Shown piece by piece: positions 1 to 64,000 of a DNA stretch of 64,000 bases; the stretch's first letter is position 1; every line of letters starts with the position of its first letter. The stretch comes from Xanthostigma xanthostigma (lineage: Eukaryota > Arthropoda > Insecta > Raphidioptera > Raphidiidae): assembly GCA_963575645.1 (NCBI GenBank), contig OY754467.1, positions 52,485,108 to 52,549,107 on the forward strand, in the 5' to 3' direction. A model generated the notes under the pieces. The model saw nothing but the letters and a program-made list of their open reading frames with translations, did not search any database and was not told where the DNA came from. The translations under genes and the position numbers were made by a program.

Positions 1-424
1 CGTGCGAGTGAGTAAGGCACACGTTGTAGATGAGCGTTCGTGTAGGAGAGAGAGAGAGGCGAACACGTCGGCGCGACGTAAAAGATAGCAAGTAGCCGAT
101 ATAAGACGGCGGTCGCAATTTACATATCTAACGATTTATGGTCTACGAGCAGCCCACCAGCTTTCATTAATGAATCTGATGGAACATAAACTTGTAATTA
201 AGAAACAGTCGCGCTTTGCTATCACTGCATCGTCTCGCGATAACGTTTGTGGGTAATGCAAAAGAAAATTGTCCATGACGGGTATTTTCAAAGCGACTAT
301 GTAGACTACAGACGCTCGACAACTTAAAGAGACATAATCTATTTTTCATTAACAATGAGAAATTTGCGCTTACTGTAACATTGAATAATATTAAGCAATA
401 GAGTTGGGGAAAAAATAACTTCAC

Positions 425-842
425 AATGAAAAATCACTGTGACAAGCCGTCTAAAATAATCACTGTGATCTGACAAGAGATATCTACGTTCCAAAGTAAC
501 GTATGCCGTTTCATGTCACCGCAGTCACGACGGTCGCTCCAAGTTCCAATAGATCTACGTTCCAAAGTAACGTATGTCGTTTCATGTCACCGCAGTCACG
601 ACGCTCGCTCCAAGTTCCAATAGATCTATGTTTCAAAGTAACGTATGTCGTTCCATGTCACCGCAGTCACTACTCAGTACTCACTGTCGCTCAAAGTCAA
701 ACATGAACGGAGTAGGCAAACAACGCCGTTGTGACGTCAGACCGTGCGTGATGTGAGTGATCGACGTGACAAAGTCACGATGATTTTTCACTGTGATTTT
801 TGTGTAACCGGAATAACAGTCACTGTGATCTCATAGTAACGA
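425..842. repeat. Repeat block bracketed by TCACTGTGA motifs
   Basis: The near-palindrome TCACTGTGA occurs at 434-442, 460-468, 788-796 and 820-828, two copies on each side of a core holding a 71-bp tandem array and one TGACGTCA (732-739). The second and fourth copies share the longer string TCACTGTGATCT in the same orientation. This could be a non-autonomous transposon with subterminal motifs. I saw no clear terminal inverted repeat or target duplication, so the class is unknown. Confidence 0.45.
482..672. repeat. 71-bp tandem repeat, about 2.7 copies
   Basis: Units start at 482, 553 and 624, exactly 71 bp apart, each opening ATCTAYGTTYCAAAGTAACG. Copies differ at only a few positions, so the array is young. 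Each unit carries CACCGCAGTCAC. The third copy diverges after about 670. Short ORFs at 503-756 are frames through this array and are not genes. Confidence 0.9.
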
Positions 843-867
843 CTTTTCCCATGTCTATTAAGCAATA

Positions 868-1105
868 TACAAATCTTAGATTAACGTCTGAATAGAAATC
901 TTCAAATAAATAAAATTATCAACCAATTATTTCAGACTGTATATTGACAAAAAATTATAAAATTGTAATTCAATATCTCAATAAATTACGTTTCGGTCCG
1001 GATTTGGATTTTCTTCAGAAATATGTAATCTAAAAAATATAAAAATGAATTAGTATCTACTTATTTTACAATAGAATTAAGTTCCATATCCATCACTATT
1101 ATAGA
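868..1105 (-). mobile_element. Half copy of a Penelope-like foldback element
   Basis: The sequence from the extension (TTAACGTCTGAATAG) through ATTTCAGACTGTATATTGAC to about 1105 matches the left half of the palindrome at 60216-60696 and the arms at 38668-38804. Only one arm is present, so this copy is truncated or never dimerised. It holds a hammerhead-like core on the minus strand at 986-1018. Confidence 0.6.
986..1018 (-). ncRNA. Hammerhead ribozyme-like motif, decayed
   Basis: On the minus strand the order is CTGAAGA, a stem II region (AATCC, loop, GGACC), GAAA, then C-GTA. The conserved core CUGANGA and GAAA are intact, and GTA fits a minimal stem III followed by an NUH cleavage triplet. 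Only three of five stem II pairs can form (the homologue at 60.6 kb has GATCC/GGATC), so activity is doubtful. Confidence 0.4.
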
Positions 1106-1899
1106 AAAGGTTACTTCCGTTACGTTTTGTCTATATCCGTTTAAAATCACTCACTGAAGTTTAACTTCAAAATATACGTTATACAGGCGAAGTTTATTGT
1201 AATTTTGATGTGTTTTCGTGGTATTTTTTTCGCTAAACTAATGTTTGTTTCAAAACTAGTTAAAGCTACATAAATTTGCAAATTATGAAATTATACGACG
1301 ATAATGCAAATTTATTTCAAACACAGAAATGCATTCGTGTTTTGTCGTTTTTTTTTTTGGTTGCAACGAGAAAATAATTGCAAAAAATGTAAAGGAATGT
1401 TTGAATAAATTAAAAACAGTGTATAAAGTAATAAATATTATAATTTTCTGTCATGTTTTTATAATTTTTAAACAAATTGAAATACATATGTTTTGAATAT
1501 TCAGAAAAAAACTCTCGACATTGGAAATCTCTCAAAAGAAAAAATACAATTAATTCTTTTTTTTTTTTGGACACAAAATTTAATTATGTAATAAAACATA
1601 ATGTATTGCTTACTAAGGATGTGGAAATATTCTTCTTTAAGAAATGAGTAAAGGGCTAATCACTCGCTTTTTTGGCAATAATTTCTATAAATCACTTTAT
1701 TATTTATGGCGTTTCCTATAATAAAAAAATACACATTTTTAATGATAGTTCAATAATAGTTGGAACAGTTGGAAACCGCAACTTTATTTTTCGAGTGTGT
1801 GATTGGCGCAAAATTGCCCTTATCAATCGACCTCCTTTGGCGTTTTTAAATTATGACTGAAAATGAAAAATAAGAAAATATTTGTTTGACCAGTGAAAA
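1106..1899. other. AT-rich interval without a recognisable gene
   Basis: About 790 bp of AT-rich DNA with homopolymer runs. A 62-codon frame at 1672-1860 has no motif and no splice context and is probably chance. Confidence 0.5.
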
Positions 1900-2268
1900 T
1901 CTATAGGTATACTTAATATATAAAGCTGAAGAGTTTGTTTGTTTGGTTGTTTGTTTGAACGCGCTAATCTCAAGAACTACTGGTTCGAATTGAAAAATGT
2001 TTTATTTGTTGGACAGTCCATTTATCGAGGAAGGCTATAGGCTATATAATATAACGCTACGACCAATAGGAGCGGAGCATCAATGAACAATGTTGCAAAA
2101 TATAACTCAAAACTTGTCCGTCCGACAAAAACTTTTGAACGGTAACTCCGATCATCATAAAATTTGGACACAACATTCATCTCAGTAAACTAAGATGAAC
2201 GTGTGTACTCACGTCCCTCCTCGTCCATTCGTTTTTTGCACTCGGGTGAAACCGGGCAGGACCGCTAG
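1900..2268 (+). mobile_element. Non-autonomous Helitron, family 1, copy 1
   Basis: Starts TCTATA...AAAGCTGAAGAG with GTTTGTTTG repeats and ends in a GC hairpin (CGGGTGAAACCGGG, 2243-2256) about 8 nt before CTAG (2265-2268). It is followed by T, the normal Helitron insertion context. It shares both ends with the three minus-strand copies at 2.7, 16.4 and 24.3 kb but lacks their internal tRNA-like segment. No Rep/helicase is present. Confidence 0.8.
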
Positions 2269-2698
2269 TATACTATATAAATAATAAAGTAAAAGGAGTA
2301 AAGTAGAAGCTCAGTGTTGGTTCGTGGTTAGAATAATAATATATTAAGGGTTGTCTCGCGTGACCTCTCCAGTGTGAACTTGTGTTGTGTTCTGAGGTGG
2401 GGTGGAGCACCTCGTGTATTATTTTGTGCAGCTGGGATAGAACAACACTACTAGAGAGCTCGCATATAGTTAAAAGGACACAGTTAACACACGAGAGCGC
2501 TTTTAAGACTGCGCCCTCCAAAGCTCGTTTCTGGACGCTTTAACGACCCGAGCTTTCGGTCGCACGCACTGTACGTCCGCAGTTTAATGTGCCTTATGAA
2601 AAGTTATATTGTTGGCTTGCCTCTTCTATTTCTCAGCCGTTTTCTAGTAGCACAGACACCCGTTTGTTACGCAGATAACTGTCGCGTCATATTCTTTA
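2269..2698. other. Single-copy segment between two tail-to-tail Helitrons
   Basis: This 430-bp stretch is more GC-rich than its surroundings and is bounded by the 3' CTAG ends of Helitrons in opposite orientation. A chance 82-codon minus frame (2273-2521) covers part of it. I found no second copy in the window and no recognisable protein. It may be LTR-derived or ordinary host sequence. Confidence 0.45.
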
Positions 2699-3443
2699 CT
2701 AGCGCTCCCGTCTAGTTTCACCCGAGCGCAAAAGAACGAATGAGGAAGGGAAAGACATGAGTACGCACATTCATCTTAGTTTACCGAGATGAATGTTGTG
2801 TCTAAATTTCATGATGATCGGAGTTAACGTTCAAAAGTTTTTGTCGATAAAAAGCAGTATTTATATTTTTAATAGGTATAGATAATAAATTTCTTTTAAA
2901 TCAATAATTACTGGAATTAATAAAATATAATAAATATTTAATTGAAAACACTGTAGGAAAATTATTTTTATATAGGTACCTATTATAGTTGTAACAGTTT
3001 TCAAATGAGCTATTAATTAGATTTATTTAATTTTAATTAGTCGTAAATAAAATTAAAATAAATTTAAATGTAAGAAAGTAATGTAGAAAATAAAAAAAAA
3101 ATAAAATGTATTCACCCAACGTGTGGCTCGAACCCACGACCCTCATGATATTAAGAGTCGCGTGGTCTACCGGGCTTGTAAATGCACGACGTTAATATTA
3201 TAATATTTAGTTATATAGGGCATTTCACCTGATTAGACGCTAATTTTGAGATACATTTTGCAACATTTTTCATTGATGCTCCGCTTCTATTGGTCGTAGC
3301 GTGATATTATATAGCCTATAGCCATCCTCGATAAATGGACTATCCAACAAAAAAATTTTTTTTCAATTCGAACCAGTAGTTCCTGAGATTAGCGTGTTCA
3401 ATCAAACAAACAAGCAAACTCTTCAGCTTTATATATTAGTTGA
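2699..3443 (-). mobile_element. Non-autonomous Helitron, family 1, copy 2
   Basis: Minus-strand copy: its 3' end is CTAG at 2699-2702 with a degraded hairpin beside it, and its 5' end is the CTGAAGAG/TTTGTTTG block near 3380-3443. The central part holds a tRNA-Lys-like relic (3113-3175). The 5' terminal TC is mutated, so the outer boundary is approximate. Confidence 0.75.
3113..3175 (-). pseudogene. tRNA-Lys(CTT)-like relic inside Helitron
   Basis: Read on the minus strand it runs GCCCGG, anticodon loop CTCTTAA, and T-loop GGGTTCGAGCC with CACGTTGGG at the 3' side. The D arm is largely deleted, so it cannot fold as a tRNA. The same segment lies in the Helitron copies at 16.4 and 24.3 kb, so it moved with the element. 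Confidence 0.65.
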
Positions 3444-4059
3444 TTATTTTAATTGAATTCTTATTGAAACATACATCGAATAATTGCATTCAAATTCCTT
3501 AGAGAATTCTTCCAAACTCAGTTCCGGTTGGCGTTTTTATTTCGTTTGAGAATTATTCAGTGCGCGAGCAAGCGAGACAAAACTAGACCCTTGAGCAGCG
3601 GGGGTTTTGTTTTAAATTTATTGTTAACCCTCTTATTTTATTAACGAAACCCGCCCGCTGGCGGTTGAGGACAACAAACTGAAAAATAGGAAAACGTAGA
3701 AAACGAGAATTTAAACAGTGACCTTTTGGACGTACACTGAAATATTCCACCTGATCACGCAAACTTCCACTACACAAATAAAGTTGATACCAGAATAGAA
3801 TGCTTAAATGCTCGGGAGGCAACAGCTGGATTTCGTTTTTTATCACCATCAATCCGTCCTTTCACTCGTTTCAAGCTGAAAACTCAACAAGAAAATTTTT
3901 AAACTATTCAGAGCCTACTATGTCATAGCACGTCGTGTCTTCGCAGACAAAAGAAGACTATCCTCATCGCATTCCCGAGACGTTTTTCTGACAATTTTTT
4001 TGTTTTTTAAAGCGAAACTTTTATTCTATCGCCCCGAATTTTTCTGGCCGTCTGTTGCA
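3444..4059. other. Interval without a supported gene
   Basis: A minus-strand 89-codon frame (3583-3852) was examined. It has no familiar motif, and nothing flanking it looks like a promoter or splice site. No repeat shared with the rest of the window was seen. Confidence 0.4.
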
Positions 4060-4300
4060 TGTCGCATTACAGGCGGCCGCGGAGTAGGGGTAAAGTGAAA
4101 GGCGCTCGGAGTAGGCGCTCGGTAGAGCAGCCAAGGCCAATATGGCGGCGCCCATAGTTAGCATCAGCTGACCGTGTAGTATGTATAACACATAGTCAGT
4201 CTGTCATGCGGGCAAGTGCTGTACAGTGTTTACATGTTTTTATTCGTGTATTCATGTGAATATTGTTGTTTATAATTAATTGTGATGGATAAGTGTCTAC
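4060..4300 (+). promoter_or_regulatory. CpG-rich promoter-like block
   Basis: A GC- and CpG-rich patch in AT-rich DNA. It has a duplicated GGAGTAGG/GCGCTCGG motif, a CCAAT box next to ATGGCGGC (a YY1/Pho-type site, 4136-4150), and an arthropod-type initiator TCAGT at 4196-4200. An ATG near 4284 opens a 22-codon frame (MDKCLQSNAYNPIK...) ending in TAA. No downstream coding exon was identified and a MITE begins 106 bp further on. A real promoter is plausible but unproven. Confidence 0.35.
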
Positions 4301-4405
4301 AATCCAACGCCTACAATCCAATAAAAGTTTCACTTGCGTCGTGGTTTCTTTAAACCACACTACTGTTTTTTTTCCCTCGCATGTTATGCAATACTACGAG
4401 ACAAG

Positions 4406-4726
4406 TATAATACGCTCCACGGATCTAAAAGGTTCGAAAGCTAGTCACAAACAGCGTCGCAAAGGCACATTTTAGAGCCGTTGATACTCCCACCACCTCC
4501 CAGCTACCTGCACGGAACGTGCGCTCGTCGGTGATTGGCTGTGATGGCTCGTTGCCTTTGTCACTTGCCGCTTTCCTGCTTTAAAGTACAGTCGAGTACG
4601 CTATTGTCAAGTTGTTATTATAGTTTTGTTGAGTTGCGAGTTTGTAGTTTTTCAACAGACTGTACAAGCGCCAGCCCGCATTCGCATCTAACTTCCGAGC
4701 CTTTTAGATTCGTGGCGCGTATTATA
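4406..4726 (+). mobile_element. TIR MITE family M, copy 1
   Basis: About 320 bp with terminal inverted repeats near 38 bp (TATAATACGCKCCACG...CTAAAAGG at one end, its complement ending CGCGTATTATA at the other). Four more copies lie at 9993, 13511, 29802 and 55350. Termini suggest a TA-type or TATA target, but the boundary between TIR and duplication cannot be fixed from five copies. The internal frame beginning MAVMARCLCH is carried by the repeat. Confidence 0.9.
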
Positions 4727-5573
4727 AATGAACATGTGTGCAGTAGTTTTTTCTCGTGGAAATTTTACATTTGTAAAACTATAGATAATAAGAAAAATTA
4801 TGCCAATCGGTTTCCAGTTGGCAGGTCATTTTCCCCACTTCTGGCGGTGATGTTTTTCGTTATGCTGCCGAATGGAATTACTTCTAGCGCTACTAAAGTA
4901 GTTTCACTTCGAAAATGTCTGTCTGTGACGTGATTTTCACGTCGGATGTCATGCATTGTATTTAGTGCGCGGTTTGACATTCAAACAACTCGACACAAAC
5001 AGGAGTGTTAAACTGTCGGGTAGTTTTGTTCGGCGGAACGGAAACAAGCTGGCAAAAGTGCTTCTAATTAGAAACAACAATGAAAGGACAAGATTGAAAA
5101 AAAATATCTTCTTTTTCTTTCTGGATATTATTCTCTCGTATTCTCTACTCCTGTCAATTCCTTTCATTAGTCTACTTGTCGTTATGGCATGTACACTATT
5201 GATATTTTGGTCGCATGGCGGAACCCAGGGACTTACAATAATTAATTATTGTGGTCGGTTAATAATTGATTAATATTATGTTTTTTTCTTTAACCAAAAA
5301 TCTCTTTTTGCGAACTATAATGAAAAATTGCAAGTAGTTCGTAATATTTTATTATATTATTCTAATATTTTGGGTTGTTGTTCATCTTCAAGCAACTTTT
5401 AAAAAGTGTACGAAATTCTCCAAAGAAATAAATATATATATTTTTTCGTCCAAATAATCGATTTGTTTTATATGCTGTGCTAAAAGCATATACTTTTATT
5501 CTATACTGAGGATAGGAATAAAATCGCAATCGAACCATTACGGTGCAAACATATACTTTTTTTACGCCGTAAG
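4727..5573. other. Interval without a supported gene
   Basis: Contains a frame at 4956-5273 that opens with TTG and ends in a hydrophobic stretch. Composition is ordinary and no splice or promoter signal supports it. No shared repeats noted. Confidence 0.4.
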
Positions 5574-5670
5574 CACTGGCGTATCCAGGAGGGCAAAACA
5601 AGCACGGGGGACCCGGCTTAAGAAATTTCTAATTTGCTCCCTCCTGGGCTAAAAGGTGGGTACGCCCATG
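5574..5670. mobile_element. Very short TIR remnant, hAT-like
   Basis: Starts CACTGGCGTATCC and ends GGGTACGCCCATG, an imperfect inverted repeat resembling the ends of the hAT element at 13947-14161 (CACTGGCGTAAC). No clear 8-bp target duplication, so it is a weak call. Confidence 0.4.
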
Positions 5671-6282
5671 TTAACGTCATAGAAAAAGACAAAGTTTTTG
5701 AAACAGAGATACTTTATTCCGATTGAATGCACGTACATCATCGGAGAAATCAGGGAATTACATCGAAGAAAGAGACGCAGATATATTTTCGATACGCTTT
5801 GTTGCCTTCGCTCACCGCACATTGAGTAGATAGACAATGATTCATATAGTAAATTATTATTAAATATATATTATGGCTAAAAGACAACTTGTTTTAATTC
5901 ACTGCGCTTCGCATCCGTGATAATGTGTAGTAAGCTTTAAAACAACTCGACATTATTATATCTTTTGATTAACCTGTTACATTCTCACCTCTTACGTAAT
6001 TCCGTTCGACGACGGCTAACAAAAATGAAACAAGTTTCATTACGTTTTTAACGATTCTGTAGATAGTAGATACTATCATGCTGTTAAAAATAAAATTTAA
6101 TAAAAATGTAGGTATACTTCTTTATTATCGTAAATAACAATAATTTATTTAAATAATATTACTTATTGTAATTGGTATTCTTCGACTTAGATCTACATCA
6201 TGGGAACACTTTTGTTGCATTTTTTTTAGTTTAAAACTATTTTTATTATAATATCTAAAAAATAAATTATAATTAAAATTCC

Positions 6283-6924
6283 TTTTGACGTGATAACGTC
6301 TTATAAATTGATGAATCACGTCAAAATAAAAAGATGAATGACCTAGCTGTCGACCCACCTATGTAAATAAAAAAAAATAAAAATAAAAAGATGAAACACC
6401 GGCTGCATGCACGAAAAAGTGTAACGTTCCTAACGTTCCGCCTGACCCTGTGCGTGCTTTTCTCGAAAACGGCCCTAACGATTTGGATGAAATTTACTGA
6501 AAAGGGATTTTGGGGGGCAAAAAATCGTTTTAGCTAGGTCTCATCTCTCGAAAAAATCGTTTTCATACAAATTTTATCATTATAAAAATCAATTTTTTGA
6601 CGTATGAAAATACTTAAATATTGTAAGTAGGTTTTGGAATTTTATATAAACAATGAAACAATTGTTTTCAAAATACTATGACAGTTAATCTTTGAGACTT
6701 AAAATAAATACGAAAGAAAGAAAGTTAAAAAAAAAACAATTATTATTATAGGTGGTAAGTAATTTTAATAAATAAAATTAACCTAAATTTGAAGCGAAAG
6801 ATGCAATATCATAGATTCGAATTATTATAATTATTATATTTTAGGTTATGTATCACGGAATACGTTATCACGTAAAACTATCGTCCGTAAACCGACTTTA
6901 CAGACAACCAATTTTTTTTTTTTT
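6283..6924 (+). mobile_element. Interspersed repeat family R2, copy A
   Basis: Begins TTGACGTGATAACGTCTTAT and ends TACGGAATACGTTATCACGT...ACAGACAACCA followed by a T run. Both ends recur at 28858-29506 and 58441-59117. The middle of this copy differs from the other two, suggesting another subfamily. The string ACGTTATCACGT appears inverted near both ends, hinting at TIRs. Class unknown; no protein seen. Confidence 0.7.
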
Positions 6925-7125
6925 AACTTTTGATTTTTGTAATTTTTTTTTCAGATCTTTACGATTCGCGATAGTCAAAATATACTCGTGTGCTGTTTTC
7001 TCTTACTTTTTTGTATCAAACGAGGTGAATCGGTGCCAGCAGACTCTTTGAAAATGTAAATAAATAATTATATTTTTTGGTATTGTAAAAAGCCAATTTT
7101 AAACAATCTATAAGTTTGTTTTCAG

Positions 7126-7266
7126 GAGAAGAAATTAGATTCTATAGACAGCTGCACTTTGATTGCTGACTGTCGCTCCAAAAACTCAAAATTGGTGTCA
7201 TTTTCGGATACTTTATTAATGTGTTCAACTTGCTCACTGTGGAGGAACTTCGCTGAGGAGCGTTGA
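7126..7266 (+). CDS. Possible short terminal exon, unrecognised
   Basis: A good acceptor (TTTGTTTTCAG, ending 7125) opens a frame of 46 codons before TGA, beginning EKKLDSIDSCTLIADCR and carrying several cysteines (CTLIADC, CSTC). There is no start codon near the acceptor, so it could only be an internal or last exon. No donor partner was found upstream. A chance frame or transposon debris is equally likely. Confidence 0.2.
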   Translation, partial: EKKLDSIDSCTLIADCRSKNSKLVSFSDTLLMCSTCSLWRNFAEER

Positions 7267-7834
7267 GGAATAGAGTTCTGTTATAATATCAGAACAGGTT
7301 GGGGCGCCCTCAGATTCTGTATGATTTTTTTTTTGTTATTTTTCGGTTTTATTTGGATAACACTGATCCCTTACTGTTTTTGAGAAACCGATCACAAATT
7401 ATTATAAACCACATCTACTTGGATATACTTACAGCGATATAAATTCATACCATCGAAATTCGAAATAAAATGGCAAGACATCACTTAAAACAAAATTGCC
7501 TTCAGCGCAATAGTTCTTTGTCAAATTAATTTTGTGACTTCAAATCCCATAATAAATTTTCAGTTAATATTAGAATTAATTAAATTAAGACATTCTTAAT
7601 TGTTCTTTTTGTGTGCGAAGGCGTTTGAAGGATATATTTTTTTTCTTTTTGGCTAATTTAGGTTGGTACGAGGAAAATTCACCAGAACGGAGGTCTGTAC
7701 AAGAGTTGACTTCATTTTGACTCAAATTCAAGTAATATTGTTAATAAAAGCCAAAATTTCGGTATAAAAATTTCCTGTATGCAGATTACATCGTTTTTTT
7801 TATGTTATTATGTACTAATGAATATTTTCGGTAG

Positions 7835-8221
7835 TGCGTGGCGCCGGTTACTGGCTCTCGCGTTTACAAAAAGTGCGGGAGTATCTTCGTTTTTTGTCTT
7901 GCTGAAATGGTCCTGTCCCCGGCTCCGCGATCGCGCGAGTAAGTGTTTAAATAAAGTTTAAATGAATAAATCGAAGGTCTTTTCTTTGGATGTCGGGATT
8001 TCCAGAACAACGACACGATCAACCAGACTAAATGGACCAGAACTGATCAGTGCAGTGAAAGTGTTAAAAACGTTAATTAAAGAAGTGATCGCGAATTTAA
8101 ACTCGTATTTATTAAAAATAATTTATTTAAAACGATAGCCCAGTGCAGTGTTTTAATGATAAATAAAATAACAGTCAGTAGTTCGCGACTTTTACCTTTC
8201 GTGTGATGAACTGGAGCTGGA
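7835..8221 (+). promoter_or_regulatory. CpG-rich promoter or 5' UTR region
   Basis: CpG-containing sequence with GCGATCGCGCGA followed by a consensus donor GTAAGT (7939-7944), then several CAGT strings (GATCAGTGCAGTG near 8048, CCCAGTGCAGTG near 8139, CAGTCAGTAG near 8173) that fit arthropod initiators. It lies directly upstream of the ATG at 8222, so it is best read as the promoter and 5' UTR of that candidate gene. Confidence 0.35.
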
Positions 8222-8363
8222 ATGACCTTCGGGCGCTACAAAGATTTCGTCACAAGTATGTATTTTTTTTAGTTTTGTTTTTCTTGAAATTATTGAAAAT
8301 ATTATGCTAATTATGATTTTTTGTTTGTTGCAGGTGCTGACGAAACTCTAGTGCAGAATTTTG
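8222..8363 (+). CDS. Candidate first two coding exons, unrecognised protein
   Basis: Exon 1 (8222-8255) starts with ATG and ends at a GTATGT donor. A 78-nt intron ends in a good acceptor (TTTGTTTGTTGCAG, to 8333). Exon 2 is a 30-nt micro-exon (8334-8363) followed by a consensus GTGAGT donor. The joined frame is open: MTFGRYKDFVT, then SADETLVQNF, ending in phase 1. Without the second donor, translation stops two codons later. Intron length fits insects, and the promoter-like CAGT-rich region lies just upstream. I do not recognise the peptide, and no following exon was found, so the rest would lie beyond a long intron. A different ATG 15 nt upstream stops soon after the splice. Confidence 0.35.
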
Positions 8364-8744
8364 GTGAGTGATTTTGCTTTTATTTATTTGTCCTGTTACA
8401 GTGAGCTGGAGTCAACAGAAGCCCTCCCGTATATTTTATTGTGATATACCCGAAAGTTAACTCTTTGAGGGGTTTTGGGTATCTAGAATTGTTAGAAGCT
8501 CACGTGACAGATAAAGTGATCACAGATAGAAGTTTTGTTTTTTTTAGAAAACTGTTTGTATGAATTACAAAATCAATAACAAGAACTGGAAAGTTCAGAA
8601 AAGAATAGATAAAACTTTGGTATCTAGTTCTCAAATGAAATTTAATGTACATATCTCGTATATAGACAATTTAAAATACTATTGTTTATTTGATATATTG
8701 TCGGGTCGGATCGGTTTGTCAATTTTAGTATTGACTACGCGGTC

Positions 8745-8956
8745 TATATAAGTTCTGTTTCGTGTTTTTCAAGTTAATTTTTCAATAACCAAGAATTTTA
8801 ATTGTGTAAGTATTTAATTTTCTAATTTTCATGAAACGTATTTCTGATTATATTTCTTTTTACTTAAATTCCTTTCTTTTTTAGGGAAACATAATTATGA
8901 ACGAAACGACGACCGATATGAAAGGAACTTATTTTGAAACACTCTGTATATTATAA
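8745..8956 (+). other. Possible small spliced transcript with TATA box
   Basis: TATATAAG (8745-8752) is followed by a short putative exon ending at a GTAAGT donor (8806), a 79-nt intron with a pyrimidine-rich CTTTCTTTTTTAG acceptor (to 8884), and an exon with ATG at 8897 encoding 19 residues (MNETTTDMKGTYFETLCIL) before TAA. AATAAA follows at 9137-9142. Each signal is common by chance in AT-rich DNA. Together they could mark an alternative promoter of the 8.2-kb candidate or a small RNA. Confidence 0.25.
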
Positions 8957-9811
8957 TGACTTTATTTCCGAAACGGAAGAAAGTACAAAACACCGGCGGG
9001 TTTATTGAATCTAGCGTGAAGTTTTCTATAAACATGTTGAATTTGAAAACGGTAAAGATAATTTTTTTAAAGGCTTTCTCTTCGAAATGGTAGATTTTTT
9101 AATCAATATAGAACAGCAAATGTCCCGTTTTTTAGTAATAAAGTTATTTACTTATGAAAGTGTAAAATGAAAAGTGCAAACAAAAATATTATTCAGAAAT
9201 TATAGAGTCTTCAATATTCAGCAATTTTAAAACTAATGCTTTCTTATATTATATTAAATATTTTAAAGAAAAATACTTTTAGAGACACAAAAACAAGAAA
9301 CACACGCTTTCTTGTTTTGAAAGATAATGTTCTATTTTTGCTATAGCATATTTTATTTGATCCCGCCAGTTACGGGAAATTTATTTTTCAAGCTAAAAAT
9401 TAAAATAAATATAAAATGAATATTATTGTAAAGGTAATGTTTCATTAGAACACATTAATAACTGGCTCTGGAACAATTTAAATATTATGTAAGCAGAATT
9501 TTTACTAATTTTTGACCCCCCCTCCTATGCTTACATAAACATTGTTATATATATTTTTTTAAATCTGTGCAAATTTCTTTATTGTGTTATTCATGAGCAG
9601 CAGTTTTTAAGTCTAGAAAAATAAGAAATTTATAGACTATAAAATAATTTAATGCACATTTAATATTTATTCAATCCAATTATTGACATCGTATTTAGAT
9701 ATTATATTCTTAACATTAAATTAAAATTAAATTTTGAAAAAAAAATCAAAAAAAGTAAATAAATAATAATATTGATACTTGATTATTGGCTCAATCAATA
9801 GTTGTATGATT
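8957..9811. other. AT-rich interval, nothing recognised
   Basis: About 850 bp with homopolymer tracts and no shared repeat, RNA gene or coding signal that I can support. Confidence 0.5.
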
Positions 9812-9979
9812 AATAATAATAAAAGAAACAATTGGTCTCACTATTTGTTTTAAATAAACACTGTACTTGAAGAGGCTTGAGCCGAGATGGCCGAAACGTT
9901 GTGACGTGAAGTGTTTGTTTTAAATAAATAAATAAATAGATAGTGAGACCAATTGTTGTTTGTTTTATTATTATAAATA
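9812..9979 (+). mobile_element. Palindromic element with degenerate hammerhead-like core
   Basis: Arms beginning AATAAAAGAAACAATTGGTC (left) and mirrored on the right surround CTTGAAGAGGCTTGAGCC...GGCCGAAACGTTGTGAC (9865-9905). GAAAC-GTT fits the hammerhead 3' core. The 5' core is altered to CTTGAAGA and stem II is irregular. I could not fix target duplications because of AT-rich flanks. MITE copy 2 begins 13 bp downstream. Confidence 0.55.
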
Positions 9980-9992
9980 AATATTGTTGACG

Positions 9993-10312
9993 TATGGTAC
10001 GCGCCACGAATCTAAAAGGCTCGGAAGTTAGATTCGAATGCGGGCTTGCGCTTGTACAGTCTGTTGAATAACTACAAACTCGCAACTCAACGAAACTAAC
10101 ATAGCAATAACAACTTGACAATAGCGTACTCGACTGTACTTTAAAGCAGGAAAGTGACAAAGGCAACGAGCGATCACGGACAATCACTGACGAGCGCACG
10201 TTCCGTGCAGGTAGCTGGGAGGTGGTGGGAGTATCAACGGCTCTAAAATGTACCTTTGCGACGCTGTTTGTGACTAACTTCCGATCCTTTTAGATCCGTG
10301 GCGCGTCTTATA
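9993..10312 (-). mobile_element. TIR MITE family M, copy 2
   Basis: Same ends and interior as 4406-4726 in the opposite orientation. The left terminus is altered (TATGGTACGCG). The frame at 9810-10199 runs through this copy and is repeat-borne. Confidence 0.9.
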
Positions 10313-10971
10313 ATACTTGAATGGCTTCTCTTCACTGTTTGACAGATTTATTAAAGTGGAATTTAATTAAAGAATGCAAATAAAAGGAACTAAAAATAGT
10401 ATGTACGTCTAAACGGGGCATTATAGTGAAGTGATTTCTGATGTTGACAACATAATTAATTTTTATAGTAATACTGCCTCTGGTCGGTACAAAATGGGAA
10501 TTTTCTTCAATCCAAGTTTAACACAAACTGTAAAACTACAGCCTCTTAAATCAGGAAAGAAATATGAAGGAAAATATGTCTTGTTAAATTCAGATATTGA
10601 AAAATATTTCATCAGAATATTTTGACGAAATGCCAAAAATTCCAAACGAGGGCACAAAAACTAATGGTTTTCAACGTTACAATGCATAATAGAATAAATA
10701 AATAAATTTATCTTCGGACTGAAAGGTAAAATACACCGTATTCGGAAACAATGCGTGCACAAAGCGGCTACTTTGGCGTCAGCAATTTTGGCAACTTTAT
10801 ATTATCCTTTGTTGTGTGATTTTATATATTATGCATTTATTATATAACCATGAACAATAGACTGTGCTGAAAAACATCTGAATTTATTTACTGTTCTGTT
10901 AAAATTTAAAAGATAGTAAAATTTATTTTGAAGACGTTATTTAAAATATTGGAATATTCTGGCATTTGTCA
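10313..10971. other. Interval without a supported gene
   Basis: Contains overlapping frames on both strands at 10431-10657 (about 64 codons each) with no motif or splice support. No shared repeat noted. Confidence 0.45.
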
Positions 10972-11428
10972 TCTAAATATATAAAAGGAGACCGTGACTG
11001 ACTGATCTATCAACCCACAGCTCAAACCACTGGACGGATTGGGCTGAAATTTGGCATACAGATAGTCATTATGACGTAGGCATCCGCTAAGAACAGATTT
11101 TTGAAAATTCAACCCCTAAAAGGGTGTTACAAGGGTTCAAAATTAGCATACAGAAATCATATACAATGTGTCAATTGGAAAATGCGCAGGATTACTCCTG
11201 TCAACAAATCAATAAACGCGTCTTTCATGTTTTATCAAAAACAACCCCTTCAGAGACTGAAAAGAGGTCTAGAAATCAACATGGGTGTAATTTTCAAGGT
11301 TTATCGGGACGTTGATCACGTGAACGTCATTAATTTCGAAAATTAGGGGAGTCTACGTCGAGAAGGGAATATTGGGAATGCATCCGTGTTTCGTCTCAAT
11401 CGTGTGCGAAGCCGCGGGTAACGACTAG
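10972..11428 (+). mobile_element. Non-autonomous Helitron, second sequence type
   Basis: Opens TCTAAATATATAAAAGGAG after an A and ends GTGCGAAGCCGCGGG...ACGACTAG followed by T, i.e. TC...CTAG within an A/T target. The body carries the repeated phrase GGACGGATTGGGCTGAAATTTGG that I associate with lepidopteran Helitrons. The 63-81 codon frames inside are fortuitous. No replicase. Confidence 0.75.
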
Positions 11429-12277
11429 TTTTAAATATAAATACCTTAAATTTAAAACGTGTATAAAATATGAGAAAATAAAAAATGAGAACAAAAAACT
11501 TCTTTATTAAAATAGAATATTGTTAGAGGATAAGAAACTTTCAATCGGGTTGCAGGGCAAAATTCATTTTAACAGTTGATTGAACCCATTCTGGTCACGG
11601 CGTAGAAAGTGTGTCTGTCTATGAAAATCGTTGTTCCGTCCGTCCGTCCGTCCGTTCGAAAATTGCAGTAGGCAGTGTAATGTGCAAACGTTCTTATATA
11701 CAGTGTGATTTCTTTTTAAGAATGCAGGTGTACCAACATCTGTCTTAATAATAATTATTAATGACAACGCGTCTCATTTTTTAAGTTATGGTCAGTGTCA
11801 AAAGATCGCAATTGAGAGGTAGGACTGACGCTTATGACATCTGTTGTCGACCATTAGTAATTTAAAATATCTGCTTGGAAGGGAAACGCTGAACGACCGT
11901 GCGCGCTTAGCGGCGAAACCTGGCATTTTTACGACACTATGTACTGATATAAAATCAAAGGTAAAAAATGACAATTCGTAAATGCTGCATAATTAACTGT
12001 AATAATATTTAAACAAATAGTGATGTAAGCTTATATTATTGAACTATTTGATCACAGTTTTTATAAACTTTAACTTTTCTTTTTTCACATTTGGTTTGAA
12101 ACTTTGATGTTGCACATTAATTTTAATTCACTAGTTGTCCCATTTGACATAATGTATAACAGTGGGTTCGTCGATCAATGGCGCTAGTGTCGCTACTTTG
12201 GTGTTGCACGTAGTGATGTTATTGTCTTAGAATGTCTACGCCCTGCCGTAAAAAATAGTCAATATACAGTAAAACAT
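11429..12277. other. Interval without a supported gene
   Basis: Includes a short (TCCG)n microsatellite (about 11637-11657). The 67-codon minus frame at 11564-11767 has no support. Confidence 0.45.
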
Positions 12278-12288
12278 ATAATTTAAAA

Positions 12289-12522
12289 TAAAATAAGACA
12301 CCTTGATATTATGGTATGATAAAATTATACGGGATACAAGGCTAAATATAAAAACAATTTTTATTCACTAGAACATCGTCAACGTTTCAGCAGAAATTTT
12401 ACTAGACATTTTTAAGGTCCTGAAGAAGGCATGAATGGAACGTTGACGATTAAATGATGTTCTAGTGAATAAAAATTGTTTTTATATTTAGCCTTATATC
12501 CCGTATAACTTTATCATATACT
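12289..12522 (+). mobile_element. Penelope-like foldback element with 11-bp target repeat
   Basis: Direct repeat ATAATTTAAAA flanks the insert (12278-12288 and 12523-12533). A palindrome with arms of roughly 80 bp runs from about 12311 to 12522. The preceding 22 bp are a one-sided extension. GTCCTGAAGA and GGAACGTTGAC sit in the right arm. Variable-length target repeats plus a one-sided extension fit Penelope-like elements rather than DNA transposons. Confidence 0.7.
12417..12447 (+). ncRNA. Hammerhead ribozyme-like motif, decayed
   Basis: GTC-CTGAAGA...GGAAC-GTT-GAC: the flanking GTC/GAC can pair as stem I and GTT is a permitted NUH triplet. One A of the GAAA core is lost and stem II is poor, so it is probably inactive. 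Confidence 0.35.
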
Positions 12523-12693
12523 ATAATTTAAAAGCTATTTGAAACCTGTAAATTTTCAGTTCTCACTGCGACGCTAGAAAAAAGAAATAATTGTTGACTA
12601 TAGTCGATTTGACAGCGTAGATCATAAATTTTCATTTAAAAAGTTTAATATTTCTTTCTAACCTTAGAATCAGCTACAAACATTCCATTAAGC

Positions 12694-13037
12694 CAGGGGT
12701 CGGCAACCTGCGGCTCGCGAGCCGCATTCGACTCTTTTGGTGTAAAGTTGCGGCTCTCCAGTTCCGCATTCGCAAAAAATAATTGTTTTATTGCATAAAC
12801 CATTAAAAATCGTCCAATCGATCCATAATTGAGTACCATCTATCTCTCAACCATTTCCACTCGCGTCTCACCCGCACCGCCCCAGTCGCGACGTGTCGTC
12901 CTCGGATATATATATTATATCTATGTAAGCAAATACTATAATACTGAAACGAAAATGTTTAGTGGCTCTTTAAAAACTGGGAAATTTTGTAAATTGTAAC
13001 TTTTGGCTCTTCCGTCTCAAAAGGTTGACAACCCCTG
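12694..13037. mobile_element. Non-autonomous hAT element, family h1, copy 1
   Basis: Ends CAGGGGTCGGCAAC and GTTGACAACCCCTG are hAT-type TIRs. Flanking 8-mers CATTAAGC and CTTTAAAG match at 5 of 8 positions, as expected of an old insertion. The 344-bp interior matches the younger copy at 61258-61566. No transposase. Confidence 0.85.
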
Positions 13038-13045
13038 CTTTAAAG

Positions 13046-13510
13046 AGACCGTCTGTATGTCGATTCGTTTAGAAATTGAGGGCGCCTGATATTATTTTTT
13101 AGTTTTGCCAAAAAAGCTTTACACACTCATAAATTCGAAAGTGAAGTTTTCGAGGGAGTTGTTGTTTTTTGGGAATGTCCCGGTATATTATCTAGGCATA
13201 AACACGTGCAGTAGTCCCGGTCTTTCCTACGGGAGCTGCGTAACAAATGGCGCAATGAAGAGGCGACCGGCGAACCGGCGCCAATCTCTGGAACTCCAGT
13301 TCGACGACAAACTTTATATATGTTGGTTATATCGCCCCTGTTCAATAACACGACAAATATAACAGACATCGATAGCCGTGTACAAATAACAGAATCAGAA
13401 TCTCTCTTGTGTCGCGATGACTGTTTGTAACCAACACTGGTTAACCCCAGATGGCAGCACCCTATCTTGGAAGAGGTAGGAAGGGCGTGGCTTAGTCGCG
13501 ATCTGAAAAG
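13046..13510. other. Unclassified GC-richer segment
   Basis: A relatively GC-rich stretch (AGGCGACCGGCGAACCGGCG near 13260) covered by part of a 193-codon minus frame (13127-13708). That frame joins this segment to MITE copy 3, so it is not a natural gene, although the segment itself might be retroelement debris. Confidence 0.3.
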
Positions 13511-13837
13511 TACAATACACGCTACGAATCTAAAAGGCTCGGAAGTTAGATGCGAATGCGGGCTTGCGCTTGTACAGTCTGTTGAAAAACTACAAACTCG
13601 CAACTCAACAAAACTAAAGTAACAATAACAACTTGACAATAGCGTACTCGACTGTACTTTGAAGCAGGAAAGCGACAAGTGACAGAGACAACGAGCGATC
13701 ACGGCCAATCACCGACGAGCGCACGTTTCGTGCAGGTAGTTGGGAAGTGGTGGGAGTCACAACGGCTCTAAAAAGTGCCTTTGCGACGCTGTTTGTGACT
13801 AGCTTCCGAACCTTTTAGATCCGTAGTGCGTATTATA
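13511..13837 (-). mobile_element. TIR MITE family M, copy 3
   Basis: Same family as 4406-4726, inverted; ends TACAATACACGCTACG and GTAGTGCGTATTATA. Slightly longer because of small insertions (e.g. GACAAGTGACAGAG). Confidence 0.9.
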
Positions 13838-13946
13838 GCAGGCCCGTTCAAGTGCAAAATTAGATTTTTTTTAAACGTAGAAATAACTGTTTTCAAGTAC
13901 TTCAAAATATTTTTTTTCATTACTTCACTCACACTGTGCTAATATC

Positions 13947-14161
13947 CACTGGCGTAACTATACCACCTGAGGCCCGTGGCAAATTCATCGGATGGGGCCC
14001 TCCCTTAATACAAAAAAAGCCTCACATTGTAGTTTCATCTTTATAGATCACGAAGTAAAGTAGATATTTGTATAATTCGTTCAAATTTTGTAATAAATGT
14101 TGGGTTCCTTGTGGGGCCCGTATCATTTTGCCCGTTCTGTCAGGCTATTGTTACGCCACTG
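13947..14161. mobile_element. Short hAT-like element with perfect 8-bp target duplication
   Basis: TIRs CACTGGCGTAACTATA and TATTGTTACGCCACTG are flanked by CTAATATC at 13939-13946 and again at 14162-14169. The 215-bp interior (GGGGCCC patches) encodes nothing. Confidence 0.9.
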
Positions 14162-14169
14162 CTAATATC

Positions 14170-15399
14170 TTAACTTAGTGACGAATATCGTCAATTAGTT
14201 CACATAAGGCACGCCCCAGCCTCTTCCAATTTAAATACTGTACCATTATTTACGTTATATCTTAATACACTGACGCTGATGAACTCAGCTGTCGAGCGTC
14301 TATAATCTACAATCTATAAACTAATCTAGAACTCGTTTCTGTAATAAATTGTGCTTTAGGCGTGTGGATTGCAATGACAAGAGACTGTATTGCTATACTG
14401 GTTTAAATTAAATAATGAGCTTTACAAAACGAATTATTTAATCAGAACATTATGAAACGCTTTTTGTATTGTTGAATTTTCTTTATTACATTTTTGTTAT
14501 TTTGCAAACATATTCCGCAAAACAATATGTTTGCCAGTGTATGGTTTCAGTTTATTAACAGATTTCTTGTTTTTTAATAACCATTTTCAGTTGTGAACTC
14601 TGTTCATTTATGATTGAACTTGAATTCCAATAAATTCATATATGATAGTTTTTTACGGGATGTTTATTTTTTGGAAACTTTGGACTTTTTGTATGCTGTA
14701 TTGGTCGTAAGTATCCACTATTTGAAAATAATAGGTCATATGCATGATTTTTTTTTATATTTTTAATAGATTATTTAGTCAACCATAATACGGAAAAAAA
14801 TTGATAATCATTTAAAAATGTAATATTATCATAAGAAAAAAAATATTAAATTCCACATTCAAAAATAGACAGTTTAAACAATCGGCCATGTTCGCGGGCT
14901 TATGTGACGTCATGATATACGATGCACGCCAACCTTGATGTCAAATTGTCAATGTTCTAAATGAAGTTTATTTGTTGTTTTCTCTAAATACTGATATAAT
15001 CTTACTGTGAGACGACACAGTCGTCATGAAAACTGTTGTTGAAATATACTCTGACGTCACGATGCGTTTTGAAAATTCGAAAATAGCGCTTATTTTCTAC
15101 ATTTCTTTTTTATTATTTGTATTTTTTTCAGTGATTAGATTAATAAAATAACCATTACGTTATGATCAAGAACTAAAATATATTTCACAATAAAAATTTT
15201 AACCAATTTGGAGTTTTATGCATATGACCTATTGAAACATATGCTACAAAAAGGTCCAAAAAATATGTTAGGGTATCTTTTAAGCTGAATTTAACAAAAT
15301 CTTTCAGATCCTTTTTAAATTCTGTATACTTATCAAAAAGGGCACACCGAAATCAGCAAATTTTTACTGTTTTCAAAATTCATATTAGCAAGAATGTTA
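14170..15399. other. AT-rich interval with a pair of CRE palindromes
   Basis: No coding signal. TGACGTCA occurs at 14905-14912 and 15052-15059. The first lies beside CAATCGGCCATG, whose complement also sits beside a CRE at 51.3 kb, so this may be an old repeat family. Confidence 0.4.
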
Positions 15400-15830
15400 C
15401 TTTTTACCAATCCAACTCACAAGTCGGGAATGGTACTAGTTTAGGTATGTCAAAATTCACTTTTCAAAATTTTACAATATTTTTTAGTTTTGAGATCCCC
15501 CGAATCCAAAAAACATATTTTTGGAAAAACACTATTCATCTAGTCTGTTAGTCTGTGAACACGATACACGTCAAACGGATGAACGGATTGAAACCAAATT
15601 TTGGGAGGATGTTTGGCATGCAAATATATTGTTTTTGGGGAAAATCGGCACATGCGCAAAAGAGATATATATGCTATAACGTTTTTTGTATAATAATGAT
15701 ATACTTTTCATAACGGTTTATTATTCTATTGATTCTTTTTATAAAGTTTTATTAATTTTTTTTTTCTAAACTTTATAGTTCCGGAAATATTTTGAAAATA
15801 AAAAAAATCAGCTTTTCTTTTGTTTTTTAA
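15400..15830 (+). repeat. Interspersed repeat family R1, copy 1
   Basis: Shares AAACGGATGAACGGATTGAA, TTTTGGGAGGATGTTT, GAGATATATATGCTATAAC and TTCCGGAAATATTTTGAAAA with 19795-20392, 22285-22740 and 47740-47930. Opens near CCAACTCACAAG. Likely a transposable element. The class is unclear and no protein is visible. Confidence 0.65.
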
Positions 15831-16358
15831 ATTGTATCTCAAACAGTCTACATTTTCTGATAAATGGGAAAAACCGTTCAAATGTTTCAAAAAATGATAG
15901 GTTAAATCTAAAATCTCTTTGAGTTTAAGAAATACAAACATTTCTAGTTTTTTAAATTAAAAAAGAAATGCATATTTAAAATAACATCCGCCGGCACCGT
16001 GATTCGATTATTTACGAGAATAGAGATACGGCTTGTAAAATAAGCAAACGTACGTAGAGGTTTTTGCGACCGTGTTATTTCGAAAAAAAAAATATACAAC
16101 GCTACCTCGAAGGAGAGAGGAATGTGCGAAAAAGGAATGAAAACAAATAACAGTAGTATCAGTTTTGTGTTTGCTATATATAATATATAGCTGTGGTATT
16201 GATACAGTTCACTTCTGTTTTCTTGATAGCCACTGAATTGCTTTCGTCATATTGAAAAAAAATATAATAATAATATGTTCATACGAGTAGGTATAACAGA
16301 AAAACTACGTGCTGTTTCACAATACCAATATAATAATATCAATAGATTTATTTCAGCA
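15831..16358. other. Interval without a supported gene
   Basis: AT-rich; a 71-codon minus frame (15726-15941) overlaps the R1 repeat and is discounted. Nothing else recognised. Confidence 0.45.
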
Positions 16359-17006
16359 CTAGCGGTCCCGCCCGGTTTCACCCGGGTGGAAAAGAACGAA
16401 TGGCGAAGGAAGGGACATGAGTACGCACATTCATCTTAGTTTGCCGAGAGGAATGTTGTGTCCAAACTTCATAATAATCGGAGTTACCGCTCAAAAGTTT
16501 TTGTCGTTAAAAAGCAGTATTTATACTTTTTTAAACTAATAATTTTTTTTAATATAATAAATATTTAATTTTAATTAGTCGCAATAATATTTTAAAAAAA
16601 TTGAAATGTAAGCCTTAGAAGAAAGCAATGTAGAAAATAAAAAAAATAAAAATATATTCGCTGACGTGGGGCTTGAACCCAAGACCCTGGCATTAAGAGT
16701 CTTACGCTCTACCGACTGAGCTATCCGGGCTTGTGAACGCGACGCGCTAATATTGCAATATTTAGTTAAGGCATTTCACCTGATAATATTTGTCGGACGG
16801 ACTAATTTTGAGATACATCTTGCAACATTTTTCATTGATGTTCCGCTCCAATTGGTCGTAGTGTGATATTATATAGCCTATAGCCTTCCTCGATAAATGG
16901 GCTATCCAATAAAAAAAAAATGTTTTCAATTCGAACCAGTAGTTTCTGAGATTAGCGCGTTCAACCAAACAAACAAACAAACTCTTCAGCTTTATATTAG
17001 TATAGA
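16359..17006 (-). mobile_element. Non-autonomous Helitron, family 1, copy 3
   Basis: Best-preserved member. On the minus strand it begins TCTATACTAATATAAAGC (to 17006) and ends with hairpin CCCGGGTGAAACCGGG and CTAG (16359-16362). It carries a nearly full-length tRNA-Lys(CTT)-like sequence (16659-16730). No replicase. Confidence 0.88.
16659..16730 (-). pseudogene. tRNA-Lys(CTT) pseudogene carried by Helitron
   Basis: About 72 nt beginning GCCCGGATAGCTCAGTCGGT with anticodon loop CTCTTAA and T-loop TTCAAGC, aligning end to end with eukaryotic tRNA-Lys-CTT. The anticodon stem has three mismatches (TAAGA against TGCCA), and the 3' acceptor strand (GTCAGCG) no longer pairs with GCCCGGA. Internal A and B boxes remain, so Pol III transcription is conceivable but a working tRNA is not. 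Confidence 0.8.
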
Positions 17007-17094
17007 TTTTGATCAAAATTTAGCTTGAAAAGCTGTCTCTTTCTATGTAGAACAATTCTTTCTTTTTGTGTGGTTAAAATCTAACGTTCTAGAA

Positions 17095-17630
17095 CAGCGA
17101 TTCCCAAAGTGGTCTAAATCGACCCCCAGGGGTCGATGACAACTTGCAAGGGGTCCATGTCAGGGGGAAAAAATTGGGGGTCCATGAAATGAAAATGGGG
17201 GTCCACGATAGTAAATCTTCTAATAAAAAAAGAAACAAACTGGACATCGTTAACCGAAGAGATTTAAGATTAAATCTAACTAAATTGATGCAAAATGTTG
17301 AAAATTTATTATTAAAGCATCAGGTTCATCCCTCACACTAAAAGCATTTATTTTTTGCTTAGTTATTTTATGTAACAAAAATTAAATTTTAATTTGGTTC
17401 GTTTTAATTTGAATCTAATTAATAAATGTATAAAACTAAACATTTCACACTACATTTCACTACCGTTATAAATTTAAATCGTTTAAAGTGAGTAGCACTA
17501 TACCGGTTGTCAAAAATACATTTGAAATTAATGAATTTGCAAAAAATCAATATCAGATAAGCAGGGGGTCTACCCAAAACCGAAAAATATGGCAAGTGGT
17601 CTACGAGACAAAAAAGTTTGGAAACCTCTG
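17095..17630. mobile_element. Non-autonomous hAT element with perfect target duplication
   Basis: TIR-like ends CAGCGATTCCCAAAGTGG and GTTTGGAAACCTCTG are flanked by TTCTAGAA at 17087-17094 and 17631-17638. Length 536 bp. The 65-codon frame at 17144-17341 lies inside and has no transposase signature. Confidence 0.88.
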
Positions 17631-17638
17631 TTCTAGAA

Positions 17639-18151
17639 TATGACAGGAAATACGATATTAGACTGCTCGTGATGTATGAAAACTGTATTTATATAATCAC
17701 AATCTAAGGTCATTGCCAAATCAGTTTTTTTGACAATCTTTTCAACTCAGCATCATTGTTCTTTATCTGTTAAACAAGGAACGTCTGTGAAATAAATGGT
17801 AAAAAACTATTATTTTTTATTAAAAGTGAACGATACGTAAATCAATTAGTGAACGCGGAGATGATTTTTTGAAATCTAATAGCAAGATAAACGAGAAACG
17901 CATTTCGCGAAGTACGCATTTCATTCTCTTCGCAGCACACGAAAAGTTTCCCGTGATATCATATATAGGAAACGTGCCGCTCGAAGCAGAAAAGAAAAAA
18001 AGGTTATTTAAAGGTTGTTATATATTTCGCATTATGCTGGTCGCAAAAACTTAAAAACCTGAGTTAAGTCTTAGACACTCTTTATTGTATCGTGGTTTGT
18101 AGATTATATAGACGGTCGCCAACTAAGGTTGTTAGCTCTTATTACATCGAA
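17639..18151. other. Interval without a supported gene
   Basis: Contains one 61-codon frame (17869-18054) without motif or splice support. Confidence 0.4.
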
Positions 18152-18536
18152 TTAAATTATATCTCATTTTACTCTCAAGATCACTAAGTAACAATTCAGA
18201 TAAAGTAAGAAAGAATGAGCCTTATGCCATCTCTCGTTACGACATGTCATAATGTTCTTTGTGCGGTCACAGTTTTTTCGTTTCAAAATTTTTCACCAAT
18301 AGAGTGTTTTTTAAAGTGAATTTTTAGTTTTTGCTCCATTAAATACTAAAGGGAAGGAGAATCCGAATTTCCCACCAATCTCTTCAATTCGTATTCGTTT
18401 TGAACTTTATCACATATCGTAACGAGAGATGGCACGGGACTGTTCCTTTCTTACTTTATCTGAATTGTGGCGCCATCTGTGTACAAAAACATATACTATT
18501 TAGTGATCTCTTCGAGCGAAACAATCGATATAATTA
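18152..18536. mobile_element. TIR element family T, copy 1
   Basis: Imperfect inverted ends of about 38 bp (TTATATCTCATTTTACTCTCAAGATCACT, mirrored by AGTGATCTCTTCGAGCGAAAC). The interior has inverted segments (AGTAAGAAAGAATGAGCC against GGACTGTTCCTTTCTTACTT). A related copy sits at 25382-25790. Confidence 0.65.
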
Positions 18537-19794
18537 TGATCGAGCGTAGAACGCGAATTTCAAACCCATGACAATTTAATAATGAATTGTGTTAATAATT
18601 TGTGCCGTTCAATTATTGCTGTAAGGTAAGGTAGACGCTCGACAAGTAAGATAGAATGGGGACAAATTATTCATAACGAAATAGTGAACACACAAAGAAA
18701 AGACTACTTTTAAAGTGAAATTTAATTTTGTTTAACAACTTAACGAAAAATGAGGAAAAATAATACCGTCAGTAGTGGGAGAAATGATCTGCTAGCGGGA
18801 AACTGACACCGATTGGCTGACAGTTAGTGCGTACGTACGAGTGCGTCGAAAGGAACATGCAATCGACACGCCCTTTTCTGTTTAGTGTTTAATGTTTAAC
18901 CGTCAAGTTTCGCTTCACGCACTTGAGATTTATACAAGTACCCAGTTTGTTTTTGTTTTCTTATAAAATTGAGAAAAATCTGCTTATCCCTTTTTGTTTT
19001 CTACCAGTCCGTACAATTTCGTAGTGACAAGGAGGATTTAAACGGTATAAAATGTTAAATTCATGAGTAGCTCTATACCGATAATAGTGTAAAAGAAATG
19101 TAGTTGGGCAACGGTGGAGCTAAGTCAAGACCATGTATCAGGTGTATATCAGCCTAAAGGCATACGGAAAATGTGACTCGCGTGCAGTCTTTATGCGAGC
19201 ACGGACGGTCAGAAAGGCTGGATAACAGCTCCAACGGGAGAAATGTTTCCCTAGTCGTCGATATATGCTTATGACTTACCAAAACGCATTATGTAGGGCT
19301 CTGCCCCTCTATGTACCTACATATATGTGCTACCTTGTAGAAATGAGTTATTCAACTTTTGTTGCGTCGCTAACCTGCAGTGTCAGATCATCAGGGATGG
19401 GATAATAATCGCGAAAATTAACATATTTATAGAACTAAAATCTTTTTTTAAATATCGTCAAAAATCATATTTTTTGAAAGAAAACTTGCATAATTAAACT
19501 TTTTTTTAAGTAAAACGTTTGAAATTTTATGTTACTTTAAAGGGGAAATGATTCAATGGCGGGAAAATATAAAAAAACCTTGATAACCCATCAATGAAAC
19601 GAGTTCAAAACTATCAATTGGGCTTGCATGTTTTTTTCTTGATAAATGGCCTTTATGAGGGGCGTCTCTGTCATTTTCGAGTAACTTTAAAAGTCCGTAA
19701 CTATTAAATCTGCAAAGATACGAACATTTTCGGGTGCATATTAAAATCAACGTGACGTATTTTTGAAATGTTCGTAAATATTATTAAATGAACC
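18537..19794. other. Interval without a supported gene
   Basis: About 1.25 kb. It includes the 14-mer TAGACGCTCGACAA near 18631, a close match of which recurs near 309 and 54387, and a chance 65-codon minus frame at 19553-19750. No RNA gene or exon supported. Confidence 0.4.
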
Positions 19795-20392
19795 GTTTTA
19801 TATTACCATTCCAACTCATAAATGTGGAATAGTACTACTAATTTAGGTCATTTTTTTTTTAATTTATAATATTTTTTCGTTTTGAAGTCCTTTGAATCCA
19901 AAAACATATTTTTAGAAAAACTCTGTGCGTCTGGCTCACGATACAGATCAAACGGATGAACGGATTGAAACGAAATTTTGGGAGGATGTTTAATATGCAA
20001 ATATGAAGAGCCCTATTGTTTTTATAGAGATATATGCTATAACTGTGTTTTTATACAATAATGGTACTACACTTTTTATAATGGCGTAGTATTCTATTTA
20101 TTTTGTTAAAAAAGTTTCGTAACAATTTTTTTCCTAAACTTTAGTTTCGGAAATATTTTGAAAATAAAAAAAATCAGCTTTCAGTTATGTATGCTTTGAG
20201 TATTTTTTCCATGACGTGAACATATTATGTAGGTAACCATGACAACGAATAGCAAATAACATATTTTAGTACTAGCCATTACCCGCGTCAAATTACGCGA
20301 TTTCAGAAATTTTCTTTTTTCATTATACTACGTCAATATTTTTTAAGTTGGAATGGTCCCGTCGCCCAATTGGCTAGATTTTTTTTTTTTAA
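19795..20392 (-). repeat. Interspersed repeat family R1, copy 2 (most complete)
   Basis: Runs from CCATTCCAACTC to AAGTTGGAATGG, a short inverted terminus, and on to the GTCGCCCAATTGGCTAGA block. It contains CTAG (near 20269) beside ATTACCCGCGTCAAATTACGCG, a hairpin that looks like a Helitron 3' end on the minus strand. However, the sequence beyond that CTAG is conserved in other copies, so CTAG is not the element boundary here. Confidence 0.6.
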
Positions 20393-21263
20393 TTCTTAAG
20401 TTAACACAACGTATAGAGAGTAGAGACGCACCGCAAGTTGAAGTGAAAAAGATGTTACGTCTTATATATTCAAAAGAAAAGGCTTTGTTATATTCTTGAG
20501 CTAAAGTTTTCTTCCATGTATAAAATTCGGTTGTTTTTGTCACAGTATTAAAAGTTTTTCCGGTGAAAAAGTGAGAGAGTTTGAAATTATACTTTTCACG
20601 ATTCGATAGCAACATCAATTTTCACTTTCACTGATTTTCAATATATTGAATGAAAATTGCCTGCAATTTATAACCGACACGAATTGCTTATGAAAACGTT
20701 TTCTCTTTTTACATATCTAAATAGCAATCCAAACAAAGAGTTTGTGTTTAATTGCTAAGTTTTTAATTTTTTTTTCTTTTGCTTATTAATTAATAATTAT
20801 CGTTTTCATTGCCTCATTTGGAACTTGAAATTTAAATGTCTAAATTTCAAAATATCGTTTACAGTTAGGGAGCTCACGTGTAAAAAAACGATGTCGTCCC
20901 AACCTTCTGCCTATTGGTACATACCTAAGCTATTTAATTAATTTAGAGCATTTTTTCTTATACGATATATAGACGGAATCTGAACCCATTTTAAGATAGG
21001 GGGGATCAAAAATTTCAAAGTTGGTAAAAAATGGTTAAAATTTAAACAAATTCTGCAGCTTCGTCTTTAGGTTCTGTTAGAGCCAAATGACCAGGAAATA
21101 CCAGTCGCAGAAATTTTTGACCAATTGCAATTTTTAGTTTTTACACGCTTTATATTAGTTTCACTTGTAAGTTTGTATGTATGTATGTTTGTTTGTAAAC
21201 TCGTTTGGACTACAGCAAGTGGTTTATTACAGTAGTATAATATGCCAGCAATGTAACTACAGT
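20393..21263. other. Interval without a supported gene
   Basis: AT-rich; the 91-codon minus frame (20343-20618) starts in repeat R1 and is discounted. Short GTAT/GTTT repeats near 21175-21197. Confidence 0.4.
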
Positions 21264-21348
21264 GTTTAGCCGTGCGGTCTAAAGCACGGGTCTTCGCTGA
21301 CGTCAACTCTCGAAATCACGGGTCGCGGGTTCTAATCCCGTCCACGCC
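21264..21348 (+). repeat. tRNA-like sequence, probable SINE head
   Basis: Contains an A-box-like TAGCCGTGCGG and a strong B-box (GGGTTCTAATCCC), with 3' CACGCCG followed by A9 and T-rich DNA. Spacing is long for a standard tRNA, and I cannot pair the acceptor stem, so a SINE head is likelier than a working type II tRNA. It contains a TGACGTCA at 21298-21305. Confidence 0.5.
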
Positions 21349-21410
21349 GAAAAAAAAATTGTTTTTTTTTCGGCAAATTTTTGACAATAAATCGAACTAA
21401 AAAGTGGAAA

Positions 21411-21700
21411 ATAAATATAGTTTAAAAAAAACTAAAAAACCCGCTTTATATCGAACTAAAAAGAATTTTTTTTTTTTAATAAGCTTAAAACAATAATGAA
21501 TAGAAAATACTAGTATTATTGTGAAAAAAGCGTGGGGCGCTCCATGTATGAAAATGTGGAATAAAGCTCCCCACATTTTTTCACAATAATACTAGTATTT
21601 TTTATTCATTATTGTTTTAAGCTTATTTTAAAAAAAATATTTTTTACTTTTTAGTTCGATATAAAGCGTGTTTTTTAGTTTTTTTTAAACTATAATTTAT
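21411..21700. mobile_element. Long foldback element with GTGGGGCGC core
   Basis: Arms of about 130 bp (left 21411-21541, right 21566-21700) form an almost complete hairpin. Landmarks are TATCGAACTAAAAAG, AATAAGCTTAAAACAATAAT and TGTGAAAAAAGCGTGGGGCG. The element at 27606-27810 shares the GTGGGGCGC core and the TTTTTAGTTCG end. Confidence 0.85.
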
Positions 21701-22284
21701 CAAATTTTTCTTCAGCCAAACTTTCCTTCTATGTTAAATAAATTTATATCCAATTATTGATTATAGTTTTACCAGTTTTCGAATTTTGTATGATTCAAAG
21801 TTAACCTTTGTAAGTGTTGGAAAATACAATAGGTAAACAAAACAGTGTCAGTGCACTGAGAAAGTAGTAAAAATATTGAGAAATAATTTAATGGGGTTTT
21901 ATAGAGATTTGACCCTGACTTTTTTTTATAACGTTGAATGGACAATAAAAATTTTATGACATAAAACCAATAAACCAAACATTTTCAGTTGGCAAACTTT
22001 TCATCACTTTTCTTTAAGAAAACGTATGTATAATATATTTATTTATAAAATGTTGTTTATGTAGATCTTAAACAGTTTTAACAAGCGATTGTGGCGTTTT
22101 ATTAGTTTGAAACCGTATTTCAGTTATGCGGCTATAAAAACTGTTGGAATTTATGTTAGCTGCATGTAGGTATACACAGTTTAAAAAAAATATTGATTCA
22201 AACGGTCAATAATTTGTTCGAGCTGGACAAAGCTTTTCTTATGGAAAAATAAGTGTGGTCACTATTGAATGGCTGTCAATTTGA
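21701..22284. other. AT-rich interval, nothing recognised
   Basis: A 69-codon minus frame (21769-21978) has no support; no shared repeat noted. Confidence 0.45.
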
Positions 22285-22740
22285 TTTTTCCATTCCAACA
22301 CCATAAGTGGGGAACGATACTAATTTAGGTCAAAGTTCACTTTTCAAAATTTTACAATATTTTTGTTTTGAGGTCTTCCGAATCCAAAAAAAATATTTTT
22401 GGAAAAAAACTGTGCATCTGTTAGCCTGTGAGCACAATACAGGATTGAAATCAAATGTTGGGAGGATGTTTGGTATATGCAAATATGAAGAGCCCTATTT
22501 TTGGGGAAATTCGGAGCATGCGCAGAAAAGATAATATATGCTATAACGGTATTTTTTATATAACAATGGTATACTTTTGTAACGGCTTATTATTCTATCT
22601 ATTTTTTAAGAAAGTTTTGTTAAAAAAAATTTTTTTCTAAACTTTATAGTTTCGGAAATATTTTGAAAAAAAAATCAGCTGTTCTTTTGTTTTGTAGATC
22701 TGTCAGAAATAAACTAGTTAAGTAGGTACCTTAAAAGCTA
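22285..22740 (+). repeat. Interspersed repeat family R1, copy 3 (left module)
   Basis: From CCATTCCAACACC through GGGAGGATGTTTGG and TTTCGGAAATATTTTGAAAA to AAACTAGTTAAG. The last part matches 47880-47920. Short frames inside (22307-22640) are repeat-borne. Confidence 0.65.
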
Positions 22741-22877
22741 GGGTTTAGACCTTAGAGATTAACCTGTTTTTCAGCCACCGCTTTTTAAAGATTTCATAAA
22801 TAAAAAAACTGCAGTTCTAGTTTAGATAGGGTTTATTTGTTATGAAAAAATTGAAAAAAGAAAAATGACCACCTAAA

Positions 22878-23075
22878 TTCCAGCCAATTAGGCGACGGGA
22901 CAATTCCAACTTCAAAATGTTGACATTTGATATGGTATAATAAAGAAAGTAAAAATTCTGATATCGCGTGAGGTGACGCGGGTAATGGCTAGTATTCAAT
23001 ATGACATTTGCAATTCGTTGTCATGGTTTTCTGCATAATATTATTTTCCAAGTCATGTAAAAATTAATCAAAGCA
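22878..23075 (+). repeat. Repeat module with Helitron-like end, copy
   Basis: TCCAGCCAATTAGGCGACGG to CGCGTGAGGTGACGCGGG...CTAG (22989-22992), then a conserved tail TATTCAATATGACATTTGC...GTCATG. Copies lie at 20241-20392 and 48285-48410 (minus), and 53911-54095 (plus). A 5'-end fragment is at 30825-30880. The left edge is variable between copies while the right tail is shared. Confidence 0.6.
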
Positions 23076-24257
23076 TACCTATTCATTGATTAAATTTGCT
23101 TTCGTTTAGAAATTAACCTCGTAAAAAACGAGACCGGTTTTTACTTATCAATACATCGTTTATCTCAGTAATGTAAAAAAAATGTCTGTCTTCTGCTAAT
23201 TTGTTGTCACGTTTAATTAAAACTTAATTAAGTAATTAATTAGCGCGTCTTTGTCTCCCGGTATCTTTTAATCCGTCAGATCGTTTACCCATTGTTTCAC
23301 GTTTTATAGCAAACGTGTTTCGTGCTTCGAGTTGACGTAAATTATATTTCTCATTCATGTGAACCTACTTAGGTATATCATCTCTGGCTGTTCTGTTATT
23401 GGCGCAATGAAAAGAGGTGCGTTGCTCGAACGTCTTCTTGTCAGCACTGTGCCAAGTAACAACACGCGAGCTTCAGCGATACTAAAACTTGTTTGACCGG
23501 GCGATCGAAGCGAGTGTTGTCCCGCTCGACTGTGACCGTACTGATTTTTCGCTCCGTCTCGTAGTTTTGAGGTTACGTCGAAAGATTTTGACTAAATTCA
23601 GAACAAGCATTTTTTGAACCTAGTACTAGAGATGTATGTAAATAATTTGGCGGTCAAAATGTTGAATACCGGATGCAAAACCTTTAACGTATAAAAAATT
23701 GTTTAAGACAAAATTTGTAGAGAATTTTATACTCTACAACTTTTATAATAAATACAAATACGATTTGAGGCAACAGAAGCGAGATATTTCCAAAAAATTG
23801 ATTTTGACCTTGAATATTGAAGGACGCTCACACGTGATCTTATAAAACTTTTGAGACAACATTTAGAATGCCAAAGTAAAGGTTTATATACAAATATTCA
23901 GGTTATTCCGTTTTATTCCAAGGTGAAACACTAAGGTGACTTTGGACTATTAGTGAAATACTCCAACCTGGTGAAATGACCTTCACGGAGTTACCCTCGG
24001 CACGGGAGTTTATGTGAATATTCAATCCTGATCGTTGTCTTTAACTGGCAGGATCGTTGTCTTTAACTGGCAGGATCGCCATGTATTGTTGGTGGTTGTT
24101 CAGGTTCTTTTTGAGTTAATAATATCTTTCAATTTGATTTAATTATATTTTTTTACAAACACCAACGTCGACAAATGCCAGCTTGCACTAGCATAGCCAC
24201 CGCCTGTTCACTAAATAACTCTCTTCTTCCTTCCAATATACATATATTTATATTGTA
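23076..24257. promoter_or_regulatory. Interval with a CpG-rich promoter-like patch
   Basis: The part at about 23405-23590 is CpG-rich (CGATCGAAGCGAG, CTCCGTCTCG). Read on the minus strand it contains AATCAGTACGG, an arthropod-type initiator. No coding exon could be tied to it. The rest is AT-rich, with a 22-bp direct duplication (GATCGTTGTCTTTAACTGGC...) at 24030-24073. Confidence 0.25.
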
Positions 24258-24788
24258 CTAGCGGTCCCGTCCGGTTTCACCCGGGTGTAAGAACGAATGG
24301 GGAAGGAAGGAACATTAATACACACATTCATCTTAGTTTACCGAGATGAATGTTGTGTCCAAATTTCATGATGATCGGAGTTACCGTTCAAAAGTTTTTG
24401 TCGATAAAAAGCAGTATTTAAACTTTTTTTAACTAATATTTTTTTTTAAATTAATTAAATACAATTAAAATAAATTTAAATGTAAGCCTCAGAAGAAATC
24501 CACGACCCTGATATTGACAGTCGCATGCTCTACCGATTGATCCACCTGAGGTTGTGTTAGTGCATTTCACATGAATAGAAGCTTATTTTTGAGATACATT
24601 TTGCAACATTTTTCATTAAAGCTCCGCTCCTAATGGTCGTAGCGTAATATTATATAGCCTATAGCCTTCCTCGATAAATGGGCTATCCAACAAAAAAATT
24701 TTTTTTCAATTTGAACCAGCAGTTCCTGAGATTAGCGCGTTCAAACAAACAAACAAACAAACTCTTCAGCTTTATATGTTAGTATAGA
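24258..24788 (-). mobile_element. Non-autonomous Helitron, family 1, copy 4
   Basis: CTAG at 24258-24261 with hairpin CCGGTTTCACCCGG on one side and ...TAGTATAGA at 24788 on the other, i.e. TC...CTAG on the minus strand. It holds a third, more decayed tRNA-Lys-like segment near 24499-24552 (GGTAGAGCATGCGACTG). Confidence 0.85.
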
Positions 24789-25315
24789 TTGAAATGCAAC
24801 CCACGCACTATTAACTAGAAGACTTAAGTAGGTAAGTGTTATAATCAACACTACCTTTGCATTTTACATTTCAATTAATATACGGAACTTAACCTACTTA
24901 ATGTACAGGCGGCTGGCACAGTTTAAGAGACGCTATGTTTCGATACATTTATTTTATAGTTGGTAGAGGCGTATGACAAGTTTCTTGTTCCGTTAGCAAT
25001 ATTAGCAACTGCACGAACCGCTTCTTTGCAGAGATTACGCGCTTCTCGTAAAACCGTGTACTGCTCGGTTTAATGCCTCCTTTGCAGTGGCGGAGTACGT
25101 CGGGTTTCTAAAAATAAACTTGATTTATTTGGAAAATTTATAAAAGTCAAATAACGTTCTGCAAAATGTGTGATATAAGCAAGGGGATAAAAATACAGTT
25201 GCTTACTTTGTTTGCAACCGTTTATGAAAATGTATTTTGATACAAAAACAAACAGTAAAAATAAATAGATTGCTTACTAAAAAATACTATAATAAAATTA
25301 AATTAATAGGTACAG
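24789..25315. other. Interval without a supported gene
   Basis: No repeats shared with the rest of the window and no coding or RNA signal that I can support. Confidence 0.45.
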
Positions 25316-26029
25316 GAAAGGACCCCACACTAAGCCTTATGGGATTTGGTTCTCGGTTAAATTGATCGAAAATTGTTTTATTATATCTTATGTTTCGCTC
25401 TCAAGATCACATTGTGGTACATGTCTTTGTACACAGATGGAGCCACAATTCAGAAAAAGTAAGAAAGAAAGAGACAGCCCAGCGCCAACTTACGTCCGAT
25501 TATGTCATTTTTTTTTTTAATAATCCAGTTTTGATATTATCAAACGTTGTTTTTTTTCCACATTGTGTCTAACTCTAAACATGTACAATGTGATCTTGAG
25601 AGCGAAACATGAGATATAATTGTATGATTGATCGAAAGATCACCCCCATCCCAAGCGTTGTTCCATTAAATGGTAAAGGGAAGGAAAATCAGGATCTCCC
25701 ACTCGTGATCTCTTCAATTCGTCTTCACTTTGAACTTTATGACATAATCGGAAATGAGTTGGCGCTGGGCTGTCTCTTTCTTTCTTAGCTACAGATATGT
25801 TTAGCAAGATTTTTTCTGGAGCTTAGAATTTTTTTAAGATTGTGAATTCAATGGACATCCCTATATATCTGAAATCTCGCTAAACTTATCTGTAGCTAAA
25901 AACCTGTTAGTTTTTAGGCTATGTGGCCATGGACACTTTTTCTTAGTGACCTTAAAACTATAAAATAAAACCATTTTCGATCAATTTAACCGAGAACCAA
26001 ATCCCATAACGTTTGTGCGGGATCTTTGT
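25316..26029. mobile_element. Outer TIR element of a three-layer nest
   Basis: TIRs of about 70 bp (left AAAGGACCCCACACTAAGCC...GGTTAAATTGATCGAAAAT; right is the complement, ending GGGATCTTTG). Inside lie a family T element (about 25382-25790) with its own TIRs, related to 18152-18536, and a hairpin starting AGCTACAGATA and ending TATCTGTAGCT at 25788-25899. Confidence 0.7.
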
Positions 26030-26565
26030 TTTATTTAATCTTGAATATTTTGACGCGTTTTTATTCATCTTTAGTTGCCAATATATTAAGTAATGTATGG
26101 CCGTCGCGTAATTATCTAATTATCAAGTTTTATGTGAATCGATCCAGCAGTTGTAAAATGACGACCATGTTTTTTCATATTTTTCAACCATGTATTTAAT
26201 TGATTTAATTCAACATACAAAATTGACTCTCAGCTGAAAAAATATTGGCAATAACTGCATCTCATGGATATTCGATAACACAAGTTGCGCGAAAGCAACA
26301 GCTTAAAGTGACATCGTGGCATTATAATCGATAAAGTAGTTATCTGAATTACCCATATAATGCGGATGTATGACGCGAACTATATAAACTTCAGGGCTGG
26401 GGTTTCTACGATGTCCCACATTCATTCGCAATATCTTCATGCAATACAAATCAAAAGAAATCCACCTCTGTATATAAATATTAGCCACCTGAAAAATTCG
26501 AGCCAATTTTTTTTCCTGTCACTTTTAAAAGAAACGCTCGGGTGGGGCGGTTTTTTTTGCAGAAT
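26030..26565. other. Interval without a supported gene
   Basis: Overlapping 67-71 codon frames on both strands (26303-26575) have no motif or splice support. Confidence 0.4.
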
Positions 26566-27007
26566 ATATAGGTGACCGGTAATTGCTCGTATTCCTCTCG
26601 GGAGAAGAAACTACGACTATTTTGGAATGACTTAACCTTATCACTTGGGGGTCGGAAATGTGTCATTTTATATGATAATTGCACTTCTGCGAAGAATTTT
26701 TATTTTTTGAATTTATTTATTGTAAGTTTTAACACACAACAAAATCTAACAGTTTTGTCGTTTTTAGCTTTAGGAAGGTTGGCCAAGTGGTAAGCTAATC
26801 AGATCATAGAAAATTCAGGCCAAAGAGTGAGAATATTTTTTTTTAATTTTTAAACTTGCAAATTTCGGATTTTTTTAAAAAGATAACCGAAGTAGATTTT
26901 CTCGAAAATGACGCATTTCTGACTCCCAAGTGATAGAGGTTAAATCATTCGAAATTAGTCAAAGTTTCTCTCCCAAGAGGAATACGAGCAATTATCGGTC
27001 CCCTATA
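26566..27007. mobile_element. TIR/foldback element with 90-bp arms
   Basis: Left arm ATATAGGTGACCGGTAATTG...CACTTGGGGGTCGGAAATG and right arm CATTTCTGACTCCCAAGTG...TATCGGTCCCCTATA are inverted copies. Small ORFs (26481-26793) lie in the arms. No target duplication could be fixed. Confidence 0.8.
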
Positions 27008-27605
27008 AGAAGTAAACAGATGGTAATTTAATTTGAAATATATTTCCATCCGCTTACTAATTGTTTACCATTTCGAAATCATTTAAAAATCCCTGTAATA
27101 ACGAGAATTTATGATTCTTTGATGATTTTTAACTTATTTTTAAATATCTGTCATAATTTAAATGTTAATACATGGCCATGTACTATGAATGTCAGTTGTT
27201 CCCGCATTCCTCGCATTTAGCGTAGATAGACAGAAGGAGATATTATTCCCGTCGCTGTAACCCTTCCGTTCCAGGTTGTTACACGGGATTCGGGAGTGAG
27301 AGAGATCACATAACGCGTTATGCGGGAAACTGTAGATTAGAAGCAATACAATGGCCACAAAACAGAGAGGGCAGTTTCTCGCGCAAGTACGGGCTGTCGA
27401 AAAATTGTCGTTTCGAAATTTAGTAGCCATTACATGTGGCGCGCTTGCTTTGTTGTCGGTTATAACGGGAACTATATTTGAAGAATCAGAATTTTACTCT
27501 ATACCAGGTTGATTTGCAGAAATCGTTCGTGCCGCTCTCAACTGATACTGGCAGAAAATAGTGAGAGGATGCTTTACCTGTCTAGATGTGGTGCAAACAT
27601 TTTTT
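27008..27605. other. Interval without a supported gene
   Basis: A 90-codon minus frame (27158-27430) beginning MATKFRNDNFSTARTCARNC was considered. It lacks splice or promoter support and I do not recognise it. Confidence 0.35.
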
Positions 27606-27757
27606 TAACTTGTAGGATTTGAAACGAAAAACGTGGGGCGCACTATTCATTTTATCTCATAAATATAGATTTTTTTATTGATAGCTACTCTCTACTTCTT
27701 ATATAACTGTCGCATGCGCCCCACGTTTTTCGTTTAAAATTCTACATGTGAAAAAAG
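27606..27757. mobile_element. Foldback element sharing the GTGGGGCGC core
   Basis: Arms AACTTGTAGGATTTGAAACG...GTGGGGCGCA and TGCGCCCCACGTTTTTCG...CTACATG, about 40 bp, around a 66-bp loop. The following TTTTTAGTTCGTTTAAAAAC resembles the ends of 21411-21700, so the element may extend to about 27810. Confidence 0.7.
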
Positions 27758-27881
27758 TTATTTTATACTTTTTAGTTCGTTTAAAAACGTGGTATATTAA
27801 TTTTTTTTATTTATTGTATTATTTTCTTCCTTTTAGTTAATAAAAACACAAATACGTATGTTAAAAACAACAATTTTATAT

Positions 27882-27954
27882 GGCCCATGGGGGGATCGAA
27901 CCTGCGTCTTTCGCGTTATTAGCACGACGCTCTAACCAACTGCGCCACGACCAA
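27882..27954 (-). pseudogene. tRNA-Ile(AAT) pseudogene or SINE head
   Basis: On the minus strand: CAGTTGGTTAGAGC (D arm), CTAATAA anticodon loop with AAT, GGTTCGATCC (B box) and 3' ATGGGCCA as in tRNA-Ile. The 5' strand reads TTGGTCG rather than GGCCCAT, so the acceptor stem does not close. A T5 run lies about 14 nt after the 3' end. Body and promoter boxes look good, but the broken acceptor argues against a functional gene. Confidence 0.7.
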
Positions 27955-28857
27955 TGATTTGTAGGTGCCTTACATGGTAAATTTGTAGGAATAAATTAAA
28001 TTTATTTATTACAAATTCTTAATTTCTTTTACTATTTTCTTCTTAATTTTAATATTGTCTCGTATTGTCATCTAATTCTGAGTTATGTTAAAAATTCCAA
28101 GTCTATATCTCATCAAGAAGTTTTAAACTCATATTAGAAAATACTGCCCGACATACACGAAAAGCAAGCTAATATAAACCTTGTAAAAAGCAAGGAGCCA
28201 TCAAAAATCCACAATTAAAAACGTAATTACAGATACATGTCTCGTTGCTATTTCATATCTTAACATGAAGAAAAATTAATTAATAATCGTTCATAAAAAT
28301 AAAATAATTTTTAAAAAATGTCGACGTGTGTTTCGCTAACCAAGTTAGCACCGTCCCAAAAATCTCTTTCTTAGTTCAGCAAAATGAGTGTTTGTGTGTG
28401 GTTAAAAAATCATTTTACTTTTTTTTAGACAAAATATTTTTCTGAAAATTGTGACTACTCTGGGACACACTTTATAGTTATTGTACACACTCTTATGTAT
28501 AGGTAGAATAGACACTGTATGTATAGAATTCCGCCAGTCAATATTCTCCGGTGCTGCGGGGTCCGGCATGACTGTACCGGAGTTGGATTAAAGGTCTTAT
28601 CACAATGCTCTCGTAAACAGTGCTTTAATTTGTCTCCAACTCTCCGGGCACTGTTCTTGTCAGAATCAGCTACTTACACACTACTACATGCCCGGCAACA
28701 TAAATAGTATAAGTATAATAGAGAGAAAGTATCTAGTAAAAAATAACATGTTTCATTGCCAATAAATATATAGATTATTAACACCGCGAAAATGTGTTTA
28801 GTTGATTTTATTTTTCATTTCGAATTTATTTACTTGACTTGTACTGTTTCTGTTAAA
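27955..28857. other. Interval without a supported gene
   Basis: Contains a GC-richer patch near 28530-28690 with a 62-codon frame (28519-28707). No splice or promoter support. Confidence 0.4.
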
Positions 28858-29506
28858 TTTTTGACGTGATAACATCTTATAAATTGATGAATCACCAATC
28901 TTATAAATTGATAAAACACCGGCTGCATGCACGAAAAAGTGTAACGTTCCTAACGTTCGTAACGCGTAACGTTCCGCCTGACCCTGTGCGTGCTTTTTGC
29001 TAATTTCTCGCTCAATTTAAATCAGATCGGTTTGAAACCAGTCTTAAACGAAAGAGGAGAACATTTTACATAGTTTTCGTATAACAGAATTTGCCTAAAC
29101 AGTTTTTTTATACAAATTTATATAGAAAAATAGCTGTATAAATGCAATGTTGTCTAATGCATGGCGCGACGCGGTCGGTCGTCTTTGTTTGCCGTACATG
29201 GAAATTAGAAGATAACGTATGTCTTGTCTTAACATGAAAACGGCTGCATTTCTAATGTTTAATTCAATTTTTTGACATTAGTATTTTGTGAAATGCAACG
29301 CCTTCTAAGTTAAGTATTGGAATAACTAATTATTATTAGAATATAATACTTTGACAGTTGCAAACGTCACTTTTGACATTTCTTATCATTCCGACACCAA
29401 GGATAAGCGGATTGAAACCAAATTTTGGGAGGATGTATTACGGAATACGTTATCACGTAAAACTATCGTCCGTAAACCGACTTTACAGACAACCAATTTT
29501 TTTTTT
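28858..29506 (+). mobile_element. Interspersed repeat family R2, copy B
   Basis: Full-length match to 58441-59117 and end matches to 6283-6924: TTTGACGTGATAACATC..., CACCGGCTGCATGCACG, AACGCGTAACGTTCCGCC, ATTGAAACCAAATTTTGGG, TACGTTATCACGTAAAAC. Ends in ACAGACAACCA plus a T run. Frames at 29351-29595 lie across its 3' boundary. Confidence 0.8.
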
Positions 29507-29801
29507 AAACATTGCCACGCAACTTCCAACTTAAAAGCACGCACCTCCACCATGAGACCCGTACTTCCACCACCGAAGAAAAAATAAGTTACCATTTAGA
29601 ATTTGGGGTTCTTGTTTGAAAACACTGCTGAATAGTTCAGTAAAAACAGGATTGAAAATATTATTTGAACGGGGAGGCTAAAAATTCGAGGTAAGGCGTT
29701 GTTAGACTGTCAAGAAATATAGTAACTTTTTCAATTTATTCTGCCATTTTTGAGCTAGTGGAAAAACAAGCTTTTGAAGCATTTTTTTTCAATTTTTTTA
29801 C

Positions 29802-30122
29802 TATAATACTCGCCACGAATCTAAAAGGCTCGGAAGTTAGATGCGAATGTGGGCTTGCGCTTGTACACTCAAAAACTACAAACTCGCAACTCAACAAAAC
29901 TAAAATAACAATAACAACTTGACAATAGCGTACTCGACTGTACTTTAAAGCAGGAAAGCGACAAGTGACAAAGGCAACGAGCGATCACGGCCAATCACCG
30001 ACAGCGCACGTTCCGTGCAGGTAGCTGGGAGGTGGTTGGAGTATCAACGGCTCTAAAATGTACCTTTTCGATGCTGTTTGTGACTAGCTTCCGAACCTTT
30101 TAGATCCGTGGCGCGTATTATA
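29802..30122 (-). mobile_element. TIR MITE family M, copy 4
   Basis: Ends TATAATACTCGCCACG and CGTGGCGCGTATTATA. A deletion near 29866 (CTTGTACACTCAAAAAC) breaks the internal frame that is open in the other four copies. Confidence 0.9.
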
Positions 30123-30944
30123 CCTGTTTCGATGACTCAGGCTCTTAAACATTTATAGGTACTACGTTTCTCTCCAATAGTAATTTCGGAATTATTTTTC
30201 TGCGCTATGAAAATAGTCAAACACAATGAATATCTAGGTTGCTGTTTAATTTTTATTCCAACAATATTTCAGCCGGGTCATCGAATTATCTGAAACGACT
30301 GACTGTATAATTTGTTTTTTTTTTTTTGTTTGCCAATATATCAGTGAATGTTAATTTGAGTTTAAAAATATTTACAGCTGATTAACGACGCTGCCTCACG
30401 ATCTAAATAAAATAATAACTATTTAGTTTATTTAAAATAATGTTTGTTTGAAAACACTTTTTTTTTTAATTTGACTTATTGTAAAATATTTGCAAACTAG
30501 AACATAAAAAAAAACCACTTAACAGAAATTAATTTAATTAATATTTGTCATGTGTTTTTATTATATTCAATTACCAACAAACAACAGTACAGTTTCAAAA
30601 CTCTTTTTATAATAAAATCTTGTTATTTATTTTATGTGGAAACAAATTGCCTTCAACACGCAAAACTTTGATTCAAAAATGGAACGTAGATATTGTTCTA
30701 TGCTTGTATTCTCTTTTAATATAACACACATTAAGCTACAAAATGTTTTATCTTCAGGGTTATTATGTAGATCAGATCTTTATTGATTGACTAGAACAAT
30801 ATTTTTAAAGCTTCTATAGAAAATTCCAGCCAATTGGGCGACGCGACGGGATCATTCCAACTTCAAAAATATTGACATTTGAAATACTATTTCAAAACTA
30901 TTTAAAATAATAAACATTACATTTTTTAAATAATTATTTAATAA
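30123..30944. other. AT-rich interval with one repeat fragment
   Basis: Only the fragment at 30825-30880 (TTCCAGCCAATTGGGCGACG...) is recognisable, a 5' piece of the module at 22878. Confidence 0.5.
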
Positions 30945-31506
30945 CTAGTGTGGCCTGTGCGAATTATTCGCACTAAATAAGTATAATAATTATCACTTTA
31001 CAAAATTATTTTTTAAATATGATTGCAGGTATTCAATTCGTTTCTAATTTTACACACTGCTTATAACGTTCTTCTTTTTGTTGTATTACAATATGAAGCT
31101 CAGATGACAGATCGAAGAAATATTTTGCTAAAATTGCCATATAGAGGCGCAAGTAGCAAAAGCGTTGAGCTAAGCCGTCAGATGGCATCATGCAGCATTG
31201 CTGTGACGTTGTTCAGCGTTGCTCGCTGTTTCAAAATTAAAGCCGTCAGATAGCAGTATGCAGTATTGTTGTATTACAATATGAAGGTCAGATGACAGAT
31301 CGAAGTGTTGACGTTGTTTCAAAATTAAAGCCGTCAGATGACAGACGTTGTTCAGCGTGGCTGTATTTTAATTAATTTACAAAAACAAAAGCAATAATAA
31401 TTTTTTTAGTTGTCGATGTCAGTAGAGCAAACAATTATCTGTAAAATGATATATAATTTATGTGGAGAGGCAAACATCTTTAACCTTAGCGTATTAATAT
31501 ATATGA
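30945..31506 (-). mobile_element. Non-autonomous Helitron, family 2, copy 1
   Basis: On the minus strand it begins TCATATATATTAATACGC and ends with a perfect 7-bp hairpin GTGCGAA-TAA-TTCGCAC (30957-30973) 8 nt before CTAG (30945-30948). Flanking bases are A at 30944 and T at 31507, the Helitron target. Internally TTGTATTACAATATGAAG and CCGTCAGATG are repeated. The 76-codon frame starting at 31023 is shared with the second copy and carried by the element. Confidence 0.85.
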
Positions 31507-33107
31507 TTTGTAATGTATATTTGCAAGTTTATTTAGTAATAAAAGGCTGCACAACTTCGTAATATTTTTACCACTTTTTCAACACCTCGTATAATAGCGC
31601 ATTTTTTTTGAACGCACCGTAAAAATATCCCAGTTGTTTGATGTATCAACTTAATGGCGCTGATTCATTAAAAATGTTTAATTTAAAAGCTTTTGTACCC
31701 AAAAAAGAAACCCGCATAAAAATATATTATATTAAACTGATCTCTCCGTGAAAATACGTGATATAATTATTAAAGTTTAACATTTTTAAGTGTTTATTTT
31801 TTATTTCAAATAGAATAAACTTGTTTTTTTTAATTGTTGGAGAAGTGTATATAAATAGAAAGGAAATAGTTTCTCAAAGCAATTTTTAATTAAAAAAGTA
31901 TTGGTTTTAAATGCTTACATTCTGAGAAAATGAAAGATATAACAGACGCTATTTTTCCGTATTTATATAAAAAAAAATAACAATATGGGAAATTATAATT
32001 CACATAATGTCGAAATCGAAAATTATGTAAAAAAATTACTTTAATACACTCTCAAAGTGCTTGTTTTTATACAGCTTTTTTATGCTGCAAAAAATTACGA
32101 GTATAATAGCTTGTCAGAGAGCGTAAAAAATGGCCATTAAACATTCAAATTTAATTCTGAACGATATTTTTATAATAAAATATTTGCATGAATTCTCCAT
32201 TATTTGTGATCGGAACATTTTTGTAAGGAAACCGCATGGTTTGCATATCTTTTACTATCTTTGTTATCGGATTAATTATTCTAATATGTTTACCTACTGA
32301 CGTTTTGTATCCATTTTATAATGGCGCAACAAATAAACATTTATTTATTATTATTATCTTATGTTTTTTCTTCGTACTTCATAGTTTCAATGGAATTTAG
32401 TTTTTATGACAATTAAGTTTTCAAAGTTCGTAATTACTATGGGTTTTGTTTTTTTAAGGGACATTTTGCACTGTTGTGCTAATACAGTTCGCAGTAAACG
32501 AGGGCGTTGGTTATTTTTGTAGAGTTAGACGAACTAAGTAGGGAACTAATTAATATTTAAATAGTTCAAATAGTGTGCGTTCTTGTCTTTGTTTGGCAGT
32601 TTTATTGTTTTGAGGGACTTTCGGCGAAACACTCAACCGAAGAAATAAAAGTACATTAGCTTGTGTCATGAGTACATAAAAGGTTTTTATTACTTCTAAA
32701 TGTATGGACGATAGACATATAACACGAGTACGTTCAAAGACCTATTGTGCCGTCTTCTCACCCTACTTGTATACGGTGCGCGTCAAAAGTTTTCCATCCT
32801 TTTTATTTTTTTTACAGTATATAGTATAACTATAAACCAACTGTTATTGTTTTTAGAATGTATTCTCAGAGAATGTGCAAAAAAGCACAGGGAAGATGCG
32901 TTCTAAATATGTAATTCATTTGCTTTGTTACCAGTTTCTAATTTGGGGCAAAATATTACTTTTTGAAATAAAATATCTCGAGATATTCTATCTACACAAT
33001 TCAAATGAAAATATTGTGACGGGACTAACAGAACTTTTCTTTGTTGGGGATAAAAGTATTTATTTACAACGATAAAGGTTACCAAAACTAACTAACTCTT
33101 TACTATG
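31507..33107. other. Long AT-rich interval, nothing recognised
   Basis: About 1.6 kb without shared repeats, RNA genes or supported exons. The 60-66 codon frames at 32875-33085 overlap on opposite strands and are chance. Confidence 0.5.
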
Positions 33108-33553
33108 TGCAAAGGACACCAAAATTTATTTAGCACACTTATTTATTATTTATTTACAATTTCTCAATTTATTTATTTAGCGTCTATTTATTTATGTCGT
33201 TCTCGCACTGTTCCGTGTTCACTGTTCACCAATCAATGTCTATTCGGTATAACAACGCTTTACTTATATTCATTTATTTATTTATTTCTAGCAGTTACCT
33301 CCGTACTTGTTCGCGGTACTGACTGTTTATTTATTTCGCACTAGAACTGTCTTAACTGACTGCACTGACTGGCCGCCTGCCGACTGATTGCTGCTGTTTT
33401 GCTTACATATCCCTTCAGTAGCATTCTAGAACATTCTCGAAGCTTCGGCATTCTTCTATGCGTTTCCGATAACAACGTGCTTCGACAATGCGCGTATTGT
33501 TGTCTATGCGGTTCCGACAACCCTGCCGGCGCCTCTAGTGGCGTCTCGTTACA
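33108..33553 (-). mobile_element. Probable solo LTR
   Basis: 446 bp bounded by TG...CA. On the minus strand it starts TGTAACGAGACGCCACTAG and contains AATAAATAAA signals. Flanking 5-mers CTATG (33103-33107) and ATATG (33554-33558) match at 4 of 5. GC-rich at its 5' end and A/T-rich after, as in LTRs with a polyadenylation region. No gag/pol is adjacent. The family was not identified. Confidence 0.6.
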
Positions 33554-35511
33554 ATATGTTTAATTTTTTGGGCGAAGCAAAATTTTTATTTTATTTAAAG
33601 TGCTGCCAGTTGCATAAACAGAATATTCAAAAAATTCTCGTGTTGTGTTTAAATTTTGAAAAAATAAAATCAGCTACCTATTTTAAGTTCTAAGAAAGTA
33701 CTCCGAAAATTAGATTTAAAACATTTCTGATCCGCACCGTACGATATGAAAAAGGAGATGCGTCATAACTCGTCTACATTGAACTGTTTTTTTTTATGTT
33801 TACCGTATTTTAGTGTAATTGTGGCTTCCGAATATATTGTGGTGAAATAATTGCTTGAATGTTATAAAAAGAAAAACTCATTAACCGGTTAACAACTAAA
33901 TTTATTTGGCAATTTGTCAAGCACAATAAAAACATTTTTAATTCGGCTGTGATTTTACCAGCAATACATATCTAATATCTGTGCTTATAACACTGTGAAA
34001 TTAAAAAAAAAAAACATTTTTTTCACCACAGCAGATAGGGCTGCTAGGGATGTGTTACCTACTGACGGTAAATCAATTTTGACGCAAACAAATTGGGTTT
34101 AATATTTTTATTTTATTGCGCTTTTAAAAGTTCAATTATGGCATATTAACCGAACATAAGTAGTTATTTATTCGTTTCATTTGTTCTTCAGGTAGCTATT
34201 CCTTCGAATAAATAGCGATAATTCAATTCACCAAACATAATTATGTTTACTGCAGGCATAAATCTATTCTGTCTTACTTCAAGGATACAAATATTTATTC
34301 GCTTGATAAAATAATAATGGCCACCACATAGATCATAATATCTAACCTATAAACGTGGAGTATTATATCTGCAGTTGCTCTTGTGAATTTATTTATGCGT
34401 TGTTTATTAACATTTTGTGAAGTATATCTATAGTTGTAAAACATCAAAGCTAGTGGAAGTTTTCTGTGAAATTGGGTTAGGATGAAAAACTTTTTTTGAC
34501 ATTTACACTAACGCCATCGGTCGGATTTTTAAGTGAACGTCAAAATATTCAACAGAAAGAGCAAGGAGTATAGCGCACTGTATATTTTTTCTTTAATTAA
34601 CTTTTCTACCTGATATTTTGCCGGGTGAATTGAAAGTAAATTTTATTCTAACGAATAAATTTATTCCAAGATTAGTAATATCTTTAATAAAATTTAAAGC
34701 TTCTAAATTTATTATTTCGTCCTAAGCATCAAAGAAAACGTCAATAAAAATAAACTAAAATGTAATCAAATAAACCCGAATATTAATTCATAATAATCGG
34801 TGCTGAAAACCCCAATTTTACAAACAAATTCACTTACATGACTGAAATACAGTTTTTAGATAACAATGTTGACATGGATGTTGCCAAGCTATGTAAGATA
34901 AAATTTAAAAGCCACTGCCAGTTGCAAATTATAACCTTGTTACATTAATGACAACCATAAGTTATTCAAATTTAGTATTTTCTCAAACTTAAAAAATTTA
35001 GGACAAAAAAGTCAAGTTATATCAGAATAAGTATTAAGTAATTTGGATGACCGTTTCCTTCATTTGTTTTCTGTGACCTAAAAACTGCGGCCAACATCAA
35101 CGAGTAATAAGTTCCGAATGTCATTTGTTTTGTCACATCAAAAAAAATGTATAATTTCCGTTAGCAGTGGATAAAGAGCGCCGTTGTGTTTTGTTTACCT
35201 CCATTTTTGTGAAAATAAATAAATCAGCGTCAATATAGCTCAGGGTGACCCACAATGGTAAGCGCTGGCCCAGAAAGATAAAGAAACGAACTGCCGTTGT
35301 GTGTATGTATATTGTATGTGTGTGCAACATAAGCTTTATTCCACGTCACAAATTGTCCCGATGTTTCGTATCTTGCGCTAGCGAATATATTATTGCGTTA
35401 ATGAATATTTCACGATTATTGATCCAAAGTAAAACGGTGGCCTAGAAAGATAACGAGACTGAGTAATTTTTTTTTAATGCAGGATATTCGGAAACGCGAC
35501 GGTGACACAAA
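33554..35511. other. Long AT-rich interval, nothing recognised
   Basis: About 2 kb. Overlapping 65-codon frames at 35133-35445 are on opposite strands and unsupported. No shared repeats noted. Confidence 0.45.
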
Positions 35512-36180
35512 AAAGCGAGTGTGCTTTAGACCACACGACTGAAGTAAAACTTCTTCCTGCCATAATTATTTTAAATATATTTATTAAGAATAATGCGTAA
35601 ATATACCTCAAATTTGCTCATGTTAAATTCATAAACGAACAATAATATGCAGTCGGTTCGTCTCAAAGTTTATCGAACACAATATAATCTCACTCTGTAG
35701 CACATATTTACAAAATACAATTTTTGATTAATTAATAGGCAAAATATGTATATATATTTATTAGCATAATTTATAATACATTTAAAAGGATTTATTAACT
35801 AACCTACATTATTTCCCGTTACAAAATGCACCAAAATTCGATGAAATGTATATATTTTTGATACAAAAAAACAGTTGTTTTCATTTTAAACGTCAAATAG
35901 TTGTATTAATGCTCCGTCTTTGTCGCATTCACTAACTTATATCTCCCTCTCAACTTAATGCTCCGTCTTTGTCGCACTCACTTACTTATATCTCCCTCTC
36001 AACTTAATGTTTGGTCTTTGTCGCACTCATTAACTTATATCTCCCTCTCAACTCCGATGATGCACTTCCGTAAACGATTTCGTCAGGCATCGCGATATGA
36101 TGCACATCCGTAAACGATTTCGTTAGGCATTTACCAGCTTACTCCCGAAGTCAAGCGTGTCTAAAGAAGTTTTACTTCAA
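35512..36180. mobile_element. Repeat family G, copy 1, with internal satellite
   Basis: Inverted termini carry GAAGTAAAACTTCTT (35541-35555) and AAGAAGTTTTACTTC (36165-36179) plus TGTGCTTTAGACCACACGAC. A second, inverted copy is 47188-47549. Class unknown. Confidence 0.7.
35907..36053. repeat. 49-bp tandem repeat, 3 copies
   Basis: Units start at 35907, 35956 and 36005, exactly 49 bp apart, sharing GTCTTTGTCGCAYTCA and TTATATCTCCCTCTCAACT. A second array follows (36058-36130): two copies of a roughly 39-bp unit with CCGTAAACGATTTCGT. The sister element at 47 kb has only one 49-bp unit. Confidence 0.9.
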
Positions 36181-36701
36181 AAAAAAAAAAACGAAAACTT
36201 ATCAACACAATAGAAGTGCTTCCCATAGACATATTACAATAGACTATGCGAGAAAGCAGTGAAAGTGAAATCTAACCTCATTCGTTAAAAGTACATAAAT
36301 TATTGGAGTGTAATTTGAAACAATGCAGCTCTAAAGGCAGAGCTTGATTCATTCACTCAGAGAAATACACGAAATTTCTCGTTTAGAACAAACAATAGAC
36401 GTTCACGCAACCATGCACACAAAAGATTGATTTTTTCCGGAGGTGAAAATTTCTCACAACAATAAATTACGTCAAAAACTGTCATTTTGCTTTGTAACGA
36501 ACCTTCCAGTTTCTACTTGCATCTGCATTATTTTTTGATATCATTATTTACTTTAACTGACACAAATGAAGACGCAAAACTACTTTTCATATAAATAATA
36601 TTCAAACCTTTTTTTGTAGTTCCTTCAAAGATTTATGGATTTTAAATACATTAGACGTATTTTTTGAACATATCGACGTCGTATGATAACCCAGGTATGT
36701 A
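36181..36701. other. AT-rich interval, nothing recognised
   Basis: No repeat, RNA or coding signal supported. Confidence 0.45.
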
Positions 36702-37034
36702 TATTCCCATCAAAAACATAAATGTGAAAAGCCAAGTTCAATATTAAGAATCATTTTCATACTGTGAAAAATGACGCCATACCTCAATACAAAAAGAATT
36801 GAGATCTAAAAGAGTGCCTAGTTTTTCACTTGGCAAGTTTTCGTGTCTTATATTATCATTTATCCTAAACTTCATGTTTATATGTATGAGAAATTTCCAA
36901 ATGAAAACTTGGCAACCTTTTAAAACTCAATTCTTTTTGTATTGAGGTTTAGCTCAATTTTCACAGTATGAAAATAATATTCTTATAATAGTGAACTTGG
37001 TTCCCTTTTTCACATTTATATTTTTGATGGGATA
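36702..37034. mobile_element. Foldback element with arms over 100 bp
   Basis: Left arm TTCCCATCAAAAACATAAATG...CAATACAAAAAGAATTGAG and right arm CTCAATTCTTTTTGTATTG...TTTTTGATGGGA are inverted copies with scattered mismatches around a loop of about 110 bp. Confidence 0.8.
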
Positions 37035-37969
37035 CCATTACTTTTTGTAAAGAAATTATTATTATTTTATCGTTCAAAATTGGTTTGTAAAATTAATATT
37101 TTTTCCTGTATTGTTTTCTTTTTCGAAAGGCGCTAGAGGTTAATAAAAATCAATTGGTTGGAAAATATTTTTATTCAACTCATGCGCGCTATTCATGTTT
37201 TATCATGCCTAAAAACCGAACCCTAAATAGCCATTTACCGACTGGTGACAATTACTTGTCATAACTCAATGAAAATTTCTACTAGCTCGGCCATTGTGGA
37301 GTAATGAAAATAAACGTAACTATTTTCTGAGTCGTAACGAAATAGTAGGTAACAACAACTCCGTTGTTACCCATTGAGGCTAAAATTGAGAGGCCGAATG
37401 TTTTCGACATGGAGTTTATTCATAACCGGCTAACCTCAAACCAAAACATTGAATCGTGCTGTTTGGTGCTGTTAGTATTGACAGTTTTTTTTATAAAGAA
37501 ATAAATAGAAATTTACAACATCTCATTAATAACAATAAATAAAATATGAATAACGCGCAATTGTTCAATAAAATTATGGGCGTAACTTCTGTCATGAATG
37601 ACTTAGACTACTAGTTACGCCAATAACTATAAATCTTAAAATCTCACTTTTTTCTGATTTTTTCCTTTGTTTAAACACAATTACCTAGCTGGACGCCAAA
37701 TTTTAACTTTCGAAGTCATCTGGAAGTGGGGTAGGTTTTTGATATATAATAATATGTCGGTGAGTCAATGATAAAAATGCCTATTTTCAGACGTTAATAT
37801 CTCAACAACCGTTTGAGCTGTATTTATGAAATTTGGGGTTCTAATTAATCTAAGGGGTTTTAATAAATGTGTTTATTTTAAATAGATTTTGAGTTATTAA
37901 GGGCTCAAAATTGGCACCAAATGGTTCGTGTGATATAACACCCGGCTATTGTTTCCTATTTGTTGTTTG
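37035..37969. other. Interval without a supported gene
   Basis: AT-rich intergenic or intronic DNA; no feature supported. Confidence 0.45.
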
Positions 37970-38009
37970 AACTTGGCTTGACACGCTTCCGCGTGTCTAG
38001 ATACAAGTT
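37970..38009. other. Two-tier perfect hairpin with TTCC loop
   Basis: Outer pair AACTTG/CAAGTT (37970-37975, 38004-38009) encloses inner pair GACACGC/GCGTGTC (37980-37986, 37991-37997) with a TTCC tetraloop. The GC-rich inner stem stands out in AT-rich DNA. It could be a transposon terminus, a structured RNA or a rho-independent-like shape without meaning here. Function unknown. Confidence 0.5.
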
Positions 38010-38657
38010 TAATTTTCTTTTTAAAAAAACGAATCGACATTTTAATGTTTTAAAAATTTTCAGAGTCGACCTGACATGAGTGGGTGTTAGCACAGTTTTA
38101 TGTTTCAACATTTTGCCACTAGAGGGTTACCTACGATGTCAACACCGAACCGGGTGTGTTTTATAGACACACGACTAAAATTTTATAAAATTGTTTTTGT
38201 CTCTGTATTGATATATTCGACTTTTATTTAAATTTTCATTTTAATAATGTATATTATGGACTACAGTGGATAGGAATTTAAATTTTTAATTACCAGAAAT
38301 TCGCAAAACGATCAATTATTAAACAACATTAAAATGAGAAAAAAACAAAGTTTTTCAAATCCAGCACTCTTCATAATACGCAAATAGAACAAAAGATAAG
38401 AAATGAAATTGCTAGTCCGACATTTCAGTGCCAAGTAAACAATGTTTTATGTCTGCTCTTACATGAACTGCAGCTCATTTATCTTTATATTGAAGGATTT
38501 TTATGAATGTCTCTGATAGAACAATAATAAGACATAAAATAACATCCATTTAATTTTTAACAATCAACTTTGACTTTTTATTATCGTAAATTGGAATACC
38601 ATATTCGCTTTGGATGCCGCCCAATTACATTTTTTTATACCTGGCCAACCGCAGAAC
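38010..38657. other. Interval without a supported gene
   Basis: Contains the short inverted string CCGGGTGTGT...GACACACG near 38153; nothing else recognised. Confidence 0.4.
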
Positions 38658-38667
38658 TCTTTCTTTT

Positions 38668-38804
38668 ACATAAATAAAATTATCGACCATTTTTTGTATA
38701 TTGACAAAAAATTATAATTTTTTGTCAATATACAGTCTGAAAAAAATGGTCGATAATTTTATTTATTTGAAGAGTTCTATCCAGACGTTAATCTAAGATT
38801 TGAA
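38668..38804. mobile_element. Penelope-like foldback element, smallest copy
   Basis: Perfect 10-bp direct repeat TCTTTCTTTT (38658-38667, 38805-38814) flanks a near-perfect palindrome of about 99 bp plus a one-sided 38-bp extension (AGAGTTCTATCCAGACGTTA...). The extension matches, inverted, those at 868 and 60216. This copy is too short to hold the ribozyme core. Confidence 0.8.
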
Positions 38805-39144
38805 TCTTTCTTTTCAGTATAGAATTGATATTTATTAAATTTAAGTATTCTTCATCTCAGTGAATTTTCTTAAACAAAATTAATTCCTTTCTGTTGTTCG
38901 ACAGCCAAATAAGTTTTTAAGAAGATTGGATAATAATACCCCCAGCACTTTCCGTCTCAAGTCTTTCCCCCTCGCCAAAAAAACGGTTCCAATTCTCCCG
39001 ACGCCATTTTTAAACCTAACTTGTTATCAAGAAAATCTCCTGTAGGATGAGTATTTCAGTTGCTTAAAAGGATAGCTGTAGCCGTTTTTAGACGAGGGAA
39101 AATGATTTGAGATATGAAGAATATAGATGGAATATTTATAGAAA

Positions 39145-39712
39145 CTAGTGTGACCTGTGCGAATTATTCACACTAAATAAGTATAGTAATTATCACTTTA
39201 CAAAATTATTTTTTTAAATATGATTGCAGGTATTCAATTCGTTTCTAATTTTGCACACTGCTTATAACGTTCTTCTTTTTGTTGTATTACAATATGAAGC
39301 TCAGATGACAGATCGAAGAAATATTTTACTAAAATTGCCATATAGAGGCGCAAGTAGCAAAAGCGTTGAGCTAAGCCGTCAGATGGCATCATGCAACATT
39401 GCTGTGACGTTGTTCAGCGTTGCTCGCTGTTTCAAAATTAAAGTCGTTAGATGGCAGTATGTAGTATTGTGTCTGTTGTATTACAATATGAAGGTCAGAT
39501 GACAGATCGAAGTGTTGACGTTGTTTCAAAATTCAGCGTTGCTGTATTTTAATTAATTTACAAAAACAAAAGCAATAATACATTTTTTAGTTGTCGATGT
39601 CAGTAGAGAAAGCAATTATCTGTAAAATGATATATAATTTATGTGGAGAAATTGTGAGGTTTTTTTCTAAAGAAAGAGGCAAACATCTTTAACAGCGTAT
39701 TAATGTATATGA
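39145..39712 (-). mobile_element. Non-autonomous Helitron, family 2, copy 2
   Basis: Same ends as 30945-31506: TCATATACATTAATACGC at the 5' end and CTAG at 39145-39148 with hairpin GTGTGAA-TAA-TTCGCAC, flanked by A (39144) and T (39713). Differs by a small internal deletion near 39530 and an extra GTGAGGTTTTTTTCTAAAG near 39655. Confidence 0.85.
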
Positions 39713-40155
39713 TTTTCTTCGAGGAATAATTTTCGTTCGTTATCAGAGATGTCGTGTTTGATGAACTTAGCACATGTCTAGTTCTGCCAATGTCAAATAT
39801 AGAAGCTTTTTGTGTTCTCAGCGGTAGGAAATAAACAGACTACAGTGGCATCCACTCCGGCAGCAGGCAGAACAGCTCGGAGGTCGCCAGGTGACATGAA
39901 TGCCATCAAAATTTTATGATTACTGCGTCGCCGAAATTGAATACGGAGCATACGACTGTCATAAAGTAGAGTTTCGGCTCTTATTATATAAAAAATGAAA
40001 CAAACCCGGGAATACGAGCTCTCCTTTCTTACGTTACGCATTATTAATACGTCTATATGGAGCGCGATTAAATGTCTACCACGTTTATGATATAAACCGA
40101 CAGAAGAAAATCACAATTTTATTTTGTATTAAAATTACATGTTTATTTTAAACAA

Positions 40156-40631
40156 GGGGGCGTTTACAAATTACGTGAGGCGTTTAGGAAGAGAGAGGGT
40201 CTAGTCGAACCTCACTTAATCTCTCGGAGAGGAGAGGGGTAGTCTCTACCAATATTTTGCTATTTTTTCCCCGCTAGAAACGGAGTAAAATTGCGAGAAA
40301 ACTGCAGGTTAAATTAAGTAAAAAATGTTTCTCCACTAAAATATGGCTAAATCATATGCAATAATATTTATCGCGGTTAATAATATGTTTCTATGTTTCT
40401 TTAAGAAGTTTTAACTAGTGAATAAATAAAATATATAATTAAGAAAATTATGTTTATTTAAATAAATCGAACGCACTCAAGCACAGATTTATATATTTAT
40501 GCATTTTGATAAACCTCACGTGAGATTAGAGGGGATAAGTCGAGCAAAATCTCACGGCATCTTACCAAGGGGGAGGGGTGTCGAAAAATCTACAAATTTG
40601 CCTCACGTAATTTGTGAACGCCCCCCCCCCC
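40156..40631. mobile_element. TIR element with GGGGGCGTT ends
   Basis: Left GGGGGCGTTTACAAATTACG and right CGTAATTTGTGAACGCCCCC form TIRs of about 28 bp, extended by a C14 run on the right. GCCTCACG/CGTGAGGC is part of the TIR. Interior has further CTCACGT motifs and no ORF. Superfamily not assigned; no target duplication recognised. Confidence 0.75.
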
Positions 40632-41464
40632 ATGTAGTATTCGTTGTGATTCGAACAGTTTGACCAATAGCGGTATTTATAACGACATCACGTTAAATCA
40701 GCGAAAGACGTGGTAAATAGAATCATATATTTAATACCTTCATATTGCTAGCAAAGATCGGGAGAAAGGCTTAAACACTACGGCGCAAACACATATACGT
40801 CTGTCTCACTTATTATATTCTGAGTCTTATGCGCATGTCCGTGTCAGTTTGCACATGGAACTAGGGAATTGACTTGCTCAATTCCACTTACTATTTGCCC
40901 CACTACAGATGCGACACTTGCGCACAACGGGTCAAGTAAAAAGGAAGGGATAGAAACAGCCATTTGCTGTCTCACTTCATGGGCCACGCTTCCACTTACT
41001 GCCACTAGCAACATAGAAGTTATTAAATATATTAAATATTTCACAAAATAAGATTGCAGCAAGCATATAGCTTTTACAAAGTTTTTGGTTAGGTTTGAGT
41101 TCTGTGATGATGCTATAAGAAAACGCGGGATAATCCCCTTAATAAATATAGAAAATGTTATCCAATCAGAGCCCAATAAATTAGGTCGACTACATTAATT
41201 CAGTGTTATGATTAATTAAATATATAAATTCAGATTGGGACGCAAGTTTGACACTATTCATTCAAAAGTTTACGATGTGCTAAAGTTGTTGAATTACCTG
41301 CGTATATACATTGAATATACAAATGACAAAGTTTTATCGTGATGTAACCTTTAACATGTTTTACCTGATCTGACAGTTCCGTTATAAAATTATCCAGTAA
41401 AAACACTCGCTGATTATTCAAATACAAAGTCTATTGTTATAAAAAAAAATATATATATACTTAC
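40632..41464. other. Interval below the frequenin exon
   Basis: On the minus strand this is the first part of the frequenin intron. A 110-codon minus frame (40844-41176) contains VAHEVRQQMAVSIPSF but shows no family signature or frequenin-like EF-hand sequence. It may be a transposon fragment or chance. Confidence 0.4.
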
Positions 41465-41528
41465 AGTAAGTGTCCGTTGTCAATCGATCAATTGTGTCTT
41501 GCTTCAGCTTTGAATTCTTTTTACCCAT
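41465..41528 (-). CDS. Frq: Frequenin (NCS-1), first coding exon
   Basis: Minus-strand ATG (41528-41526) opens [16 protein letters not shown] and continues TTDTY before a consensus GTAAGT donor, leaving one T for the next codon (expected F). This matches the conserved N-terminus of insect frequenin, a myristoylated EF-hand calcium sensor that modulates neurotransmitter release. Gly2 followed by KKNS is the N-myristoylation context, and the exon break after Tyr21 agrees with the NCS-1 family. The start context GTGTAGCCATGG is good. AAATTAG just upstream could be a 3' splice site at about 41535, which would put the promoter further right (57.3 kb is a candidate). None of the EF-hand exons was found between here and position 1, so either intron 1 exceeds 41 kb or an exon was missed. 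Confidence 0.9.
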
Positions 41529-41831
41529 GGCTACACTAATTTAGAAATATTTTTAAGCGGTGAAATCAAGTTTACTTTTTCACTTCACTTATAAATCTCA
41601 CATAAAATTTTACTGGGATTATTAACACAGATGCTGATATTTTTTTATGAAATTGTTCGTTGACAGTTCTTAGATTTAGAATGAAAAAATTAATGAATCA
41701 GTTTATACTTATTCCACTACGGAAAAACGATTTAAAAGTTTTAGTGTAATGTGGATTTATTTTATGCGTTCACTTTTTTCGTTTGAAATGTTTAGGTCCA
41801 GCAAATCATCTGTAAAAATGTATTTAGTAAC

Positions 41832-42084
41832 ATATATTAGACATCGTGTCCATCGAGATAATAATTAACAAGAAAAATCGCAGGATTGTGGACAAAAAGT
41901 TAGATTTATTAATGTACGACGTTTCGTCTATAGATTTAGATTTTTTCAAGTACAATATATTGTACTTGAAAGGACGAAACGTCGTGCAATATATTGTACT
42001 TGGAAAAATCTAAATCTATAGACGAAACGTCGTACATTAATAAATCTAACTTTTTGTCCGCAATCCTGCGATTTTTCTTATTAA
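41832..42084 (+). mobile_element. Penelope-like foldback element with 12-bp target repeat
   Basis: Perfect direct repeat GTATTTAGTAAC (41820-41831 and 42085-42096). After a 33-bp one-sided extension the palindrome runs from 41865 to 42084 with ends ACAAGAAAAATCGCAGGATTG and its complement. GACGAAACGTCGT occurs in the plus orientation at about 41973 and 42021 and inverted in the left arm. The CTGAAGA half of the ribozyme core is degraded (CTTGAAAGG). Confidence 0.85.
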
Positions 42085-42096
42085 GTATTTAGTAAC

Positions 42097-44781
42097 GAAA
42101 TACAATATTCAGTAAATCAAAACATTCAAAAATATTTTTTTCATTGCGTCAGGATAGTATAGGCCAGCAAAATGACGAACTCAATTTCCACTAGTTCTAA
42201 AGTTGGAGAGACAGTTTTGGTCCAATTTTTAAAAATCAATAAAAAATAGAAAAATTCAAATAATTGATACTTTTTCGTATTTTTAAATGTTGGGTGTTTT
42301 TAGATATTTTCTTAGCCGTGGAAATTTTCAACTTCTCTACTTTAATAATTTTTGACAACAGGTGGAGAATTGTTTTTAAAGTTTCGCGAATCGGTATCTT
42401 TTTTTACAATATTATCAATAAAATATGCCTAGTTCTGTTCTGGAGATACATGCAAAAAACAGATGAAATACACTTTTTTTAACTCTTTTTGAACAAGTTG
42501 CAGTCATCACAAAGGAAGGTGAAATTTTGACAGATTATGTATTATACTTATATAATTGTTCCCTCGCACCCCTTTTCGATTTTGTGGAAATGTTTCGGGT
42601 CAAATCATTATCATTTTACTGGCCTAAGTAAGCGAAGCGTTTGACGTTTGAGTTAGTTTTTATTAAAATATCGGTACTAATTAACCCCTTCATAAAATAT
42701 AAAATACTTTTTTTATATTAGTATTAATTTTAAAATTGCTACCTGGCTACTCCATAACTTATAGAACAGTCTTCGTCAAGGAGACAATAAAAACCAAATT
42801 TGACTAGTAAGACATATTCGTAGACTAGTTAGGAAACCAATGCGATAGAAAACAATTAATTTTTTTAATTAGAATGTAAATAAAAAAGATATCATTTTCC
42901 AAAAACATTTTTGATAAATTGAGAAAATTATAAAACAATCGATATTGTTTAATTTACAAAGAATGCATCTATTACTCATCTATCAATAAAACAAAACAAC
43001 GTCACGAGCATACAATAATCCTTGCTTTTTTGTTCGTTGTTAATTGTTTTGCGTTCAGTTGATTGGCGTGTGTAATTTAAATGAAAAATTTCGCCACGAG
43101 GGCTCCGAAAATTGCATCAAAATTAAATTCACCTCGTATTAATCATCGGAATTTTTTAATTTGTCAGATTTTTCATTATCGTGGCACTCGTTAGCATCCA
43201 AATTTCTTCTAATGACCTTAGTAAACGTTTTTTTTTTTACTTTTAACTTTAAATCTTGAGTTTTTCACAGAAAATTTTGTCATAAAAAAATCTATTCAAA
43301 AAACTTTATTGCAGATTTTTAGGCGCGAATAGCGTATACTAAAGCGCCTATATGTACTCGTTTTGTCTGTGAATCTGTGAACCTGTATGTCACGCTTTTT
43401 TGTGGATTGTGTACAGCTCAAACGCCTTAACCGATTTTAAAAAGCTTTTTTTTTTGTTCGATTCGTCTTCGGGTAAATAATGAAAAAAACTTTATTTCAG
43501 ATTGTTTTCATTATTTTCGATTAACGCCTCAACCTCCTTAAGGAGGTTGATGCGTTACAGTCCCAATCAAAAGTAAGTCGAATTCTAAGTGGGAACTTTT
43601 CCATAATACATTTTTACAAAAGGTTATAAGTCGATAATACTAATAAATTATTATCATAAAGGCATAAATAAATAATTTTTTTAATATTAATTAATTATTT
43701 CAGTATTTTACTTAATTGACTAACTTTTGAATTTTTGTACAAAGTTAGGTTAGAAAAAATAAATTTGTGTAAATATCTGTATTTTACATATTTTTTCAGT
43801 AAATAATTAAAATAGAAATTAGAAGTAATAAAAATTAAAATTGTCAAGAATAAAATTCCATGATCGAAAAGGTCTAAGGTTTAATAATTTTTCTCAATGA
43901 TTACAAGTCTCCTAATTAAATTGCAAAAAAATATTAAAATATGCGTAAGACATCGATACATAGTTAGTTTTCGGAACTGCTGACATTATTTGGTTATTTG
44001 CATAAAATTAAAAATGTACCGTTTGCATGCTAGGTTGACATATTTTCCATAAGACTACCTACATGTAAAAGTTTTTTTTAATTTTTAACTTTATAAAAAT
44101 CTCCTAATGATTTTGGATTTTTTACAGAAAATTTTGTCATAAGAAAATCTATTAAAAAAACTTTATTTCAGATTTTTTTCATTATCTTCGTAAAACGACT
44201 CAACCTCCTTAAGTTAACTTGCTGTGGAACAATTCTATCGATGAATGGAAATTCAGTGAAGGCATTCGAACAACGAATAAAATTTTAGGAGCAAACTAGA
44301 CAAAACTTCGCATCAAATCATCATAGATCAAAATGCACTGTAACTGTGTCCATTTACATATTATTATGACGTTGATAAAAAGAGAAAACTAAAGAATACG
44401 TCGACAAATTCAGCTATCAGAGAATTGTTCGCGAATTTCGCAAAATGTCTCGTTCTGGTATATTTCTGCTGATGGAACATAAAATTTTGAACGATTCGAA
44501 CAGTTTCTGCACTAAATTGGACTAATAAATAAAATACAACGTGTATGTGTTGCTTCAAAATTTTATATATTTAAGTCATTCTTTCACGATTCTTTCCTTA
44601 GACGAGTTTTGGATCATTCTGAGAAGTTTTACAACAGAACAACATAAAAGACATCGTCCATAATGTGTTTGCCATTTTGAAATTACCGTTTTAAGTATCA
44701 ATAAAACGAGTGAGTACAAAACATTTGCGTCGGGGTAGTTTAGTAGTTTTTTTATTTGCATTGTACAGGGTCATCGAAAAA
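42097..44781. other. Long AT-rich interval with weak repeats
   Basis: A phrase containing ACAGAAAATTTTGTCATAA, CTTTATTTCAGATT and CTCAACCTCCTTAAG occurs near 43267-43545 and again near 44125-44218, with the palindrome CAACCTCCTTAAGGAGGTTG at about 43529-43548. Frames at 42264-42482, 44364-44558 and 44576-44761 have no support. Confidence 0.45.
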
Positions 44782-44793
44782 TTTTTATTATAT

Positions 44794-44980
44794 CTAATAG
44801 TTTCTGCCTTTACTTGATGAAAATCCATTATAAAATAAAATAAATAAAACAATTAAGTTAAAAAAGATTCTCACTTTAATTATCAATATCTGATGAAGCT
44901 GCTGTGACAGCGAAACATATGTTATATTTTGATAATTAAAGTGAAAATCTTTTTTAACTTAATTATTTTATTTATTTTAT
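44794..44980 (+). mobile_element. Penelope-like foldback element carrying a hammerhead core
   Basis: Direct repeat TTTTTATTATAT (44782-44793, 44981-44992) flanks a 41-bp one-sided extension (44794-44834) and a palindrome (44835-44980) whose arms share CAATTAAGTTAAAAAAGATT. The hammerhead-like core lies at its centre, with arms TTAATTATCA/TGATAATTAA able to act as stem I. AT-rich repeats make the duplication less certain here than at 41.9 or 38.7 kb. Confidence 0.75.
44890..44916 (+). ncRNA. Hammerhead ribozyme-like core
   Basis: CTGATGA, A, stem II GCTG...CAGC, GAAAC: the exact CUGAUGA and GAAA core with a paired stem II and a long potential stem I. The stem III side reads ATATGTTATATTTT rather than GTC, so the cleavage triplet is not clear. 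Probably derived from an active ribozyme; present activity unknown. Confidence 0.5.
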
Positions 44981-45180
44981 TTTTTATTATATAGGTATAT
45001 ATGTCGCAGGTATATTCACAAATCCGTGATATTATAATTTCACTAGTGAAATTATAGTTGCACAAAACTTAATTTTTTACAATTTGGCGGGCTCATTTTG
45101 TGATGTGTATCAGCCTTTATTTAGAATGTTGAATAATGTTCATTTATTATTACGTAGGCCTTAGATATAAGATTGCAATA

Positions 45181-45263
45181 TTAAGGCCTAGTTTATATGA
45201 GAGGCGTTCAACGCGCGTTGGCCCAACGTGCGTTGAACGTCTCTCATATAAACTAGGCCTTAA
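45181..45263. repeat. 83-bp near-perfect hairpin
   Basis: Arms TTAAGGCCTAGTTTATATGA... and its complement have only a few mismatches and no real loop (TTGGC/GCCCAA centre). The centre GTTCAACGCGCGTTGG is CpG-rich. It sits inside the long-TIR element and is probably a separate, nested insertion. Confidence 0.85.
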
Positions 45264-45440
45264 GTTTACACAAAATTTATAAATCATTATAATTTCTATA
45301 ATCATTGAATAAAGATTAATTTAAAATAAAACAAATTAGACATTATGACATTATAATTCCAATAGACCCACTCAGTGATATTGCACGACGGTAATATTTT
45401 GACGGCCAATGATTGGTTCATCCGTCAGAACCGTAATATA

Positions 45441-45677
45441 AAAACGCCATCGCATCGACACGACCTCGTAATTGTTTTATTTTAAAGAACTCCCCCCAAA
45501 CGCCCTCCCTTTTCACTGCGCAAAAAAACGCCATTGCATCGATACGACCCCGAAATTGTTTTTTTAAAGAGCTCCCCCTAAACGCCCTTCTTTTTTCACT
45601 GCGCGAAAAAAACGCTACCGCATCGACACGACCCCGTAATTGTTTTTTAAAGAACTTCCCCCAAATGCCCTCCTCTG
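45441..45677. repeat. 84-bp tandem repeat, about 2.8 copies
   Basis: Units begin at 45441, 45525 and 45609, exactly 84 bp apart, sharing AAAACGCYAYYGCATCGAYACG, CCCCAAACGCCCT and TTTTCACTGCGC. Confidence 0.9.
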
Positions 45678-46041
45678 TCTATTACTTCGTAGCTCTATGG
45701 TTGCAAAATTTATGAAAACGGACGAACCAATCATCGATCTATGTAACATTGAGGGAAATTGTCAAAATATTGTTGTAAGAACAGAAGGCGATTGACAAAG
45801 TTTCGTGCAATTATATAATATTTGACTAGTGACATTATAATATCATGAATTTGACAATATACCTGGGACATAATATATAACATTCGGCCGTTACCTCATG
45901 TAAATTAGCGTTAAATATTTTAAATTAAGTAAATATAACAGTTTCAAAATTTATTTACACTTATCATATTTTTTTTATTACAAATGTTTCGCACAACACA
46001 ATCTTCGTCCGACAAATATCTTGAACTAAACTATGACTTGT

Positions 46042-46203
46042 AACAAAATATTAGACATTTCAGGTCAAAATAATCTAATCAGTTTACATAAAATTTCTTA
46101 TCATCGATTCCAAGTATCAGCATAAGTGACAGCAGTCCAAAGTATGGCATATTATTTGGACAATTTTGACCTGAAATTTTGTCTAACTTTAAAATTTTTG
46201 TTA
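46042..46203. repeat. Imperfect inverted repeat
   Basis: AACAAAATATTAGACATTTCAGG... is mirrored by ...CCTGAAATTTTGTCTAACTTTAAAATTTTTGTT, arms of about 40 bp around an 80-bp loop. Likely an old foldback element. Confidence 0.55.
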
Positions 46204-46257
46204 CCGCTGTGCTGTGCAAAACAGATGTTAAAAAATAATATTCTAAGAGTAAAAAAA

Positions 46258-46415
46258 TTGAACCTCTTTCAAAAAAGGGTCACTAAAAAGCGTAAAAAAG
46301 TTTGAGGTTGGCACCAATTTAATATACCTAACTACATAAAACGCGCATGATAGTAATTAAATAGGCACAAAACTTTTTTACGCTTTTTAGTGACTCTTTT
46401 TTGAAGGAGGTTCAA
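46258..46415. mobile_element. Foldback element with 46-bp arms
   Basis: Left TTGAACCTCTTTCAAAAAAG...GCGTAAAAAAGTTT and right AAACTTTTTTACGCTTTTTA...GGAGGTTCAA. Short AT-rich loop region. The phrase GAACCTCCT plus TTTTTGAA is also found in the unrelated repeat at 46480-46680. Confidence 0.85.
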
Positions 46416-46479
46416 TAAAAAAGATTTTTTTAGTTACATTTTGTGCATAAGTAAAAGCAAAGTATTGAAGTCATGTTTG

Positions 46480-46685
46480 TTTTTTTTTGTGAAAATATTT
46501 TTTTTCTAAAAAGCGGCTGAACCGATTTTGCTAAAATTTATATGGAACCAACTTTGAGACATACTCTATCGAATAAAAAAAGAATCATCGAAATCGGTTC
46601 ACAGCAAGCAAAGATATAGACGGAAACATATACAAAAAAAATCGACTTGAGAACCTCCTCTTTTTTTTTGAAGTCGTTTAAACAT
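46480..46685 (+). repeat. Lepidopteran-type repeat fragment
   Basis: Contains GCGGCTGAACCGATTTTG and ends with CGACTTGAGAACCTCCTC and TTGAAGTCG. I associate this kind of phrase with abundant lepidopteran repeats, but cannot assign a class from this fragment. Confidence 0.45.
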
Positions 46686-47187
46686 ATAAATCGTTGCTTT
46701 TTTATTTAATTAAGAAGTAAAGTCTTCTAACCCTTTATTTAAGAATCGTTTACGACTGAGGTTTGTCCCAAAAAATTATCGAATTGCAGTAATCATAAAT
46801 AACAGAGGAATTAAAGCAGTTTCGAACGACGTTTTACTGAGTTGACATAGTTTGGTCGTGGTTAGCCGAGCTGTACAATACGAATTTTTGGAATGAAATG
46901 AACATTTATTCAAACTAAAATTTATTCCAACGAAAATATACGAACTAAGCCGAACTGTTACGTCACAGCTAGTGCAACCGACGCGGACGTACGAATTTAA
47001 ATAGTCAAAAAATTTTAGCCCGAACGGTAGAAGCCCAGAACATTAATCATGTCAAGATTTAAATTCGCTGTGTTAAGTCTAATGTAAACGAATGGTCTGA
47101 CCAATGCATAGTATAATGTTAACAATATAAAGTAGGAAGAATCCAAGGCGGGGCTTAAAGAAACGAATGTTATTTATAAAACGTTTG
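46686..47187. other. Interval without a supported gene
   Basis: No repeats or exons recognised. Confidence 0.4.
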
Positions 47188-47549
47188 TTGAATTTAAAAC
47201 TTCTTTACGCACGCTTGAGTTGGAAAATAAGCTGGTGAATGCGTGACGAGAGATTTACGGAAGTGTGATCGGACGAGGCGAACGGAAGTTGAGAGGGAGA
47301 TATAAGTTAGTGAAGATATAGAAAGAGGATGACAAATACTTCACTGGCTAGTGGCGCCATCAGGTGGCCGAAAATATAAGCAGTACTAACAATAGAATGA
47401 CACATACTTTACTTCTACGTTTAAAGTGAATAAAATTGCAAAATCATTTTAATGTTTATATTTTGTAAATTTTTGGGGGAATAATATCAAATTATGGCAG
47501 GAAGAAGTTTTACTTCAGTCGTGTGGTCTAAAGCACACTCGTTTTTTTT
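47188..47549. mobile_element. Repeat family G, copy 2 (inverted)
   Basis: Ends AAAACTTCTTTACGCACGCTTGAG and GAAGAAGTTTTACTTCAGTCGTGTGGTC match the termini of 35512-36180 in inverted orientation. Holds one unit related to the 49-bp satellite (GTTGAGAGGGAGATATAAG). Confidence 0.7.
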
Positions 47550-48000
47550 AACGTAACGCTTGAATATAGTAACGACTTGATGGCATTAGTAAGCTAATAA
47601 TTCGTTTTATTAGAAATTAATTATTTAAAATAAATATAGGGATATACACTATACAGTGGGTACAGGCTAACGCGATAATAGGCTTTGCCTTTTTAAAACT
47701 CGAAATTCTGCATAGGTAATCGTCGTTCTTTTTGTTTGCGCAGAAGAGATACATGCTACAACGGTGTTTTTTATATAATAATGGTATACTTTTCATAACG
47801 GCTTATTATTCTATTTATTTTTTCAAGAAAGTTTTGTGAAAGTTTTATTTCGGAAATATTTTGAAAAAAAATCAACTGTTCTTTTGTTTTGTAGATCTGT
47901 CAGAAATAAACTAGTTAAGCATGGTTTGAGTAATTTTTACATGACGTGGAATATATTATGCAGGTAACCACGGTAACGAATAGCAAATATTATATTAAAT

Positions 48001-48282
48001 GACTGTAAATGTTCATGGGTATTTGGATTGACAAAACATTTATTATTTAAACAATTCTTTAATATCATCGTACGACGTTTCATGACTTTTGTACTTGTAA
48101 AATAATATTTATCTATTGTTTTTTGTATTCTTGTTACAGTACCTGAAGAAGTCTCGAGAGAGACGAAACGTCGTACGATGATATTAAAGAATTGTTTAAA
48201 TAATAACTGTTTTGTCAATCCAAATACCCATGAACATTTACAGTCATTCAATAACATGGATATGAATAGAATAAACCATTAC
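48001..48282 (+). mobile_element. Penelope-like foldback element inserted in R1
   Basis: Seven-base repeat ATTAAAT (47994-48000, 48283-48289) flanks a palindrome (48001 to about 48245) with arms GACTGTAAATGTTCATGGG..., plus a one-sided extension of about 37 bp on the right. The insertion point is confirmed by comparison with the unbroken R1 copies. The right arm contains the best hammerhead-like sequence in the window. Confidence 0.85.
48139..48176 (+). ncRNA. Hammerhead ribozyme-like motif, best preserved
   Basis: Order: GTAC (stem I), CTGAAGA (core), A, GTCTC-GAGA-GAGAC (perfect 5-bp stem II with tetraloop), GAAA (core), CG then UC (two-pair loopless stem III and NUH triplet), GTAC (stem I). 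All catalytic core positions of the hammerhead consensus CUGANGA...GAAA...UH are present. The extra A between core and stem II recurs in the 1.0 and 44.9 kb copies. A minimal stem III is typical of hammerheads in Penelope-like elements, where dimeric folding is thought to help. Activity untested. Confidence 0.65.
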
Positions 48283-48420
48283 ATTAAATACTAGCTATTA
48301 CCCGCGTCACCTCACGCGATATCAGAAATTTTATTTTCTTTATTATATACTTATCAAATGTCAACATTTTGAAGTTGGAATGGTCCCGTCGCCCAATTGG
48401 CTGAATTTTTTGGTATGAAA

Positions 48421-49277
48421 TAAGCCACGCCTTGTCCTCTTCTAATTTGTTGTAACATATGCCGGATATTGAATGTCCGAGGTGAGCTTTTGTGGTTCGA
48501 ATGCATATCGCCTTACACAAAACATATTTTGCAGATGTTTTTGACAACCTTCTTATCTACAGCCCAAGGTTTACTTTAAAACAACTGTTCAACTGGGCGC
48601 ATTTATTCACGTCGGTATTTCATTCATTTTGTTTTTATGAATGAAAATAACAAAATATTCATACATTTATTTCACAGAACTTAATGACTGTTCAAATTTT
48701 TTTGGCGCTTTTTTATTTACTTAGATCAATGCTTCAGAGATTAATAAAATTACTTCTTCATAATATCTCTGAATACAGGTCTACAAATTTTTATGCATAA
48801 AATCGAAAGGATATTTTGGGGAAATTTGTTGCTCAGCTTTTCTCAAATTTCTTTTTGCTTTTTGTGACGAAACTTAAAAAAAATCTATTTGTTAATTAAT
48901 AATAAAAAAAAAATTGAAACAATGAATTATCGCGAAGTAACAGACTTATGATCTTGCAGTTTTTTTTAAAATAACTAAATAATTATATACCTACAAAGCA
49001 AGAGAAACAATAGCTTATTAAAAGTTTTTATTTTAAATATTTTGTAAGCCTATTGCATGCTCTGTGCTTAAAAACTTTGAACAAGAAAAAAAAATAAACG
49101 AAAACCAATAAAAGACATTTTAAATGCAAAGATTTTAATAACCGACAACAAAGCAGACCTCAACTTTTAATTATATTACGAATATTTTAAATTAGATTGT
49201 TAACTATTATACCGCAGACTTGTCGTATCGACGAGAAGCTTTCACTCTGCTGTGTGGTGAACTTGTTTTAATTTAAA
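48421..49277. other. Interval without a supported gene
   Basis: AT-rich; no repeat or exon recognised. Confidence 0.45.
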
Positions 49278-49601
49278 GCCGCTGCACACGAGGCTAGTTT
49301 TGCTGCTAGATTCCTTGCTAGTTTTTAAGAGTTGATTTTCTTGATAGCTTTTATGTGTTCGCTTCACACGATGCGTGTTTTGAAGCTGACTTTGTAGATG
49401 GGTTTTGTGCGCGCGCAGTGATAGTTTATTGTCTCTGAACAGAACACACACTACGACGCAATTTTTGTTTGTGGGCGTTTGTCTATGTCGCCCACTTGAC
49501 AAGATACTGTGTTCTGATTGGTTCTTGCTCAGAACAAGCAGACGATCAAACAAGAAAAATAGTGACGTCATTTTCATCTTCGTAACCCGTGTGCAGCGGC
49601 C
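49278..49601. mobile_element. TIR element with GCCGCTGCACACG ends
   Basis: TIRs GCCGCTGCACACG and CGTGTGCAGCGGC, flanked on both sides by TTTAAA (49272-49277, 49602-49607). Internal repeats of GCTAGTTTT/TGCTAG. The 111- and 75-codon opposite-strand frames (49242-49632) are inside it and lack transposase features. Confidence 0.7.
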
Positions 49602-49607
49602 TTTAAA

Positions 49608-52485
49608 ACGAAAAAATATTGTAAAATTTTAAAAAGTGAATTTTTACCTAAATTAGCACTGTTTCCCATTTATGGTGTTGGAATTGGGCTTTTGAATGAA
49701 ATTTTTTTTTGTCATAAATGGAAAGATCGTATATAAGTTTTATAACAAAACTATTTTTCTTTTTTTTATTTTCGTTATAATTCAAAAGTTATATCAAATT
49801 AAAATAAATTTTTGTACCCAGTTCCGAGAACGCGCCGACATTTCCCGAACATAATGTGACGTCATTAGAAGCCATTGATAGTATACTGCGTATATACATT
49901 TTAACATTATGACGTCACAACTGTCAAAAACAATTTTAGTGCGTTTGCAGTCACGTGATTTTTTTAAATATTTTATCAATTTTAAATTGCTTATAATTAA
50001 TTTAAAAAAAGTTTTTTGAAAGTTTTTCGCATCGATTGTCAATATTATTTATAATAAAGTTTTAAAATATAATAAAAAAATCGATAATTATTTTTTTTTC
50101 AAAAGCCTAATTGTAACAACAATTTGCAAGAAATAATTTAATTAAGGGCATATTTTTGGGAAGTTGGATAACTGGGTATTGAGTAATTGCGAAAAAAAAC
50201 CAACAAAATTTATAAAATGTAAAACACTGAATTTTTTACTACCATGTGTGTACCTATATTTTAGTTCAAACCGGACTACAAATTTTCAATAAAAGCTTAC
50301 CAACATTTTAAATTATTAATTTTCGTTGAAATATATGTAGGTATCGTTATTAAATAATTTTATCTAAAACAATTTGAACGTTTACATTCTATTATAAAAT
50401 CGATTTCTATTCATGCGAGTGATTGATCGTCGACTGTAGACAAAACACAGTACCTGGCCTATTGTGTTACAGGTCAATAGTCCACACGAGGCACGCGAAC
50501 GAAGTATCGCCGTTGCAGGATATTTATGTTTAAGAGTGGGAAAAAAATTACATTATCCTACAAATGACGGTTAAAATTTACGTCGCTTTTACTTCTAATT
50601 TATTGCTTTAAGAATGCTGCTTTTATGGCACTTGCAGTTCACGTGTTGAATTAACTTAATGTTTTTTTTATCTACAATTGGAATTAGAAGCTTTAATCAA
50701 TACGAAATACAAATAAAATCGTAACTAAATTGTCAACAATTGGATAAGTTTTTAAGACTGTAGGTAAATTCGATTGCATTTTTATCTGTTTGCCTGTCTA
50801 TCAGCCAATAGGCATGATGACAAATTTTGAAATCCAGTAATTTATGTACACGTGTCTACTATTTTCGAAAAAAGAAATTATTTCAGCAGTAAATTAAATT
50901 TGAACGCAAATTATTGCATTTTTATGTTTCTATTTTGAAGTGATCGCGAAAATGCTTGTGACGTCACGCCTTAGTGACAGCTGACATTAGATTTTGTATT
51001 TATGGGTGTAGAATTGTGGTCCAGAGATATTTCAGATTAGAAAGGTATGTAAATTTGCTTAATCATATGATCTATACTAAGTATGTTTTTAAAAGTAGGT
51101 ACTTAGTAGAATAAATAGTACGGTTTTCATTAGTTGCAAGTTAACTAACCTCAAAAATAACTTATTACATAAGTGTTATAAAAAAATATTACAAAATAAA
51201 TAACAAATCAACTAATTAAATGACCCAGAAGTGAATGATAGCAACAAAAAACACGGTGATTATTTACTGATTTAAAAAGGCGTGACGTCATTCGGTGTTT
51301 CAGTCAACATGGCCGATTGCAGTAGGTATTTTATATTTTTATTTTATTCAAAATCTTATTAATCTCAACATTGGGTCATTTTTTTAGAATCCGATCGACA
51401 TATATTTTTCTCTAAAACCATTTATTCTTAGATTCTTTTATACTATCGAAATTAAACAAGCGTTAAATAATTAATCTTACCTTTTTGACATAAAAGTAAA
51501 ATATGTTCGTTGTAAATGAAATACAACAAATTAAGAAACAGCGCTTGCCTAATTAGTCACTTTATCTGTCTTTTATTTTATTAGTTATTAATTTTGTGTG
51601 TGGTTTATTTAATAGAAAGTAATTTATATAACCCTAAAATAAAACCCCTGTTGCTTTATAACCTCAATATTTTAAAATATTCCATTACGTGTTCTTTTTG
51701 ATATAATTAATCTTCATCTAATTTACAGTAGGCGGTGAAACATAATTACAGAGGCCTTTCATGAAAATACAGACACGTCAGCGCAAATTTATTAATTGTA
51801 CTGTATTTTCAAACCAGAAAATAATAATTTTAATACCACGAACAATTAGTACAACAATTTATACGGTGAAAATTATGCTACAAACAAATTTTATTCTAAA
51901 AATTGTAGCATGAAATAACTTCAATGTTCTATCTATAGAAAGAAATAAATACTTTAATTTCGAAATGTTCAAATACTAGTTTCAGAAAGTGTTAATTGTA
52001 TTTCTTTATTACTTTAATTAGAATATTCAATATCAGTAAAAAGAAAACTGAATTTCACATTGAAAAAAAATAGATGTGATAAAAAGAGACAACTAATATA
52101 CATATAATAATAACATAGAGTAATTTAGAACTGAAAACAAATTTAAATAAAAGAACAACAAAATCGTGTTAAAACTTCATTACTTTTTCTACTTAAATTT
52201 GTATCAAAGCAAAGAATATTACAGAATGTGCAAACGGATAAAGCTTCAGATGTTTGCTTTGCATTTAAATATATTATGATTACACGGTGTCGCAAAATTT
52301 TACTCAAATTACTTTTATAAATGCGTTCAATTTTAAACCCAATTCATATTTTTCATGGATAATTGTACGCTTTTCTGCGATGGTTACATTTAGTAACAAA
52401 TTTTCAACCCACATTTTTTTAGTTCAATCTAATTAATTTTTGCAGTTCCGATAGTTACATTCTGATATTATCAATATACAGTATA
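49608..52485. other. Long AT-rich interval with CRE palindromes
   Basis: TGACGTCA occurs at 49857, 49910, 50959 and 51283. At 51.3 kb a CRE is followed by TTTCAGTCAACATGGCCGATTGCAGTAG, which looks like an initiator and start codon. But CATGGCCGATTG beside a CRE recurs at 14.9 kb, so a repeat is likelier. The 82-codon minus frame at 49794-50042 is unsupported. Confidence 0.4.
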
Positions 52486-53067
52486 CAGTATGTGAACACG
52501 TAAGGTGCACATAGGGAAATTAGCATTGGGAAAAAAATACTTGGATCAGAGTTAGCCATGACTGCATTAATTGTTATTTCTATTGAATTATCGTGGTAAT
52601 CTTGAGGATTTCTATTTTATTTTGATTTATTTTTATTTTACTTGGCTTTTTTAATAATAAAAAGCTCTTATAAATCATTATTTTATTTTTTTTGTAGGTA
52701 CAAAAATAAAACAAAAAAACAACTCCATCTGTTTGGAAACATTTCATTAAAAAATTGTCTGACTGGTATGACGTACGCGCGTTGGTAAATCAGTGACCCA
52801 ATGTCTTTAGGTTCAACACGAATAGGCGGAGATATTTGATCTCGCACCTTATTTAAGTATTTTTGGGAATTTAATGTCCCATTAATAAAAAAAGTCCGAT
52901 TATGTTATAATCATTTGAATATTTTCTCCGGTAGTAAGTATACACATTCATTTTGCAAAAGAATATTATCTGTCAAATTGAAAAACAAGATTTCAAGGCT
53001 CACTCTGATCCAGTCATTTTTTCCCAATGTTAATTTCCCTATGTGCACCTTACGTGTTTACATACTG
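52486..53067. mobile_element. Tc1/mariner-type element, internally deleted
   Basis: TIRs of about 68 bp (CAGTATGTGAACACGTAAGG...; right is the complement) are flanked by TA dinucleotides (52484-52485, 53068-53069). At 582 bp it is well short of an autonomous element. A minus-strand transposase fragment survives (52719-52895). Confidence 0.85.
52719..52895 (-). pseudogene. Mariner-like transposase relic
   Basis: A 59-codon open minus-strand stretch reads TFFINGTLNSQKYLNKVRDQ... and ends VRQFFNEMFPNRWSC. It resembles the GT.NS..YL segment and the F.NE.FPNRW segment on either side of the FQQDGAPPH region in mariner-type transposases. That catalytic stretch is replaced here by unrelated residues (YQRAYVIP) and both ends are missing. 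Non-functional. Residue identity was judged by eye. Confidence 0.6.
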
Positions 53068-53407
53068 TATATGCAATGCATAATATAGTATGTGTAAATA
53101 TTTACGACGATAAGTTTTGATTCAGTCGGTATAAAACAAAAGTATTGAAGGTGGATCAAGCAGGTATTTCTTCAATACGTTCATTGAATATTCATGAAGA
53201 TTTTGCATTATCAAACTTCCTTTCAAAATGCTCATTTAAAAGACCTTGATCGTTTTTTTTTGTCATGCCGGCAAATATCTCATCCAAATTAATTATCGAC
53301 TAGCGTTGACTTTTTTTTTAATTAGTACAAAACGACGTACGCGACACACAATTTTAGGCTGTACGCATTAATATTTTCTGCATAATAATTAATAATTATA
53401 TAAACTA

Positions 53408-53904
53408 CAGTGTAAACCCTTTATAACGTCCTTCGTTGTAACGAAAAACTCCCTATAACGTCGAATTTTTTACGATTTGGTTGGTTTACCTTAAAACCTA
53501 TACATTAATACCTTCTTTATAACGCAACAGCCATTCTCTATTACGAAGAAATATGTTCATATTTAGGCCTCAGCAAATGTTTACAGACATAAAGAGGACC
53601 ATTCTGAACCATCAACAAGCACTTGATGACGCCAAACTATAGGTATATGTGTTTGTATATTTGTTTGGAATAAATTAATTTTGTTAAAATTGGTTATTTT
53701 TCTTTCTTCCCTCCATATAACGAAAATTCTTTATAACGAAAAAAATGTTCGGTCCCTTAAAATTCGTTATAAAGAGATTATACAGTACATTGAAGATTAT
53801 TGTTAATTTGGTTGTTTTTCTTTCTTCACTCCATATAACGATAACTCTCTATAACGATAAAAAATGCTCGGTCCCTTGAGTTTCGTTATAAAGAGTTTAC
53901 ACTG
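53408..53904. mobile_element. pogo/Tigger-like element with duplicated end
   Basis: TIRs CAGTGTAAACCCTTTATAACG and CGTTATAAAGAGTTTACACTG with TA on both sides (53406-53407, 53905-53906). The right end is present twice in tandem (about 53690-53790 and 53800-53904: TTTTTCTTTCTTC.CTCCATATAACG...GGTCCCTT...CGTTATAAAGAG), the inner one ending ATTATACAGTACA. Confidence 0.8.
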
Positions 53905-53910
53905 TATATA

Positions 53911-54095
53911 TAAAAATTCCAGCCAATTGGGCGACGGGATCATTCCAACTTCAAAATGTTGACATTTGATATAGTATAATAAAGAAAATAAAAATGATGA
54001 TGTCGCGTGCGGTGACCCGGGTATTGGCTAGTATTCAATATGATATTTGCTATTCGTTGCCATGGTTACCTACATAATATGTTCCACGTCATGTA
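53911..54095 (+). repeat. Repeat module with Helitron-like end, copy
   Basis: Same module as 22878: TTCCAGCCAATTGGGCGACG...GGTATTGGCTAGTATTCAATATG...ACGTCATG. It starts only a few bases after the pogo-like element. Confidence 0.6.
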
Positions 54096-54214
54096 AAAAT
54101 TAATCAAACCCTACAATCGTTGTCTTTGAAATATATGAAATTTCAAAATTAGCAGCTGCGAAAATTTCAATTTTTATTCAAAAATTGTATGTTAATATTT
54201 CATGTCGTACCTAC

Positions 54215-54351
54215 TAGCTTTTATCCGTTCCGCTCGCGTTAATGACCCTATACTTTAAGTTTGGATGTGAGTTGATACCAGGTTTCTTCAAAATTGGTTC
54301 AGCCATTTTCAAGTGATACTAGTACTAACAGACAGGTGCAAATTATATAGA
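54215..54351 (-). mobile_element. Helitron end fragment
   Basis: Minus-strand ending ...GCGAGCGGAACGGATAAAAG then CTAG (54215-54218) resembles a Helitron 3' end; the 5' limit near 54351 is uncertain. Confidence 0.45.
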
Positions 54352-55349
54352 AACCCGTTTGATCGTATATAGGGGAGAGATAATAGACGCTCGACAAGTC
54401 AGTTTCCTCACCTAGGTATCATTCACAATATCAAAAAGAAATAAAGATCCAGTTAGTGTTTTTTTTTTGTACCTAATGTGCAGAGAGGCGAAGTTACAAA
54501 TTTTTCGATGCGAGCGTTTGTGGTGAGCACTAGAGGAAACTTCAAGCTCAAATTTTCCGTATGTCAGTGAGCAATGTTTATTAAAAGTGAAAATAGTTAT
54601 AATTTTATGAAGTTTTTTAATTAAAAAGAAAACATAGGAAAACTAAGCGATCTGGAAATGCTTGTTGTGTTCCGGGCTGTTGCGCTGTTGCCGATTTAAG
54701 TAAAATAAAGATCATTGGCGCCCTATAATTTAACGTTCCGCTGTCAGTGTCAACAAATTAACATCAGTTTTTCTTAGTACATTTTTTTGACACATCGGCC
54801 AACTAAAGTTTTTAACTTATCACCTTAGAAACATGTCGCGATTTCCATAAAAAGTGAGTTCAATAATACTCTATTACTCACTAGCGGCGCTAGTAGGCTT
54901 CGTGCACACAGCTTATAATTAAAATAAACCCAACTGTTTTCTGTATATATTTTATCGAAGCAAATTGTTTTTAATTCAGGGGATCGTTAACTTTTAACTT
55001 TACAAACAACTATTAATAATATATTTTGTTGTCATGTTGAATAATAAAGACGTCAATTTTTATAATGGGGAAAGTCTTTGTCGTGGGGCGAACAATCAAG
55101 TTACGTTTCCGTAGTGAATAATTGATTTGATTTTCTACGTGCGTCGCAACAATATCGTGCAAATAAACTATTCCAGCACAACAAAGCTTCCGAACATAGA
55201 GACGTTTTGTTTCTTTTAATAATTTATATTTATTATTGAAAATCATGAACCGAAAACTTAAAATTTGTTGCGTGCAAAAAAACATACACATCTATTAAAC
55301 AAAAAGGTCAAATATCTGAATCAAAATTTCTGCGACTATATTGCATATG
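54352..55349. other. Interval without a supported gene
   Basis: A plus-strand phrase near 54645-54690 can be read SGNACCVPGC, which resembles the start of a THAP zinc finger, but the frame soon stops. The 92-codon minus frame at 55013-55291 is unsupported. Confidence 0.3.
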
Positions 55350-55676
55350 TATAATACGCGCCACGGATCTAAAAGGTTCGGAAGTTAGTCACAAACAGCG
55401 TCGCAAAGGCACATTTTAGAGCCGTTTATACTCCCACCACCTCCCAGCTACCTGCACGGAACGTGCGCTCGTCGGTGATTGGCCGTGATCGCTCGTTGCC
55501 TTTGTCACTTGTCGCTTTCCTGCTTTAAAGTACACTCGAGTACGCTATTATCAAGTTGTTATTGTGATTTTAGTTTTATTGAGTTGAGAGTTTGTAGTTT
55601 TTCAACAGACTGTACAAGCGCAAGCCCGCATTCGCATCTAACTTTCGAGCCTTTTAGATTCGTGGCGCGTATTATA
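55350..55676 (+). mobile_element. TIR MITE family M, copy 5
   Basis: Ends TATAATACGCGCCACG and CGTGGCGCGTATTATA, the cleanest termini of the five copies. Internal frame MAVIARCLCHLSLSCFKV open. Confidence 0.9.
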
Positions 55677-57302
55677 CCGTGCGTTCGATAAATTTTATTT
55701 TCTGTAGTTTATCGATTATACTATTTCGACGAGTTCATACAACGCTTGTATATAAACTCTACTTATTTTTATTCCTTTTTTATTTTTTCTGCTTTTACAA
55801 TTCGTAGAAAAAATTCTTAGTCGCATAGAAACAAAATAAAAACTGATTGTTAAAATTGCATTCTTTTTGTGGATACTGACTCTTCAACTTTTTTTTTGCC
55901 AACTTATTTAAACAGTCTTTTGGTACAAATAAACATTGAAAGTATGTAAATGATTCACTGATTTGTTTTTTTAAATCCTAGTTTTTTGTAGTAGATTTTG
56001 AAATTTCAAAATGATGTGATAAAAATCAATAAACTATTTTCCCACTTTGATACAGAGCTGAGCATTTCTCAAATTTTAGTTTTTAGTTTTTCGACAACAG
56101 TTTAATAAAATAATAACTGATGCTAGTTATTTATGTTCACGAGTTAAGATTTATAAAATATGATTTTTTTGAATATATGTGTATTTTACGATACCAGATT
56201 CTCCAATAATCAAGACATATATTGTTTTTTCTTTATTTAAATAAAACACGCTCAGCATCTAAGGCTATTGCGTGGATATATCGTTATCTCCAGGTAAGGT
56301 ATTACAATAATAATTTATGATTACACTTGTTTATGATGTACATGCTATGGTAAGTATCATAAGACATATTAAATATGTAATATCTGCTTTATAAAAACGC
56401 AAATATACCTGAAGAATATACCTAGCTCGTAGCATATTTCAATTGTCTTAATTATTAGAAAAAACTCATCTCTTTTTCAAAAATATAAAACATGAAATAA
56501 AAAAAAATGTGCAGTACTTTCAAATTACTGCACCAAATCAAATTTAATTCCTTGATACAGATAAGTATTATTATTATATGCCAAACTTTTCATGTTAGAA
56601 AATTCTGATAATTTGCGACATGTTAAATTGATTGCGTTGATATTTTGTTTGAACTTTAAAAAATTAAATAAAATCCTTCAAATTTCTGTATAAGCGACTT
56701 CATAGTCAATATAAAAAAATATGGTATGCAGTACAAATGTTAAATTACGAAAGATCATTAACACTCGACATACAAAATTAAACCAAACAAAAAATGATAT
56801 CACAATAATTATCAAAAAAGCTTTTATTAATCAGTGAAGTACTTCATATTTTATGTACATAAACAATAGGTTGCAGTTGGCTCAAAACTGACTAAACATA
56901 ATTTACAAAATCCTTACATTTCTAAAGATATTTTTTAGTGCGAAATTATGCGAGGTATTATAAAAAAGTCACGTGCTGAAACAAAATTTTGTAACGTAAT
57001 AAATCGATTTTAACACAGACAGTCAGTTTTTCTTAACAGTTACAATTCGCAACCAATAAACGGTAAAAGTTACATGCCTGATTTATAAACCTACAGTTTA
57101 ACTTTATATTGGTAATTTAGGAGTAAGGTTATAGCGCAATTTTGGCGCAAACAGTTTAATCGAATTTTTTTCAACAACAAAAAAATCACTCTATAAACTT
57201 TACAACGATTAGAATAATTACGTCGTGTTTTTATTTGATGAACGATGCAAACATACACTGAGTGTTTTTTTTTTTTTTTTGTTAAACAATATCGCAGCAA
57301 CC
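55677..57302. other. Long AT-rich interval, one weak exon signal
   Basis: A strong donor CAG|GTAAGG at about 56294 follows an AG at about 56255, leaving a 38-nt segment readable as SKAIAWIYRYLQ. No connecting exon was found. Remainder featureless. Confidence 0.3.
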
Positions 57303-57530
57303 ACTCACAATGTAAAGAACACCCGCGGCGTTATTTTGATACTGGATCCGTTCAAGTTGATTGTTGGTTGGCGAGACGCACCGCGACGGTGACCGCGCAT
57401 CTAACACGCATGCGTAACCATTAGATACAGGCAACGGCAGTATGCACCCGTTACCTACACCATAAACGTACCCGTCGCTCACACCAACAGTACGGCGTCG
57501 CAGCGCGCGCGGACAAGCGTGACAATTACA
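57303..57530 (-). promoter_or_regulatory. CpG-rich block, candidate frequenin promoter/5' UTR
   Basis: The most CpG-rich patch of the right half (GCGTCGCAGCGCGCGCGG, CACCGCGACGGTGACCGCG). On the minus strand ACATT|GTGAGT (57303-57309) is a plausible donor and GGATCCAGT a possible initiator. The frequenin start exon lies 15.8 kb downstream on the same strand with a possible acceptor just before its ATG. A 66-codon frame (57282-57482) covers the block; its peptide is not recognised. Confidence 0.35.
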
Positions 57531-57669
57531 TGAAACCGAGGCGCTTTAATAAATTAACGTCGATATATTTAGCTGACACAAAGAATGATCTTAATTTATT
57601 ATATTTCTGTATGAACATCATCTACTCGGGGAGTACTGGAAACCTTAACGTGTTTGATTTTTTCAATCT

Positions 57670-57860
57670 GTTTTTTTTACCCGACTGCGGCGAAGCCAAA
57701 AGGAAGGGTTATGAGTTTAGCAGTCTATGTATGTTTGTATTTACGGATGTTTCACCGTAGCGCCTAAACTATTCATTCGATTTTGATAAATAAGGTGTCA
57801 ATCGATTCGTTATGATGGCCCGGGTAACATAGGCTACATTTATTTTTGAATTTTGGTCCC
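57670..57860 (+). repeat. Repeat fragment with CCCGACTGCGGCGAAGCC
   Basis: Phrases such as CCCGACTGCGGCGAAGCC, GCGCCTAAACTATTCATTCG and GTGTCAATCGATTCGTTATG look like a lepidopteran interspersed repeat. No second copy in this window, so this rests on general familiarity. Confidence 0.35.
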
Positions 57861-57923
57861 AGAGGGGAGAAAATTGAAAACAAATAAAAAATAAGTTCAA
57901 AAAAATAATTTGAATAAAAAAAA

Positions 57924-58442
57924 AATAAGTTAAAAAACTAAAACTCGACTACTGAAAAGTATGAACAAGAAAATATTCTCATCTGAGGATAGTCGTCATC
58001 TCAAATATTATATGAGGCACCTCTAGATGTATAGCGTGGTGCACTTTGCTCTAGAGCAGGCCTGGGAAAATGGCGGCCCGCGGCCCGGATCCGGCCCGCG
58101 AAGCATTTCATCAATGATTTATAAAAGCAAAAATATTACTGTTTGCCAATATAAATTGGCGCATAAAAAGAATTTTAGAAAAATAGTAAAAAGTGTTTAA
58201 AAACTTGAAATTGATGTTTCAAAAAAACTATACTAATTAGAAAAAGAAATTGTTTTGCACGCAATGTAGCCCGACGATCAAAAGATTTGCCCATCCCTGC
58301 TCTAGAGCTTATGATCGCTTTTTACTGTCAAAATGTAATGTTTTGTTAGGGTAGGTGGCATATGACCACGGCTATCCTCAGATGAGAATGTTATCTTGTT
58401 TCATACTTTTCAGTAGTCGGGTTTTAGTTTTTGAACTTATTT
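57924..58442. mobile_element. Foldback element hosting a nested hAT
   Basis: Arms (left 57924-58003, right about 58361-58442) share AAAACTMRACTACTGAAAAGTATGAA and ATTCTCATCTGAGGATAG. A 243-bp hAT element with its target duplication sits in the loop. Repeat R2 copy C begins immediately at the right edge. Confidence 0.8.
58057..58299. mobile_element. Short hAT element with perfect target duplication
   Basis: CAGGCCTGGGAAAATGG to GATTTGCCCATCCCTG, flanked by CTCTAGAG at 58049-58056 and 58300-58307. CCCGCGGCCCGG near the left end is the usual GC-rich subterminal patch. No coding capacity. Confidence 0.92.
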
Positions 58443-59117
58443 TTTTTTGACGTGATAACGTCTTATAAATTGATGAATCACCAATATTATAAATTGATAA
58501 AACACCGGCTGCATGTTCGAAAAAGTGTAACGTAACGTTCCTAACGCGTAACGTTCCGCCTGACCCTGTGCGTGCTTTTTGCTAATTTCTCGCTCAATTT
58601 AAATCAGATCGGTTTGAAACCAGTCTTAAACGAAAGAGGAGAACATTTTACATAGATTTCGTATAACAGAATTTGCCTAAACAGTTTTTTTATACAAATT
58701 TATATAGAAAAATACTTTATACAAATTTATATAGAAAAATAGCTGTATAAATGCAATGTTGTGTAATGCATGACGCGACGCGGTCGGTTGTCTTTGTTTG
58801 CCGTACATGGAAATTAGAAGCAAACGTATGTCTTGTCTTAACATGAAAACAGCTGCATTTCTAATGTTTAATTCAATTTTTTGACATTAGTATATTGTGA
58901 AATGCAAAGCCTGCTAAGTTAAGTATTGGAATAACTAATTATTATTAGAACATAATACTTTGTAAGTTGCAAACGTCACTTTTGACATTTCTTATCATTC
59001 CGACACCAAGGATAAGCGGATTGAAACCAAATTTTGGGAGGTTTAGGTTATGTATTACGGAATACGTTATCACGTAAAACTATCGTCCGTAAACCGACTT
59101 TACAGACAACCATTTTT
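58441..59117 (+). mobile_element. Interspersed repeat family R2, copy C
   Basis: Nearly full match to 28858-29506, with a small duplication of TATACAAATTTATATAGAAA near 58690-58735. Confidence 0.8.
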
Positions 59118-59745
59118 TTATAATCAATTGCGATTTAGAATTATCTACTAAAGTTATTTTAATTTTGACAAAAATTTGTTTCGGCCATTAAAAAGGTCTA
59201 AAAGAGTCCAGAGTTGAATAAATCTCAATTTTAACTCAGTCGTATTGAAAAATATTTTTAATACTGGGAATATATTTTGTATTAAACGCGAGCTACTGAT
59301 TGTCAGTAGGATTCCGCGCGCAGCTTCAACAATAACAAATTTTTAGACTGACGCCCACGTACTGCGGACGTCGCGAAATCCTGCTGGCAGCGTTCCGTGA
59401 CGTCTAATTTATTTACCACAAATTAACTGTATACAAAACTCAACTAATTGATAAACGATATTTATTGGAATTAAGAAGGGTGCAGTGTTTTTCAAAATGT
59501 TGTCCATTTGTTTGCGCAGATGTACGTTTTGCGTTGATCTACGAAAATTATAACATTACGAACACGTGTTATACCCACCGCTATGTTTAAGAAGTTGTCT
59601 ACTTCATTCTGATCAACAGCTCACATTTTATATCAAAAAACATATTTTATTCAACACGCGTGAGTATAATATAGAATTTCGGGGTCCTGCTAAATTCGGG
59701 AGAAATAATAAATTACTCCATGTTGACGCGTAGAGTGCTAATAAT
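59118..59745. other. Interval with a GC-rich inverted motif
   Basis: CAGTAGGATTCCGCG (near 59305) is roughly mirrored by CGCGAAATCCTGCTG (near 59375), suggesting an old hairpin or short TIR. No gene supported. Confidence 0.35.
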
Positions 59746-59874
59746 GAGCCGAAACTGTACGATAATGTATTACTGCATAGTTTCTGGACCAATAGGAACG
59801 CGGTATCGAGCCGAAACTGTACGGTAATGAATTATTACTGCATAGTTTCTGGACCAATAGGAACGCGGTAGCGA
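59746..59874. repeat. Tandem duplication of about 62-66 bp with CCAAT motif
   Basis: Two copies starting at 59746 and 59808 share GAGCCGAAACTGTACG and TTTCTGGACCAATAGGAACG. Downstream TATATATGAAAA (59878-59889) and ATTCAGCGAG follow at promoter-like spacing. It may be an LTR or promoter piece, but no exon was linked. Confidence 0.6.
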
Positions 59875-60202
59875 TTTGTATATATGAAAACAGCATCGCA
59901 ATTCAGCGAGATTCAGGGCCATCTTGTGTGCATCGAGGGCGGTGGGTACGTCAATCAATGAAGTGATTTATTATTTTTCCCTCTTGTATCAGGGCCCCGA
60001 TTAGATATTAGTCGTGCTAGTTGAATAAAGTATTATGTGCGACCATTGATCGAAGGAGAATATTCCACTCGCGTATTAACGCATTCGCTACGCTCGTGCG
60101 GCAAATTTCACGCTCATGGAATCTTCTCTTTCTCTCATTAGTCGCGCAATATACTATTGGTTAGGTATTGTAACGTCAAGATGTACTCTTTTTTTAATTG
60201 TC
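59875..60202. other. Interval without a supported gene
   Basis: A 62-codon minus frame (59770-59958) overlaps the tandem duplication; nothing else supported. Confidence 0.4.
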
Positions 60203-60215
60203 TTAATGCAGTAGA

Positions 60216-60696
60216 CAAATCTTTGATTAACGTCTGAATGGAACTCTTCAAATAAATAAAATGATCGACCAATTTTTTTCAGACTATATATTGACATTAA
60301 AATAATAAAATCATAAATCAATATTTCACTAGATGACGTTTCAATTCAGAAATAATCTATAAAAAATATAAAAATTAATTAGTATATCTACTTGTTTTCT
60401 AATAGAATAAAAATTAATAACAAACAATTTTTTAATGAGTAGTCATGGATATCTATGTATCTAAAAATAGATATCCATGACTACTTACTAAAAAATTGTT
60501 TGTTATGAATTTTTCATTAATATTTCGATAATTCAACTCCATTCTATTAGAAAATAAGTAGATATACTAATTAATTTTTATATTTTTTAGATTATTTCTA
60601 AAGAAGATCCAAATCCGGATCGAAATGTCATCTAGTGAAATATTTCAATGTCAATATACCTATAGTCTGAAAAAAATTGGTCGATAATTTATTTAT
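60216..60696 (+). mobile_element. Largest Penelope-like foldback element, 481 bp
   Basis: 13-bp direct repeat with one mismatch (TTAATGCAGTAGA 60203-60215, TTAATGCAATAGA 60697-60709). A 37-bp extension (60216-60252) is followed by a palindrome with arms of about 220 bp centred near 60460 (ATGGATATCTATGTATCT...). The extension and outer arms match 868-1105 and 38668-38804. Hammerhead-like remnants lie in both arms (60332-60352 minus, 60598-60628 plus). Confidence 0.85.
60598..60628 (+). ncRNA. Hammerhead ribozyme-like motif, core mutated
   Basis: CTAAAGA-A-GATCC...GGATC-GAAA-T-GTC: stem II is perfect (GATCC/GGATC) and the GAAA and GTC positions are kept. The first core half is CTAAAGA instead of CTGAAGA, and C15.2 is T. 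Predicted inactive. Confidence 0.4.
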
Positions 60697-60709
60697 TTAA
60701 TGCAATAGA

Positions 60710-61249
60710 GCTATGTAAAATAAATACCTAAATATTTTTACCAGCTCGCAGTAATAAGTTAAAAACGAGAGATAGTAAAAAACAATAATTTGTAATTATT
60801 TATTTTTGTAAAAATGAAAATAATATCCTGTTAAAATGATAACATTAAATTTCTGTACTTTTATTGAGAAATATTATTTAAACACAAGTACCTACTGAGT
60901 CATTAATTTATTTTAAACTAAATTATGACTCATTATCTAAGCGTTTTTGTCAAAAAGAATGAGAAAAAAATGATCAAAACATACAATAATTAAAGTATTA
61001 GTTGTAGTACAGTCCAGTTTGCCATATTCATAAAACATTTCACTGACATGTTCCACGAAATCAATGCCCTGCACGCAAGTGCAATAATAAATTTATTATC
61101 TTATCAGAAGTGTTCTCAACAAAAGCAAACACTACAGGGATGTACAAACTTAACATGTATAGATTTATAAGATAAACATAAAACAATAGGGTATATGCAC
61201 AATATTTGAAAATATTTAAAAACAATTTATTTCATATTAAAAAATGTTG
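60710..61249. other. AT-rich interval, nothing recognised
   Basis: No coding, RNA or repeat signal supported. Confidence 0.5.
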
Positions 61250-61257
61250 GTCTATGC

Positions 61258-61566
61258 CAGGGGTCGGCAACCTGCGGCTCTTTTGATGTAAAGTTGCGGC
61301 TCTCCAGTTCCATACGCAAAAAATATTTGTTTTTTATATAAACCCTTAAAAATCGTCCAATCAATCCATGATTGATCTATCAGCTATTTCCACTTGCGTC
61401 TCACCCGCACCGCCCTCGTCGCGACTTATCGTCTTTGGATATATTATACCTATATAAACAAATACTATAATACTGAAACGAAAATGTTTAGTGGCTCTTT
61501 AAAAACTGGGAAATTTTGTAAATTGCAACTTTTGGCTCTTCCGTCTCAAAAAGTTTGCGACCCCTG
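61258..61566. mobile_element. Non-autonomous hAT element, family h1, copy 2
   Basis: CAGGGGTCGGCAACCTGCGG to TTTGCGACCCCTG, flanked by a perfect 8-bp duplication GTCTATGC (61250-61257, 61567-61574). The perfect duplication suggests this is younger than the copy at 12694. The 76-codon frame at 61394-61624 crosses its end. Confidence 0.93.
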
Positions 61567-61574
61567 GTCTATGC

Positions 61575-62132
61575 TGATTGATTATCGAAGTGTATGGACT
61601 TTTCACAGCCCTGATTCTTTGTGATAACGAACGAATGTGCGGTTTGAAAAACTCGTTGTTGTTACTTGTTAGTCATTTGAATTGAATTCGTTCATCTACT
61701 TTGTTATTTAAAATAGAATGTCACAAAGACAGCATAATAATTTGTTCAGTGCAAAATAATATTATAATTTAGTGATAAAATCAAGGTAAAATTAATTGTT
61801 AAAATGTAATAATTCGCAACATTGCGTTGATCAATTAATATTTTTGTTGGTTAAATTAAAGAAGTTAAATTTTTATAGCCGATAAATTTATAATTATTGA
61901 ACGAAATATCGATTTTGATTCTGCATTGTTATATAAAGTTAATTTCATGTTTTATAAAATGAACGTGCATTTTTTTGTAAAATTCGATTTTTTGACTTTA
62001 AAAGATCGGGAGGCAATAAACCACACGTCAAGGATTTGTGACTGATCTAATACATTGTTATCGTGGTTTGAACCTAAATAAAGGCAATTGTTAGGGCAGT
62101 CGATCGTACGTTAAACGATTATCTCGACTTTT
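61575..62132. other. AT-rich interval, nothing recognised
   Basis: AATAAA near 62080 could be a polyadenylation signal, but no upstream exon was found. Confidence 0.45.
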
Positions 62133-62532
62133 CATTGGGTGTGTTTCCTACTAAATTTAGTGTCACTCACTATACTTACAAAATTTTCGGCCGGAACACA
62201 AAATAAGTGCTAACGCAGTAAGCATGGCTTAATATAAGACGCCATTTTGCTTATTGTTGATGTAAACAAAACAGACAGGAACAGACCTGTCATTTATCCA
62301 TTTGCAACTATTTACATGAATTAAATTATATTAATTTTAGTACTGTCAATTATATTCATTCTATGAGGTTATGTACGGGATATATAACGTAAACCAGTGT
62401 TTTGAGTTATGTCAATCCAGTAAGTCTGTCCTGGCCGAAAAGCGCTGTAGTCAGCTTGTAAGATTTTAATTTTTTTATGCTAACTGGCTTACTAAGTTTA
62501 GTAAGTACTTACTTCGGCCAAACACGCCCATT
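62133..62532. mobile_element. Possible TIR element
   Basis: CATTGGGTGTGTTTCC at the left and GGCCAAACACGCCCATTG at the right are an imperfect inverted pair, with TTAGTAAGT/ACTTACT motifs inside. No target duplication identified. Confidence 0.5.
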
Positions 62533-62907
62533 GTGTATTAAGCTACTGTTCATATTTAATTTTTCAAAAAAAAATGAACACTTTTTTTTTGCGTAGTCGC
62601 CAACATGTTTATTAATTTTGATAGTCGGTTTGTACTTTTAAAAATAGGAAGAAGAAGAAATAAATTCATGAAAATAATATTTTGATTTAGGTGCTTCCCA
62701 TATTTGGCAATGGCTATGTTTTTTTTATCTTCAATTTGGAAAAAAGATAACATTTTATAGATAGTTGTTATTCATATTAGAGATAAGCGATAACATTGAT
62801 AATATTGATAAATTGTACTATGATTTGCTTTCAGTATTACAGGAAAAAATTAAAAAATCAATAGATATATATGTTAGCCAATTTATGAGTCACATACATA
62901 AATTACA

Positions 62908-63107
62908 ATGCAGCCATCAAATAGAGAGCAAAATTTTGCTCAAACAGAATCAAGACAGGTAAGTAAAGTTTGTTTTAGTTTCATTTTAATGAATGATTGA
63001 TACGCAATTAAAAGAAATTAATGTTTTTTTCAGACACTCGTAACTCGAGTAACAACTAGGGAAGAACATATAATAACTAGAAGTATTTGGAGTACCAATA
63101 GTAGTCG
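62908..63107 (+). CDS. Candidate first coding exons, unrecognised gene
   Basis: Exon 1 (62908-62958) is ATG plus 16 codons, MQPSNREQNFAQTESRQ, ending CAG|GTAAGT. A 75-nt intron ends TGTTTTTTTCAG (63033). Exon 2 (63034-63107, 74 nt) stays open: TLVTRVTTREEHII..., ending CG|GTAAGT. Two perfect donors, a good acceptor, insect-like intron size and an uninterrupted joined frame make this the best novel gene candidate. An in-frame TAA lies three codons before the ATG. A third exon may start at 63988 after a T-rich tract (AAG|GCTGGACGATACA), keeping frame as RLDDT to the window end. The protein is charged and Thr/Arg-rich, with no signal peptide or domain I recognise. The longer frame at 62765-62962 is a different phase. 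Confidence 0.5.
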
Positions 63108-63488
63108 GTAAGTTCTTATTTAAGTCGCTTATTATTCTTTTAAATACGTATTTCAAGCTGAAATATTCTTTTTCTTCATAACTCGATCGAAAATACATAC
63201 TTTCGGCATCAATTGTAAGGCAGAAAGTCTTAACATTTACGCACTGGTGGGATTACACGCACTGAAGCGGCAGTAAAGAAAAACAACCTTTCAACTGCTG
63301 TTTACATGTCGTTTCCATAGCAACCGTATTAAATTTTAGCTAATAGTCGCGAACCGCTGTCATTCGTGTTGTTACGTTTAACCTCAAAGCTGCTTGCTTG
63401 GAATTTATCAGTGTTTTTATGTAATTGATAAGTAATTAATTAATTAATGTATTTAATAAGCGTACTTACGACCGAGGTATGAAGAAAA

Positions 63489-63606
63489 ATAGTATACACC
63501 ACGCTGGCCGAAAGTTTGATATCCTTGGACTGCGCGCCATGATTCCCGAGGCGAGCGAGAGTTAAAGAATATCAAACTTTTGGCCCTTGTGGTGTAATAT
63601 ACTATT
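63489..63606. mobile_element. Short foldback element in the candidate gene's intron
   Basis: ATAGTATACACCACGCTGGCC...TTTGATAT is mirrored by ATATCAAACTTTTGGCC...GGTGTAATATACTAT, arms of about 36 bp around a 50-bp GC-richer loop. Confidence 0.8.
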
Positions 63607-63987
63607 ATTTAATATAAATCTCGTGAGGTACCTACTGCTCAAATACAATGTCGAAAAATACCAAATGAGCACAAGCTCAATACTGTATCTCTTACGATTT
63701 TTGAGTTATGGATCCAGAGCACTTGTATCAACACATGAACAACTGACCCATGTCAGCGACCCGCTCGCATTTTATAGCTTCGATCCCCGCCTGATTAAAT
63801 CTTCTAGAAGGGCCGAGAATCTCTCTTTACCTGCATTGGCTTCTCCAGGCAATTTCTATGAAGGTCGGGTTTTCATGGCTACCTGTTTTCCATTGTTGTT
63901 GTTGCTAGAAGATTCTACAAAACCCATAGTCGTCCCAAGTGTTTAAAATCAACCAATACCTATATCTATTTTTTTTTTAATTTTAAG
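63607..63987. other. Interval before the possible third exon
   Basis: A 119-codon plus frame (63587-63946) starts in the foldback. Its later part (HEQLTHVSDPLAFYSFDPRLIKSS) lacks a recognised motif. It might be transposon-derived. Confidence 0.3.
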
Positions 63988-64000
63988 GCTGGACGATACA

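What the first reader, a model, noticed from the sequence alone, without database searches (positions are those of the whole stretch)
48001..48282. Family of palindromic Penelope-like elements carrying hammerhead-like ribozymes
Six foldback elements (12289-12522, 38668-38804, 41832-42084, 44794-44980, 48001-48282, 60216-60696) share a design unlike DNA-transposon MITEs. Each has an inverted repeat, an extension of 22, 38, 33, 41, 37 and 37 bp on one side only, and flanking direct repeats of 11, 10, 12, 12, 7 and 13 bp. Most contain CTGAWGA-stem II-GAAAC-GTH. Variable target repeats, one-sided tails and minimal-stem-III hammerheads are known traits of Penelope-like retroelements. What seems new is the short RT-less inverted dimer built around the ribozyme: a possible non-autonomous, ribozyme-processed form.
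Basis: partly seen in the sequence, partly recalled or inferred. Interest (0 to 1): 0.88.

Follow-up and report, generated by a model that had tools for sequence, protein, structure and literature searches.

The report
Stunted Penelope-type inserts with ribozymes
Short hairpin-like DNA inserts in this animal-like genome look like the stunted, mirror-image insertion products of a known kind of retrotransposon (Penelope-like elements) that carries a small self-cutting RNA motif; they are most likely by-products of that element's unusual way of inserting rather than a new kind of mobile element.

Summary
The observation largely holds. All six foldbacks exist, each with an extension on one side and direct repeats at its ends (7-12 nt exact; at 60216 8 exact, 13 with one mismatch). 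Geometry-matched random placements give P 0.0003-0.05, weakest at the named element 48001-48282. A single-arm copy (870-1108) shares the family of 38668 and 60216; 9766-9973 is a candidate seventh foldback. Six hammerhead cores from five insertions covary in stems I and II. A model built without 48143-48172 finds it (E 1.6e-5) but not 44890. Rfam finds no hammerhead. The exact motif is in 2 of 6 elements. One-sided 22-41 bp tails, variable AT-rich target repeats, inverted arms and minimal hammerheads match published Penelope pseudo-LTR anatomy. No RT or endonuclease was found, so autonomous membership is unproven. The novelty claim, a ribozyme-processed palindromic form, is not supported: copies of one family share termini but not centres, one lacks the ribozyme, one is single-armed, and in 48001-48282 RNA the ribozyme's 3' half pairs with the opposite arm. 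Best reading: severely truncated, both-ends-primed Penelope-type insertions, formed anew each time. Oddity: the partner ribozyme copy lacks stem II in at least two elements.

The parts
48001..48282 (+). e5: head-to-head inverted element; arms 48001-48081 and 48165-48245, tail 48246-48282, target repeat ATTAAAT at 47994-48000 and 48283-48289
   Evidence: 7-nt repeat, P about 0.05
48137..48184 (+). hammerhead core of e5 (CTGAAGA from 48143; predicted cut after 48172)
   Evidence: found by model R2 built without it, E 1.6e-5
48062..48096 (-). partner copy of the e5 hammerhead on the opposite arm, stem II mostly missing
   Evidence: 21.5 bits, E 0.068; 15.8 bits, E 1.9
12289..12522 (.). e1: inverted element, 22-bp tail on the left, 11-12 bp target repeat; hammerhead core broken
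38668..38804 (.). e2: shortest inverted element, tail on the right, 10-bp target repeat, no hammerhead; same family as e6 and e7
41832..42084 (.). e3: inverted element, 33-bp tail on the left, 12-bp target repeat; decayed hammerheads on both arms (41906-41955 minus, 41994-42043 plus) and a weak stem-II-less copy at 41960-41992
44794..44980 (.). e4: inverted element, 41-bp tail on the left, 12-bp target repeat; one hammerhead (44884-44935 plus) forms the apex, with the arms as its stem I
   Evidence: not recovered by R2 (13.0 bits, E 7.9)
60216..60696 (.). e6: inverted element, 37-bp tail on the left, target repeat 8 exact or 13 with one mismatch; hammerhead on the right arm (60592-60641 plus), stem-II-less partner at 60323-60371 minus
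870..1108 (-). e7: single-arm copy of the e2/e6 family with the same tail end and a hammerhead (975-1024 minus); no abutting target repeat found
9766..9973 (.). e8, candidate only: foldback (arms 9811-9850 and 9934-9973, 85% complementary), 45-nt one-sided left stretch, low-complexity 10-nt repeat TAAATAAATA at 9756-9765 and 9974-9983, hammerhead-like string near 9861-9912
   Evidence: hammerhead weak (14.4 bits, E 2.4)

Best explanation
These are short, RT-less insertion products of Penelope-like retrotransposons. Inferred steps: the Penelope-type RT/GIY-YIG protein, supplied from elsewhere, nicks both strands of an AT-rich site with a 7-13 nt stagger. Each nick primes a cDNA that starts at one of two neighbouring internal start sites of the RNA. 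The distal start leaves the 22-41 bp tail and the proximal start leaves none. Both cDNAs run towards the RNA's 5' side, usually through the hammerhead, stop early, and are joined head to head. The result is a palindrome with one tail, two pseudo-LTR arms and target repeats. The hammerhead is a passenger from the pseudo-LTR and need not be active for the insertion. Shown here: anatomy, target repeats, covarying hammerheads, and shared ends with different centres in one family. Inferred: the protein, both-strand priming and the joining step.
For: Repeats abutting both ends, P 0.0003-0.05 each. e2, e6 and e7 share the tail end, and e2 and e6 the tail-less end, to within about 2 nt, while centres differ. 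In 4 of 6 elements the arms differ by indels, sometimes with few substitutions (e2: 0 of 41 substitutions but a 7-nt indel; e6: 8 of 182 and seven indels), as expected of separately made error-prone copies. Hammerhead covariation: 86.4% of cells paired, 6 of 11 pairs changed on both sides, 0 of 500 shuffles reach the covariation score. From the literature: the anole Penelope-like protein cuts and extends both strands at AT-rich DNA and starts RT at two internal sites that define the 30-40 bp tail (PMC11167929). Inverted pseudo-LTRs with a 31-bp tail and 8-10 bp target repeats are described in rotifers (PMC3846280). Minimal hammerheads in pseudo-LTRs, and mostly dispersed in non-coding DNA, are stated in PMC7761336. 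Tail-less ends lie 53-82 nt and tail ends 86-119 nt 3' of the predicted cut in e1 and e3-e6 (the e1 core is broken); in PMC11167929 the AC-rich start site is about 85-92 nt 3' of the cut (my subtraction, 111-118 minus 26).
Against: No RT or GIY-YIG domain was found: the 21 stop-to-stop ORFs of 90 aa or more were inspected by eye and nine of them searched in Pfam without a match above cut-off, as were frames beside e7; the rest of the window was not searched at profile level. Arm and tail peptides have no Pfam match. Rfam gives no hammerhead. e4 is not recovered by the hold-out model. e5 has only a 7-nt target repeat, and among 13 other inverted repeats four reach 7-10 nt by the same test. e3 and e4 arms show no indels. 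PMC3846280 prefers self-priming to explain the head-to-head palindromes.
Confidence: 0.72

Rival explanations
1. Penelope-type inserts, but the palindrome forms by self-priming: one cDNA (or antisense template) folds back on a short hairpin and is copied, so the arms are template and copy.
For: e2 and e3 are centred on short natural palindromes, and in e4 hammerhead stem I is the turn of the hairpin. e3 and e4 arms show no indels. PMC3846280 argues for self-priming from palindromes at inverted junctions.
Against: Copying a single cDNA should end both arms at the same start site, yet 6 of 6 have a tail on one side only (pre-selected). Arms differ by indels in e1, e2, e5 and e6. e1 and e5 are not centred on a perfect palindrome.
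Confidence: 0.18
2. A non-autonomous, ribozyme-processed family of palindromic elements that is transcribed, cut by its hammerhead and reinserted as a unit by Penelope-like enzymes.
For: Several RT-less copies lie in 64 kb; e4 could fold with an exposed hammerhead-like apex.
Against: Centres differ within one family, e2 lacks the ribozyme and e7 is single-armed. The 3' half of the e5 ribozyme is paired away in the element RNA. Head-to-head copies cannot form the tandem dimeric hammerhead described for these ribozymes (PMC7761336).
Confidence: 0.06
3. DNA-transposon foldbacks or MITEs with chance hammerhead-like strings.
For: Inverted repeats and direct flanking repeats; the window holds many other inverted repeats (25 pairs listed), and four of 13 others tested reach direct repeats of 7-10 nt.
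Against: Target repeats vary from 7 to 13 nt, tails are one-sided, the hammerhead stems covary, and the hold-out model finds e5.
Confidence: 0.04

Closest known systems
Penelope-like elements with inverted pseudo-LTRs and tail (Pen2a_Av and kin, Adineta vaga; PMC3846280, passages and Discussion)
   Same: Inverted pseudo-LTR arms, optional short tail at one end (31 bp there), target repeats of 8-10 bp, palindromes at the inverted junction; solo pseudo-LTRs without other Penelope sequence also mentioned.
   Different: The inverted copies described in the passages seen keep part or all of the ORF or a captured gene; here only arms and tail remain (137-481 bp) and no ORF was found.
Poseidon from Anolis carolinensis, PAc (PMC11167929, parts 1 and 2 of 4)
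   Same: Two internal RT start sites define the tail; AT-rich targets; both strands cut and extended; hammerhead just 5' of the start sites.
   Different: PAc is a coding element tested in vitro; here only genomic remnants are seen and the enzyme is unknown.
Metazoan non-LTR retrozymes (PMC7229834, passages)
   Same: Small, RT-less, type I hammerhead, proposed to depend on Penelope-like or LINE enzymes.
   Different: Retrozymes are direct tandem repeats, most with canonical hammerheads; these are inverted, single insertions with minimal hammerheads.

Membership tests
Penelope-like element (autonomous) | ORF with telomerase-like RT and, in the animal type, GIY-YIG endonuclease | tested here: not met
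   No RT-like ORF among 21 ORFs of 90 aa or more (by eye); nine of them searched in Pfam and none above cut-off; frames beside e7 negative. The whole window was not searched at profile level.
Penelope-like pseudo-LTR copy | inverted pseudo-LTR arms with a tail of about 30-40 bp on one side | tested here: met
Penelope-like pseudo-LTR copy | variable-length target repeats in AT-rich DNA | tested here: met
   7-13 nt; weak for e5 and e6 taken alone
Penelope-like pseudo-LTR copy | two fixed RT start sites as recurrent ends | tested here: met
   tail end shared by e2, e6, e7 and tail-less end by e2, e6 within about 2 nt; only one family could be tested
Penelope-like pseudo-LTR copy | pseudo-LTR and tail overlap the start of the ORF | tested here: inconclusive
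   some open frames through arm and tail, no Pfam match for five peptides, no reference protein at hand
Hammerhead ribozyme, minimal type I | CUGANGA - stem II - GAAA core with paired stems I and II | tested here: met
   covariation in six rows; hold-out model finds e5, E 1.6e-5, but not e4; Rfam models silent; one extra A before stem II
Hammerhead ribozyme, minimal type I | self-cleavage after GUH | not testable with these tools
   needs a bench test
Metazoan retrozyme | direct tandem repeats with type I hammerheads | tested here: not met
   arms are inverted; none of the 14 tandem-repeat rows lies in e1-e6
MITE or foldback DNA transposon | symmetric terminal inverted repeats with fixed-length target repeats | tested here: not met
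   one-sided tails and 7-13 nt repeats

The most novel reading that the evidence does not exclude
The hammerhead fold itself shapes these insertions. In e4 one arm ends within 0-4 nt of the predicted cleavage site, as if its cDNA ran off a ribozyme-cleaved RNA, or as if stem I served as the self-priming hairpin. In e5 and e6 (less clearly in e1, and in an inner copy of e3) the partner copy of the ribozyme has lost stem II, as if the enzyme skipped the folded stem while copying. That would give the unexplained Penelope hammerhead a role at the cDNA-end or joining step.
Probability: 0.12. Interest if true: 0.7.

Novelty: new member of a known kind. Interest (0 to 1): 0.42.

Why it matters
PMC7761336 (passages) says that most minimal hammerheads in animal genomes lie dispersed in non-coding DNA and that their role in these retrotransposons is a mystery. 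These inserts offer a plain origin for at least some of them: severely truncated Penelope-type insertions. Being so short, they expose both start sites, both arms and the junction in one read, so a genome-wide set would let the both-strand-priming model be tested against self-priming by sequence alone.

Tried and rejected
Whole-genome search: no genome is held for the window, so no genome-wide consensus, copy number or autonomous partner could be sought.

Of the 142 stretches held, 4 had a stem II of 4 or more pairs and none of those had more than one stem I pair. I read them as chance hits; the collections are viral and prokaryotic, so this says nothing about distribution in animals.

Rfam: no hammerhead at gathering score or E up to 10 over the window or on 48120-48190 and 44860-44950. 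I read this as the curated models not fitting a minimal stem III and the extra A, but it is a negative result.

Coding link: five peptides from arms and tails, frames beside e7 and nine long ORFs gave no Pfam family above its cut-off; two of the nine had sub-threshold matches (E 0.097 and 0.078) to unrelated families.

e8: I first took e8 to have no target repeat. On rechecking with the geometry used for the six it has a low-complexity 10-nt repeat with a 45-nt one-sided stretch, so it is listed as a candidate; its hammerhead is weak (R1 14.4 bits, E 2.4; not listed by R2). This mend does not change my odds.

Single-strand folding of short core pieces: the e5 piece folds as stem I plus stem II, but its z-score is only -1.39 (25 of 200 shuffles fold as well). 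The e6 piece forms stem II but not stem I, and the e1, e3, e7 and e8 pieces do not fold as hammerheads. The e1 piece (12435-12490) began inside its core, so that fold is no fair test.

Papers wanted but not held. One search was a wrong DOI and fetched an unrelated paper. PMC12910113 and PMC6278893 (passages) and PMC6685494 (passages) said nothing on such short inverted copies in the passages seen.

Full report
Setting. The window is 29-35% GC in 4-kb steps, with no genome held, no tRNA found and no ORF of 90 aa or more with a Pfam match above cut-off among the nine searched of 21. The host looks like an insect, perhaps a moth or butterfly, but that rests on recalled repeat sequences and on no call. 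I call the six elements e1 (12289-12522), e2 (38668-38804), e3 (41832-42084), e4 (44794-44980), e5 (48001-48282) and e6 (60216-60696).

Observation. All six are inverted repeats. When the two halves are aligned, one half runs on by 22-41 bp beyond the other before the flanking repeat begins. The flanking repeats are at the ends: 12 nt for e1 (sharing one base with the element end), e3 and e4, 10 for e2, 7 for e5, 8 exact (13 with one mismatch) for e6. In 4000 random placements with the same freedom, 12 nt was reached with P 0.0003, 10 with 0.0013, 8 with 0.018 and 7 with 0.051. The same test on 13 other inverted-repeat intervals of the window, tail allowed on either side, gave 10 nt for e8, 9 for 21413-21697, 7 for 46257-46416 and 26567-27007, and 6 or fewer for the other nine. 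e8 (9811-9973) also holds a hammerhead-like string and may be a seventh foldback of the kind, though its repeat is low-complexity. The element the finding is centred on, e5, is the least certain of the six in this respect.

Families. Self-comparison puts e2, e6 and a further copy, e7 (870-1108, minus strand), in one family. Their alignment shows the same tail end in all three and the same tail-less end in e2 and e6, to within about 2 nt. The centres differ: e2 turns round 3' of where the hammerhead would be, e6 runs well past the hammerhead on both arms, and e7 has one arm only, with no abutting target repeat. So the outer ends are fixed and the centre is not.

Hammerheads. The exact motif with a stem II of at least 4 pairs occurs twice in the window, in e4 and e5; 60 shuffles gave a mean of 0.18, and 9 of 60 had any. 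Six cores from e3 (two arms), e4, e5, e6 and e7 align. On stems I, II and III, 86.4% of cells are paired, 6 of 11 pairs change on both sides, and no shuffle of 500 reaches the paired percentage, the cells changed on both sides or the covariation score; 13 of 500 reach the number of pairs changed on both sides, and 405 of 500 the number of further pair types, which is therefore not above chance. Sliding the partners by 1-3 columns lowers pairing to 12-50% and the covariation score from 0.648 to at most 0.182. I chose the six rows and the structure, and some rows are related (the two e3 arms; e6 and e7), so this is not a clean probability. As a hold-out, model R2, built from e3 (two arms), e6 and e7 only, finds e5 as its best new hit (39.0 bits, E 1.6e-5) but gives e4 only 13.0 bits, E 7.9. 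Model R1, built from all six rows, finds these six at E below 2e-7 and then, as its next two hits, the opposite arms of e6 (E 0.035) and e5 (E 0.068); with R2 these two are at E 0.0099 and 1.9. Rfam finds no hammerhead. Several cores are decayed: e3 lacks G8 and e6 has CTAAAGA; PMC6155905 (passages) and PMC11167929 treat G8 as part of the catalytic core. Every row has one extra A between the CTGAWGA box and stem II; whether other Penelope-like hammerheads share it I could not check.

Partner copies. In e5 and e6 the partner copy on the other arm keeps the flanks and GAAACGTC but lacks most of stem II. In e1 the tail arm has a similar gap, though its other copy is itself damaged. An inner copy in e3 (41960-41992) is also shortened (R2 18.8 bits, E 0.42; R1 15.2 bits, E 1.6). 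This could be RT skipping a folded stem, or a later deletion in a palindrome. Indels between arms are not simply age: e2 has 0 of 41 substitutions but a 7-nt indel, and e6 has 8 of 182 substitutions and seven indels, while e3 (4 of 101) and e4 (3 of 55) have none.

Why not a ribozyme-processed dimer. Folded whole, e5 RNA is a long hairpin in which the GAAACGUCGUACG half of the ribozyme pairs with the other arm, stem II alone remaining as a side hairpin, although the short piece alone folds as stems I and II (z-score -1.39). Published accounts have these minimal ribozymes possibly act in tandem as dimers (PMC7761336, passages), which head-to-head copies cannot provide. e4 is the exception: its single hammerhead sits at the apex, with the arms as stem I, although the predicted fold there is not a clean hammerhead.

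Comparison with what is known. PMC11167929 (main text parts 1 and 2 of 4) reports that a purified anole Penelope-like protein cuts and extends both strands, prefers AT-rich DNA, and starts RT at two internal sites whose interval is the 30-40 bp tail; its hammerhead lies just upstream, showed no cleavage without the protein, and was not needed for insertion in vitro. PMC3846280 (passages and Discussion) describes inverted pseudo-LTRs, an optional 31-bp tail, 8-10 bp target repeats, palindromes at the junction, and solo pseudo-LTRs. PMC8969392 (passages) lists inverted pseudo-LTRs and short 3' extensions as Penelope-like peculiarities. PMC7761336 (passages) states that many metazoan genomes hold thousands of minimal hammerheads, most dispersed in non-coding regions. 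The anatomy here is the same set of traits without the ORF. Distances agree: from the predicted cut to the tail-less end 53-82 nt, to the tail end 86-119 nt (e1 and e3-e6, the e1 core being broken), against about 85-92 nt for the AC-rich start site of the anole element (my subtraction, 111-118 minus 26).

Is the short RT-less inverted form in print? The ten literature searches listed no paper that names it in the title or in the start of the abstract shown. Key papers, among them the 2014 hammerhead paper and the 2021 Penelope survey, are not held, so I make no claim that it is unpublished. 5' truncation is stated as normal for these elements (PMC8969392), so short copies are expected.

Verdict. 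A real and tidy set of Penelope-type insertion products. What remains open is why one partner copy loses stem II and why one arm of e4 stops 0-4 nt from the predicted cleavage site. One case of six for the latter is suggestive only.

Noticed in passing
44794-44980: In e4 the tail-bearing arm stops 0-4 nt from the predicted hammerhead cleavage site (after 44923), as for run-off on a cleaved RNA or self-priming at stem I. One case of six.
   Followed up: partly
41960-41992: e3 contains a third, stem-II-less hammerhead copy in tandem with the one on its right arm, so its RNA could pair two ACGU stem III halves as a dimeric hammerhead would; the cores are decayed.
   Followed up: partly
9766-9973: Candidate seventh foldback (e8) with a hammerhead-like string (CTTGAAGAGGC...GGCCGAAACGTTG; E 2.4), a 45-nt one-sided stretch and a low-complexity 10-nt repeat.
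   Followed up: partly
21413-21697: Nested inverted repeats with a 9-nt direct repeat CAAATTTTT that fits a 30-nt one-sided tail; no hammerhead seen.
   Followed up: no
4535-4933, 9810-10289, 13127-13708: Three long open frames share one repeated sequence; no Pfam match.
   Followed up: partly
1914-3438: Nested inverted copies of a dispersed repeat (arms 1937-2112 and 3244-3419, 91% complementary; also 2123-2220 and 2749-2846).
   Followed up: no
45440-45673: Tandem array, period 84, 2.8 copies, 46% GC in a stretch of about 31% GC.
   Followed up: no
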